DNA from: Victivallaceae bacterium
GTDB lineage: Bacteria > Verrucomicrobiota > Lentisphaeria > Victivallales > Victivallaceae
DNA length: 40,498 bases
Direction of reading: 5' to 3'
Assembly (NCBI GenBank): GCA_024405675.1
Contig: JAKSOH010000006.1
Span: 1-40,498, forward strand
Position 1 is the stretch's first letter, and each line of letters opens with the position of its first letter. This document shows, in pieces, positions 1 through 40,498 of this stretch. A model generated the notes under the pieces. That model did no database searches. It was not told the origin of the DNA and saw nothing but the letters and a program-made list of their open reading frames with translations. A program made the translations under genes and the position numbers.

Positions 1-155
1 ACCGTACGTTGATGGGCCGGAGGTTCGCGGGCGGGATCTCCTGTTTTTCCGCCGGAGGACATCTGCGCATCTCCTATCTCGGCACCGTCCAGCGCCGCAT
101 ACTCGACGCCCTGCGCGGTCCCGCCGGCGTCGCCATGTCGGACACCGGAGAATAA
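1..155 (+). CDS. 3' end of an unidentified protein gene (partial)
   Basis: An open frame enters from the left edge (first full codon at position 3) and ends at a TAA at 153-155, giving about 50 C-terminal residues. The tail includes HLRISYLGTVQRRILDAL and ends MSDTGE. It is followed within a few bases by a strong hairpin (159-180), consistent with a gene end. I do not recognise the family from this fragment, and no start or domain is visible. It converges on the gene ending at 201. It could be a chance open frame, since high-G+C DNA has many, but the terminator right after the stop argues for a real gene. Confidence 0.4.
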   Translation, partial: RTLMGRRFAGGISCFSAGGHLRISYLGTVQRRILDALRGPAGVAMSDTGE

Positions 156-180
156 AAACGGCCCCGGGGAACCGGGGCCG
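151..180 (-). terminator. Rho-independent terminator of the 201-2231 gene, probably bidirectional
   Basis: A perfect 9-bp G+C stem (CGGCCCCGG / CCGGGGCCG, 159-167 and 172-180) encloses the loop GGAA. Read on the minus strand, the hairpin is followed directly by TTTTTATT, which makes a classical terminator 20 bp after the stop of the minus-strand gene. On the plus strand it follows the stop at 155 but has only a weak T tract, so termination there is less certain. Confidence 0.85.
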
Positions 181-200
181 CTTGAAAAAGTCCGGCGGAA

Positions 201-2231
201 CTATTTCGCCAGCTTGAAAATCACGAACTCCTGACAGGAGACGCTCTTGGAAATCTCCAGCTGATCGCCGTTCTGCTTGAAGTCGACCGCTTTCCAGGAG
301 CCGTCGCCCTGCAGCAGCTCGGCCGTCTTCACCTGGAACGACGACGTCAGGCTGATGGTGTCCAGCTTGTCATAGCCTATATTGCAGATGGCACCGAGCA
401 CGCCGCCGTCCGGACGGAGTCCGCAGCGGGAGTAGACGTTCTGCAAGGCATTCGAGAAGAGGGGCAGCGATTCGGGATCAAGCTTGCGCAGCAGCGTCAC
501 CGCCCACATCTTGCGTGGACGCCCGAAGAAATCGGTCGGAACGCTGTTCACTCCGAGGGCGGTCGTCACGACCTTGCCGCCGAGCTCGTTCTCGAAGTAG
601 ACGGCGCCGGGCATGACGTAGTTGAACTCGGCGGCGTAATGATACGGCCAGGCCCTGACTTCGCTGAGAATCTCGGCCTTCGGATCCGGATTCGCCAGGA
701 ACGGGCATCCCGTGTTCTGCAGCGGGCACTTGAACTTGCATCCGGCGACCCATTCCCCGGTGGTCTTGAACGACTTGGCCTGCGGCTCGACTCCGAGATA
801 TTTCGCGAATCCGCGCTCGGCGAGCTTGAGCGCCGCGGTTCCGTCGACCAGCGCCTTCCCCGACAGGACGGTCCTGATGTCATCGTCGCTCAGCGCGTTG
901 ACAACGTCGGCAGTGAGCGTATTGACGGCCGACTTGTCGATTTTGCCGTCGTGCGACGGCAAGCCGAGTGGATCGGGGATGACGGTGTGCCAGTTGGCGT
1001 CGAGCAGCGGCTGCAGCGCATGTCCGGGATGGAACTGGAACGCCGGGTCGCGCAACACCCCGTTGGGACCGAACCAGCGGACTTTCCCGACCTCGCCCAG
1101 CAGCGTGTCGTAGAAACCGATGTGCTCGCGCAGTATGGCGCGGTGTTTCGCGACATCGTAGTCGCATTTGTTTTTGCGATCGCTGATCCAAAGCTTTCCA
1201 CCGGAAACGCCGTGCAGGAGTCCGCCGGTGATGTGAGCATGCATGCTGGTCGCCGACTTGCTCCAGAGATTGTGCGGATAGATGTCGCTTTCATCGAGAA
1301 TCGAATCGAGCGCGCCGGCGGCCGACACCTTGAACGCGGTCTGGTACATGCAGTTGTAGAAGCTGTTGATCGGGCCCCAGGTCTCCATGTAGGCGGCGTT
1401 GTTGATGCGCAGGAAGGACTCGCCCTTTCCTGCCAGGGTTCTCGCGATGTCGCCGGCGAGCAAGTACTCCCCGCCGCCGGAGCAATAGCCGCAGCGGATG
1501 GACGGATCTACCTCGTCGATCGCGTCGCGGATGAACTTCGCGAATCCCAGCACCGTCTCGCGGCGGAGCTGTTCGAACGCGACGACGTCGGGATCGTTCC
1601 ACGCCCCGGTCTTTATCTTCTCGATAAGCTGTTCGCGGGTGTAGTTACGTCCGGTGCGACGGTTGAACTCCGCCATGTGCAGGTCGCAGAAACATTCCGG
1701 CCCGTTCGAGCTATTGTTGATGGCGCGCAGGTCGTCGTCCACGAGAAAGAACGCCGGCTTCTCCGCGGCGAGCATCTTGACCATGTTGCGGATGTATTCG
1801 CGGAAGTTGGGATCGAGCATGCACAACCGGTGCAACGTGATGCCCTTGATGTTGATGATTTCGCTCCAGCCGAGTTCGCAGGTCGCAGCTCCGGCCCAGC
1901 CGTGGCCGACCGTGCTCTGGATGAGGATGCCGCACTCGATGTCGTCGTGTTCGAGCCCTTTGCATATTTTGCGGAAGGCCTCGGCGCAGAGTTTCGGCTT
2001 GGCGTAGACGTCCGTGCCGTCCGGCTGCAGCGTCATCGAGTAGGCGTTCTTCCTGACGCCGCTTGCCTCGGCCAGACGCCTGGACTCGGCGATGGTGTAC
2101 TCGATGTCATGTGGAAAGAACGGCGCGATGCTGATAAAATTCATTTTCCCCTGCGCCTGACCGGCCGTCGCGGGCAGCCCCGCGAGAGCGAACGAAACGA
2201 TCAGCAAGACGCCTACGACTTTTTTAAGCAT
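201..2231 (-). CDS. Exported glycosidase-like protein of an uncharacterised family, paralogue A
   Basis: A 676-residue protein with an N-terminal Sec signal (MLKKVVGVLL..., A/G-rich cut region about residues 20-28), so it acts outside the cytoplasm. I chose the ATG at 2231 because AGGAGG sits 7 nt upstream; the ATG two codons earlier lies almost on the ribosome site. Motifs shared with the paralogue at 2420-4480 include FFLVDDDLR (162-169), ECFC...H (179-185), RRET...IRDAIDEVDPSI..GYCSGG (about 223-253), ILDESD (311-316) and SKSA.SMHAHITGG (324-337). The Asp-rich/CFC segment resembles the region carrying the acid/base Asn-Glu in GH42-like TIM barrels, but no NE pair is present. A glycosidase-type barrel is inferred; substrate and activity are unknown. 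It lies 47 bp after tRNA-Leu and is followed by a strong terminator. Confidence 0.75.
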   Translation of the reverse strand: MLKKVVGVLLIVSFALAGLPATAGQAQGKMNFISIAPFFPHDIEYTIAESRRLAEASGVRKNAYSMTLQPDGTDVYAKPKLCAEAFRKICKGLEHDDIECGILIQSTVGHGWAGAATCELGWSEIINIKGITLHRLCMLDPNFREYIRNMVKMLAAEKPAFFLVDDDLRAINNSSNGPECFCDLHMAEFNRRTGRNYTREQLIEKIKTGAWNDPDVVAFEQLRRETVLGFAKFIRDAIDEVDPSIRCGYCSGGGEYLLAGDIARTLAGKGESFLRINNAAYMETWGPINSFYNCMYQTAFKVSAAGALDSILDESDIYPHNLWSKSATSMHAHITGGLLHGVSGGKLWISDRKNKCDYDVAKHRAILREHIGFYDTLLGEVGKVRWFGPNGVLRDPAFQFHPGHALQPLLDANWHTVIPDPLGLPSHDGKIDKSAVNTLTADVVNALSDDDIRTVLSGKALVDGTAALKLAERGFAKYLGVEPQAKSFKTTGEWVAGCKFKCPLQNTGCPFLANPDPKAEILSEVRAWPYHYAAEFNYVMPGAVYFENELGGKVVTTALGVNSVPTDFFGRPRKMWAVTLLRKLDPESLPLFSNALQNVYSRCGLRPDGGVLGAICNIGYDKLDTISLTSSFQVKTAELLQGDGSWKAVDFKQNGDQLEISKSVSCQEFVIFKLAK

Positions 2232-2278
2232 AATCATGCCTCCTTTTATGTTCTCAGTCTAGAGTTTCAAGGGAAAAG

Positions 2279-2363
2279 TGGTACGCGGCGTGGGACTTGA
2301 ACCCACACGCCGTAAGGCGCAGGAACCTAAATCCTGTGCGTCTGCCAATTCCGCCAGCCGCGC
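2279..2363 (-). tRNA. trnL-UAG: tRNA-Leu (anticodon UAG)
   Basis: The minus strand folds as a class II tRNA. It has acceptor GCGCGGC pairing with GCCGCGT, a D-arm TGGCGGAATTGGCAGACGC, anticodon stem CAGGA/TCCTG around loop TTTAGGT (anticodon TAG), a long variable arm, the T-arm GTGGGTTCAAGTCCCAC and an encoded ACCA end. The D-arm and long variable arm are typical of tRNA-Leu. The first acceptor pair would be G-U. It lies between two paralogous protein genes on the same strand, 56 bp after the upstream stop and 47 bp before the downstream start. Confidence 0.95.
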
Positions 2364-2377
2364 AACTTCAAGTTTGT

Positions 2378-2406
2378 AATATACATGGAAAGCGGGCGAC
2401 AGGCAA
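2378..2406 (-). promoter_or_regulatory. Candidate sigma70-type promoter of tRNA-Leu
   Basis: On the minus strand TTGCCT (2401-2406) and TATATT (2378-2383) are separated by exactly 17 bp, placing the start a few bases before the tRNA 5' end at 2363. It sits entirely in the 56-bp gap after the stop of the upstream lipoprotein gene. Matches to consensus are 4/6 and 5/6. Because there is no terminator after the tRNA, this promoter could also serve the gene at 201-2231. Confidence 0.55.
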
Positions 2407-2419
2407 TCGCCGCGTCGCA

Positions 2420-4480
2420 TCATCTGATTCTCAAAACCAGCGGGGCGTAGCACTCCAACCGCCTTTCCACGACGATTCCGTCCCCTGTCCTGGTGAAGTT
2501 CAGCGGCTTGTAGGAGCCGTCCTCGTCCAGGAACTCCACCGACGACACCTGTCTTGAAGTCCTGAGATCGATTTCCGTCATCGGGTCGAAACACAGGTTG
2601 ATCATGGCGAGCAGATACCCGCCATCGTCGTGCCGGCCGCAGCGCAGATGCACCGGCTGGTCCTCGCCGATGTAGAACGGCACGAGCTCCGGGTCGAGCA
2701 GATTGAAAATCCTCACGTACTCCCGCTTGAGCTCCGGCCATTCGTCGTTCACGCGGGATATCCCGACCGGCATCGCCCTGGTCACCACCGTTCCGCCGCA
2801 GGGATTCCGGTAGACGATCATCCCCGGTCCGAGCTTGGCCCCCTTGTTCTCCGCGCCTTCCGCGCAGACGAGGACGCTCCGGATTTCCGCCTCTGGCGAG
2901 ACCCGGGTCAGGTTCGGAACGGTGCCGTCGGTTTCGAACGGGATGACGTGGCCGGGACCATTGCACATGCGTTCATGCCGCGGATAGAATTCCTCTACCT
3001 TCGGCGTGCATCCAATGTAGTCGGCCATGCCGCGGCGGGCGACTTCCAGCGCGGCATAGCCGTCGAGGATCGCCTTGCCTGCCAGCACGCGCTTCAACTC
3101 GTCGTCGGTCATCGCCTTCGCCACCTGGCCGTTGATCAGGTAGACGCGGTTCCCGCCGATGAAATCGTATTGCCCGGGTATTCCGTAGCGATTGAGCTGA
3201 AGCACCTGCATGTCGAGCAGGAATCCGACGCCGCTAGAGGTATGGGTGGCGTTGAAACGCTCGCGCTCGTCGATGATCGGCGTGGTCGGTCCCATCCAGG
3301 AGACATGCTTCATTTCCGCAAGCAACGCGTCGTAGAACGGATGGTTCCTGCGCACGATGTCCTCGTATTCGCGGTTGGATTCCTGCACGTCCTTGTTCAT
3401 GATGTTGGTGAGCCAGAGCTTGGCGCCGGACATTCCGTAGAGGATGCCGCCGGTGACATGGCTGTGCATGCTGATCGCGCTCTTGCTGAAGCGGTGGCGG
3501 TTGAGAGTGTCGGATTCGTCCAGGATATGGTCGATCGCGCCGGCCATCTTGGCCGCGTAAGCACCGCGGTACATGACGATATTGAACTGTTGCGGCTCCA
3601 GCTCCTGGAAGTTGGCGTTGTGGATGCGCAGAAACGACTCGTTCCGTCCGGCGAGGACCCGGGCGATGTCGCCGGCCATCATGTTCTCGGCTCCGCCGGA
3701 ACAGTAGCCGCACGGAATCGATGGATCGACCTCGTCGATGGCGTCGCGGATAAGCTTCGCATGGGCCAGCAGCGTCTCGCGGCGCACCTGTTCGAATATC
3801 CTGAGACATGGGTCGTCGGCCGGAGCCTTCTTAAGGTACTCGACCAGTTCGCGGTCGTCGGCGAACTTGCGGGGCATTCTCTCGTTGTAGATTTTCATGT
3901 GGGACTTGCAGAAACACTCCGCCCCGTAGGCGCTGTTGTTGACCATGCGGAAATCGTCGTCCATCAGGAAGAAGGACGGGCGCTGTCTGGCAAAGGCCAC
4001 AATGGCGTCATGGATGTGCTTGCGAAACTTCGGATCGCGCAGACACATGCGGAAATTGGGTTCGCCCTTCTGGTTGACCGCGTATTCCATCGGTTCGTAC
4101 AGCATCTTGATGCAGGTCTTCCATCCCTGCCCCACGGAAGTCGTTATAAGGACTCCCGGCTTCATGCCGGAGCCCTCGAGTCCCGCCCTCAGCTCGCCGA
4201 AGGCCCGTGCCTCGCGCTCGATCGCATCGATGCGCTTGCTCGGGTAGATGGAGAACAAATATGCGTTGCGTTCGACAGACGTCGCCACTCCGGACCGCTT
4301 GGCATCCTCGATCATGAAACCGACATCGTCGGGATAGAACCGGATGACGTTGAGAAACAACATCTTCTTGTCGCCCACCGGGCGCGGTGTTCCGGTATTC
4401 GCCGCCGTTGCCGGCGTCCCGCAACCGAACACGGCGACAAGCGCGACCGCCGCCAACACGTTTGCAAACACACGCTTCAT
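2420..4480 (-). CDS. Putative lipoprotein, glycosidase-like uncharacterised family, paralogue B
   Basis: A 686-residue protein. The ATG at 4480 is chosen because GGAGG lies 9 nt upstream and the N-terminus then becomes a lipoprotein signal: MKR, a hydrophobic run, and VAVFGC with the lipid-anchor Cys at residue 20. An upstream extension of the frame to 4630 adds no sensible leader. The mature part repeats the motifs of paralogue A: FFLMDDDFR (about 171-178), NNS.YGAECFC..HM (181-195), the Arg/Asp-rich IRDAIDEVDPSIPCGYCSGG block, ILDESD and the SKSA.SMH.H.TGG block. The shared family resembles a GH42-like TIM barrel without the usual NE acid/base pair; catalytic residues and substrate are not established. 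The two genes look like an old duplication with different anchoring, one lipidated and one soluble. It diverges from the deacetylase gene at 4660. Confidence 0.75.
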   Translation of the reverse strand: MKRVFANVLAAVALVAVFGCGTPATAANTGTPRPVGDKKMLFLNVIRFYPDDVGFMIEDAKRSGVATSVERNAYLFSIYPSKRIDAIEREARAFGELRAGLEGSGMKPGVLITTSVGQGWKTCIKMLYEPMEYAVNQKGEPNFRMCLRDPKFRKHIHDAIVAFARQRPSFFLMDDDFRMVNNSAYGAECFCKSHMKIYNERMPRKFADDRELVEYLKKAPADDPCLRIFEQVRRETLLAHAKLIRDAIDEVDPSIPCGYCSGGAENMMAGDIARVLAGRNESFLRIHNANFQELEPQQFNIVMYRGAYAAKMAGAIDHILDESDTLNRHRFSKSAISMHSHVTGGILYGMSGAKLWLTNIMNKDVQESNREYEDIVRRNHPFYDALLAEMKHVSWMGPTTPIIDERERFNATHTSSGVGFLLDMQVLQLNRYGIPGQYDFIGGNRVYLINGQVAKAMTDDELKRVLAGKAILDGYAALEVARRGMADYIGCTPKVEEFYPRHERMCNGPGHVIPFETDGTVPNLTRVSPEAEIRSVLVCAEGAENKGAKLGPGMIVYRNPCGGTVVTRAMPVGISRVNDEWPELKREYVRIFNLLDPELVPFYIGEDQPVHLRCGRHDDGGYLLAMINLCFDPMTEIDLRTSRQVSSVEFLDEDGSYKPLNFTRTGDGIVVERRLECYAPLVLRIR

Positions 4481-4504
4481 GACCACAATCCTCCAAATTG
4501 CTCC

Positions 4505-4537
4505 CGGTTTAGTCCGGAGTCGAAACCGATGACATCG
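4505..4537. promoter_or_regulatory. Small palindromes in the leader of the 2420-4480 gene
   Basis: CGGTTT (4505-4510 region) and AAACCG form an imperfectly spaced inverted pair, and CGATG-A-CATCG (4527-4537) is a perfect 5-bp dyad next to it. They lie between the candidate minus-strand -10 (4552) and the start codon at 4480, so they could be an operator or leader hairpin. They are short enough to be chance. Confidence 0.2.
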
Positions 4538-4551
4538 ACTATCCGTCCTAA

Positions 4552-4580
4552 AATCTACCCCGGATTTCCGTTCTATGCAA
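4552..4580 (-). promoter_or_regulatory. Weak candidate promoter of the 2420-4480 gene
   Basis: On the minus strand TTGCAT (4575-4580) and TAGATT (4552-4557) are 17 bp apart, about 70 bp before the start codon. Matches are only 3/6 and 4/6, so this is positional support more than sequence support. Confidence 0.3.
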
Positions 4581-4589
4581 GTTTGCCCG

Positions 4590-4618
4590 TTGAACGTCGC
4601 GCACGCACGAGATATACT
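4590..4618 (+). promoter_or_regulatory. Candidate sigma70-type promoter of the deacetylase/CBM9 operon
   Basis: TTGAAC (4590-4595) and TATACT (4613-4618) are spaced by 17 bp and end 41 bp before the start at 4660. Each hexamer matches consensus at 4-5 of 6 positions. It overlaps the -35 side of the divergent candidate promoter, so the two transcription units may share regulation. Confidence 0.6.
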
Positions 4619-4659
4619 ATTTTGGAACAAAAACCAATCAACAAACGGGGGGAAACATC

Positions 4660-5340
4660 ATGGTCAAGGTAGCATGCTGCTGGGACGACGCGACAGAAAC
4701 CGACATCCGGCTGGTAGAGATGCTGCGCAAGCACAACGCGAAGGCGACGTTCAACATCAATCTGGGATTCCATTACCAGAACTTCCGGCGCACGAACACC
4801 TGGCAGCCCAAGGGCGGAAGTCCGGCGTTCATCAACCGCTGGCTCTCGATCGCCGACCTGAAACCACTGTACGAGGGCTTCGCCATCGCGTCGCACGGAC
4901 TCTTCCACATGAACTTCGACCCGTCCAAGGTCGACGAGTTCGTCATCGACCAGACGGAGGACCGCAAGCGACTCGAGGACATGTTCCAGAGGAAGATCCG
5001 CGGCATGGCCTACCCGTGCGGCGTATGCGACGAGCTCGCAGCGTCGCGCCTCGCGGAAGCGGGATTCGAATACGGAAGGTCCACGCTGTACGTCGACGAC
5101 TTCACAAAGAACGATAATCCGCTCATCCTGAAGAGCCAGTGCCACTTCCTCGATCCGCAGTTCAAGGAGAAGTTCGCGTACGCCAAGGAACACGGCGGCA
5201 AATTCTACTTCTGGGGACACAGTTGCGAGATGCTCGACGTCAAGGAAAAATGGCAACTCTTCGACAGCTATCTCGACTTCATATCCGCCGATTCCGATGC
5301 CACCTGGGTAGATGTCATCGACCTCGTGACCGAACGATGA
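4660..5340 (+). CDS. Polysaccharide deacetylase-family (NodB/CE4-like) protein
   Basis: A 226-residue protein with a compact NodB fold pattern: WDDA (8-11) in place of the TFDDG motif 1, SHGLFH (78-83) giving the metal-binding His79 and His83, AYPCG (117-121) as motif 3, and WGHS (185-188) with a late His. CE4 enzymes use an Asp-His-His metal site to remove acetyl groups from amino sugars or xylan. There is no signal peptide, so the protein should be cytoplasmic, which suits a small imported substrate better than a polymer. The ATG at 4660 follows a G-rich ribosome site (GGGGGGAAA). Its stop overlaps the next start (ATGA), so the two proteins are translationally coupled. The exact substrate cannot be read from sequence; the changed motif 1 suggests a divergent subfamily. 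Confidence 0.85.
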   Translation: MVKVACCWDDATETDIRLVEMLRKHNAKATFNINLGFHYQNFRRTNTWQPKGGSPAFINRWLSIADLKPLYEGFAIASHGLFHMNFDPSKVDEFVIDQTEDRKRLEDMFQRKIRGMAYPCGVCDELAASRLAEAGFEYGRSTLYVDDFTKNDNPLILKSQCHFLDPQFKEKFAYAKEHGGKFYFWGHSCEMLDVKEKWQLFDSYLDFISADSDATWVDVIDLVTER

Positions 5341-7415
5341 AACGCCTCGCCGCCACGCTGGTTCCGTCGCTTATTCCCGTCCTGCTGGCGGGCGCCCTGC
5401 ACGTGCCGTGCGATGGAACGAGAACGACGGCATCCGGATTCCACCACGATGGAGCCTTGGCCCCATTCCATGCGTCCATGTCCGTATCCTGCAAGGACGA
5501 CATGTTGCACGTGACGGTATCGAGAGATTTGGATACCGGAGAGCAACCGGAATCCGCCGGTGGAAACGACAATCCGGCGATGTTCGCCAAGGACGTTGTA
5601 GAAATCACGCTCTCGCCCCGGCCGAAAAGCGGCATCTACTATCACATCGGCATCAATCCCGAAGGCAAAGCCTATTCAGCGAGATGCAGAGACATTTCCT
5701 GGAATCCAGACCTCTCCGTAACGAGCAATATAACGGGAGTCCGTTGGACGGTGGACGTCGACATTCCGTATGCCGACCTAGGGGTTGAGAAGCCAAGGAA
5801 AGGCGACGTCTGGCGATTCAACGCCGGAATCGCGCGAACCTCGGGCCGAGCCGCGGCGGTCAGCTGGTCAGGGGCGGTAAACTACCATGCCATTGCGCAA
5901 ATGGGGGAACTGGCGTTTGGAGAAACAGAACGCGGACCGCATGTGGAAAGAATGTACGTCGAACGGAACCGCACGCTGGTTGTCGAGGTAAACGGCGACG
6001 GCGGGCACGACCAGATCATGCTCAGGCACGCCGGCGAGATATACACTTCCATCGGCGGACTGAACAGCCGGATTTCCCTAGATGACAAATACCAGCCGGT
6101 CAAGCGCAGATTCGAACCGGTGGAGATCATCCTGCCCGGGCAACCGGAAATCAAGCGTTGCGCGACGATATATCCGGACTTCAAGCTCGAGCTCGGTCTC
6201 ATTTACGCAACGCAACTGGACAAGGACATCGACGTGAAACACGATTTCCCCTCCCCTGCGAAATTCACGTTGTTCAGCGGCGATGAAGCCATCATGCACA
6301 TGGATGACTTCCCCCGCGAGGGAAAGCTAGGCATATCATCGCTGCCGGTCGGAGACTACCGAGTGGAAATATCTTCGGGGAACCATCGTGCCGACCGGTT
6401 CTTCCGCAAGCTGCCGAAACTCGTCCAGCCACCGACGATAGCAAAGGAATCCAAACTGAAGCCGTCGGGAGACCGTCTGCAGCTGGACGGACATCCTGTA
6501 TTCCTGCTTGGTGCATCGCAGGCCCCGAAGACCCACACACGGTTCTTCTGCGCTTTCAACCTCGGGTGCGGAAATTGCGGAACCATTGCCGGAGCGCCGG
6601 GAATCGCGGGATCGCGAGGAAAGAAGTTCACCAGAAACGGCCACGAATTCCCGGCCGGATTCGAAAAGGAATTCGAAAAACAGATGTCCGAGCAGCGCGG
6701 ACACGACATCGTGCGACTGGCCTACGAGGCCCAGATGCCAATTCTCGGAGAAGACGGAAAGCCGAACGGAACAGACAAGGGTGAGTTCTATGGAAAGCTG
6801 TACGCCACAGCCAAGCGGATATCTCCGGAAACGACGATTTCCATTCACACGGACACGACAGGACTTCTTGACAGCTTTTCGAAATGTTCGGACGTCATTG
6901 AGTATGCGGCGTGGACATCCAGCTATTCGCCCGACATGATGCAGGAAATCGACCGCGATCTCGCCGAACTCAAGGTCAATTTGAAGGGAAAGCCGGCGAT
7001 ATTCTGGATCGGCGGATCGGTGCCGGACTGCAGGATCCGGACGGCGGAGGAACTGCGCGCGGCGACATTCCTGGCGGCCATGCATGGAATGTCCGGGGTC
7101 GTGGTGCACATGGGACATGGCGGGATACCGGAACACATGACGCGGTTGTGGTCACTGCTCTCGGGAATCAGCTACGATGTGCAGCCGTTCTTCGAAAAAT
7201 TCGCCACCGGGGAAAAGCTGGACGGATTCGTGGAGTCGGCGTCGAGACAATGCCGCGTCATGGCGACGAAAAACGGAGACAAGGTGATTCTGGCGGCAGT
7301 CGATCTCTCGGGAACCGGCAGGATAGTGGAAATACACACCGCCTATGGTGACATCAGGGAATACTTCACGCCATACGAACCGAAGGTGTTCGAGCTGACG
7401 GCACCTACTGATTGA
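5337..7415 (+). CDS. Secreted protein with N-terminal CBM9-like domain and unassigned C-terminal region
   Basis: A 692-residue protein. The start at 5337 overlaps the deacetylase stop by 4 nt and gives a Sec signal (MKRLAATLVPSLIPVLLAGA). Residues about 35-195 look like a family 9 carbohydrate-binding/DOMON-type sandwich: DVVEITLSP (86-94), YYHIGINPEGKAY (101-113), WTVDVDIPYADLG (137-149) and GDVWRFNAGIAR (156-167). A beta-rich middle follows, then LDGHPVFLLGASQ (383-395), which resembles the opening strand of a glycosidase-type barrel, and a C-terminal part with IEYAAW and AIFWIGGS motifs. I cannot assign catalytic residues or a GH family. CBM9-like domains bind glycan ends, and coupling to a deacetylase suggests handling of an acetylated or N-acetylated glycan. 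The stop overlaps the convergent lepA stop by 11 bp. Confidence 0.75.
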   Translation: MKRLAATLVPSLIPVLLAGALHVPCDGTRTTASGFHHDGALAPFHASMSVSCKDDMLHVTVSRDLDTGEQPESAGGNDNPAMFAKDVVEITLSPRPKSGIYYHIGINPEGKAYSARCRDISWNPDLSVTSNITGVRWTVDVDIPYADLGVEKPRKGDVWRFNAGIARTSGRAAAVSWSGAVNYHAIAQMGELAFGETERGPHVERMYVERNRTLVVEVNGDGGHDQIMLRHAGEIYTSIGGLNSRISLDDKYQPVKRRFEPVEIILPGQPEIKRCATIYPDFKLELGLIYATQLDKDIDVKHDFPSPAKFTLFSGDEAIMHMDDFPREGKLGISSLPVGDYRVEISSGNHRADRFFRKLPKLVQPPTIAKESKLKPSGDRLQLDGHPVFLLGASQAPKTHTRFFCAFNLGCGNCGTIAGAPGIAGSRGKKFTRNGHEFPAGFEKEFEKQMSEQRGHDIVRLAYEAQMPILGEDGKPNGTDKGEFYGKLYATAKRISPETTISIHTDTTGLLDSFSKCSDVIEYAAWTSSYSPDMMQEIDRDLAELKVNLKGKPAIFWIGGSVPDCRIRTAEELRAATFLAAMHGMSGVVVHMGHGGIPEHMTRLWSLLSGISYDVQPFFEKFATGEKLDGFVESASRQCRVMATKNGDKVILAAVDLSGTGRIVEIHTAYGDIREYFTPYEPKVFELTAPTD

Positions 7416-9216
7416 ATTCCTGAGCCTTGAGCACCGCGACGAAAGCCTCCTGCGGGATGTTGACCTGACCGATCAGTTTCATCCGCTTCTTGCCTTCCTT
7501 TTGCTTCTCGAGCAACTTGCGCTTACGGGTGATGTCACCACCGTAGCACTTGGCGAGTACGTTCTTGCGCAGTTGCCTTATCGTCTCGCGGGCGATTACC
7601 TTGCCGCCGATGGCGGCCTGGATGGCGATCTGGAACATCTGCTGCGGAATGGCCGTCTTCAACCGTTCTGCAATCTGGCGCCCGCGTTCGTAGGCCATGT
7701 CGGCATGCACGATCGAGCTGAACGCGTCAACCGGCTCGCCGTTGACCAGGATGTCCAGTTTGACGAGCTTGCCGGCGCGGTAGCAGTCCGGCTCGTAGTC
7801 GAAGCTACCATAGCCGCGGGTCATGGACTTGAGCTTGTCGTGGAAATCGATCAGTATCTCGTGCATCGGCATGCTGGCCACTATGATGACGTGTCCGGCG
7901 TCGACGCTGATTGTGTCGGTGCATTCCCCGCGCTTGGACATCACCAGGTTCATCACATCGCCGATGCATCCGGACGGAATCATGATCCGGCACCGGATGA
8001 ACGGCTCCTCGATGTGGTCGATCTCGCTGGGATCCGGCAGGTGTACAGGGTTGTCGATCTCCTTCATTTCACCGGAACTCAGGTAGACGTGATAGATGAC
8101 GGAGGGATACGTGGCGATGATGTCCATGTTGTATTCCCTGCGCAGACGTTCCTGGATGATTTCCATGTGCAGCAATCCGAGGAATCCGCAGCGGAATCCG
8201 AATCCAAGAGCGGCCGAACTCTCCGCCTGATACAAGAAGGCGGCGTCATTGAGCTGGAGTTTGGCCATGCTCGACCTGAGCTGGTCATACTCATCGGTGT
8301 CGATCGGATAAATACCGCTGAACACCGTCGGACGGACCTCGCGAAAACCTGGAAGCGGTTCTTTCGCCGGATTGAGGGTATCGGTAATGGTGTCGCCTAT
8401 TCGCGTGTCTGCCGGATTCTTCAGATTAGGGATGAAATATCCGACGCTGCCGGCGGAAAGTTCGTCATCCGCCTGCATGCCGGGATGGAAGAATCCAACC
8501 TCCTTGAGTTCGCTGGTGATGCCGTTGCTAAAAAGCTCGATGCGCATGCCGCGACGGAAACTGCCCCGGACCACGCGCACGAAATTAACCACGCCACGGA
8601 AGATGTCGTACTGTGAATCGAAAATCAATGCGGCCGGCCCCGGCTCGTCCGTTGTCTTCGGCGCCGGAATCTTGGCGATTATCCGCGCCAAAAGCTCCGG
8701 AACGCCCTCGCCCGTCTTGCCGCTTACGAGAAGCGCCTCTTCGCGAGGAATGGCGAGTATCTCCTCCATCTGCTCATAGCAAAGCGGCAGATTGGCCGCC
8801 GGAAGGTCGATCTTGTTGATGACCGGAATCACGACCAGATTCTGGCGGAACGCCATGTCGACGTTTGCAACGGTCTGGGCCTGCACGCCCTGGGTGGCGT
8901 CTATGAGCAACACCGCGCCCTCGCAAGCGCTGAGACTGCGGCTGACCTCATAGGAGAAGTCAACGTGTCCTGGGGTGTCGATGAGATTCAGTTCATAGGT
9001 CACCCCGTCGCCCGGATCGTAGTGCATGCGCACCGGATGGGACTTGATGGTTATGCCCCGCTCGCGCTCAAGCTCCATGCCGTCAAGCGTCTGCTCCTGC
9101 AGGTCGCGGATTGCGACCGTGCCGGTGATTTCCAACAGGCGGTCGGAAAGCGTCGTCTTCCCATGGTCAATATGGGCAATGATGCAAAAATTGCGTATGC
9201 GGGACAAGTCCGACAT
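7405..9216 (-). CDS. lepA: Elongation factor 4 (LepA), ribosome back-translocating GTPase
   Basis: A 603-residue cytoplasmic translational GTPase of full family length. GTP-binding motifs are AHIDHGKTT near the N-terminus, RGITIKS (switch I), DTPGHVD (G3), NKIDLP (G4) and SGKTG (G5). The LepA-specific C-terminal domain is present, with the conserved GFRCGFLG, YPSVIYHVYL, GYGSFDYE and RKRKLLEKQKEGKKRMK segments. The start at 9216 (MSDLSRIRNFCIIAHID) is preceded by AAGGAA and matches the usual LepA N-terminus; the open frame continues 26 codons upstream without a ribosome site. It is divergent from argB and convergent with the CBM9 gene. LepA rescues stalled or mistranslocated ribosomes. Confidence 0.98.
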   Translation of the reverse strand: MSDLSRIRNFCIIAHIDHGKTTLSDRLLEITGTVAIRDLQEQTLDGMELERERGITIKSHPVRMHYDPGDGVTYELNLIDTPGHVDFSYEVSRSLSACEGAVLLIDATQGVQAQTVANVDMAFRQNLVVIPVINKIDLPAANLPLCYEQMEEILAIPREEALLVSGKTGEGVPELLARIIAKIPAPKTTDEPGPAALIFDSQYDIFRGVVNFVRVVRGSFRRGMRIELFSNGITSELKEVGFFHPGMQADDELSAGSVGYFIPNLKNPADTRIGDTITDTLNPAKEPLPGFREVRPTVFSGIYPIDTDEYDQLRSSMAKLQLNDAAFLYQAESSAALGFGFRCGFLGLLHMEIIQERLRREYNMDIIATYPSVIYHVYLSSGEMKEIDNPVHLPDPSEIDHIEEPFIRCRIMIPSGCIGDVMNLVMSKRGECTDTISVDAGHVIIVASMPMHEILIDFHDKLKSMTRGYGSFDYEPDCYRAGKLVKLDILVNGEPVDAFSSIVHADMAYERGRQIAERLKTAIPQQMFQIAIQAAIGGKVIARETIRQLRKNVLAKCYGGDITRKRKLLEKQKEGKKRMKLIGQVNIPQEAFVAVLKAQEFNQ

Positions 9217-9258
9217 CGTCTCAAGTTCCTTTTCAAGTCCAGTGGATGGCCGTGCGAT

Positions 9259-9287
9259 AAAATAGCTTGAACACGGGCTTTTTACAA
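9259..9287 (-). promoter_or_regulatory. Candidate lepA promoter
   Basis: On the minus strand TTGTAA (9282-9287) and TATTTT (9259-9264) are 17 bp apart, 43 bp before the lepA start. Both match consensus at 4/6. It lies in the 154-bp divergent gap with argB. Confidence 0.45.
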
Positions 9288-9299
9288 AGTGCAACCATA

Positions 9300-9328
9300 T
9301 TGCGGCCGGTCGCCGTCACGTGTATATT
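9300..9328 (+). promoter_or_regulatory. Candidate argB promoter
   Basis: TTGCGG (9300-9305) and TATATT (9323-9328) are 17 bp apart, 43 bp before the argB start. The -10 matches at 5/6 and the -35 at only 3/6. Confidence 0.45.
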
Positions 9329-9370
9329 CTACAAAAGACGTCAAGGAACAGAACAGTCATGGAGGACGAC

Positions 9371-10261
9371 ATGATAGACGATGTGATCGCAAAGGCGGGA
9401 GTGCTGGTGGAGGCGCTACCCTATATCCAAAAGTTCCGCAACTCGATAATGCTAGTGAAATTCGGCGGCAGCGCAATGGAGGATCCGGAACTGGTCCGGA
9501 GCGCGATGTGCGATGTAGTAATGCTCGAGGCCATCGGCGTCAAGCCGGTGATCGTTCACGGCGGCGGCAAGGCGATATCGGCCGAACTCAAGAAGCTGGG
9601 CATCCCGGTGAAATTCGTATTCGGGCTCAGGTACACCTGCGACCAGACCATAAAGGTGGTGGACGACGTGCTGCACAACGTAGTCAACAAGAACCTCGTC
9701 GAGCTTGGAGAAATCTGCGGCGGACGGCTCGTCGGCATCTCCGGCAAACAGGTGCTCCGGGCGAAACGGACCATGGCGAAGGATCCGACCACCGGCGAGC
9801 TCCAGGACATTGGTTTCGTCGGTGAAGTCGAGGGCGTCAACGCGGCGCCGATCATGAACTCAATAGAAAGGGGAATGATTCCGGTGGTAACGCCGCTCGG
9901 CATCGGAAAGGACGGCACCATCTACAACATCAACGCCGACGTGGCCGCCAGCAAGATCGCCCAGGGGTTGCACGCGAGAAAACTGGTGTTCATGAGCGAT
10001 GTGCCGGGAATCCTGGCCGACAAGGACGATCCGAAATCGGTAATTCCGACCATTGTCACGTCCGACATTCAGAAGCTGATAGCGGACGGGGTGCTTTCTG
10101 GCGGAATGCTCCCGAAGATCGCGAGCTGCGTCGAGGCGCTGGAGAGCGGAATCAACAAGGTGCACATGATTGACGGGCGCGTGTTGCATTCGCTGCTTTT
10201 GGAGATATTCACCGACACCGGAATCGGCACTCAGATAGTGTCGCCGGCGTCAGCGATGTAA
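9371..10261 (+). CDS. argB: Acetylglutamate kinase
   Basis: A 296-residue amino-acid kinase that phosphorylates N-acetyl-L-glutamate in arginine biosynthesis (second step of the acetylated pathway). Family signatures are EALPYI near the N-terminus, VKFGGSAM (29-36, nucleotide/phosphate binding), IVHGGGKAI (61-69, acetylglutamate binding), NINADVAAS and the C-terminal GGMLPKIASC..A...GI..VHMIDGR segment. I chose the ATG at 9371 because GGAGG lies 5 nt upstream and MIDDVIAKAGVLVEALPYI matches the usual ArgB start; an ATG at 9359 has a poorer site. No other arg gene is adjacent, so it appears to stand alone. It diverges from lepA. Confidence 0.97.
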   Translation: MIDDVIAKAGVLVEALPYIQKFRNSIMLVKFGGSAMEDPELVRSAMCDVVMLEAIGVKPVIVHGGGKAISAELKKLGIPVKFVFGLRYTCDQTIKVVDDVLHNVVNKNLVELGEICGGRLVGISGKQVLRAKRTMAKDPTTGELQDIGFVGEVEGVNAAPIMNSIERGMIPVVTPLGIGKDGTIYNINADVAASKIAQGLHARKLVFMSDVPGILADKDDPKSVIPTIVTSDIQKLIADGVLSGGMLPKIASCVEALESGINKVHMIDGRVLHSLLLEIFTDTGIGTQIVSPASAM

Positions 10262-10275
10262 TTTTCTCGTTTTTT

Positions 10276-10300
10276 ACGAAAATACCGCTTTTTCGTCTTT
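10276..10300 (+). terminator. Weak possible terminator after argB
   Basis: ACGAAAA (10276-10282) and TTTTCGT (10290-10296) form a 7-bp stem with a 7-nt loop, followed by CTTTG, 15 bp after the argB stop. The stem is A/T-rich with only two G-C pairs, so termination would be weak at best. Confidence 0.3.
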
Positions 10301-10308
10301 GAAAATGC

Positions 10309-10336
10309 GTGACATCCGCAATACGTTAGTTATACG
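10309..10336 (+). promoter_or_regulatory. Candidate promoter of the LysM lipoprotein gene
   Basis: GTGACA (10309-10314, 5/6) and TATACG (10331-10336, 4/6) are separated by 16 bp, 54 bp before the start at 10390. Confidence 0.45.
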
Positions 10337-10389
10337 GATAAAAAAACAGTTTCGGCTTCTACATATTTATGCATGGAGGTAAGACGGAC

Positions 10390-11433
10390 ATGAAATACGG
10401 TTTGACTTTCGCTGCAATCGCCGTGGTGGTCCTCGCGGGATGCCAGTCCGAGGTTTTGGACTCCCGCAAATTCGCTCCGGTAGATGAGAACACCTACGCG
10501 GCTCCGGCGGCATCCGACAACGGACAACAAGCGGCAGAGCAGCAGACCGACCAGCAGGTTCAGGAAGTTGCCCCGGCGCAGGACAATGTGACAAACCAAA
10601 GCGCGCAGAAGCAGCCAGAAACAACCAACTATGCGCCGATGACCGGAGTCAAGTCCTCGGGCGGAGTCTCCGGCAAGGTGGGGGCGGCCGCGGCCGGGAC
10701 CTACGTGGTTTGCGCCGGAGACACGCTTGGGAAGATCGCGCACAAGCAGGGCGTCAAGCTCAAGGCGCTGATGGATGCCAATGGTCTTGATGAACGTTCG
10801 GCGAGGAAGATCAGGGTCGGACAAAAGCTTATCATTCCGAACGGCAAAACGGCCGCCAAGGCCAAGCCGGCGGCGAAGTCCGCTCCAGCGTCCAAAGAAC
10901 CGGCGACGCCGCCAGCGCTCGAAGCCGACGGACGCTACAAAGTCAAGCGCGGAGACAGCCCGGCCAAGATTGCAAAGCGTTTCAAAGTCAAGGTCGACGA
11001 TCTCATGGCGGCCAACGGGCTCAATGCCTCGGATGCGTCGAGAATGCAGATTGGCGATCTCCTGATAATCCCGGGAATCACGAAGGGGGTTAGCGCAGCG
11101 AACGCCTCGACCAAGTCGACCGAAACCACCGAACAGCTGAAGGAGCAGGTGGTCGAGCTTCCGAACGAGCAGCCGCAGCAGCAACAGGCAGCAGCACCGG
11201 AGAATACCGACACCGTAGTGGTCGAGGAAGTCTCGGTAACCTCGACCGCCCCCAAGGACAACGAGGATCTCATGGCCGACACGCTGATGTATGAAGTCCA
11301 GGAGGAATCAATTTCCTTCGCCGATCTCGCGATTAAGCTCAACGTGTCCGTTGAGAATCTCCGCAAGAACAATCCCGAGGCGACGGACCCTGTCAAGCGC
11401 GGATTCTCCGTGTTCTACAGTCAGGAAAAGTAA
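10390..11433 (+). CDS. LysM-repeat lipoprotein, probably cell-wall associated
   Basis: A 347-residue protein. The ATG at 10390 follows GGAGGT by 9 nt and opens a lipoprotein signal with VVVLAGC, anchoring Cys18 to a membrane. A Gln/Ala/Pro-rich linker leads to LysM repeat 1 (104-150, TYVVCAGDTLGKIAHKQGV...VGQKLIIP read in parts) and LysM repeat 2 (183-228, starting RYKVKRGDSPAKIAKRF and ending IGDLLIIPG). A third copy near the C-terminus (about 302-346, YEVQEESISFADLAIKLNVS) keeps the spacing but has lost the GD-T/S core. LysM domains bind the glycan backbone of peptidoglycan, so a wall-binding envelope role is likely; no catalytic domain is present. The stop lies only 18 bp before tRNA-Arg, with no terminator between. 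Confidence 0.9.
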   Translation: MKYGLTFAAIAVVVLAGCQSEVLDSRKFAPVDENTYAAPAASDNGQQAAEQQTDQQVQEVAPAQDNVTNQSAQKQPETTNYAPMTGVKSSGGVSGKVGAAAAGTYVVCAGDTLGKIAHKQGVKLKALMDANGLDERSARKIRVGQKLIIPNGKTAAKAKPAAKSAPASKEPATPPALEADGRYKVKRGDSPAKIAKRFKVKVDDLMAANGLNASDASRMQIGDLLIIPGITKGVSAANASTKSTETTEQLKEQVVELPNEQPQQQQAAAPENTDTVVVEEVSVTSTAPKDNEDLMADTLMYEVQEESISFADLAIKLNVSVENLRKNNPEATDPVKRGFSVFYSQEK

Positions 11434-11451
11434 TCAAAGTTTTGAACTAAC

Positions 11452-11528
11452 GTTCTCATAGCTCAGTTGGATAGAGCGGCTCCCTCCTAAGGAGCAGGTC
11501 GTGCGTTCGAATCGCACTGAGAACGCCA
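11452..11528 (+). tRNA. trnR-CCU: tRNA-Arg (anticodon CCU)
   Basis: A complete 77-nt cloverleaf: acceptor GTTCTCA/TGAGAAC, D-arm GCTCAGTTGGATAGAGC, anticodon stem GCTCC/GGAGC around loop CTCCTAA (anticodon CCT, reads AGG), T-arm GTGCGTTCGAATCGCAC, discriminator G and an encoded CCA. It begins 18 bp after the LysM gene and is followed by a strong terminator, so it may be cut from the end of the LysM transcript. Confidence 0.96.
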
Positions 11529-11539
11529 TCTTTTTCAAG

Positions 11540-11574
11540 CCCCCTTCCCCGATGGCGGAAGGGGGTTTCTTTCT
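11540..11574 (+). terminator. Rho-independent terminator after tRNA-Arg(CCU)
   Basis: A 9-bp stem, CCCCCTTCC (11540-11548) with GGAAGGGGG (11557-11565), has an 8-nt loop and is followed by TTTCTTTCTT. It is placed 12 bp after the tRNA and closes the LysM/tRNA unit. Confidence 0.9.
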
Positions 11575-11695
11575 TAAATTCCTTAAAAGGTCATCGTCCG
11601 GCATGTCAAAACGTGCCTTGTGAAGATTTGGCTCCTTTGCCGACATAATGCCATGATTTCCGACTGTTTTATTGCCTTGCTATCGTACCATCGTC

Positions 11696-11724
11696 TTGAC
11701 AAAAAACACATGGCGATTTGTTAT
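11696..11724 (+). promoter_or_regulatory. Candidate promoter of the peptidase/esterase operon
   Basis: A perfect TTGACA (11696-11701) is followed after 17 bp by TGTTAT (11719-11724, 4/6). It lies 82 bp before the start at 11807, inside a 232-bp noncoding stretch (11575-11806) that otherwise shows nothing I can name. Confidence 0.55.
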
Positions 11725-11806
11725 GTCATGGAAGTCGTAGCCTGTCCGGTCTACATTAGTTGACGTACACACATTTGAAAGATTTAGTCCAACGAAGGAG
11801 AAAAGC

Positions 11807-13108
11807 ATGTCAAACACCTGCAGTCAATGCGCCGACGCCGGACGCATATTCGAACACGTCCGAACCTTCACCGAGGACATCGGAGTGCGGCTAGCCGGTT
11901 CGGCAGCAGAACATCGCGCGGCGGAATATGCCAAGACGCTTTGCGAATCGTTTGGCGCCAAATGCTCGATTGAAGAATATCCAGTAAACTCACAATGCGC
12001 TGAAAACATCCGTCTGGAAATTCTAATGGACGGCGAATGGAAACAATATCCAACCACTCTCTTCGGATCGGCGCCGACCACCGGCGGCAAAACGCTGGAG
12101 GCCGATCTCGTCCTCTTCGACTCGGCCACTGGATACCAAGCGGACGACATCTCGTTTCTCCACGACAAGGCGGTCATCCACCTTGGATGTCATCTCAAGA
12201 ACTCAGATTGCTACAGGAGACTGATGGAAGCCGATCCAAAGTTCATGCTCTTCGTCGACATCAGATACCCAGGCATTCTGCCCCTGGCGGACGGGCTGTT
12301 CCCCGCGCAGGTGGCGCGGTACGGGGCACGCCCGACCATGAACGTAGCCTACATGGACGCGCTTTCCTGGATTTCCAACCACGCCACGAAAGCGCGGCTT
12401 TGCGTCGGCGGATGCATCAGGAAGTCGACCACTCCAGTGGTAATAGCGGAATTTCCCGGCGACGCCGGTGATGACAGGGTGATATACGCCGGTTGCCATC
12501 TGGATACCCAGGCGGCAACCGTGGGAGCGACCGACAACGCGGCCGGATGCGCCGTCGTGCTGGAACTCGCCCGACTGCTTTCGCAGACATCCCACAAGGC
12601 GACGTACAAGTTGTGCTTCTTCGGAGCCGAAGAACAGTTGTCCCTTGGCTCGTCGTCCTATGTCAGAACCCATCGCGAGGAGATATCAAAACGCGGTGTA
12701 TTCATGCTGAACTTCGACTCCTGCGGTTCATCTATCGGCTGGAATACGATATCGACGGTGGCGTCATTTGAACGCGTCGAGCAGATAAGGCTCGCATACA
12801 AGGCGCGCAAGATGGGCCTGGCGATCGAACACGCAGCCGAAGCCTTCCTGGATTCATTCCCGTTCGCAGCCGCCGGGGTTCCGGCGGCGACCCTGGGGCG
12901 CGACGATTGCACAGCCGGCCAATTCAACCACCATCGCGCGGACGATGTAATTGAATACATCGACCCGACAGTCATGGCCAAGATCGTCGACATCGCAGTG
13001 GAAACGCTGTCGCAGATATCGGAATCCGAAAACGAGGAATCCATTTCGGAAATGTTCCACGGCGACGTCGAGAAACTGTGGGATGAAATATTCGGTGGCT
13101 GGAAATGA
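11807..13108 (+). CDS. M28-family zinc aminopeptidase-like protein
   Basis: A 433-residue protein with the M28 co-catalytic zinc pattern: GCHLDT (His231), GATDNAAG (bridging Asp243), GAEEQ (catalytic Glu275 and ligand Glu276), NFDSCG (Asp304) and NHHRADD (His375/376). Residues about 90-215 form an inserted segment like the PA/apical region of relatives. M28 enzymes remove N-terminal residues from peptides. There is no signal peptide (MSNTCSQCADAGRIF), so it should be cytoplasmic, whereas many M28 enzymes are exported. AAGGAG lies upstream of the ATG at 11807. Its stop overlaps the esterase start (ATGA). An amidohydrolase role on a non-peptide amide is possible and cannot be excluded from sequence. 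Confidence 0.88.
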   Translation: MSNTCSQCADAGRIFEHVRTFTEDIGVRLAGSAAEHRAAEYAKTLCESFGAKCSIEEYPVNSQCAENIRLEILMDGEWKQYPTTLFGSAPTTGGKTLEADLVLFDSATGYQADDISFLHDKAVIHLGCHLKNSDCYRRLMEADPKFMLFVDIRYPGILPLADGLFPAQVARYGARPTMNVAYMDALSWISNHATKARLCVGGCIRKSTTPVVIAEFPGDAGDDRVIYAGCHLDTQAATVGATDNAAGCAVVLELARLLSQTSHKATYKLCFFGAEEQLSLGSSSYVRTHREEISKRGVFMLNFDSCGSSIGWNTISTVASFERVEQIRLAYKARKMGLAIEHAAEAFLDSFPFAAAGVPAATLGRDDCTAGQFNHHRADDVIEYIDPTVMAKIVDIAVETLSQISESENEESISEMFHGDVEKLWDEIFGGWK

Positions 13109-15042
13109 GTGCGCGCGCAAAGTCGAGGGTATCAGTTGCGATTGCCATGGCACTGACCTTTGGCGCCGCGGCCGAATCGAGATATGGCGACATCGTCAAC
13201 GAACACTTCGTGCGGATTGCCAGAGAAAATGCGAACCGCAGAAATGCAGTCCTCGACGATGTGAACGGGGAGAGGTCCGCAAAAAACTATCGCGACTCCG
13301 TGCAGAGGAAACTCGATGGCCTATTCAGATTCCCGGAACGTACGTCACTCGATGCGAGGACGACGTTCAAGCGTGACTACGGGAAATTTTCTGTTGAAGG
13401 CATCGTATTCTTCAGCCGCCCCGGATACCCGGTGACGGCGAACCTATACCTTCCGGCAGGCAAGCGGGACGGACTTCCGGCGGTGCTATTCCTTTGCGGG
13501 CACGCAGCGGAAGGCAAGGCCTGCGACACTTACAGGACGGCCTGCATAGCGCTCGCGATGAAAGGATTCGCCGTGTTGATCGTCGATCCCGTAGAACAGG
13601 GAGAACGCCGTCAGATGATTGTTGACGGAAACTCCGTCGGCACCTGCACGAGGAACCACAATTCGCTTGGAAAGCAGCTATGTATTGTCGGCGAATGGCT
13701 GGGGGCATGGCGCACCTGGGACGCGGTGCGGGCACTAGACTACCTGGAAACCAGACCGGAAATAGATTCGCTGCGCATCGGTGTCACCGGCTGCTCGGGT
13801 GGCGGAACGCTGACTGCGTTCCTGGCGGCGGCCGACAATCGGCCGGCGGCGGTGGCTCCATGCTGCTACATCACGTCTTGGAGGCGGAACATAGCTAACG
13901 AACTCCCTGTCGACATGGAGCAGGTGGTCCCCGGTGCGTTGGAAGCGGGACTTGAGATCCCGGACCTGCTCATTGCTAAAGCTCCGCGCAAGACGCTGAT
14001 CATAGGACAGAGAAACGATTTCTTCGATGCGCGTGGCGCCACGGAGGCGTTCTCCGATGTGGCGGCAGTAAACGACCGGCTTGGCGGAGAGACCGAACTC
14101 TTCATCGGCCCGGATGCACATGGATATTCCCCTGCTGCCAGAAAGGCCATGTATTCATTCATGACTAGGATGCTGAATGGAAGAGAGGATGCATCGGAAC
14201 CAGAAATCGCCCTGCCCCCGAAGCAGGACACCTATGCCGCAAAAGGGAACGTATCATCGATTGCCGGTCAGAAGTTCCTTTGGCAAATATCCGGCGAAAT
14301 GGCCGCGAAACTGGCAGGAGGACGAAAATCCGAAGATCCGGTCGCCGCATTGCGCAAGATTCTTGGGTTTGTGGATCCAGGTGTTCCGGAATACCGGAAC
14401 GTCCCACACTCGATGGTCTCCGGTAAGATTATCTCGCGCTACGCACTGGAATCCCCTGACGGGGAAATAGAATGCGTTCTCAAGCGGGTGGACCAAGGGG
14501 GATTCTTCCATTTCACCGCGGAACCGGCGATTCTGTATGTTGGAGACGACACCGGAAACGAAGAGAAGATTGCAAACCTCCAGGTTGCAAATGGCACGAC
14601 GACGTTTGTCCTCGATTTATGGGGAACTGGGGAGCTGACACCAAACGGTTCCTCTCCGCTTCAGGGACGGAACTTAGAAGACCAATACGGATTCGACTAT
14701 CACTATGCCTCGCTGGGACTGATGTCGGGTGATCTTATCGTCGCAAAACGCGTACGCGGCATCGTGGCCGCGGTTAACCTGCTCGCAGCAAACGGCGCAA
14801 GAAAAATCAAAGTCGTGGCCTCCGGACGCGCCAGGATTCCGGCGATTATGGCTGCAGCGCTTTCCGACAGGATCGATTCGATCGAGATACAAGGGAGCGT
14901 ACCGTCGTTCGCCGCCGAGGCGTCAGAGATGACCACGGAATTTCCTCTTTCGTGCATTGTTCCGAGCATAGTCGGAACCGTCGAAATCGACGACCTGATG
15001 CGCGCCATGGGCAAGAAGGCGCTGGTTTCGCCGCAGGAGTAG
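13105..15042 (+). CDS. Secreted alpha/beta-hydrolase (acetylxylan-esterase-like) with a second degenerate hydrolase half
   Basis: A 645-residue protein. A Sec signal is visible (VAIAMALTFGAAAES), so it acts in the periplasm or outside. The first half is an active-looking alpha/beta-hydrolase: PVTANLYLP (109-117), LCGHAAEGK (130-138), VDPVEQGER (160-168), nucleophile Ser231 in GCSGGG (229-234), a probable acid in GQRNDFFD (301-308) and His339 in GPDAHGY. The second half (about 400-645) repeats the pattern up to a nucleophile elbow, but the matching stretch reads VVASGRAR, without the Ser-centred motif. This organisation resembles acetyl-xylan-esterase-type proteins of planctomycetes. Deacetylation of a plant glycan is the likely role and fits the GH10 locus that converges on it. 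It overlaps the peptidase gene by 4 nt and ends 9 bp from the convergent GT2 stop. Confidence 0.82.
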   Translation: MSARAKSRVSVAIAMALTFGAAAESRYGDIVNEHFVRIARENANRRNAVLDDVNGERSAKNYRDSVQRKLDGLFRFPERTSLDARTTFKRDYGKFSVEGIVFFSRPGYPVTANLYLPAGKRDGLPAVLFLCGHAAEGKACDTYRTACIALAMKGFAVLIVDPVEQGERRQMIVDGNSVGTCTRNHNSLGKQLCIVGEWLGAWRTWDAVRALDYLETRPEIDSLRIGVTGCSGGGTLTAFLAAADNRPAAVAPCCYITSWRRNIANELPVDMEQVVPGALEAGLEIPDLLIAKAPRKTLIIGQRNDFFDARGATEAFSDVAAVNDRLGGETELFIGPDAHGYSPAARKAMYSFMTRMLNGREDASEPEIALPPKQDTYAAKGNVSSIAGQKFLWQISGEMAAKLAGGRKSEDPVAALRKILGFVDPGVPEYRNVPHSMVSGKIISRYALESPDGEIECVLKRVDQGGFFHFTAEPAILYVGDDTGNEEKIANLQVANGTTTFVLDLWGTGELTPNGSSPLQGRNLEDQYGFDYHYASLGLMSGDLIVAKRVRGIVAAVNLLAANGARKIKVVASGRARIPAIMAAALSDRIDSIEIQGSVPSFAAEASEMTTEFPLSCIVPSIVGTVEIDDLMRAMGKKALVSPQE

Positions 15043-15051
15043 GAACGTCTA

Positions 15052-15933
15052 TCAGTTCCGGTACCACGAATCCTGGGTGGTCCGCCGGAATTTGCGTCCG
15101 GCGACGAGCGTTTTCCCGGCTAGACATCTGGCGAACTGGAAGCAGAGCAACTCGACGAACCTGAAGGAAACCATCGCCTTGCTGTCACTGGACAGGGCGG
15201 CCAGGCGGAACAACTTCATGAACCATCCGCTGCGATAGCCCCTGCCTTCGTTCGCAATAACGCTTGACGAGTGTATCCTCCAGCCGGTCAACTTCCTGGG
15301 AACATACGCGAATTGCGCCATGCGGCAAATCTGCATCCATACGGAACGATCCAGCCACGGCTGGTATGGATAGTCGAAACGGCATTTTTGCAAAAGGCTT
15401 CGTCTCGCGACCGCGCAGGAAAACGTCGGCACGAAATTCTCGAAAAGCAATGTTTTGAAAATATCCGCCGGAAACTTCAGATTGGAGAACTTCCGATTCC
15501 TGAGTTCGAAATAGACATCGTAAACTCCGAAGCGCGATTTGTCGCCGACGAGACTGACATCGCAGGCGGCCATGCCGGCGCCGTCGACTCCGACAGCGGC
15601 AATCATCTCCTCGAGAAAGTCCGGCTCCCAGAAGTCGTCCGATTCAAGAAACGCCACGTAATCGGCTCCACACGCGCCGATGCCAAGGACCAGCGACGCG
15701 GCGATTCCCCGATTTGACGAGTTTTCATGCTCGAGCATCCTGATCCTGGGATCAAAAGACGCATAGCGTTCGACGATTTCCCTGGACCCGTCCGCGGAAC
15801 CATCCTCTACCACGACGAGCTCCCAGTCGCGCATGGTCTGCGCCAGAACGGAATCGATTGCAACCGCTATGTATTGCGCATGGTTGTAGCTCGTCATCAC
15901 AACGGAGACAAGCGGACGGCGACTACCAATCAT
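15052..15933 (-). CDS. Family 2 glycosyltransferase
   Basis: A 293-residue GT-A fold transferase. PLVSVVMTSYNHAQYI begins the nucleotide-sugar fold, VVVEDGSADGS binds the nucleotide, and AFLESDDFW (about 103-111) carries the DXD-like metal site. Inverting GT2 enzymes add sugars from NDP-sugar donors to surface glycans, usually on the cytoplasmic side; the C-terminus has a few hydrophobic stretches but no clear membrane anchor. The ATG at 15933 lacks a strong ribosome site nearby, so the start is less certain. It follows the symporter gene by 39 bp on the same strand, making it the last gene of a catabolic operon, an unexpected place for a biosynthetic enzyme. Acceptor and donor are unknown. 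Confidence 0.88.
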   Translation of the reverse strand: MIGSRRPLVSVVMTSYNHAQYIAVAIDSVLAQTMRDWELVVVEDGSADGSREIVERYASFDPRIRMLEHENSSNRGIAASLVLGIGACGADYVAFLESDDFWEPDFLEEMIAAVGVDGAGMAACDVSLVGDKSRFGVYDVYFELRNRKFSNLKFPADIFKTLLFENFVPTFSCAVARRSLLQKCRFDYPYQPWLDRSVWMQICRMAQFAYVPRKLTGWRIHSSSVIANEGRGYRSGWFMKLFRLAALSSDSKAMVSFRFVELLCFQFARCLAGKTLVAGRKFRRTTQDSWYRN

Positions 15934-15972
15934 TTTTGAGACCAGCTTCCAACGGACCGGCCGTCACGACCA

Positions 15973-17766
15973 TCAATTGTCGGCAACATCGCTTTCCCTG
16001 CGCAATATCTTCCAAATGACGAACGCACATATCACACACGCAATGCAATAGGCGGTACCGGCCACTGGACGCCCGTAAATGAACATTCCAACGCCGAATA
16101 TGGCGAATGCGATCATAAAACAGGCGACCAGCGACGCCAGCAGCTGCGCCGTCAGATTCCCGCGCGTGGCGGCGCCCTCCTTGAATTCTCCCATCGCACG
16201 GTAGACCGGACCCCAGAATCCGCCCGGATTGATCTTCCGGACGAATTTCACCAGAACTGCCATGTCTGTCTTGGGGCCGAGCCAGGCGAACGGCAGCCAG
16301 GTTGCCGTGGTAAGGGCGACCTGAACCGCCATCTGCTGCCAGTTGTTGAGCGGGCAATTCTTCCAGAGCGCGAAGACCGCGGCCCAGGCGAAGCTGCCGA
16401 TCATCGCTGCCAGCTCGCAGGAGGCGTTGATCCTCCACCAGAACCAGCGTATCAGGAACAAAAGCCCGGTTCCAGCGCCAATGCTGAGCAGCAGCTTGAA
16501 CACGCTGAGCGCGTCGCTCAATTGGAACGACACCAGTGCGCCGAACACCATGAGCAGGACGGTCGCGGCACGTCCGGCCCAGACCAATTCCTTCGGCGTA
16601 GCGTCCTTCCTTGCGAATCTCTGGTAGCAGTCGTTGACAAGACAGCTGGCGCCCCAGTTGAGCAGCGTGGACAAGGTCGACATGTACGCGGCCAGCAATC
16701 CGGCCACGACCAGCCCGGTGATGCCGGCTGGAAGCCTGGTCATCATGAGCGAATACGCCAGGTCGTTGCCGATCTGATGGCCGGGAATCGCCGGGCCGAC
16801 GGCGGCGCGCAGCGAATCCAGGTTGGGATAGATCACCAATGACGCCAGGGCCACGATTATCCATGGCCACGGCCTGACGGCATAGTGCATCACATTGAAG
16901 AACAATGTCGCCCACATCGCATGGCGTTCGTCCTTGGCGGCGAACATGCGTTGTGCGATGTAGCCGCCGCCGCCAGGCTCGGATCCCGAATACCAGACGC
17001 TCCACCAGGTGATGGCGAATGGCACGATGAAAAAGCATATCAGGTCGTCGGAACTGCCGAGCGGCATCACCGCCACCTTGCCCGCGGTAGCCGGAGACGA
17101 GGCTAGCTTGGTGAACAACGCGGGCAAACTGCCGATCTCCGGGGAACGCACGGCGCAGACGGCAGCCGCTATGGATCCGGCCATGGCGACGAAGAACAGG
17201 AAGAAGTCGGTATACAGGACGCCCTTGAATCCGCCCATTGCCGAAAAGACCATGGTGGCGAGCATGGCCCAGAAGACACTCTGCATCGGTGTCAGGTTGA
17301 GCATGGCGCCGCCAATCTTGATCGCGGCGAGGGTGACGCTGGCGATGATCATCACGTTGAGAAATCCGCCGAGATATATGGCGCGGAAACCGCGCAGGAA
17401 CATCGCGGTCCGTCCGCTGTAGCGAATCTCGTAGAACTCGATGTCGGTCACCACACCGAGCCGCCGCCAGAGCTTGGCGTAGACGAAGACGGTCAGCATG
17501 CCGGTCGGAATGAAGCACCACCATGACCAGTTGGCGTACACGCCGTGGGTCCGCACGAAGTCGGTCACGAGGTTGGGCGTGTCAGACGAGAAGGTGGTCG
17601 CCACCATCGACATCCCGAGCAGCCACCACGGCATCCCCCTGCCACCGAGGAAAAAGGAATCGCTGCTTTTTCCAGACGACCTGGACACGACAAGTCCAAG
17701 CAGCATGGTGAAGGAAAACACAATGGCGATGATAGTGTAGTCGATGGGAAACAAAGTTACGTTCAT
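15973..17766 (-). CDS. Sodium:solute symporter (SSS family), probable sugar importer
   Basis: A 597-residue polytopic membrane protein with about 13-14 hydrophobic segments. The N-terminal LGGRGMPWWLLGMSMVATTFSSDTPNLV region (read in pieces) and EFYEIRY are typical of SSS/SGLT-like carriers, which couple solute uptake to the sodium gradient. The ATG at 17766 is chosen because GGAGGA lies upstream; the frame extends 11 codons further without support. It sits after the GH10 gene and before the GT2 gene on the same strand, so the substrate is probably a sugar or short oligosaccharide released by these enzymes. A 162-bp spacer containing two hairpins precedes it. Substrate specificity cannot be read from sequence. 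Confidence 0.93.
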   Translation of the reverse strand: MNVTLFPIDYTIIAIVFSFTMLLGLVVSRSSGKSSDSFFLGGRGMPWWLLGMSMVATTFSSDTPNLVTDFVRTHGVYANWSWWCFIPTGMLTVFVYAKLWRRLGVVTDIEFYEIRYSGRTAMFLRGFRAIYLGGFLNVMIIASVTLAAIKIGGAMLNLTPMQSVFWAMLATMVFSAMGGFKGVLYTDFFLFFVAMAGSIAAAVCAVRSPEIGSLPALFTKLASSPATAGKVAVMPLGSSDDLICFFIVPFAITWWSVWYSGSEPGGGGYIAQRMFAAKDERHAMWATLFFNVMHYAVRPWPWIIVALASLVIYPNLDSLRAAVGPAIPGHQIGNDLAYSLMMTRLPAGITGLVVAGLLAAYMSTLSTLLNWGASCLVNDCYQRFARKDATPKELVWAGRAATVLLMVFGALVSFQLSDALSVFKLLLSIGAGTGLLFLIRWFWWRINASCELAAMIGSFAWAAVFALWKNCPLNNWQQMAVQVALTTATWLPFAWLGPKTDMAVLVKFVRKINPGGFWGPVYRAMGEFKEGAATRGNLTAQLLASLVACFMIAFAIFGVGMFIYGRPVAGTAYCIACVICAFVIWKILRRESDVADN

Positions 17767-17841
17767 TTGACAGGTCTCCTCCTTGAAAAAGTATTCCACA
17801 TACCTACTTTACATCGTCACCGGTTTTCATCCAAACGGAAC

Positions 17842-17873
17842 ACCGCCTTCGGCGGACAATCGCCGGAACGGCG
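17842..17873 (-). other. Two tandem small hairpins in the GH10-symporter spacer
   Basis: CCGCC-TTC-GGCGG (17842-17854) and TCGCCG-GAA-CGGCGA (17859-17873) are perfect short inverted repeats, side by side in the 162-bp gap between GH10 and the symporter start. Neither is followed by a T run on the minus strand, so they are more likely RNA-processing or stability elements than terminators. Confidence 0.35.
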
Positions 17874-17928
17874 ACATTTCCTCCGCCCGGACACCCAGTG
17901 TGGAATTCATGCAGGGGGAAAGCCTGCG

Positions 17929-19521
17929 CTATTTGAGTTCAACCGTCTTTTCCCGCGTCGCGCCCGATGCGTCCTTCCACGTCAAACGGTAGGTGCCGCG
18001 GAATCCGCGGAAGGAAATCCTACCGTCCTTGTCGGCCTTGACGGTCAAGTTCGTCTTCCACTGTCGGTTGACGAGGTCGTCGAGCGCATAATAGACCGGT
18101 TTTTTGCTCATATCGGGACGCAGGATGCCGGAGGGGAAACACTCGGCGTGGCTGCGGAAATCGACGGTGTTCCACCAGGTGATGCCGGTCATCGCCGGCA
18201 AGCTGAACCACAGCCGGTACAGATTGTAGGCGATCACCGCCTGGATCGCCTCGCCGCGCGCATCGTTGCCCGGCGCCATGATGGTGATTTCGCTCAAATG
18301 CATCGGCTTGCCGAGCGCCATCAAGGGCTCCATCGCCGCGCGCACCATCGTCGGACTCTGGTCGCCCGCCTCGCCTTTCAATTCGCCTTCGCCCCTGGCA
18401 ATCGCCTCGGTGTCCGACGCGCGGAAGATATGCATCTGGCAGCCGATCACGTCGATTTTCGCCCCGCGGTCCAGGAGTTCCCCGATCTGCCTGACGTAAA
18501 GGGCGTTCTTGTACTGGTACGGCACGTCGTTGATGTTCAGCCACGCCCTGTCCGGCAGGTTTTCCGCCGCGGCCTTGAAACTCCGGAACACATAGTCGCC
18601 AGGCATCGCGCCGTAGATGCTCTTGGTGATTTCGCCGCCAGGCACCATGCGCGGGGCCTTCCCGAGATACTCGCGCGGCATCGTGTCAACGACGCTCTCG
18701 TTGACGACGTCCCAGGAATCGAAGCGGTCGCCGTACTTCCTGCAGATGTTCACGACCCGGTTCATGAACGAATCGTTGACGAACTTGCAGTAGTCCGGAT
18801 ACTTTTTCGCGAACTGTTCCTCGGTCAGGTCGCCCATGACGCACCAGTAGTTGGTCCATCCGAGCGTCCTGGTCGCGGGATCGTTGTACTGGAAGTTCTT
18901 CCTGAAGAATTCCGACTCCAGTATCTCCCTGGGAAGCTTTTCCAAATACCATTTCGGCAGCATTTTGTTGCATCCCCACACCAAGGGATGTCCGTGCTTG
19001 CGCACATGATTCGCATCGCAGAAGTCGAGCAGGACCTTGATCGGCGGCTTGCGGTAGAAACGCTCCTTCCACGGCTCCTTGCGGCTCTGCCAGAATTCCG
19101 GTGTGTTGTCCGGCGTCACGTCGTCGCGGTAGAAACCGGGTTCCGGCTCGTAGTCCTTCCAGTAGAATGGTATCGTCGCCGAGTTGAAGAGCTCCTTCCA
19201 CATGGCCTTGTATTTGGCATTCGCCTCATCGCTCGGCAACTGGTCGAAGTCGAAGATATGCGCGCCGAAGAAAAAGGCGTGCCGCGTCTGCTCGACCTTG
19301 ACCTTGGTCCCGGCTGGAAGACTGAGCTCGAACACTCCGTCCGCCTTGCGGTATTTCTCGATATCGCGGTCGATACGCGCATTTTCCCCGGCATTCCACT
19401 GCGCGAGGTATTTCTCGCCCATGGCGTATTCGTAATTTCCAATGTCGAACTTTTCCGTCCGGCCGTGGCAACACCACGCGGACAGAACAGCAACCGCCGA
19501 AAGCAACAACCTTTGTCTCAT
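17929..19521 (-). CDS. Secreted GH10 endo-1,4-beta-xylanase-like enzyme
   Basis: A 530-residue protein with an N-terminal export signal (MRQRLLLSAVAVLSAWCCHG; a lipid anchor at a Cys is possible but the lipobox is poor). Residues about 60-90 carry the beta-strand lead-in ending HAFFFGAHIF that precedes many GH10 domains. The GH10 barrel shows HGHPLVWG (176-183), WDVVNES with acid/base Glu275, and HLSEITI with nucleophile Glu411. Retaining GH10 enzymes cut internal beta-1,4-xylosyl bonds of xylan. A C-terminal beta-rich tail (about 485-530) may be a small accessory domain. GGAG lies 7 nt before the ATG. It is part of the minus-strand cluster with GH13, GH1 and the symporter, and is the only one of the three hydrolases with a clear export signal. 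Confidence 0.9.
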   Translation of the reverse strand: MRQRLLLSAVAVLSAWCCHGRTEKFDIGNYEYAMGEKYLAQWNAGENARIDRDIEKYRKADGVFELSLPAGTKVKVEQTRHAFFFGAHIFDFDQLPSDEANAKYKAMWKELFNSATIPFYWKDYEPEPGFYRDDVTPDNTPEFWQSRKEPWKERFYRKPPIKVLLDFCDANHVRKHGHPLVWGCNKMLPKWYLEKLPREILESEFFRKNFQYNDPATRTLGWTNYWCVMGDLTEEQFAKKYPDYCKFVNDSFMNRVVNICRKYGDRFDSWDVVNESVVDTMPREYLGKAPRMVPGGEITKSIYGAMPGDYVFRSFKAAAENLPDRAWLNINDVPYQYKNALYVRQIGELLDRGAKIDVIGCQMHIFRASDTEAIARGEGELKGEAGDQSPTMVRAAMEPLMALGKPMHLSEITIMAPGNDARGEAIQAVIAYNLYRLWFSLPAMTGITWWNTVDFRSHAECFPSGILRPDMSKKPVYYALDDLVNRQWKTNLTVKADKDGRISFRGFRGTYRLTWKDASGATREKTVELK

Positions 19522-19597
19522 CTTTGCACTCCACTGATATTCAACGAAACCAACGTCCGATTATCGAAACCATGTAACCATCTGATTGCCAACTGGA

Positions 19598-21184
19598 TCA
19601 TGCGCGCCGACGATTCGTCCGCCGAATTTGGTAGATGCCGTAACTGCACGAATCGAGCGTGAATGTACCGTCGGGCGCCATCCGTACCGATTGTGAGAGA
19701 AGCTCTTCCGCGTCTTTGTATTTCGGCATCCGGACCGACACGACGTTCCGGCTGGAATTGAGGATGACGAGCAGTTCCTCGTTGCCCTTGGCGCGGACAT
19801 AGGCAATCGGCATCCTACGGTGCCTGAGGTAAACGAGTTCCGCATCGGCGTCGTTGTCGAGTGCGACATGCTGTTTCCGCAGGGCCAGAAGCCGCGTCAC
19901 GGCATCATATGTCGCGTTGTTGCCCTTGATCGCCTCCGCCACGCATGGTGCGTCGGGGGAATCGTCGACGGGGAGATAGAGCTTTTCCTTCGCCGCCGTC
20001 GAAAACCCGGCGTTGACGAACGCAGTGTCCCATTGCATCGGGGTGCGGCTGCCAGTGCGGCGTTCGCCACCCTCTTTTGGCGTCAGGTTTTCGACATAGC
20101 GCATGCCTATCTCGTCACCGTAATACAGAAACGGCGTTCCTGGCAGCGTGAAAAGCATCGCCAGCTTGACGATCGTGTTGGCTTCGCTGCCGTAGTAGCG
20201 CAGGCGCGCGCTGTCGTGATTGCCCGAGTAAAAGCCGATGTAGCCCTTTTTCCGCGTCTTTTGGATCAATTCGAACGTCGGTCCGATGGCAGGAACGGGG
20301 TCGGTGAAATGTGTTTCCGCCATCGCCATCTGCGGCCAGTTCGGATCCGGTTTCTCCGGCCGGTATCCGGCCCGCCAGAACGAGTTGTAGCAGAAGTCGA
20401 TGTGAAACCCCGCCTTCAGAGCCGTAGCAGGATCGAACCACTCGGAAATCAGGACGTTTTCCGGGTAGTCGCGGTCGAACATCCTCCTAATCTCCCTCCA
20501 GAAGGCGATCGTCTTTTTCTTGCCATCGTCGCGTTTGATCACGCTGCTGGCCATGTCGACCCGGAATCCGTCGGCTCCCATGTCCATCCAGAAGCGCATA
20601 ATCCGTATTATCTCGTCCTTGGTGGCGCGGCACCGCGGATCGTCATAGCGGAGCTCCCACGGATGCTCGGTCCTGGCATATCCGAAATTCAGCGCCGGCT
20701 GGACCGCGTAGTAGTTGGCGAGGAACGCGCCGCGCGGTCCCCAGCCGGAGATGAAGTAGTCGTCTCCCTTGCCGGAGCCGCGATAGTAGGCGATCGGAGA
20801 CCAGACGTAGTAGTCGCTGTAGGCGTTGCGCTCTGGTTTCTCCGACTCCTTGAACCACTTGCAGTCGAGCGAAGTGTGGCCGACGACCAGGTCGAGGATG
20901 ATTTTCAGACCGCGTTTATGTGCCTCGGCGAAAAGCCTTTTTGCATCGGCGTTGCTTCCGTAGCGCTTCGCCACCTTGTAGAAGTCGGTGATGTCGTAGC
21001 CGGCGTCGCGGAACGGCGATTCGTACCACGGATTGAACCAGATGGCGTCAACGCCGAGATTCCTGATGTAATCCAGTTTCGCTATGACACCGGGGATGTC
21101 GCCGATGCCGTCGCCGTTGGAGTCGTGGAAACTCTGGGGATAAACCTGATAGAACGATGCTTTTCTCAGCCAGCCGGGAGCCAT
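19598..21184 (-). CDS. GH13 alpha-glucosidase (oligo-1,6-glucosidase-like), cytoplasmic
   Basis: A 528-residue protein of the usual length for the oligo-1,6-glucosidase/trehalose-synthase-related part of GH13. It shows the calcium loop DSNGDGIGD (21-29), GFRVDMAS with nucleophile Asp210, LISEWFDP with acid/base Glu248, and GNHDSAR with the transition-state Asp324. A C-terminal beta domain follows (about 430-528). There is no signal peptide, so it works on imported alpha-linked oligosaccharides. It lies 22 bp from the GH1 gene and 76 bp from GH10. Its alpha-specificity next to beta-acting GH10 and GH1 suggests the locus handles a mixed-linkage diet. Exact linkage preference is not determinable by eye. 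Confidence 0.92.
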   Translation of the reverse strand: MAPGWLRKASFYQVYPQSFHDSNGDGIGDIPGVIAKLDYIRNLGVDAIWFNPWYESPFRDAGYDITDFYKVAKRYGSNADAKRLFAEAHKRGLKIILDLVVGHTSLDCKWFKESEKPERNAYSDYYVWSPIAYYRGSGKGDDYFISGWGPRGAFLANYYAVQPALNFGYARTEHPWELRYDDPRCRATKDEIIRIMRFWMDMGADGFRVDMASSVIKRDDGKKKTIAFWREIRRMFDRDYPENVLISEWFDPATALKAGFHIDFCYNSFWRAGYRPEKPDPNWPQMAMAETHFTDPVPAIGPTFELIQKTRKKGYIGFYSGNHDSARLRYYGSEANTIVKLAMLFTLPGTPFLYYGDEIGMRYVENLTPKEGGERRTGSRTPMQWDTAFVNAGFSTAAKEKLYLPVDDSPDAPCVAEAIKGNNATYDAVTRLLALRKQHVALDNDADAELVYLRHRRMPIAYVRAKGNEELLVILNSSRNVVSVRMPKYKDAEELLSQSVRMAPDGTFTLDSCSYGIYQIRRTNRRRA

Positions 21185-21206
21185 TGCAAACCTCTCTTTT
21201 TATATG

Positions 21207-22541
21207 TCACAACACCGCGTTGCTTCTTATGCACTCGGAATAATATCTCGCGCTCCACTTCGGGATGCGTTTCCGTGTCGCGTAATCGGTATAGACGATG
21301 CCGAATCGCGGCGCGAACCCCTGCGCCCACTCGAAATTGTCAAGCAGGCTCCACACGAAATATCCCTTGACGGGGATGTTCTCCGCCGTCGCGCGCTGCA
21401 AGTTGCGCAGGTAGTTGCGCAGATACTCGATGCGTCCGGAATCGTAGATTTCCCCGCCATCGCCCAACGTGTCGGCGGAGGAACAGCCGTTTTCGGTCAC
21501 GTAGGTCGTCTTGCCCCACAGTTCGTGAATGAATTTCGCGCCGTAGTAGATGGACGTCGGCACGACCCGCAGCCATGACAAATCCATATACGGATGGTCC
21601 GCGGCTCCGGGAAACAACTTGAATCCCTGCGGCGATTCGGAATCGGCGGTGCAGTAGTTCCCCGTGTAGACGTTGAAACCGGTGAAGTCGGTCGGCGTCG
21701 AAATGACCTTCATCTCCTCATCGGTGAAACGCGGTGCGTCGGATCCGGCTTTTTCCAGGAATTCATCCGGATAGCTCCCCTCCTCGATCGCAGTATGCCT
21801 CCAGGCGTTGGCAAAGCGCGCCGCCCTGCGCGCGGCGTCAATGTTTTCCGCGGTTTCGAAGAGCGGCACGACGATCCCAGGATTGTTGGCGATGCCGATC
21901 TCGGCGTGCGGCGCGGCGGCGTGGAGCGCCTGCGCGACGTAGCCGTGGGCGAGGTTTCCGTGATGGATAGTCTGGTAGATGTCCTGGCGCGGAAGCTTCA
22001 ATCCCGGCGCCATCCCGCTCCCGTTATGCCCGGCGGCGGTGAACATCGTAATCTCGTTGACGGTGAAGTAATGCCTCACCTTGCCGCCGAAGGATTTCGC
22101 CATGAAGGAAGCGAAATCGCCGAGTTTGCGGCTCGTATCCTTCGTCCGCCAGCCGCCTTGGTCCTCGATATACTGAGGAAGGTCCCAGTGGAAGATAGTC
22201 ACGTAGGGTTCGATGCCAGCCTCCAGCAAGGCGTCGACAAGCGACTGGTAGTAGGCGAGTCCCTTTTCATTGAGTACGTTTTCGCGCGGGAATACCCTCG
22301 CCCAGCTGAGCGAAAAACGATACGCACCGATGCCGAGCCGCTTCATCAGCGCGACATCCTCGCGAAAAAGGTGGTATTGGTCGCATCCCGTTGTCGGAAT
22401 GTCGCCGTTCTTTATCCTCCCCGGCTGCCGGCAGAAGCGGAGCCAGTTGGATTCGCCGGCTCCGTCGCAATCCAGGCCTCCCTCGGCCTGAAACGCCGCC
22501 GTCGCCGCACCCCACACGAAATTTTCCGGCATCACATACAT
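21207..22541 (-). CDS. GH1 beta-glucosidase/beta-glycosidase, cytoplasmic
   Basis: A 444-residue protein of typical GH1 length without a signal peptide. It has the N-terminal FVWGAATAAFQAEGG signature (usually QIEG), RFSLSW..V.P (75-85), TIFHWDLPQ (115-123), FTVNEI with acid/base Glu163, and TYVTENG with nucleophile Glu350. Retaining GH1 enzymes hydrolyse beta-glucosides, beta-galactosides or beta-xylosides at the non-reducing end, so this one probably finishes imported disaccharides. The variant TVNEI replaces the more common TFNEP. It begins 58 bp after the flavoprotein stop. The first ATG at 22541 has an acceptable purine-rich site; a second ATG three codons in is possible. Confidence 0.94.
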   Translation of the reverse strand: MYVMPENFVWGAATAAFQAEGGLDCDGAGESNWLRFCRQPGRIKNGDIPTTGCDQYHLFREDVALMKRLGIGAYRFSLSWARVFPRENVLNEKGLAYYQSLVDALLEAGIEPYVTIFHWDLPQYIEDQGGWRTKDTSRKLGDFASFMAKSFGGKVRHYFTVNEITMFTAAGHNGSGMAPGLKLPRQDIYQTIHHGNLAHGYVAQALHAAAPHAEIGIANNPGIVVPLFETAENIDAARRAARFANAWRHTAIEEGSYPDEFLEKAGSDAPRFTDEEMKVISTPTDFTGFNVYTGNYCTADSESPQGFKLFPGAADHPYMDLSWLRVVPTSIYYGAKFIHELWGKTTYVTENGCSSADTLGDGGEIYDSGRIEYLRNYLRNLQRATAENIPVKGYFVWSLLDNFEWAQGFAPRFGIVYTDYATRKRIPKWSARYYSECIRSNAVL

Positions 22542-22599
22542 CGATTTTCCATCCTCATGCTAGGCCGACCCAACAGACACCGCCGACGCGCCGCCCGCC

Positions 22600-25314
22600 C
22601 TATCTCGCCGGTTTCGCGCGATCAAGCACCAGTCTGGCGTGCGCGGCGTAGGCACGACGCGGATCGTTGGCGTAGGCCTCAAGTGTTTTCCGGGCGACGC
22701 CGTCGGCATCGCCGAGATTGTATAGCGCGCGGGCGATCGTCAATTCCTTGAGACAACGCATGCGCTCGAAATCGCTCTCGCTGGCGGCGCCCTGGTAGGT
22801 TGCAGCATTGGGTGATCTGTACCTGTAGACGTCATATTCCCGAATGAGAGGAATGCCGTTCGATTCCAGGCTGAAAGCATGGCCACCCACGCCGGGGAGC
22901 GCCAGCAGAGCGGCGAGTATCGGCACCGCCCGCCTGTCCTCGACAGCCTCGAAATACATCGCGACTGCCCGGTAGTGCGAGTATTCGCTTTCACCGCGGA
23001 GCTCCTTCGCCAAACGGCTGACCGCGTCGAACCCTGCATGCGATTTCGACTTAGCCAGCGCGATGACATAGCTGTCGATCTGGCTCACGGGACGGCCGAA
23101 TTGATCCATTCCTCGATACTGCCACCCCTTGTCCCACGTCGCGCCGGCCAATGCGGAAACAAGCGTCGACTCCCCGACATTGGAGCCGAGCATTCCAAGG
23201 ACATGCGCGCGAGCGATTTTTTCCGCCCCCTCGGCGGAAGACCGATAGGCTTTTTCAACGAGCGGCAGGGAGCGCGCCGGATCTGAAAAGACCTCCGCCA
23301 GTCCCTGGTATCCATGGCCGAGCGATGCGACGGCCTCCGCCATCTTTTCATCCGGGACAGGCAACGTGTCCCTTGCCGTCAGGACCCATTCGGGAACGAT
23401 GCCCTTGCGGACGAGATCGCGCTGCAGGCATTTGATGTCGATGTCCTTGAGCGGTTTGTTTTCGTTGAGGGCGTGTTCGCACGCCTTGCCGGCGACGAAG
23501 CCCTGGTTCTGCACGTCGCCGATCATGCGCAGAATCGGCATCGCGTCGCGGCTCGCCGAAAGCCCAAGCCCGATGACAATCAGATTGTCGGTTTTCCTAG
23601 GAAGCAGCGCCCGATATGGAAGATTCACGGTTAGCGGGCGGCTGCCCGTCGTCTGGATGAAAAGTTGCGGATCTACGGTCTGTCCGTGCGTGTCGAAATT
23701 CGACCTCGTGATGCAGACGATGTCGGGATAGGAGCGTTCGAGCAGCACGTCCTGCGGAGTGACGCGGAAAAGCCCGAACAGGCGGCGGCGTTCGCGCGTA
23801 TCGATCATCTGCGACTGGTCCCAGAATCCTGCGTTCTCCTGGTAGGAGAGCCGGCCGCGCAGCGAAAGATACCAGAGATCCTCCGCGTCGCAGTCATTGA
23901 CGAAGGTCCAGTCCAAGTTCAGATAACTAAAACCAAGTTTCTTGCGCATGAATCCAGCGCCCTGCAACGAAAGCTCGTCCGCGGTGATGAACTCTGTCTC
24001 CTCGCCCGCCGCAGCGGCGATGTCACAATTGCCGGTCGCGTCAATCACCATCCTGACGGGGACGCGGACTGGATAGCCCTCCGCCAGCATCACCTTGAGC
24101 GCGACAATGCGGCCGTTTTCCTTTTCAACGCCGTAGACGAATGAACCGAGCATAATCGTCGCCCCCTGGCGGTGGCAAGTCGAGCGGAGAAAATTCTCCT
24201 TGGACTGGGTGTGGACGAGACCGTTCGATTCGGCGAGCGCTCTGTCCAGTTCCGCAGTGAAACCGACGAGATTGCCGAAACAGTACTTGCCGATCTGCCC
24301 TTCCGTCGACACACCTCCAAGACGATAGCTATACTCGAAGCCGATCGACTTCATACTGCTGCGCGAGGCGGCGACCAAAGCGGGAGCGCCGCCGGTGCCA
24401 AGTCCGACTACTGCGCAATCGAATCCTTCCGACAACGGCGCCTCTGGCGACGGCACCGGTTCGCCGCCCGTGGCGGCCCTTGCGTAATCGGCCGCTTCGC
24501 GCCCGGCGAGATAGGGATGGAGCTTGCCAAGGGGCCCCGCAGTGAAAACGCCAGGGGCGTCCTTCTCCAGTTTGTCCGGTGCATCCAGGGAACAGCTCTC
24601 CGCACTTTCCATCTGGGATTTAGTCCAGGTTTTCTCCCTAGCGATCTGCTCCATTTCGGCGAAACTCCATGGCGAACCGTCCTTCATCGGGACGGAGAAC
24701 GTGCATTTCCACAGGAATGCCTCCCTTGAACGGGGGCTACTATGATGGTAGCCGTCGTTGATCTCGTGAACGCCAGTCGAAGCGATTTTTTCCGCGACCA
24801 GGCCGTCCGCTTTCGGTTTCTCGCAGGAAACCACATAACGCGTCGCCTCGTATTTCCTGGCGGGAAAGGGCTTGAACACGCTCCCTGCCGCCTTGGCGGC
24901 GTAGGCGCGCTCCGTCGCATCGACGACCGCCTTGGCTGGAATGAATCTTTCACCGGAACGGCTGACGGTCGTCACGCCAGCGACGGCGCCGTCCGCCGTC
25001 CTGACGATATCCTTCACGTAAGTCCAGGTACGGAAATCGATTTTTTCATCCAGCAACCGGCGATCGGCCGCCTTGCGGACGGCGAGCGGTTCGACAAGCT
25101 TGCCGTCCCTGGCCGGAAGAATCAACTTGCCGGCGGTGTCGCACATCAAGGCGTGACGCGCCTCGAAGAGGACGACGCGCGCCCCCTTGGATTTCGCTCC
25201 GACCGCCGCTTCGATTCCGGCCTGCGTGCCGCCGATGACGACGACATCCACATTCTCGAAAGCGCGACATGCGCAACAAATGGCGAACAATCCGAACAGA
25301 ACGATTTTACGCAT
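22600..25314 (-). CDS. Large exported FAD-dependent oxidoreductase with two flavoprotein modules and a helical C-terminus
   Basis: A 904-residue protein. A hydrophobic leader (KIVLFGLFAICCACRAF) runs straight into the first Rossmann motif DVVVIGGTQAG (23-33), with FEARH at its end and VVDATERAYAA (130-140) and GKLHPYLAGREAA (263-275) further on. A second, fuller module starts at DCAVVGLGTGGAP (299-311), with YRLGGVS.EG (330-339), VIDATGNCDIAAAAG (423-437) and a late LIVIGLGLSASRDA FAD motif. About 250 C-terminal residues look helical and repeat-like. The second half fits the PF12831-type oxidoreductases that accompany glycan genes in PVC and Bacteroidetes; reaction and substrate are unknown. 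Export without a twin-Arg motif is odd for a flavoprotein. It heads the minus-strand glycan cluster. Confidence 0.85.
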   Translation of the reverse strand: MRKIVLFGLFAICCACRAFENVDVVVIGGTQAGIEAAVGAKSKGARVVLFEARHALMCDTAGKLILPARDGKLVEPLAVRKAADRRLLDEKIDFRTWTYVKDIVRTADGAVAGVTTVSRSGERFIPAKAVVDATERAYAAKAAGSVFKPFPARKYEATRYVVSCEKPKADGLVAEKIASTGVHEINDGYHHSSPRSREAFLWKCTFSVPMKDGSPWSFAEMEQIAREKTWTKSQMESAESCSLDAPDKLEKDAPGVFTAGPLGKLHPYLAGREAADYARAATGGEPVPSPEAPLSEGFDCAVVGLGTGGAPALVAASRSSMKSIGFEYSYRLGGVSTEGQIGKYCFGNLVGFTAELDRALAESNGLVHTQSKENFLRSTCHRQGATIMLGSFVYGVEKENGRIVALKVMLAEGYPVRVPVRMVIDATGNCDIAAAAGEETEFITADELSLQGAGFMRKKLGFSYLNLDWTFVNDCDAEDLWYLSLRGRLSYQENAGFWDQSQMIDTRERRRLFGLFRVTPQDVLLERSYPDIVCITRSNFDTHGQTVDPQLFIQTTGSRPLTVNLPYRALLPRKTDNLIVIGLGLSASRDAMPILRMIGDVQNQGFVAGKACEHALNENKPLKDIDIKCLQRDLVRKGIVPEWVLTARDTLPVPDEKMAEAVASLGHGYQGLAEVFSDPARSLPLVEKAYRSSAEGAEKIARAHVLGMLGSNVGESTLVSALAGATWDKGWQYRGMDQFGRPVSQIDSYVIALAKSKSHAGFDAVSRLAKELRGESEYSHYRAVAMYFEAVEDRRAVPILAALLALPGVGGHAFSLESNGIPLIREYDVYRYRSPNAATYQGAASESDFERMRCLKELTIARALYNLGDADGVARKTLEAYANDPRRAYAAHARLVLDRAKPAR

Positions 25315-25481
25315 TGCAAAAATTTCCTTTCCTTGTCCTTGCCGAACGGTACAAGCATTCCCGATTGTGACATCGGCAAATCGAGTAAAGAATCAATTTT
25401 CACCACTAATGTATATTTGGAAGTAGAAAAGTAAAGCGTACCATATATTGCGTTTCGTGATATTAACTCTCGCTTTGTGAC

Positions 25482-25712
25482 ATGAAAGAAAACGATTGCC
25501 AATTCGAGATGGTCCGCATCCGGCGGATCCAGAACATTCTCGCCGACGAATATCGGCAACCATTGAACATCCGGGCGCTGGCGCAGCGGCTGAACGTTTC
25601 GCGTGAACACCTTTACCGTACTTTCCGCAGGAAATCATTCCGGCGGCTCTGTTTTTATCCGGTTGCCGGCGACATCCATCCAATGGAAATGTCTTTCGAA
25701 AAAATGTTGTAA
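25482..25712 (+). pseudogene. Remnant of an AraC-family regulator (first HTH only)
   Basis: A 76-codon open frame. Residues about 12-48 (IRRIQNILADEYRQPLNIRAL, AQRLNVSREHLYRTFRRK) match the first helix-turn-helix of the AraC DNA-binding domain. The second HTH and the long conserved helix are missing; the frame ends in unrelated sequence, and the other frames do not restore them. No effector domain precedes it: an in-frame TAA lies six codons before the ATG, and there is no clear ribosome site. It diverges from the flavoprotein gene, where a regulator of the glycan locus would be expected. I read it as a broken regulator; a functional mini-regulator is possible but less likely. Confidence 0.6.
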
Positions 25713-25801
25713 AAATGTTTCAAATTTTTTCCAAAAACGGCATAAAAGGACATTATGGGCGCTCTGTCGCGAGCGGATTGATTTGAGAAGGAATTGAGCA
25801 T

Positions 25802-25816
25802 AAAAAAAAAAAAAAA
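25802..25816 (-). terminator. Uninterrupted 15-bp T tract (minus strand) after tRNA-Arg(CCG)
   Basis: Fifteen consecutive A (plus strand) directly abut the encoded CCA of the minus-strand tRNA, so the transcript would end in 15 U. There is no separate hairpin, but the tRNA T/acceptor arms themselves could act as the stem. The run also makes a likely slippage-prone site. Confidence 0.5.
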
Positions 25817-25893
25817 TGGTACACCCGGCGCGATTCGAACGCGCGGCCTTCTACTCCGGAGGCAGACGCTCTATCCAACTGAGCTACGGGTGC
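25817..25893 (-). tRNA. trnR-CCG: tRNA-Arg (anticodon CCG)
   Basis: The minus strand gives a 77-nt cloverleaf: acceptor GCACCCG/CGGGTGT, D-arm GCTCAGTTGGATAGAGC, anticodon stem TCTGC/GTAGA (one G-U) around loop CTCCGGA (anticodon CCG, reads CGG), T-arm GCGCGTTCGAATCGCGC and an encoded CCA. It shares a 20-nt D-arm stretch and the T-loop with tRNA-Arg(CCU) at 11452, in the opposite orientation. Confidence 0.96.
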
Positions 25894-25910
25894 ACACTGC
25901 AACTAACGAT

Positions 25911-25939
25911 AATGTACCCATCGACCCGATGATTTTCAA
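25911..25939 (-). promoter_or_regulatory. Candidate promoter of tRNA-Arg(CCG)
   Basis: On the minus strand TTGAAA (25934-25939, 5/6) and TACATT (25911-25916, 4/6) are spaced by 17 bp, ending 18 bp before the tRNA 5' end. The -35 falls inside one arm of the inverted repeat at 25935-25965. Confidence 0.6.
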
Positions 25940-25965
25940 CTTGTAGGAGGAGATTTCAAGTTGAA
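25935..25965. repeat. Perfect 9-bp inverted repeat over the tRNA-Arg promoter
   Basis: TTCAACTTG (25935-25943) and CAAGTTGAA (25957-25965) are exact inverse copies around a 13-nt loop. The left arm covers the -35 element of tRNA-Arg(CCG), and the whole lies between that promoter and the divergent promoter at 26005. It could be an operator or a hairpin in a leader. Confidence 0.45.
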
Positions 25966-26004
25966 GTGTCATTTCAAAACGGTTTCCACAACGGCATGGA
26001 ACTC

Positions 26005-26032
26005 TTGCCGGACAACCAAAACATGCTATAGT
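26005..26032 (+). promoter_or_regulatory. Candidate promoter of the 1065-residue protein gene
   Basis: TTGCCG (26005-26010, 4/6) and TATAGT (26027-26032, 5/6) are separated by 16 bp, and a TGC directly before the -10 makes an extended -10. It ends 57 bp before the start at 26090. Confidence 0.6.
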
Positions 26033-26089
26033 ATCGTAAAACAATGGTTCGAGAAAGTTTTTACCAACACACAAAAGAGGAGTTCCTAG

Positions 26090-29000
26090 ATGTTCAAGAA
26101 ATTCATATTGCTTTTGTTCATGCTTTCATGCCTAGTCGCGCTATCCGAAGTCATAGTGGTGAAACCAGACGCATACAAAAACCTGAATGGATGGGAAGTC
26201 CAGCAGACGGTGCTGCTGAGCACAGGGAAAGGCAACAAGGCATCGACGACCATCAACGCGGCCGAATCCGGCAAGTACTACATGTACGTCAGCAGCATCA
26301 ATCACGAACAGGATCCCGCTAGAGCCTGGCGGCAGACACACATCATCATCAACGGCACCGATCTCGGCAGATTCTGCGACGCCTTTGGAAGGGGGCAGAA
26401 AAAGCCGGGGCTCGGCTGGACCACAGGAAGGAAGGTTACGCTCAAAAAAGGCGCCAATGAATTGAGTCTGTCATCGCACGCCGGCAATTGCCGGCTTGGT
26501 GACATTATCTTCTCCACGGAAAAGATCGATCCAGTCGCACAAGCCCAGAAAGCGGAAAACGCTCCGGTCGACTATTCCAAACTGACCGGCGATTTGCCAA
26601 ACATTCCTAAGCTTGACGGGATTTTCGGCCGTCCGAAGGGCAATCCGAACGGGCCGAAGTTGCTTGTTCTCTCCGGAAGCCGTCCGTGGATAGGCAATGG
26701 CCTTGGCTCCGCCTTCGGCAGGGCCGGAGCTTCCGTGAGCCTCCTGAACAGCGTCTATCTCGGCGGACTCGGCGGGGCCAGCATCAAGATCACGCCGACC
26801 GACCCCGTGGAGCCCAAACCCGTCGACTACGTGACACCGGAGTTCAAGCAGCTGTCCCGCTACAAGGCGGTGATCATAAACGACATCAACGCCTCGAACC
26901 AGGATAAGCTTTTCACCGAGGATCGAGTGGAAGCGATGAAGCAGTATGTTGCGAATGGCGGGGTGCTCGTGCTCACCATCAATGCGCCGGAATCACTCGG
27001 TGACCTGCTCCCAGTCGAACTGGGCGACATGGTCGATCTTGACAATGACGATCCGGTCTATGCAGTGCGCCCGGTCTCGGCCAAGTTCTCGCGGTTGCCG
27101 GAACGCTGGCAAATCGTCGACCCCTACAAGGAGGCGACGCTGACCAAAGATGCGAAGACCGTATCAGCCATCGTAGACGAAAAGGGCAAAGAAAACGGAA
27201 TATACATTGCATGCAAGAAATATGGAAAAGGCAGCGTCTGGTTCATGAATACGCAGCGGACCCGTCGCCAGACTGCGGTTCAGATGTTCAACTGGTGCTA
27301 CTGCGGTGTTCTCTTCGTGTCGACCGTCAACGAAGCGGCAGGACTCAATCTCGATGTTGAGAAATCCCTGACCACCAAGGCGGAGCCGCTGAAGCCCAAG
27401 ACCATTGCATCGGCAGAGGCCGAGATAAGGGTGCCGAAACTGGATCTCTCGAAGGACGATGCCAAGGTCGAGGTGAACGGAAACGAGGCCAGATTCTCCA
27501 GCGGATACAGGTTCGTCAGCAACGGCAAGTCGCTGGACATCACCTATCCCGACGGCAACACCTACGTCAGGAACCTGAGGCCCGTGTTCAAGCTCCCCAA
27601 GGGCGCGGCCGCGGTCGACGACGCGTCGACCGCCGAGGCCACGAACGCCAAGGACAACACGATATTGTCCAAGGAGCAGTTCGCCATCAAGAGCATGAAG
27701 GGCGGGAGCAATCTCACCATCGAGCTCGTCGGAGACAAGGGGTCCGCGATCGAGTGGCAGTTCGTAACCGGCAAGGCGGATGTCGACGGCAGGCAATTCG
27801 CAGGAATCGGCGAGAAGTTCTCCATCAGGAAACTTGGGGATTACGCGAAGCTGCTCTACTCGGTGGGACCGAGGTACGAGATAGACGCCGACAACGTCAA
27901 CATCAGGCGCTTTGCCTGCTACCAGCCGCCGCGCGGATACAACGACTACGATGCGACTGGAAAGGCCGACGTGGACACCCGTCCCTGGGGATTCTTCTCG
28001 GACGGACAGCCGTTCACCTGGGTCGAGGGCAAGAAGGCGGTGTTCAGCGAATTCATCGACGACCTGTTCCCGATCAAGGTCCAGATGCGGATGAAGAAGG
28101 GACAGAAGACCGTCAGTTCCTTGATCGACCTGACTTTCGGCCGGGTCAAGGCTCCGCAGGAGACCGCAATCATCTGGCACATGGCCGGTCCTGCAAGCGC
28201 GAACACCACAAACGACTGGATGGCGATGTACCAGTTCCAGCGCCACAATCTGAGGAAGAAGTTCGGAGTTCCGGAAAAGTGCCCGCAGACCTACGCGGCC
28301 TTTTCCGATACGTGCAATGCGAACGAGAGACTCGCGGCGATCGAGGATGCCGCAGAATTTGGATTCAGGATCATGCACGTTCCGATGTGCCCTTCCCCCA
28401 TGCATGCGTTCGGGCACATGAAGATAGCTGAAACGATAAGGGAGAACGGCATGGGCGCCTATCCGTGGATGCCCTGCGCCCACGATCCCGACAAGACCCC
28501 GACGGTCAAGGCGCATCCGGACTGGTTCCTGAAGGACGAGAAGGGCAACTTGACGCAGTTCTTCAACCACTTCTACGTCGCCGACATGTACAATCCGGAT
28601 TTCCGCAAATGGTTCATGGGAAAGGTCGACGAGATGATCGACTCCGGTGTCGTCACCTGCTGGTATGACATGGGCGGAGCCGCCAGCGGCATGATGGACT
28701 TCAAGAAGGAGGAGTCGAAGGTCGGCCTCTGGGCGCAGATGGAGATATTCCGGCACTGGTACGAGCGCGGCGGATGGGCGACCACCGAGGGCATGAACCC
28801 GATCGTCAACGACGGCTATCTCTTCTTCGCCGACCGGTACAAGGGACCGTTCATAGGACGGGAATTCCAGCTGTTCGGCGTCCAGTGCCAGACCAGCGTC
28901 AAGGACCACCTCTACTTCGATTACTTCCGCACCAGCATGTACTGCACGTTCTTCCCGATCGTCATGAACAACTGGCGCCAGAAGTTCGAGAGCATTGAGG

Positions 29001-29287
29001 GCGAAAACCGAATGGTTGCAAGAATCAAGCACTATCTGCCAGCCATCAACGCCGCCTTGGACAACGGCATGCCGTTCATACGGGAAACGCCGTTCGGCAC
29101 CACATGGAGCAGCGACAAAGGCGGTGCCATATTCTGTTTCGACGGAGTCAATGACATCGACATAAAGATTCCGGATGGCTATTACGCGGAGTCCATGACC
29201 ACAGCGAAGGACAATCTGAAAAAACTGAACGGAGTGCTGCCTAAGAAGGTGGATCCGGAGACGATTATCATCATCCGCAAAAAGTAA
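26090..29287 (+). CDS. Exported multidomain protein: GATase-like domain followed by a GH36/GH31-like barrel
   Basis: A 1065-residue protein with a Sec signal (MFKKFILLLFMLSCLVALS). Residues about 20-150 form a beta-rich region like a carbohydrate-binding module. About 187-420 resemble a type 1 glutamine-amidotransferase/ThuA-like fold (KLLVLSGSRPW, YKAVIINDIN, MKQYVANGGVLVLT), but I see no catalytic Cys nucleophile elbow. A beta-sandwich follows, then a TIM-barrel-like region (about 690-1000) with HDPDKTPTVKAHPDWF and CWYDMGG, where Asp860 sits where clan GH-D enzymes place the nucleophile. An alpha-glycosidase-type activity is inferred, with weak support. GAGGAG precedes the ATG. It has its own promoter and terminator and therefore looks monocistronic. 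Confidence 0.75.
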   Translation: MFKKFILLLFMLSCLVALSEVIVVKPDAYKNLNGWEVQQTVLLSTGKGNKASTTINAAESGKYYMYVSSINHEQDPARAWRQTHIIINGTDLGRFCDAFGRGQKKPGLGWTTGRKVTLKKGANELSLSSHAGNCRLGDIIFSTEKIDPVAQAQKAENAPVDYSKLTGDLPNIPKLDGIFGRPKGNPNGPKLLVLSGSRPWIGNGLGSAFGRAGASVSLLNSVYLGGLGGASIKITPTDPVEPKPVDYVTPEFKQLSRYKAVIINDINASNQDKLFTEDRVEAMKQYVANGGVLVLTINAPESLGDLLPVELGDMVDLDNDDPVYAVRPVSAKFSRLPERWQIVDPYKEATLTKDAKTVSAIVDEKGKENGIYIACKKYGKGSVWFMNTQRTRRQTAVQMFNWCYCGVLFVSTVNEAAGLNLDVEKSLTTKAEPLKPKTIASAEAEIRVPKLDLSKDDAKVEVNGNEARFSSGYRFVSNGKSLDITYPDGNTYVRNLRPVFKLPKGAAAVDDASTAEATNAKDNTILSKEQFAIKSMKGGSNLTIELVGDKGSAIEWQFVTGKADVDGRQFAGIGEKFSIRKLGDYAKLLYSVGPRYEIDADNVNIRRFACYQPPRGYNDYDATGKADVDTRPWGFFSDGQPFTWVEGKKAVFSEFIDDLFPIKVQMRMKKGQKTVSSLIDLTFGRVKAPQETAIIWHMAGPASANTTNDWMAMYQFQRHNLRKKFGVPEKCPQTYAAFSDTCNANERLAAIEDAAEFGFRIMHVPMCPSPMHAFGHMKIAETIRENGMGAYPWMPCAHDPDKTPTVKAHPDWFLKDEKGNLTQFFNHFYVADMYNPDFRKWFMGKVDEMIDSGVVTCWYDMGGAASGMMDFKKEESKVGLWAQMEIFRHWYERGGWATTEGMNPIVNDGYLFFADRYKGPFIGREFQLFGVQCQTSVKDHLYFDYFRTSMYCTFFPIVMNNWRQKFESIEGENRMVARIKHYLPAINAALDNGMPFIRETPFGTTWSSDKGGAIFCFDGVNDIDIKIPDGYYAESMTTAKDNLKKLNGVLPKKVDPETIIIIRKK

Positions 29288-29304
29288 CTTATCGCAATGA
29301 AACT

Positions 29305-29342
29305 GCCGCGGCGGAACAAAATCCGCCGCGGCTTTTTATTTT
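29305..29342 (+). terminator. Rho-independent terminator of the 26090-29287 gene
   Basis: An 11-bp perfect stem, GCCGCGGCGGA (29305-29315) with TCCGCCGCGGC (29322-29332), has the 6-nt loop ACAAAA and is followed by TTTTTATTTTA. It starts 18 bp after the stop. The remaining gap to 29468 shows no further feature. Confidence 0.93.
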
Positions 29343-29468
29343 AGATTCGCCGGCGCGACCTTCTGTCACTAAGATAGATATTCCGCTATCCAGCCGAGTT
29401 GCGAACATGCGCTCCAATTACCGATGCTCGGCGGCCATCTGCATGGCGCCAACGGTGAAGTATCTCGG

Positions 29469-30806
29469 TCATCCTGCGAAATTCGGCAGGAACGCACCGA
29501 TACCACGGAGCTTTTCCTGCAATGTCCTGACGTTGAGTCCATGGACGTCAGCGCCCTGCCCGATTGCCAGGGACGCCGCCATACCGGCCGCCTGACCGGT
29601 GAGATAGCAGCCCGGCATCACCCGCAACGACGCCTGCATCTTGCGGTCCGTGCTCACGCAACGACCTGCCACCAACAAGTTCTTGCACCCGATCGGGGTC
29701 AGGCAGCGATAGGGTATTCCGTAGCTTTCACCTGGCTTGTAGCGGTACTTCTCCCGGAAATCCTTTTCGAATGCGGCATAGGCCTCCGGATTGGTGGAGG
29801 CAGGATGACAATCTATCTGATAGCAGTAGCGACCGATTTCGTCTTCGAATACCGCCCTGGCCAAAAAGTCATCCGCGGTAAGGACGTAGTCGCCGATGAT
29901 CCGGCGGCTTTCCCGCACGCCCATGACGTTCGCCGTGCCGCTGAGTTCGACGTTCTCGTATCCAGGTATGTATTTGCGGTAGAATTTCTCGAACTCCGGC
30001 ATTCTGCTGCGTTCCTGCACCAGATGATGCGTCAGCGAACGCTCGTCTGTGGAATCCAGTCCGAATGCATGCCCCATGTTGCCACCGGAGACATGCAGTC
30101 CCACCCGCCACATGCCGGGATGATGCGGATCCTTGATCGTGAAGATGTCTTCTTTCTCGAAACACTTGTAAAGCAGTTCCCTCACCGGCTTTCCGGTCAG
30201 TCCTGGCTTTCCTCCTGGATTGAACTCGACATTGCCCCACAGACTGCATAGCGTTCCCGGCATTGGACCGCCGGTCTCGTCGCCCATTTCCCACTTGGCG
30301 CCGGCCATCACCGAAAGATCGCCGTCTCCGGTGGCGTCGATGTAGATCTTGGCGCGTACAGCGAACAATCCCTTCTTTGCGCTACAGACGACATAGTCTA
30401 TGACTCCGTCATGGCATACGGCGTCGACCGCGGTAGTATGGAAAGTGAAATCCACGCCGGCTTCAGAAACCATGCGGTCATAGACGCGCTTGAGCATCTC
30501 GGCCGGAATGCAGACCTCTGGAACCGGATAGTCGATTCCCTTTTCTGCATTTAGCGACTCCAGAACCTCGCGTCCGATGCCATCGGCGAGAAAATCGACA
30601 CCATTGCCGAACGTGCAGAATGCCGGAACCAGGCCGGCCGTTCCCATGCCCCCCAGGCAGCCGTTCGTTTCAGCCAGAGACACCCGCCTGCCCTGCCGCG
30701 CCGCAACCACGGCCGCAGCTATTCCCGCCGGACCGCCGCCGGCGACGAACACGTCGACGTCGTATCTGACATCCAGCGTCTTTCCGTATTCGACCTTCGT
30801 TGCCAT
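29469..30806 (-). CDS. FAD-dependent oxidoreductase (PF12831-like), cytoplasmic
   Basis: A 445-residue flavoprotein. The Rossmann motif is VDVFVAGGGPAGIAAAVVAA (about 17-36), with AETNGCLGGMGTAG as the next FAD contact, IDATGDGDLSVMAGA as the ATG motif, and a C-terminal NLLVAGRCVS...M.GCYLTGQAAGMAA segment. There is no signal peptide. The family is common beside glycan-degradation genes, but no defined reaction is known to me. It is the last gene of the long minus-strand operon, 22 bp after the EEP gene. The ATG at 30806 has no strong ribosome site, so translation may depend on coupling. It has the same fold as the second module of the 22600-25314 protein but is much smaller and not exported. 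Confidence 0.88.
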   Translation of the reverse strand: MATKVEYGKTLDVRYDVDVFVAGGGPAGIAAAVVAARQGRRVSLAETNGCLGGMGTAGLVPAFCTFGNGVDFLADGIGREVLESLNAEKGIDYPVPEVCIPAEMLKRVYDRMVSEAGVDFTFHTTAVDAVCHDGVIDYVVCSAKKGLFAVRAKIYIDATGDGDLSVMAGAKWEMGDETGGPMPGTLCSLWGNVEFNPGGKPGLTGKPVRELLYKCFEKEDIFTIKDPHHPGMWRVGLHVSGGNMGHAFGLDSTDERSLTHHLVQERSRMPEFEKFYRKYIPGYENVELSGTANVMGVRESRRIIGDYVLTADDFLARAVFEDEIGRYCYQIDCHPASTNPEAYAAFEKDFREKYRYKPGESYGIPYRCLTPIGCKNLLVAGRCVSTDRKMQASLRVMPGCYLTGQAAGMAASLAIGQGADVHGLNVRTLQEKLRGIGAFLPNFAG

Positions 30807-30828
30807 GAGATGATTTCAATCGCTTTTG

Positions 30829-31671
30829 CTATTTTATCGATAAAGTGACAACGACCGGATAGTGGTCGGATGCGTATTTGCCTTTGACGAGAGAGTCATC
30901 GGTACGATGCGACAGCACCGAGAAATCCTTCGACACGAAGATGAAGTCAATTGGACGATCGGTCCTGCTCCGACCCCAACCCTGATAGGTCATCTTCGAT
31001 CCCTCGTGGGGCGTTGTTGAAACGGCGGCGCTATCGTCCAGCATGGACAGCACTGTCCGGTAGGTCTCCGAGCCGGGATGTGAATTGAAGTCCCCTGAAA
31101 GTATCATGGGCTTGCCTGCGGCGTTTTTCTTCGCATGCGCAATCAGAAGCTTGATTCCCTCGCATCTTGCCCGCTCGCTGACGTGATCCAGGTGGGTGTT
31201 GTAGTAGATGAACTCCTTTTTGCTTTGCTTGTCGCGAAAAATTCCCCATGTTGCGATTCGCGGACAGGCGCTGCCCCACGAACGGACACCGGGGACGTCA
31301 GGCCGCTCGGAAAGTCCGAACGTACCGCTCGCCAGACATTCGAAACGCGACCTGCGGTAGAGAATGCAGCTGAATTCGCCCTTGCGTTTGAAATCCTCCC
31401 GTCCTCCGCCGATGCAGTCGTATTCGGAGTTATCGACCAAGCCATCCAGCTGCTCTGCGACAGGCTCCTGCAGACCGAGTATGTCGATTTTGTTCTTTTC
31501 GATGATTTCGCGGCATCTAGGCAACCGCTCCGCCCAGGAGTTGGGAGACCGGTCCACTGGAACTCGAACATTGAACGTGGCCGCGACAAACGTCTCTCTA
31601 TTGTCCAGAGCGGCGGTGGCGAAACACATGGCCGCGCACGTCAACGCGAAACCAATCTTCAGAACATTCAT
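30829..31671 (-). CDS. Secreted endonuclease/exonuclease/phosphatase (EEP) family protein
   Basis: A 280-residue protein with a Sec signal (MNVLKIGFALTCAAMCFATA), so it acts outside the cytoplasm. The EEP catalytic set is complete: TFNVR (Asn34), LGLQE (Glu69), NTHLD (His160), SGDFNSHPGS (Asp194, Asn196), RPIDFIF (Asp242) and SDHYPV (His270). The fold cuts phosphodiester bonds in nucleic acids, inositol phosphates or lipids. This size with this pattern is common in secreted Bacteroidetes/PVC proteins of unknown substrate. The ATG at 31671 is preceded by GGGGTGG; the frame continues 12 codons upstream without support. It lies 50 bp after the sirtuin stop and 22 bp before the flavoprotein start. 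Confidence 0.9.
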   Translation of the reverse strand: MNVLKIGFALTCAAMCFATAALDNRETFVAATFNVRVPVDRSPNSWAERLPRCREIIEKNKIDILGLQEPVAEQLDGLVDNSEYDCIGGGREDFKRKGEFSCILYRRSRFECLASGTFGLSERPDVPGVRSWGSACPRIATWGIFRDKQSKKEFIYYNTHLDHVSERARCEGIKLLIAHAKKNAAGKPMILSGDFNSHPGSETYRTVLSMLDDSAAVSTTPHEGSKMTYQGWGRSRTDRPIDFIFVSKDFSVLSHRTDDSLVKGKYASDHYPVVVTLSIK

Positions 31672-31721
31672 TTCACCACCCCGGTATATTGTGACTTGTT
31701 TGCGCATACGTCCCCCATCTC

Positions 31722-32477
31722 CTATCTGCCGCCGTATCTTTCAAGTATTCCGGAAAACACATCCTTGAGATCTTCGAAGCGCATCGCCGCCTGGTCATCC
31801 AGACAAGTCGGCGTGGCATTGACGATGACGAGAGCGGCACCGGATCGAGCGGAAATCATCGGCAGCTGCGCCGCCGGATGGACTGTCAGACTACTTCCGA
31901 GCACCAGCACCACGCTGGCATCGCCGAAATCCTCGATCCCCCGTTCGAACGCACCTTCCGGCAGGTTTTCGCCATAGAAGGTTATCTCGGGTTTCAACAC
32001 TCCGCCGCACTTGCAGCGCGGCACCTTGCCTTCGAGAACCGTTTTGGCCACTTCGTCGTATCCGCAGGTCGCCCCGCAGTTCCGACAACTATGCCGCGCC
32101 GGACTTCCGTGCAGTTCCACGATGCTCCTGCTGCCCGCCTTGGTGTGCAACAAATCAATGTTCTGGGTGTACACCCTGTCCAGCAGTCCGCGCCGCTCCA
32201 ACGCCGCCAGTCCGGTGTGCACGTCGGATGGATCGAACTCGTTGCATCGGTACACGAAGTTGCGCGCCCATTCATAGAATGGTTCTGGATCGCGGTCGAA
32301 AAGGTCTATCGAGAGTATTTCCTCGACCGGCAGTCCCTTCCACGGCTTGGAGTAGAATCCGTTCTTTCCGCGGAAATCAGGAATGCCGGAGAGTGTAGAT
32401 ATCCCCGCCCCTGTGAACGCGATTGTCTTGTCGGAATGCTCCAGAAGTTCGTACAAATTGTCGAGCGTGCTCTTCAC
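31722..32477 (-). CDS. cobB: Sirtuin (NAD-dependent protein deacylase)
   Basis: A 251-residue full-length Sir2 domain. GAGIST (23-28) and GIPDFRG (31-37) bind NAD, TQNID (104-108) and His123 in VELHGS form the active site, and four zinc cysteines are present (131, 134, 155, 157; a CxxC...CxC arrangement). It uses NAD to remove acyl groups from lysine, releasing nicotinamide and O-acyl-ADP-ribose. It starts with GTG at 32477, overlapping the flavin-reductase stop by 4 nt (GTGA), so it is translationally coupled. Being in one operon with a CinA/PncC protein links it to pyridine-nucleotide recycling. Confidence 0.94.
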   Translation of the reverse strand: MKSTLDNLYELLEHSDKTIAFTGAGISTLSGIPDFRGKNGFYSKPWKGLPVEEILSIDLFDRDPEPFYEWARNFVYRCNEFDPSDVHTGLAALERRGLLDRVYTQNIDLLHTKAGSRSIVELHGSPARHSCRNCGATCGYDEVAKTVLEGKVPRCKCGGVLKPEITFYGENLPEGAFERGIEDFGDASVVLVLGSSLTVHPAAQLPMISARSGAALVIVNATPTCLDDQAAMRFEDLKDVFSGILERYGGR

Positions 32478-33055
32478 CTCGCGCCATCCTTTTTCTTTAC
32501 CGAGAATCCGAATCCGCCGATAAAATCTCCGATTCCATAGTATCCGCCGTGGGCGTAGGCGATTGGATCCGCCTGACGCACGTCAAGCGCCCCCTTGTTG
32601 GAGATAAGCGATTCGTCCACCTGGACGGCGAGGATGTCGGCGACGAACATCACGTGCGATCCGAGTTCCAGCGTCTTGGACACCCGGCATTCCAGCGAAA
32701 CCGGGCATTCCGCCACAATCGGCGCCTGAACTGTCTCTCCCGGCCGAGCCGTGAGCGAGCATTCATTGAACTTGTCATGGTCGCGCCCCGACACCACACC
32801 GCAGTAATCAAGCGCCGACGCGATCTTGCGCGAAGGCATGTTGACGGTGAATTCCCCGCTGCGCTTGATCAGCGCGTAGCTGAACCGCTCCGGGCGAATC
32901 GACACGGACAACATCGCCGGATCGCTGCACACGATTCCGGTCCACGCCACCGTCAGCAAATTGTACTTCATCTCGCGGCCGTTGCCGCATCCGACCAGTA
33001 CCGCCGGAATCGGCAGCAGCTGCGTCGATCCAGGCCAGACCTTCTTGTTGCTCAT
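32474..33055 (-). CDS. Flavin reductase-like FMN-binding split-barrel protein
   Basis: A 193-residue protein of the flavoredoxin/flavin-reductase-like family. Features include PIPAVLVGCG near the N-terminus, NLLTVAWTGIVCSDPAMLSVSI (read in parts) as the flavin-binding sheet, FTVNMPS, the DYCGVVSGRDHDKF loop and a late HVMFVADI strand. Such proteins bind FMN and pass electrons or reduce free flavin in the cytoplasm; partners vary. It overlaps dgt (ATGA) and the sirtuin gene (GTGA) by 4 nt each. It could supply reduced flavin to the flavoprotein at the operon end, but that link is inference. Confidence 0.88.
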   Translation of the reverse strand: MSNKKVWPGSTQLLPIPAVLVGCGNGREMKYNLLTVAWTGIVCSDPAMLSVSIRPERFSYALIKRSGEFTVNMPSRKIASALDYCGVVSGRDHDKFNECSLTARPGETVQAPIVAECPVSLECRVSKTLELGSHVMFVADILAVQVDESLISNKGALDVRQADPIAYAHGGYYGIGDFIGGFGFSVKKKDGAR

Positions 33056-34404
33056 AGCGCTATCCCCTTAAGTTTCTGGTATATCGAAACTGCGTATCCG
33101 TCGGTCATGCCGGCGATGTAGTCCAGAACGCACATCAGCCGTTCATACGGACTCGAAAGCCAAAGCTCGTCTTTCGTGCGCCGGCTGCGCGGCGGCAGGA
33201 TGTTGATGATGCGATGCGTGCGGAAGGACGCCTTTCCCGTGCCAAGCGTCTCGTCCGCCAGCTCCTCGACACTCGGCATGAAAACGTCGAGCATTCCCGC
33301 CCCCATTTCGAATCCAGCAATCACCACCTCGGCGACCTTATCGTTGTTGTAGATAGACTCCACGCTGCGCTTGCGCAACCTGTCCAATATGTCTTTACAG
33401 TCCAAACACTCTATGAGCGGCTCATCCAGGGTTCCTGTCATGAGTTCGTCGATATGATTTTCAAAGCATTCGGCCACCTTTATCACCAGATGGCCGATGG
33501 CCTGGGCCCGCAGGTATTCGACGCGGGCGACAGGAGATCCAAGGTTTTCCATGTACTTTATCGCCTTTTCGGAATCGATGAGCGGGATAAAGAAATTTTC
33601 CAGCTCTTCGTAATCGATGAGGCCGAGGCGGTATCCGTCCTCGAAGTCGACGATGAGATAGGCGATGTCGTCCGCCGCCTCCACCAGATAGGCCAGCGGG
33701 TGGCGCGACCATGACTTCGGTCCCGTCTGGATGAGTCCGCATTGACTGGCCATCTCGGCGAACATATCGCTTTCGCTGCAGAAGAAATTGAACTTCTTTC
33801 CGGCCACTCCATGGGACTTTCCGCCGTCAGATGACGAGCAGGGATACTTTGAAAACGCCCCCAAAGTCGCACAGGTCAGACGCATACCTCCGCGTTGCTC
33901 GGGCATCTCTATTCTGGTCAGCGTCCGGAACCCCTGCGCATTGCCCTCGTATCTGGAGATGTCGGCGCATTGTTCGGCAGTGAGCCTGGAGGCTATATCC
34001 CGTCCGGCGACCGAATCGGTGAACCAGTACCTGATGGCCTCCTCGCCGGCATGACCGAGCGGAGGATTGCCGATGTCGTGGGCCAGCGCCGCCGCCGCAA
34101 CGATGGCGCCTATGTCGTCGTTGGAACAACCGCCGGTGTCGAACTCGCCACAGACGAACCTGCCGGCCGCAGTGCCGAGCGAGCGCGCTATCGAACTGGT
34201 CTCGAGACTGTGGGTGAGACGTGTCCTGACGTAGTCCGCGCGATGCAGCGGGAACACCTGGGTCTTGTCCTGCAATCTCCTGAAGCTTCCAGAAAACACT
34301 ATCCGGTCAAAATCACGCTGGAAGTTCGACCGTTCCACCGCCGTTCTCCCCGGACCGGATATACCGATTCTGTAGGTGGACAGCAGCTTTCTCCAATCCA
34401 TCAT
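33052..34404 (-). CDS. dgt: Deoxyguanosinetriphosphate triphosphohydrolase-like HD protein
   Basis: A 450-residue HD-domain phosphohydrolase. RRLQDKTQVFPL and RTRLTHSLE (60-68, His65) form the N-terminal signature; AHDIGNPPLGHAGE (108-121) carries the HD pair (His109, Asp110) and His118; EAADDIAYLIVDFEDG supplies the second Asp. dGTPases release triphosphate from dNTPs and keep the nucleotide pool in balance. The ATG at 34404 is preceded by GGAGGT (9 nt) and overlaps the recN stop as ATGA. Length and motifs fit the larger dGTPase type. Its place between RecN and MutS genes fits a role in replication fidelity. Confidence 0.95.
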   Translation of the reverse strand: MMDWRKLLSTYRIGISGPGRTAVERSNFQRDFDRIVFSGSFRRLQDKTQVFPLHRADYVRTRLTHSLETSSIARSLGTAAGRFVCGEFDTGGCSNDDIGAIVAAAALAHDIGNPPLGHAGEEAIRYWFTDSVAGRDIASRLTAEQCADISRYEGNAQGFRTLTRIEMPEQRGGMRLTCATLGAFSKYPCSSSDGGKSHGVAGKKFNFFCSESDMFAEMASQCGLIQTGPKSWSRHPLAYLVEAADDIAYLIVDFEDGYRLGLIDYEELENFFIPLIDSEKAIKYMENLGSPVARVEYLRAQAIGHLVIKVAECFENHIDELMTGTLDEPLIECLDCKDILDRLRKRSVESIYNNDKVAEVVIAGFEMGAGMLDVFMPSVEELADETLGTGKASFRTHRIINILPPRSRRTKDELWLSSPYERLMCVLDYIAGMTDGYAVSIYQKLKGIAL

Positions 34405-36083
34405 CTTGATTTACCTCCGTCCCTAGCGGACATGACGTCCTGTACCAATTTCGCGGCGTGCTTGAGCGCCGCCTCTCCACCTCCGAGCATGCGTCCGATC
34501 TCCGGGACCGTGTCGGACAAGCGACAGGCCCGCGACACGGTACGTCCGGATTCGGCATGTTTCTCAACCAGGAAGTGCGCGTCTCCGCGCGCCGCCACCT
34601 GGGCGAGATGGGATATGCATATGATCTGGCGGCTGCGTCCGAGCGAGGAGAGTTTCTCCCCTACCCTGTTCGCCGTTTCGCCGCCGATATTCATGTCGAT
34701 TTCATCAAAGACCACGCAAGGTATGTCGTCCGCCCCCGAAACCGTCGTCTTCATACCGAGCATAAGCCGCGAAAGCTCACCGCTGCTGGCGATTCGGTGC
34801 AGCGGACGGGCCGGCTCGCCGGGATTGGCGCTGAACATGAACTCCACGCGGTCGCATCCAGACGGGCCGTCGGCCACCTGCTCAAAAGCCGCATCCAGCC
34901 GGCAATCGGGAAATCCGATGTCCGCCAGGTTTCCGCGGACGTTCGCCAGGAACTCCAACGCGAACTTGCGGCGCATTCCGGAAAGCGTTTCAGCCGTTTT
35001 TCTAAGCTCCCCCGATATCCGGCGCTCCTCCTTGTCGAAGTCTGCCAGCTTCGCTCCGGCCTCAGCCTGCATGCGCAAGGTCTCGCGGGCCTTGTCGGCG
35101 CGCTCCGCCAGCTCCGCCTCGTCGGCTGAATACCGGCGTTTCAATGTCCTTATCTGCGACAGTCTGGCCTCGGTGGCCGCCAGCGCCTCCCCGTCGACGT
35201 CGATTCCGGAGGCGGTGGATTCGATGTTCCTTGCGAATTCCGACGCCGCCTCCTGCAACGCGTCGCACTCCTCGAGCAACTTGCCGCAGACGGCGCCGCC
35301 ATCCAAGCGGCAGAGTTCGGAAAGCATGCGATGTATCTCGCCAAGTCGGTCGACAACGGAACCATCCGAGGAATCGACGATTGACTGCATGCCGGAGAAC
35401 TGTTCGAGAGTATCGTGAGCTCCGGCCAGCAACCGGTGCCGTCCCTCCAGCGACTCCTCCTCGCCCGGATCAGGTGCGACGCGATCGAAGTCGGCGACCA
35501 GCTGGCGCAAATATTCCTGCTGCTCCTCTGGTACCAACGTAGACCGATACTTCTCTCGCGCAACGCGGATTCGCGTCAGTTCGGCGCAAAGCTCGGAACA
35601 ACGTTTCCTGACGTCCAGAAGGTTCCCGCAATGATCAATCATATCCAGCTGGCGCTCCGGCATCGTCAGGGCCAGCTGGTCGTTGACCTTGTGGAAGTCT
35701 ACGAGAAGATTGCGCAAATCAGCGAGCAGCCGGGTGCCGCAGGCGATGTCGTTGACAAAATTCCTCGTTCCGGAATGCGATATGCGCCTCCTGATTCCGA
35801 GCGTTCCGTCCTCCCTGCGATCGACGCCGGCGGAATCCAGCAGCGAATCCACGGCCCGACGCAAGCGCTCCGGCACAACGAACTCCCCGGATATCACCGC
35901 GGCATCCGATCCCGAACGTATGGAATCGCGGTCGCAGCGTCCGCCGAAAAGGACGTCCACCGCTGACATCATGATCGACTTTCCGGCCCCTGATTCTCCG
36001 GTTATGACGTTGAATCCTGGCGCGAACTCCACCGACGACGACTCGATAAGCGCATAGTCGGATATGTCAATGGATCTGAGCAT
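34401..36083 (-). CDS. recN: DNA repair protein RecN
   Basis: A 560-residue SMC-like ATPase of the usual RecN length. The N-terminal ISDYALIESSSVEF block and Walker A GESGAGKS (29-36) open the head. Central coiled-coil regions surround a short hinge. The C-terminal head carries the SSGELSRLMLG signature, Walker B VVFDEIDMNIGG and the ISHLAQVAA switch. RecN binds broken DNA ends and promotes cohesion during double-strand-break repair. Its start overlaps the cinA stop by one base (TAATG) and its stop overlaps dgt by 4 nt. Among bacteria recN is often SOS-controlled, but here no LexA-like site was seen because it lies inside an operon. Confidence 0.97.
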   Translation of the reverse strand: MLRSIDISDYALIESSSVEFAPGFNVITGESGAGKSIMMSAVDVLFGGRCDRDSIRSGSDAAVISGEFVVPERLRRAVDSLLDSAGVDRREDGTLGIRRRISHSGTRNFVNDIACGTRLLADLRNLLVDFHKVNDQLALTMPERQLDMIDHCGNLLDVRKRCSELCAELTRIRVAREKYRSTLVPEEQQEYLRQLVADFDRVAPDPGEEESLEGRHRLLAGAHDTLEQFSGMQSIVDSSDGSVVDRLGEIHRMLSELCRLDGGAVCGKLLEECDALQEAASEFARNIESTASGIDVDGEALAATEARLSQIRTLKRRYSADEAELAERADKARETLRMQAEAGAKLADFDKEERRISGELRKTAETLSGMRRKFALEFLANVRGNLADIGFPDCRLDAAFEQVADGPSGCDRVEFMFSANPGEPARPLHRIASSGELSRLMLGMKTTVSGADDIPCVVFDEIDMNIGGETANRVGEKLSSLGRSRQIICISHLAQVAARGDAHFLVEKHAESGRTVSRACRLSDTVPEIGRMLGGGEAALKHAAKLVQDVMSARDGGKSR

Positions 36084-37309
36084 TACTTGTTCCTGAGCAA
36101 ATGCAACAACATGAGGAACGCCCTGGCCATGGTGCGGCGCCGCACGGTGTCCCGGCCACCGCGGAAATTGTATTTTTCGACCATGACCTTGCGGCGAACC
36201 TTGGCCGCGATATACACCAATCCAACCGGCTTTTCATCGGTTCCGCCATCGGGACCGGCGATTCCGGTAACGGCGATGCCGCAGTCGCTGCCAAGGACCC
36301 TGCAGACTCCGGAGACCATTTCCATGGCCGTCTCCTCGCTGACCGCGCCGTGTTGCGACAGCGTATCCGGAGAGACGCCGAGCAGCTTCATCTTGACGTC
36401 GTTGGAATACGAAACCACCGCTCCGGGAAACACGGCAGATACGCCGGGCCTGTCGGTAAGCGACGAGGAAATCATCCCGCCGGTGCAGGATTCAGCGAAC
36501 CCCACGGTGAGTTTCTTCTTAAGCAGCAGCTTTACGACATAATCCACAAGATCGGTCTCGCCCGGAGGAAGCGCCGAGTCGCCGATAGCGGTTGCGGCGA
36601 GCTTCAACCCCCTGGCTACCGCCGTCTTTTTGCCGGAAAGATAGAGTCGGGTGCCATCGAATCCCGCGGTATAGGCAATTTCGACCGGCACCTTGGAGAG
36701 AACCGGCTCCACCAAGGCGCTGATCGTCGACTCTCCGGTGCCGGCGCAAAGGAATCCCCCCGTGGTGACACGCCACTTCTCGCCGTCGGCCAGCATGCCT
36801 GCAACATGGTCGTTGACCATTGGAACGAACTCGCTTGGAGGTCCTGGCAGCAGATACACGCGGCGCCTACGCCCCGCGTAGTCCGCCTCGAAGAACATCC
36901 CGGAAGCCGATCCCGCCGGATTGGGGATATAGCGCCCGCCGACCGGAACCATGGCCTGGCGATATTGCTTACGAGGGCAGTGACCGGTGTGTATCCTGGC
37001 CCAGAATGCCTTCACCTTCTCGTGGAGAACTGGATCCTCTTCGAGCTCCATGCCGAAGAACCGGCAGGTGCACGGCAGAGAAATATCGTCATCGGTCGGC
37101 CCGAGTCCGCCGCAGATCACGATCTGGTCGGCGACGCGCACCGACGCGGACAGAGCCATGTAGAGATCTTCCTCGCGATCGCCGACCACGGTCTCGAAAT
37201 TTATCGTCATTCCCATCGAGACCAGCTTGCGTCCGAGCATCGCCCCGTTGGTGTTGACGGTGGACCCCTTCAACAGTTCGGTTCCTGTACAGATAAGAGC
37301 AATGGACAT
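36083..37309 (-). CDS. cinA: CinA-family protein with NMN amidohydrolase (PncC) domain
   Basis: A 408-residue two-domain protein. The N-terminal part is molybdopterin-binding-like (ALICTGTELLKGSTVNTN, VICGGLGPTDDD). The C-terminal part (about 245-408) is the PncC-type nicotinamide-nucleotide amidase, with FAESCTGG carrying the catalytic Ser, AVVSYSNDVK, LGV, HGAVSEETA and AVTGIAGPDGGT.EKPVGLVY. PncC turns NMN into nicotinate mononucleotide, recycling the NMN left by NAD-dependent DNA ligase; the N-domain of such fusions can act as an ADP-ribose pyrophosphatase. AGGAGG lies 8 nt before the ATG. It follows mutS by 19 bp and overlaps recN by one base. Confidence 0.96.
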   Translation of the reverse strand: MSIALICTGTELLKGSTVNTNGAMLGRKLVSMGMTINFETVVGDREEDLYMALSASVRVADQIVICGGLGPTDDDISLPCTCRFFGMELEEDPVLHEKVKAFWARIHTGHCPRKQYRQAMVPVGGRYIPNPAGSASGMFFEADYAGRRRRVYLLPGPPSEFVPMVNDHVAGMLADGEKWRVTTGGFLCAGTGESTISALVEPVLSKVPVEIAYTAGFDGTRLYLSGKKTAVARGLKLAATAIGDSALPPGETDLVDYVVKLLLKKKLTVGFAESCTGGMISSSLTDRPGVSAVFPGAVVSYSNDVKMKLLGVSPDTLSQHGAVSEETAMEMVSGVCRVLGSDCGIAVTGIAGPDGGTDEKPVGLVYIAAKVRRKVMVEKYNFRGGRDTVRRRTMARAFLMLLHLLRNK

Positions 37310-37328
37310 CTACGAATCCTCCTAAAAA

Positions 37329-39821
37329 CTAGAACAAATCCGGCTGGACGTCATCGTCCTGTCGCGGGTTTTTAGATCCTTTCGAAGCGAACGGCTGGCG
37401 CCGTTCTCCAGATTCCAGCGTCTCGAGCACCTCTTTCGCGCGGTCCAGCACAGGCTTTGGAACGCCGGCGAGTCTGGCGACGTGTATGCCGTAGCTACGG
37501 TCGCAGGCCCCTAGAACGATGCGGCGCAGGAATATGATGTCGTCTCCGTACTCCCGCACCTCGATGTTGAAGTTCCCGATACCGCGCTTGCGTTTCGGAA
37601 GTGCGGTAAGCTCGTGGTAGTGGGTGGCGAAAAGCGAGCGGCATTTCGACACGTCGTGCAGGTATTCGGCTACGCTCCAGGCTATGGAGAGTCCGTCGAA
37701 TGTACTGGTGCCACGTCCGATTTCATCGAGAACCACGAGGCTGCGAGCGGTTGCATTGACCAAAATGCCGGCGGTCTCAATCATCTCGACCATGAAAGTG
37801 CTCTGGCTTCTGGAGAGGTCGTCGGCGGCGCCGATTCTCGTGTATATGCGGTCGACCAATCCGATCTCCGCAGAATCTGCCGGAACGAACGAGCCGATCT
37901 GGGCCATGATGACGAGTAGCGCCACCTGACGGATATAAGTCGATTTACCGGCCATGTTCGGTCCGGTGATGAGCATCATCCGCTTGTCGCGGCAGTCCAT
38001 GTCGCAGTCGTTGGGAACGAATGTCCCCGGAGGAAGCAGCTGTTCCAGCACGGGATGCCGGCCGCCTGATATGACGAGACGATCGTCATCGAAGATTCCG
38101 GGACGGACGTAGTTGCCTAGGCGGGCGCATTCGGCCAATGACGCCAGCGCGTCGATGGAAGCCAGGCTGTCAGCCGCATCCAGGAGCCGCGGGACGAATG
38201 TCTTCGCATAGTCGCGCAACTCGGAGAATATGGCGAGTTCAGTCGATCTCGCCTTCTCATCCGCTCCGAGGATGCGTCCTTCCAGGTCCTTCAGCTCGGA
38301 GGTAATGAAACGCTCGGCGTTCACCAAGGTCTGCTTGCGCACGTAGTCCTGTGGAACCATTGAAAGATTGGCCTTGCTGACCTCGATGTAGTAACCGAAT
38401 ACCGTGTTGTACTTCACCTTCAGACTCTTGATGCCGGTGCGTTCGATTTCGCGTTTCTGGATTTCCGCTAGCCAGTTCCGGCCGTTGGAAGCAGCCGAAC
38501 GCAGGTTGTCCAGCTCCTCGGAAACGCCCTGCCGCACGACTCCTCCCTCGGAGGGTGAAAGCGGCGGTTCATCCACAATGGTGGCGGATATGCGACTTGA
38601 CATTTCGGAGAAATCACCGACCGATTCAAGCAGTTTTTCCATCAGCGGAACGTTCATCTCCGAAAGCATGGCGCGTATACCCGGGAACATGTCGAGCGAA
38701 CTCGCCATGGCCACGAGATCGCGCGGGCTCGCCCCGCCCATGGCGAGGCGTCCAGCGATGCGTTCGACGTCACGCACCACGCTCAGCGTCTCTCGCAGTT
38801 CGGCCAGCGTCAGCCGGTCATACAGCAGAGCGTCCACGACGTCCAGCCTGGCCACAATGGCGGCGTGGTCCAGTAGCGGACGCTGTACCCAGGTCCGAAG
38901 CCGTCGCGTTCCCATCGATGTCGAGCATTTGTTGAGAACGCCGAACAACGTGGCGTCCTTCGATGTCTCTTGACTGCGGGGAATGATCTCGAGATTGCGC
39001 AACGACGTGCGATCCAGCTCCAAATAGCGGTCCAACGAGCGGCGCTCGAGACGCCTGACATGACCGGCATCATGGCGAAGGTTGTCGATTGCGTAACGCA
39101 GCACCGCGCCGGCAGCGGAAACAGCCTCCTCGCGGCTACGACATCCAAACACGTCGAGCGATGCGATGCCGAAGTGATTTAAAAGAAACGATTCGCAGGA
39201 GTGAAAATCAAAATCATAGTCGTCGGTCTCCGTCCAGACCAGCTGATGCCCTGGGTCGGGAAGGCCGCCGGATTCGCGGTAGCGCTTGGCCAAGGTCCCG
39301 GGGATCAGCGCCTCGCGCACGCCGAGACGAGAAAGTTCGGCGCAGAGCTGGTCGGCGGTCGCCAGTTCGATGAAGAAGAATTCTCCGGTGCTCACCTCGA
39401 GCGCCGACAAGACGCTTCCGCCACCGCGAACAGCGCAGACGGCGGCGAGATAGTTATTGCGGTCGCCGGCCAGCAACTGGTCGTCCACCATCGTTCCCGG
39501 AGTGATGATGCGGGTGATTTCGCGTTTGACGACCTTGCCCTCGGCCAGCTTGGGATCCTCCATCTGGTCGGCAATCGCCACCTTGTACCCGGCGGCGAGA
39601 AGCTTCGGCAACTGAACCGACAGGGCCTTGTAGGGAAATCCGCACATAGGCAGTCCCTGGCGCTTTGTCATGACGATGTCGAGCGCGGCGCTCACCTTGG
39701 TGGCGTCCTCGAAGAACTCCTCGTAGAAATCGCCGAGACGGAACAACAGAACCGCGTCCGCCGGTATCCTGGACTTGGCGTCCAGATACTGCTGCATCAT
39801 CGGCGTCATCTTCTCAGGCAT
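37329..39821 (-). CDS. mutS: DNA mismatch repair protein MutS
   Basis: An 830-residue MutS1-type protein. The mismatch-binding N-domain shows the Phe-x-Glu motif as DFYEEFFEDA (about 31-40). Connector, core and clamp domains follow, and the ATPase carries Walker A GPNMAGKST (about residue 620), a D-loop region DEIGRGTSTFDG and the ATHYHEL switch. MutS recognises mispaired bases and recruits MutL, which is not in this window. The ATG at 39821 has AAGGAG 8 nt upstream, lying inside the folB 3' end, so the two are closely coupled (4 bp apart). A short C-terminal tail ends DDDVQPDLF, like the beta-clamp-binding region of other MutS proteins. Confidence 0.98.
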   Translation of the reverse strand: MPEKMTPMMQQYLDAKSRIPADAVLLFRLGDFYEEFFEDATKVSAALDIVMTKRQGLPMCGFPYKALSVQLPKLLAAGYKVAIADQMEDPKLAEGKVVKREITRIITPGTMVDDQLLAGDRNNYLAAVCAVRGGGSVLSALEVSTGEFFFIELATADQLCAELSRLGVREALIPGTLAKRYRESGGLPDPGHQLVWTETDDYDFDFHSCESFLLNHFGIASLDVFGCRSREEAVSAAGAVLRYAIDNLRHDAGHVRRLERRSLDRYLELDRTSLRNLEIIPRSQETSKDATLFGVLNKCSTSMGTRRLRTWVQRPLLDHAAIVARLDVVDALLYDRLTLAELRETLSVVRDVERIAGRLAMGGASPRDLVAMASSLDMFPGIRAMLSEMNVPLMEKLLESVGDFSEMSSRISATIVDEPPLSPSEGGVVRQGVSEELDNLRSAASNGRNWLAEIQKREIERTGIKSLKVKYNTVFGYYIEVSKANLSMVPQDYVRKQTLVNAERFITSELKDLEGRILGADEKARSTELAIFSELRDYAKTFVPRLLDAADSLASIDALASLAECARLGNYVRPGIFDDDRLVISGGRHPVLEQLLPPGTFVPNDCDMDCRDKRMMLITGPNMAGKSTYIRQVALLVIMAQIGSFVPADSAEIGLVDRIYTRIGAADDLSRSQSTFMVEMIETAGILVNATARSLVVLDEIGRGTSTFDGLSIAWSVAEYLHDVSKCRSLFATHYHELTALPKRKRGIGNFNIEVREYGDDIIFLRRIVLGACDRSYGIHVARLAGVPKPVLDRAKEVLETLESGERRQPFASKGSKNPRQDDDVQPDLF

Positions 39822-39825
39822 GACA

Positions 39826-40179
39826 TCAGCTCCTTGGGAAACGCAAGGTCACGGCGACACCCTCGCCATGGGCGGAAGCTCCGGGCTTGAATACTGTCAC
39901 CTCGCACATTGACACGCGCTCGTCGCGCATGATGGCTCCGCCGATGGCCCCGGCGAGCGCCTCGACCAAACGAAAACTGCTGCGCCCGGCGACATCCACG
40001 ACCAGCGCCTCGATTTGCGAATAGTCTACGGCGTCGGACAATTCATCGCTAGCGGCCGCGGCCGAAAGGTCGACGCCAAGTTCGACGTCTATCTTCAGGG
40101 ATTGCGGCGCCAGACGCTCGTCCGGATAAGTTCCGATGAGCGCCATGACGGAAATCCCCTTGATGAAAATCGTGTCCAT
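39826..40179 (-). CDS. folB: Dihydroneopterin aldolase
   Basis: A 117-residue protein of the FolB family: IFIKGISVMALIGTYPDER (read in parts) at the N-terminus, the VDYSQIEALV segment, FRLVEALAGAI containing the catalytic Glu region, and a late VTVFKPGA. FolB splits dihydroneopterin to the pterin precursor of folate and acts as an octamer in the cytoplasm. I chose the ATG at 40179 (AGGTGA about 9 nt upstream) over a GTG three codons earlier. It is the first gene of the run ending at 29469, and no other folate gene is adjacent. Confidence 0.9.
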   Translation of the reverse strand: MDTIFIKGISVMALIGTYPDERLAPQSLKIDVELGVDLSAAAASDELSDAVDYSQIEALVVDVAGRSSFRLVEALAGAIGGAIMRDERVSMCEVTVFKPGASAHGEGVAVTLRFPRS

Positions 40180-40188
40180 AATATCCAC

Positions 40189-40498
40189 TCACCTGCAAGA
40201 AATTTTCAGCGCAGCAATCGACGCAACGCCATGTCAATAGGTGTCATTTAAGATACGCATTGTGGCGATGCGTTGCAAGCACGCGAGACAGCCGGACACA
40301 TGGGGACGCGGCGAAACAACGGACAACATTCCGGCAAGACTGTTTCGCAGTCACCGTCAATGCAAGCCATTGACAATCAAACGATTACACGACAACCATC
40401 TGCGATGCCGACAAAAAGCACATGCAGACTGTCAAAGTTTGTAAGTCCTTGAATATTAACATCGTTGTTTTCTTGATAAAACAACTGGTAGATTACAA
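40189..40498. other. Noncoding stretch at the right edge
   Basis: About 310 bases before folB carry no convincing gene on either strand. They hold the candidate folB promoter (40250-40278) and an A/T-rich perfect inverted repeat, GTTGTTTT (40464-40471) with AAAACAAC (40478-40485) around CTTGAT, which could be an operator or leader hairpin for a gene beyond the edge. G+C drops toward the end, as is usual for an intergenic region. Confidence 0.5.
40250..40278 (-). promoter_or_regulatory. Candidate promoter of the folB-mutS-cinA-recN operon
   Basis: On the minus strand TTGCAA (40273-40278, 4/6) and TATCTT (40250-40255, 4/6) are exactly 17 bp apart, 71 bp before the folB start. It is the best promoter-like pair I see in front of the nine-gene run. 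Confidence 0.45.

Follow-up and report, generated by a model that had tools for sequence, protein, structure and literature searches.

A Putative Glycosidase Family Amplified in Lentisphaeria with an Aspartate Pair after Strand 4 of a GH42-like Barrel

Two neighboring genes, P0001 and P0002, represent a protein family whose members are probably glycosidases. Conservation and a predicted structure suggest that they would use an aspartate after strand 4 as the acid together with a glutamate at strand 7, on the scaffold of GH42 and GH164. More tentatively, they may constitute an undescribed GH family that has expanded in Lentisphaeria and occurs in at least three phyla. Such a family would keep the GH42/GH164 machinery but carry an invariant Asp pair after strand 4 instead of Asn-Glu, would be intermediate between canonical clan GH-A and the strand-4-Asp families GH153 and GHL10, and would have acid/base chemistry of its own.

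The Gene Pair

The window, the whole stretch of 40,498 nucleotides that was analyzed, comes from a gut Lentisphaeria bacterium, in which the P0001 and P0002 genes are neighboring.

201..2237, minus strand: P0001, 678 aa, exported; its signal peptide lacks a lipobox Cys
2279-2363, minus strand: tRNA-Leu gene, between P0001 and P0002
2420..4480, minus strand: P0002, 686 aa from the ATG at 4480, lipoprotein-type signal (lipobox-like VFGC)

Each of the two genes has a GGAGG-like ribosome-binding site. The sequence-only reading placed both open reading frames correctly, and both translations contain the motifs it listed: DDD.R..NNS..G.ECFC..H, RDAIDEVDPSI.CGYCSGG, ILDESD, and SKSA.SMH.H.TGG. The two proteins are 38% identical over 678 aligned positions (BLASTP, E 7e-146). 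The closest homologues of P0002 have AGC, PGC, or GGC at the place of the lipobox. The same genome contains six matching loci rather than two.

One copy is lipid-anchored and the other is not, as had been read from the sequence, but the division of labor after duplication that was proposed with it is not supported. P0001 and P0002 each have their own orthologue, ~75% identical, in another species of the genus, and these orthologues are on different contigs. Thus, the two copies diverged long ago and their side-by-side arrangement is not conserved; a recent duplication of the pair is rejected.

Distribution of the Family

Family members were found in at least 69 of the 288 sampled genomes of the phylum (about a quarter), often in several copies; genome counts are lower bounds, with at most four candidates scored per genome. 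Outside the phylum, one Bacillota and one Actinomycetota plasmid carry members. By similarity, not by the motifs above, 107 homologues were collected, covering at least three phyla. Alignment A1 consists of 66 full-length distinct ORFs minus four with odd starts, fusion, or truncation (L019, L050, L051, and L071). Of 45 distant loci, 42 yielded 43 members, and the remaining three (L142, L159, and L160; two GH42 picks and one PF14883 place) yielded none.

Searches with Pfam and NCBIfam returned no matching model for P0001 or P0002. The GH42 model, PF02449, did not match P0001 or P0002 at E 10 or 10 distant members at 0.01, and it was not among the families listed for the 62 A1 members at E 1. 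PF14883 (the GHL13 model, GH153) had no match in P0001, P0002, the 62 A1 members, or the 10 distant members, and likewise none in G000. The Pfam GHL10 model also failed to match these three sets, despite the match in barrel fold described below. A search of the literature found no description of the family, which does not in itself prove absence in print.

Predicted Fold and Kinship to GH42

Structures were predicted for the whole chain of P0002 and for its barrel alone; P0001 was represented by alignment. The full-length AlphaFold2 model of P0002 (pLDDT 90.8, pTM 0.90) has three domains, a (beta/alpha)8 barrel, a Rossmann-like domain, and a beta-sandwich, as in GH42 and GH164.

3293..4372, minus strand: P0002 residues 37-396, (beta/alpha)8 barrel, folded alone with pLDDT 92.5

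The whole-chain search with Foldseek indicated that the closest structure was GH164 6t5o (E 5.4e-21), followed by GH42 4uni (7.7e-20). In whole-chain superpositions, the VIA Z was 17.9 for 6t5o (537 aligned, rmsd 4.5), 17.5 for GH42 3tts (564 aligned, rmsd 5.2), and 17.9 for the GH151 alpha-L-fucosidase iso2, 6tvk (556 aligned). These whole-chain matches predict the GH42-type architecture of barrel, trimerisation domain, and beta-sandwich. For the barrel, PgaB of GH153 (Z 21.9, 310 aligned, rmsd 3.5), Cwp19 of GHL10 (Z 21.5, 293 aligned, rmsd 3.8), and GH42 1kwg (Z 21.1, 330 aligned, rmsd 3.9) are tied within 1 in Z. The model and the fold comparison, both run on P0002, thus bear out the glycosidase-like TIM barrel first proposed from sequence.

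The likeness to GH42 is also seen at the sequence level. The family profile aligned to 12 Lentisphaeria GH42 proteins with hhalign Prob 96.8 and E 2.4e-10; this set is the 12 of 20 loci whose ORF has N-E..C-x-C, and was hence selected by motif. Single GH42 sequences gave E values of 1.1e-8 to 1.7e-3. Controls were worse, at 0.07-0.58 for GH1, GH13, GH10, LepA, and MutS and 0.10-0.85 for 20 column shuffles. Against the PDB, the GH42-type structures 9ta3 and 3tts came first, weakly (E 0.028), with alignments across the zinc site.

Conserved Residues of the Predicted Pocket

3953..3961, minus strand: P0002 D174-D175-D176, after strand 4, by conservation in 107 homologues
1731..1739, minus strand: P0001 D167-D168-D169, equivalent of P0002 174-176, by alignment
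3509..3517, minus strand: P0002 E322-S-D324, strand-7 end; E322 aligned to the nucleophile of GH42
1284..1292, minus strand: P0001 E316-S-D318, equivalent of P0002 322-324, by alignment
3626..3628, minus strand: P0002 R285, end of strand 6 by model, invariant in the homologues

An Asp-rich segment does take the place of the GH42 Asn-Glu after strand 4, as the sequence-only reading held, and it is invariant across the family. D175 is present in all 107 homologues and D176 in 106, with one Glu; all have D/E-D-D except one D-D-E. The Asn-Glu acid/base pair is absent after strand 4 from all 107 homologues, whereas the GH42 proteins compared have N-E-Y at this site. In the hhalign alignment to GH42, DDD falls in an insertion, unpaired with Asn-Glu, and it lies about two residues earlier than Asn-Glu when counted from the proline before strand 4. 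DDD was aligned with H465-D466-D467 of PgaB (D175 on D466), at an hhalign profile probability of only 3%.

The glutamate pair is only half lost. The strand-4 Glu is gone, but the strand-7 Glu, overlooked earlier, is kept as E322 in P0002 and E316 in P0001. The barrel model puts E322 at the end of strand 7, 107 of 107 homologues have it, and hhalign pairs it with the L-M-E glutamate of the 12 Lentisphaeria GH42 proteins. Position 324 is D or E, and R285 is invariant (107/107). Because these core residues are invariant or nearly so in homologues collected blind to the motifs, chance is excluded. In the alignment, however, NNS and SKSA..SMH are confined to the closer relatives. By model and conservation, the family has a barrel with acid residues at strands 4 and 7, the places of the catalytic acids in clan GH-A, whose mechanism it may share.

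Zinc-Type Cys/His Cluster

4043..4045, minus strand: P0002 C146, putative first ligand of a GH42-type zinc site, by alignment
3899..3916, minus strand: P0002 C189-F-C191-K-S-H194, the other three putative ligands, by alignment
1821-1823, minus strand: P0001 C139, putative zinc-type ligand, by alignment
1677..1694, minus strand: P0001 C182-F-C-D-L-H187, putative zinc-type ligands, by alignment

C146, C189, C191, and H/C194 align with the zinc cluster of GH42, Cys113/153/155/158, and the fourth is mostly His. A structural role is reported for the GH42 cluster. One homologue, L140, has lost all four ligands together and retains the Asp pair and the Glu. The suggestion that the conserved Cys and His could bind metal and thereby signal new chemistry therefore fails. 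A catalytic metal site is rejected on the same grounds. The Cys cluster varies within GH42 itself.

Comparison with Characterized Families

The group of GH42 beta-galactosidases (3tts and 1kwg) shares with the family the three domains, homology by hhalign, the strand-7 Glu, and a four-ligand zinc-type site around strand 4. It differs in having Asn-Glu where Asp-Asp is present here and in the fourth ligand, mostly His here, and the family is below detection by PF02449. The catalytic pair of GH42 consists of an acid/base and a nucleophile (PMC8573354). The GH164 beta-mannosidase Bs164 (6t5o), the best whole-chain Foldseek match, has the same three domains and a strand-7 Glu. According to PMC7105311, it is a retaining enzyme with E160 as acid/base and E297, the strand-7 Glu, as nucleophile. 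It is ~10% identical to the family, which has no conserved Glu after strand 4; GH164 is likened here by fold.

The C-terminal domain of PgaB (GH153; 4p7l and 6au1), the top barrel match with ties, has H-D-D after strand 4, where D466/D474 is the probable acid, and a strand-7 Glu (E607 in E. coli) that is not proposed as a nucleophile there. It covers only the first half of the family chain, PgaB has a deacetylase domain instead of the rest, and the profile match is not significant. Cwp19 (GHL10; 5oq2 and 5oq3) has Asp-Asp (D195-D196) at the place of the GH42 Asn-Glu, but Gly328 where the family has its strand-7 Glu. The strand-4 Asp therefore has precedent, in GH153 and GHL10. GH151 iso2 also has an Asp after strand 4, but uses it as the nucleophile and has its acid/base Glu on strand 6, at the place of R285 in the family. 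A strand-4 Asp nucleophile with a strand-6 acid, of the GH151/GH29 type, is rejected here, as the end of strand 6 has invariant R285 and no acid.

Possible Catalytic Mechanisms

From homology, predicted fold, and conservation, we infer glycoside hydrolysis, residue roles, zinc binding, and trimer formation. One aspartate of D175-D176 would donate the proton in place of the GH42 glutamate, and E322, predicted in the pocket at the strand-7 end, would correspond to the nucleophile of clan GH-A. The putative structural zinc site (C146, C189, C191, and H194) would hold the loop after strand 4. The other conserved residues, R285, R178, Y/F291, and D/E324, are expected to line the pocket. As GH42 and GH164 both retain, retaining chemistry has a slight edge, but the shorter Asp would fit inverting spacing as well.

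It is unlikely that the family consists of substrate-assisted N-acetylhexosaminidases, with Asp-Asp acting as in GH84 and E322 merely binding sugar. In GH84, one Asp of the DD motif polarises the 2-acetamido group and the other donates the proton. The two are adjacent, D174-D175 in human OGA (PMC4263850). The match of the barrel to PgaB fits this reading, since PgaB hydrolyzes deacetylated PNAG and has H465-D466-D467 following strand 4; in addition, a polysaccharide deacetylase gene divergently adjoins P0002. However, E322 is invariant and falls on the GH42 nucleophile, and the likeness to GH84 is one of description. Across the regions of 20 relatives, no deacetylase recurs as a shared neighbor.

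The 20 regions (121 neighbor ORFs within 4 kb, 113 scanned against Pfam) showed no shared partner gene in comparison with 18 control regions (228 ORFs), and the context points to no substrate. AXE1-like esterases flank members in three of the 20 regions and in none of the 18 controls; these three are probably not independent because their gene arrangement is similar. Other clusters of similar neighbors occur in both sets, for example five foreground and three control ORFs.

Somewhat less probable is an inverting glycosidase, in which E322 would be the general base activating water and the strand-4 Asp the acid, like the catalytic pair on strands 4 and 7 of the GH14 beta-amylases. Beta-amylases top the barrel-only Foldseek search (1b90, E 1.0e-8), 3voc gave VIA Z 20.4 (321 aligned, rmsd 4.2), and a shorter acid would widen the gap between the two carboxylates. 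Nevertheless, beta-amylases do not stand out, with the barrel matches within 1-2 Z. GH164, a whole-chain relative, retains (PMC7105311), and GH42 has its acid/base and nucleophile pair (PMC8573354).

It is very improbable that the proteins are non-hydrolases, either GH-like glycan binders or transferases or phosphorylases on the same scaffold: the Ignavibacterium beta-1,2-glucosyltransferase is tied with PgaB in the barrel comparison (Z 21.7, 337 aligned, rmsd 3.6) and no member has a known activity, but several pocket acids are strictly invariant, typical of catalysis, and P0001 and P0002 are exported to where activated donors would be scarce.

Without a Pfam or NCBIfam model that finds it, the family is overlooked in carbohydrate-degradation surveys relying on such models. 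On one GH42-type scaffold it unites two conserved elements, the Asp pair after strand 4 and the Glu at strand 7. The mechanism of GH153 and GHL10, where the acid is known and the second residue unsettled, becomes testable in this relative.

Protein family of P0001 and P0002

The two ORFs recognized by the sequence-only reading, P0001 (201-2237, minus strand, 678 aa) and P0002 (2420-4480, minus strand, 686 aa), are real, and the sequence contains all the motifs quoted for them. Neither is matched by any Pfam or NCBIfam model; the sole Pfam row for the pair, RAD51D_N (E 0.21), is far below its cut-off. The phmmer search of the PDB with P0002 showed no credible match (best E 0.38). Relatives of P0002 were found in 22 of 40 related genomes. 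With the profile A1, based on 62 family members, and a maximum of four candidates scored per genome, members were observed in at least 69 of 288 genomes and at least 39 of 151 genera of the phylum. Among named records, the closest are MAGs of Victivallaceae from horse faeces and one MAG of Lentisphaeria. The tblastn search of plasmids revealed two records, one from Subdoligranulum (Bacillota) and the other from Streptomyces (Actinomycetota); their ORFs match A1 at 1.4e-104 and 3.2e-103, respectively. The A1 members, 43 distant members and these two ORFs constitute a set of 107 sequences, in which just one pair is over 90% identical. No A1 member has a convincing match to any Pfam/NCBIfam carbohydrate family (maximum E 1), and ten distant members have no Pfam/NCBIfam match at E 0.01. 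The family is real, well conserved and without a name in these two libraries.

Paralogues

P0001 and P0002 are separated by a tRNA-Leu gene and are 38% identical across their whole length. In the family alignment that also includes L039 and L007, two loci from another genome (G006), they are 37% identical, whereas L039 is 74% identical to P0001 and L007 is 76% identical to P0002. These identities indicate a duplication older than the species. L039 and L007 are on separate contigs; thus, the tandem order is not conserved. The signal peptide is missing in many other members listed, so localisation may differ between orthologue groups. The division of labour once proposed for P0001 and P0002 is a guess.

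The window's genome (1.64 Mb, 71% complete) contains six family loci: P0001, P0002 and those on contigs C52, C68, C128 and C20, the last truncated by the contig end. The C68 paralogue has an in-frame TAA in mid-barrel (L003:2149-2151), which is either a pseudogene mutation or an assembly error.

Gene neighbourhood

Neighbouring genes in the window
4660-5340, plus strand: polysaccharide deacetylase, CE4-type (PF01522, 4.1e-9), without signal peptide; divergent neighbour of P0002
5340-7415, plus strand: P0003, ~690 aa, next after the deacetylase; sequence searches of Pfam, NCBIfam and the PDB gave no match
13105-15042, plus strand: AXE1-like esterase; homologues adjoin family members in 3 of the 20 regions from relatives (controls: 0 of 18)
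26090-29287, plus strand: 1065-aa protein; sub-threshold GHL15 and GH42 trimerisation-domain matches

Except for the AXE1-like esterases in three regions, no partner recurs in the 20 relatives' regions, and the neighbourhood therefore names no substrate. Relatives of the 1065-aa protein are present in other sampled regions. The bacterial family to which the window's genome belongs is rich in GH42-type matches: they occur in 55 of 60 genomes, with as many as 27 in a single genome, and many lie in proteins of 700-1700 aa.

Homology to GH42 and predicted fold

The best two PDB rows for A1 were the beta-galactosidases 9ta3 and 3tts, each at E 0.028, which alone is not significant; both matches cover the region around the zinc ligands. 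Aligned by hhalign with 12 GH42 proteins from the same bacterial family as the window's genome, the barrel alignment scored E 2.4e-10 (Prob 96.8) across 281 columns, versus E 0.07-0.58 for GH1, GH13, GH10, LepA and MutS from the window and 0.10-0.85 for column-shuffled alignments (n=20). Single GH42 sequences gave E 1.1e-8 to 1.7e-3, the weakest being L109 with a Prob of only 15. E322 (P0002 numbering throughout) pairs with the GH42 nucleophile, which is the Glu in the L-M-E motif.

AlphaFold2 predicted the structure from A1 with pLDDT 90.8 and pTM 0.90, and the barrel alone with pLDDT 92.5. The top Foldseek matches of the whole chain were GH164 6t5o (E 5.4e-21) and GH42 4uni (7.7e-20). VIA gave PgaB (GH153) 18.2 over 306 residues, GH164 17.9 over 537, GH151 17.9 over 556 and GH42 3tts 17.5 over 564. 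For the barrel alone, PgaB (21.9), the Ignavibacterium beta-1,2-glucosyltransferase (21.7), Cwp19 (GHL10; 21.5) and GH42 1kwg (21.1) were all tied in VIA, and beta-amylases (1b90) and 3tts were near the top in Foldseek. These matches of the predicted models point to a GH42/GH164-type architecture, with a barrel that by itself picks out no one family. In the model, strand 4 (171-173) is followed by D174-D176, and strand 6 (283-285) ends with R285. Strand 7 spans 318-321 when the full chain is modelled and 318-322 when the barrel is modelled alone; E322 closes it.

Putative metal site

In hhalign, C146, C189, C191 and H194 fall on the four GH42 cysteines. For Gal42, modelled on 3TTS, PMC8573354 describes a zinc cluster of Cys113/153/155/158 and the catalytic pairs Asn147-Glu148 and Met304-Glu305; work on the 3TTS enzyme cited there treats zinc as a fold stabiliser outside the catalytic cycle. 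Positions 146, 189 and 191 are Cys, and 194 is His or Cys, in 106 of 107 sequences. The exception is L140 of genome G151 (462-2525, plus strand), a distant member in which all four ligands are gone and E-D-D, R285 and E322 are retained; it is a natural zinc-free test case. That all four were lost together while the pocket stayed intact argues against a catalytic metal and fits a putative structural metal site. The new metal-based chemistry suggested earlier is not borne out, given the position of the ligands on the GH42 zinc cluster and their joint loss in L140.

Asp pair and proposed catalytic mechanism

All 107 sequences have D at position 175 and either D or E at 174; 176 is D in 106 and E in one. 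R285 and E322 are invariant (107/107), position 324 is always D or E, and R178 is present in about nine tenths. No Glu is conserved throughout between strand 4 and C189 in an alignment of 27 members; thus, the GH42 acid/base is truly missing, as the sequence-only reading had claimed. In these alignments the Asp pair is the sole invariant acid at that place. The family keeps the strand-7 Glu and the four-ligand positions of GH42 but lacks its strand-4 acid/base Glu.

DDD falls in an insertion in the hhalign alignment to GH42. Against PgaB, D174-D175-D176 fall on H465-D466-D467, a weak match (Prob 3%, P 0.014, two template sequences). PgaB D466 (Bordetella D474) is described as the probable acid (PMC5933820, PMC13366581), and PMC5765458 reports superposition of Cwp19 D195-D196 on the GH42 Asn-Glu and of PgaB E607 on the GH42 strand-7 Glu. 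As these papers describe them, PgaB and Cwp19 provide a precedent for a strand-4 Asp. Cwp19 has lost the strand-7 Glu and the second catalytic residue of PgaB is unsettled, whereas the strand-7 Glu is invariant in this family.

Because of the homology with GH42 and GH164, the preferred mechanism, by analogy, is one in which E322 would act as nucleophile and one Asp of the D175-D176 pair would serve as acid/base. GH164 is described as a retaining, three-domain trimer with E160 and E297 (PMC7105311). Substrate-assisted catalysis by the adjacent DD is possible by analogy with GH84, for which an adjacent DD is reported (PMC4263850). Inversion by the strand-4/strand-7 pair is also possible. The GH151-type scheme, with a strand-4 Asp nucleophile and a strand-6 Glu partner (PMC10154630), is disfavoured despite the whole-chain match, since the invariant R285 occupies the strand-6 end.

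Judged against Pfam and NCBIfam, the family is probably a new variant on the clan GH-A/GH42 scheme rather than a new kind. It combines a strand-4 Asp pair and a strand-7 Glu, each conserved throughout, on one GH42-type chain.
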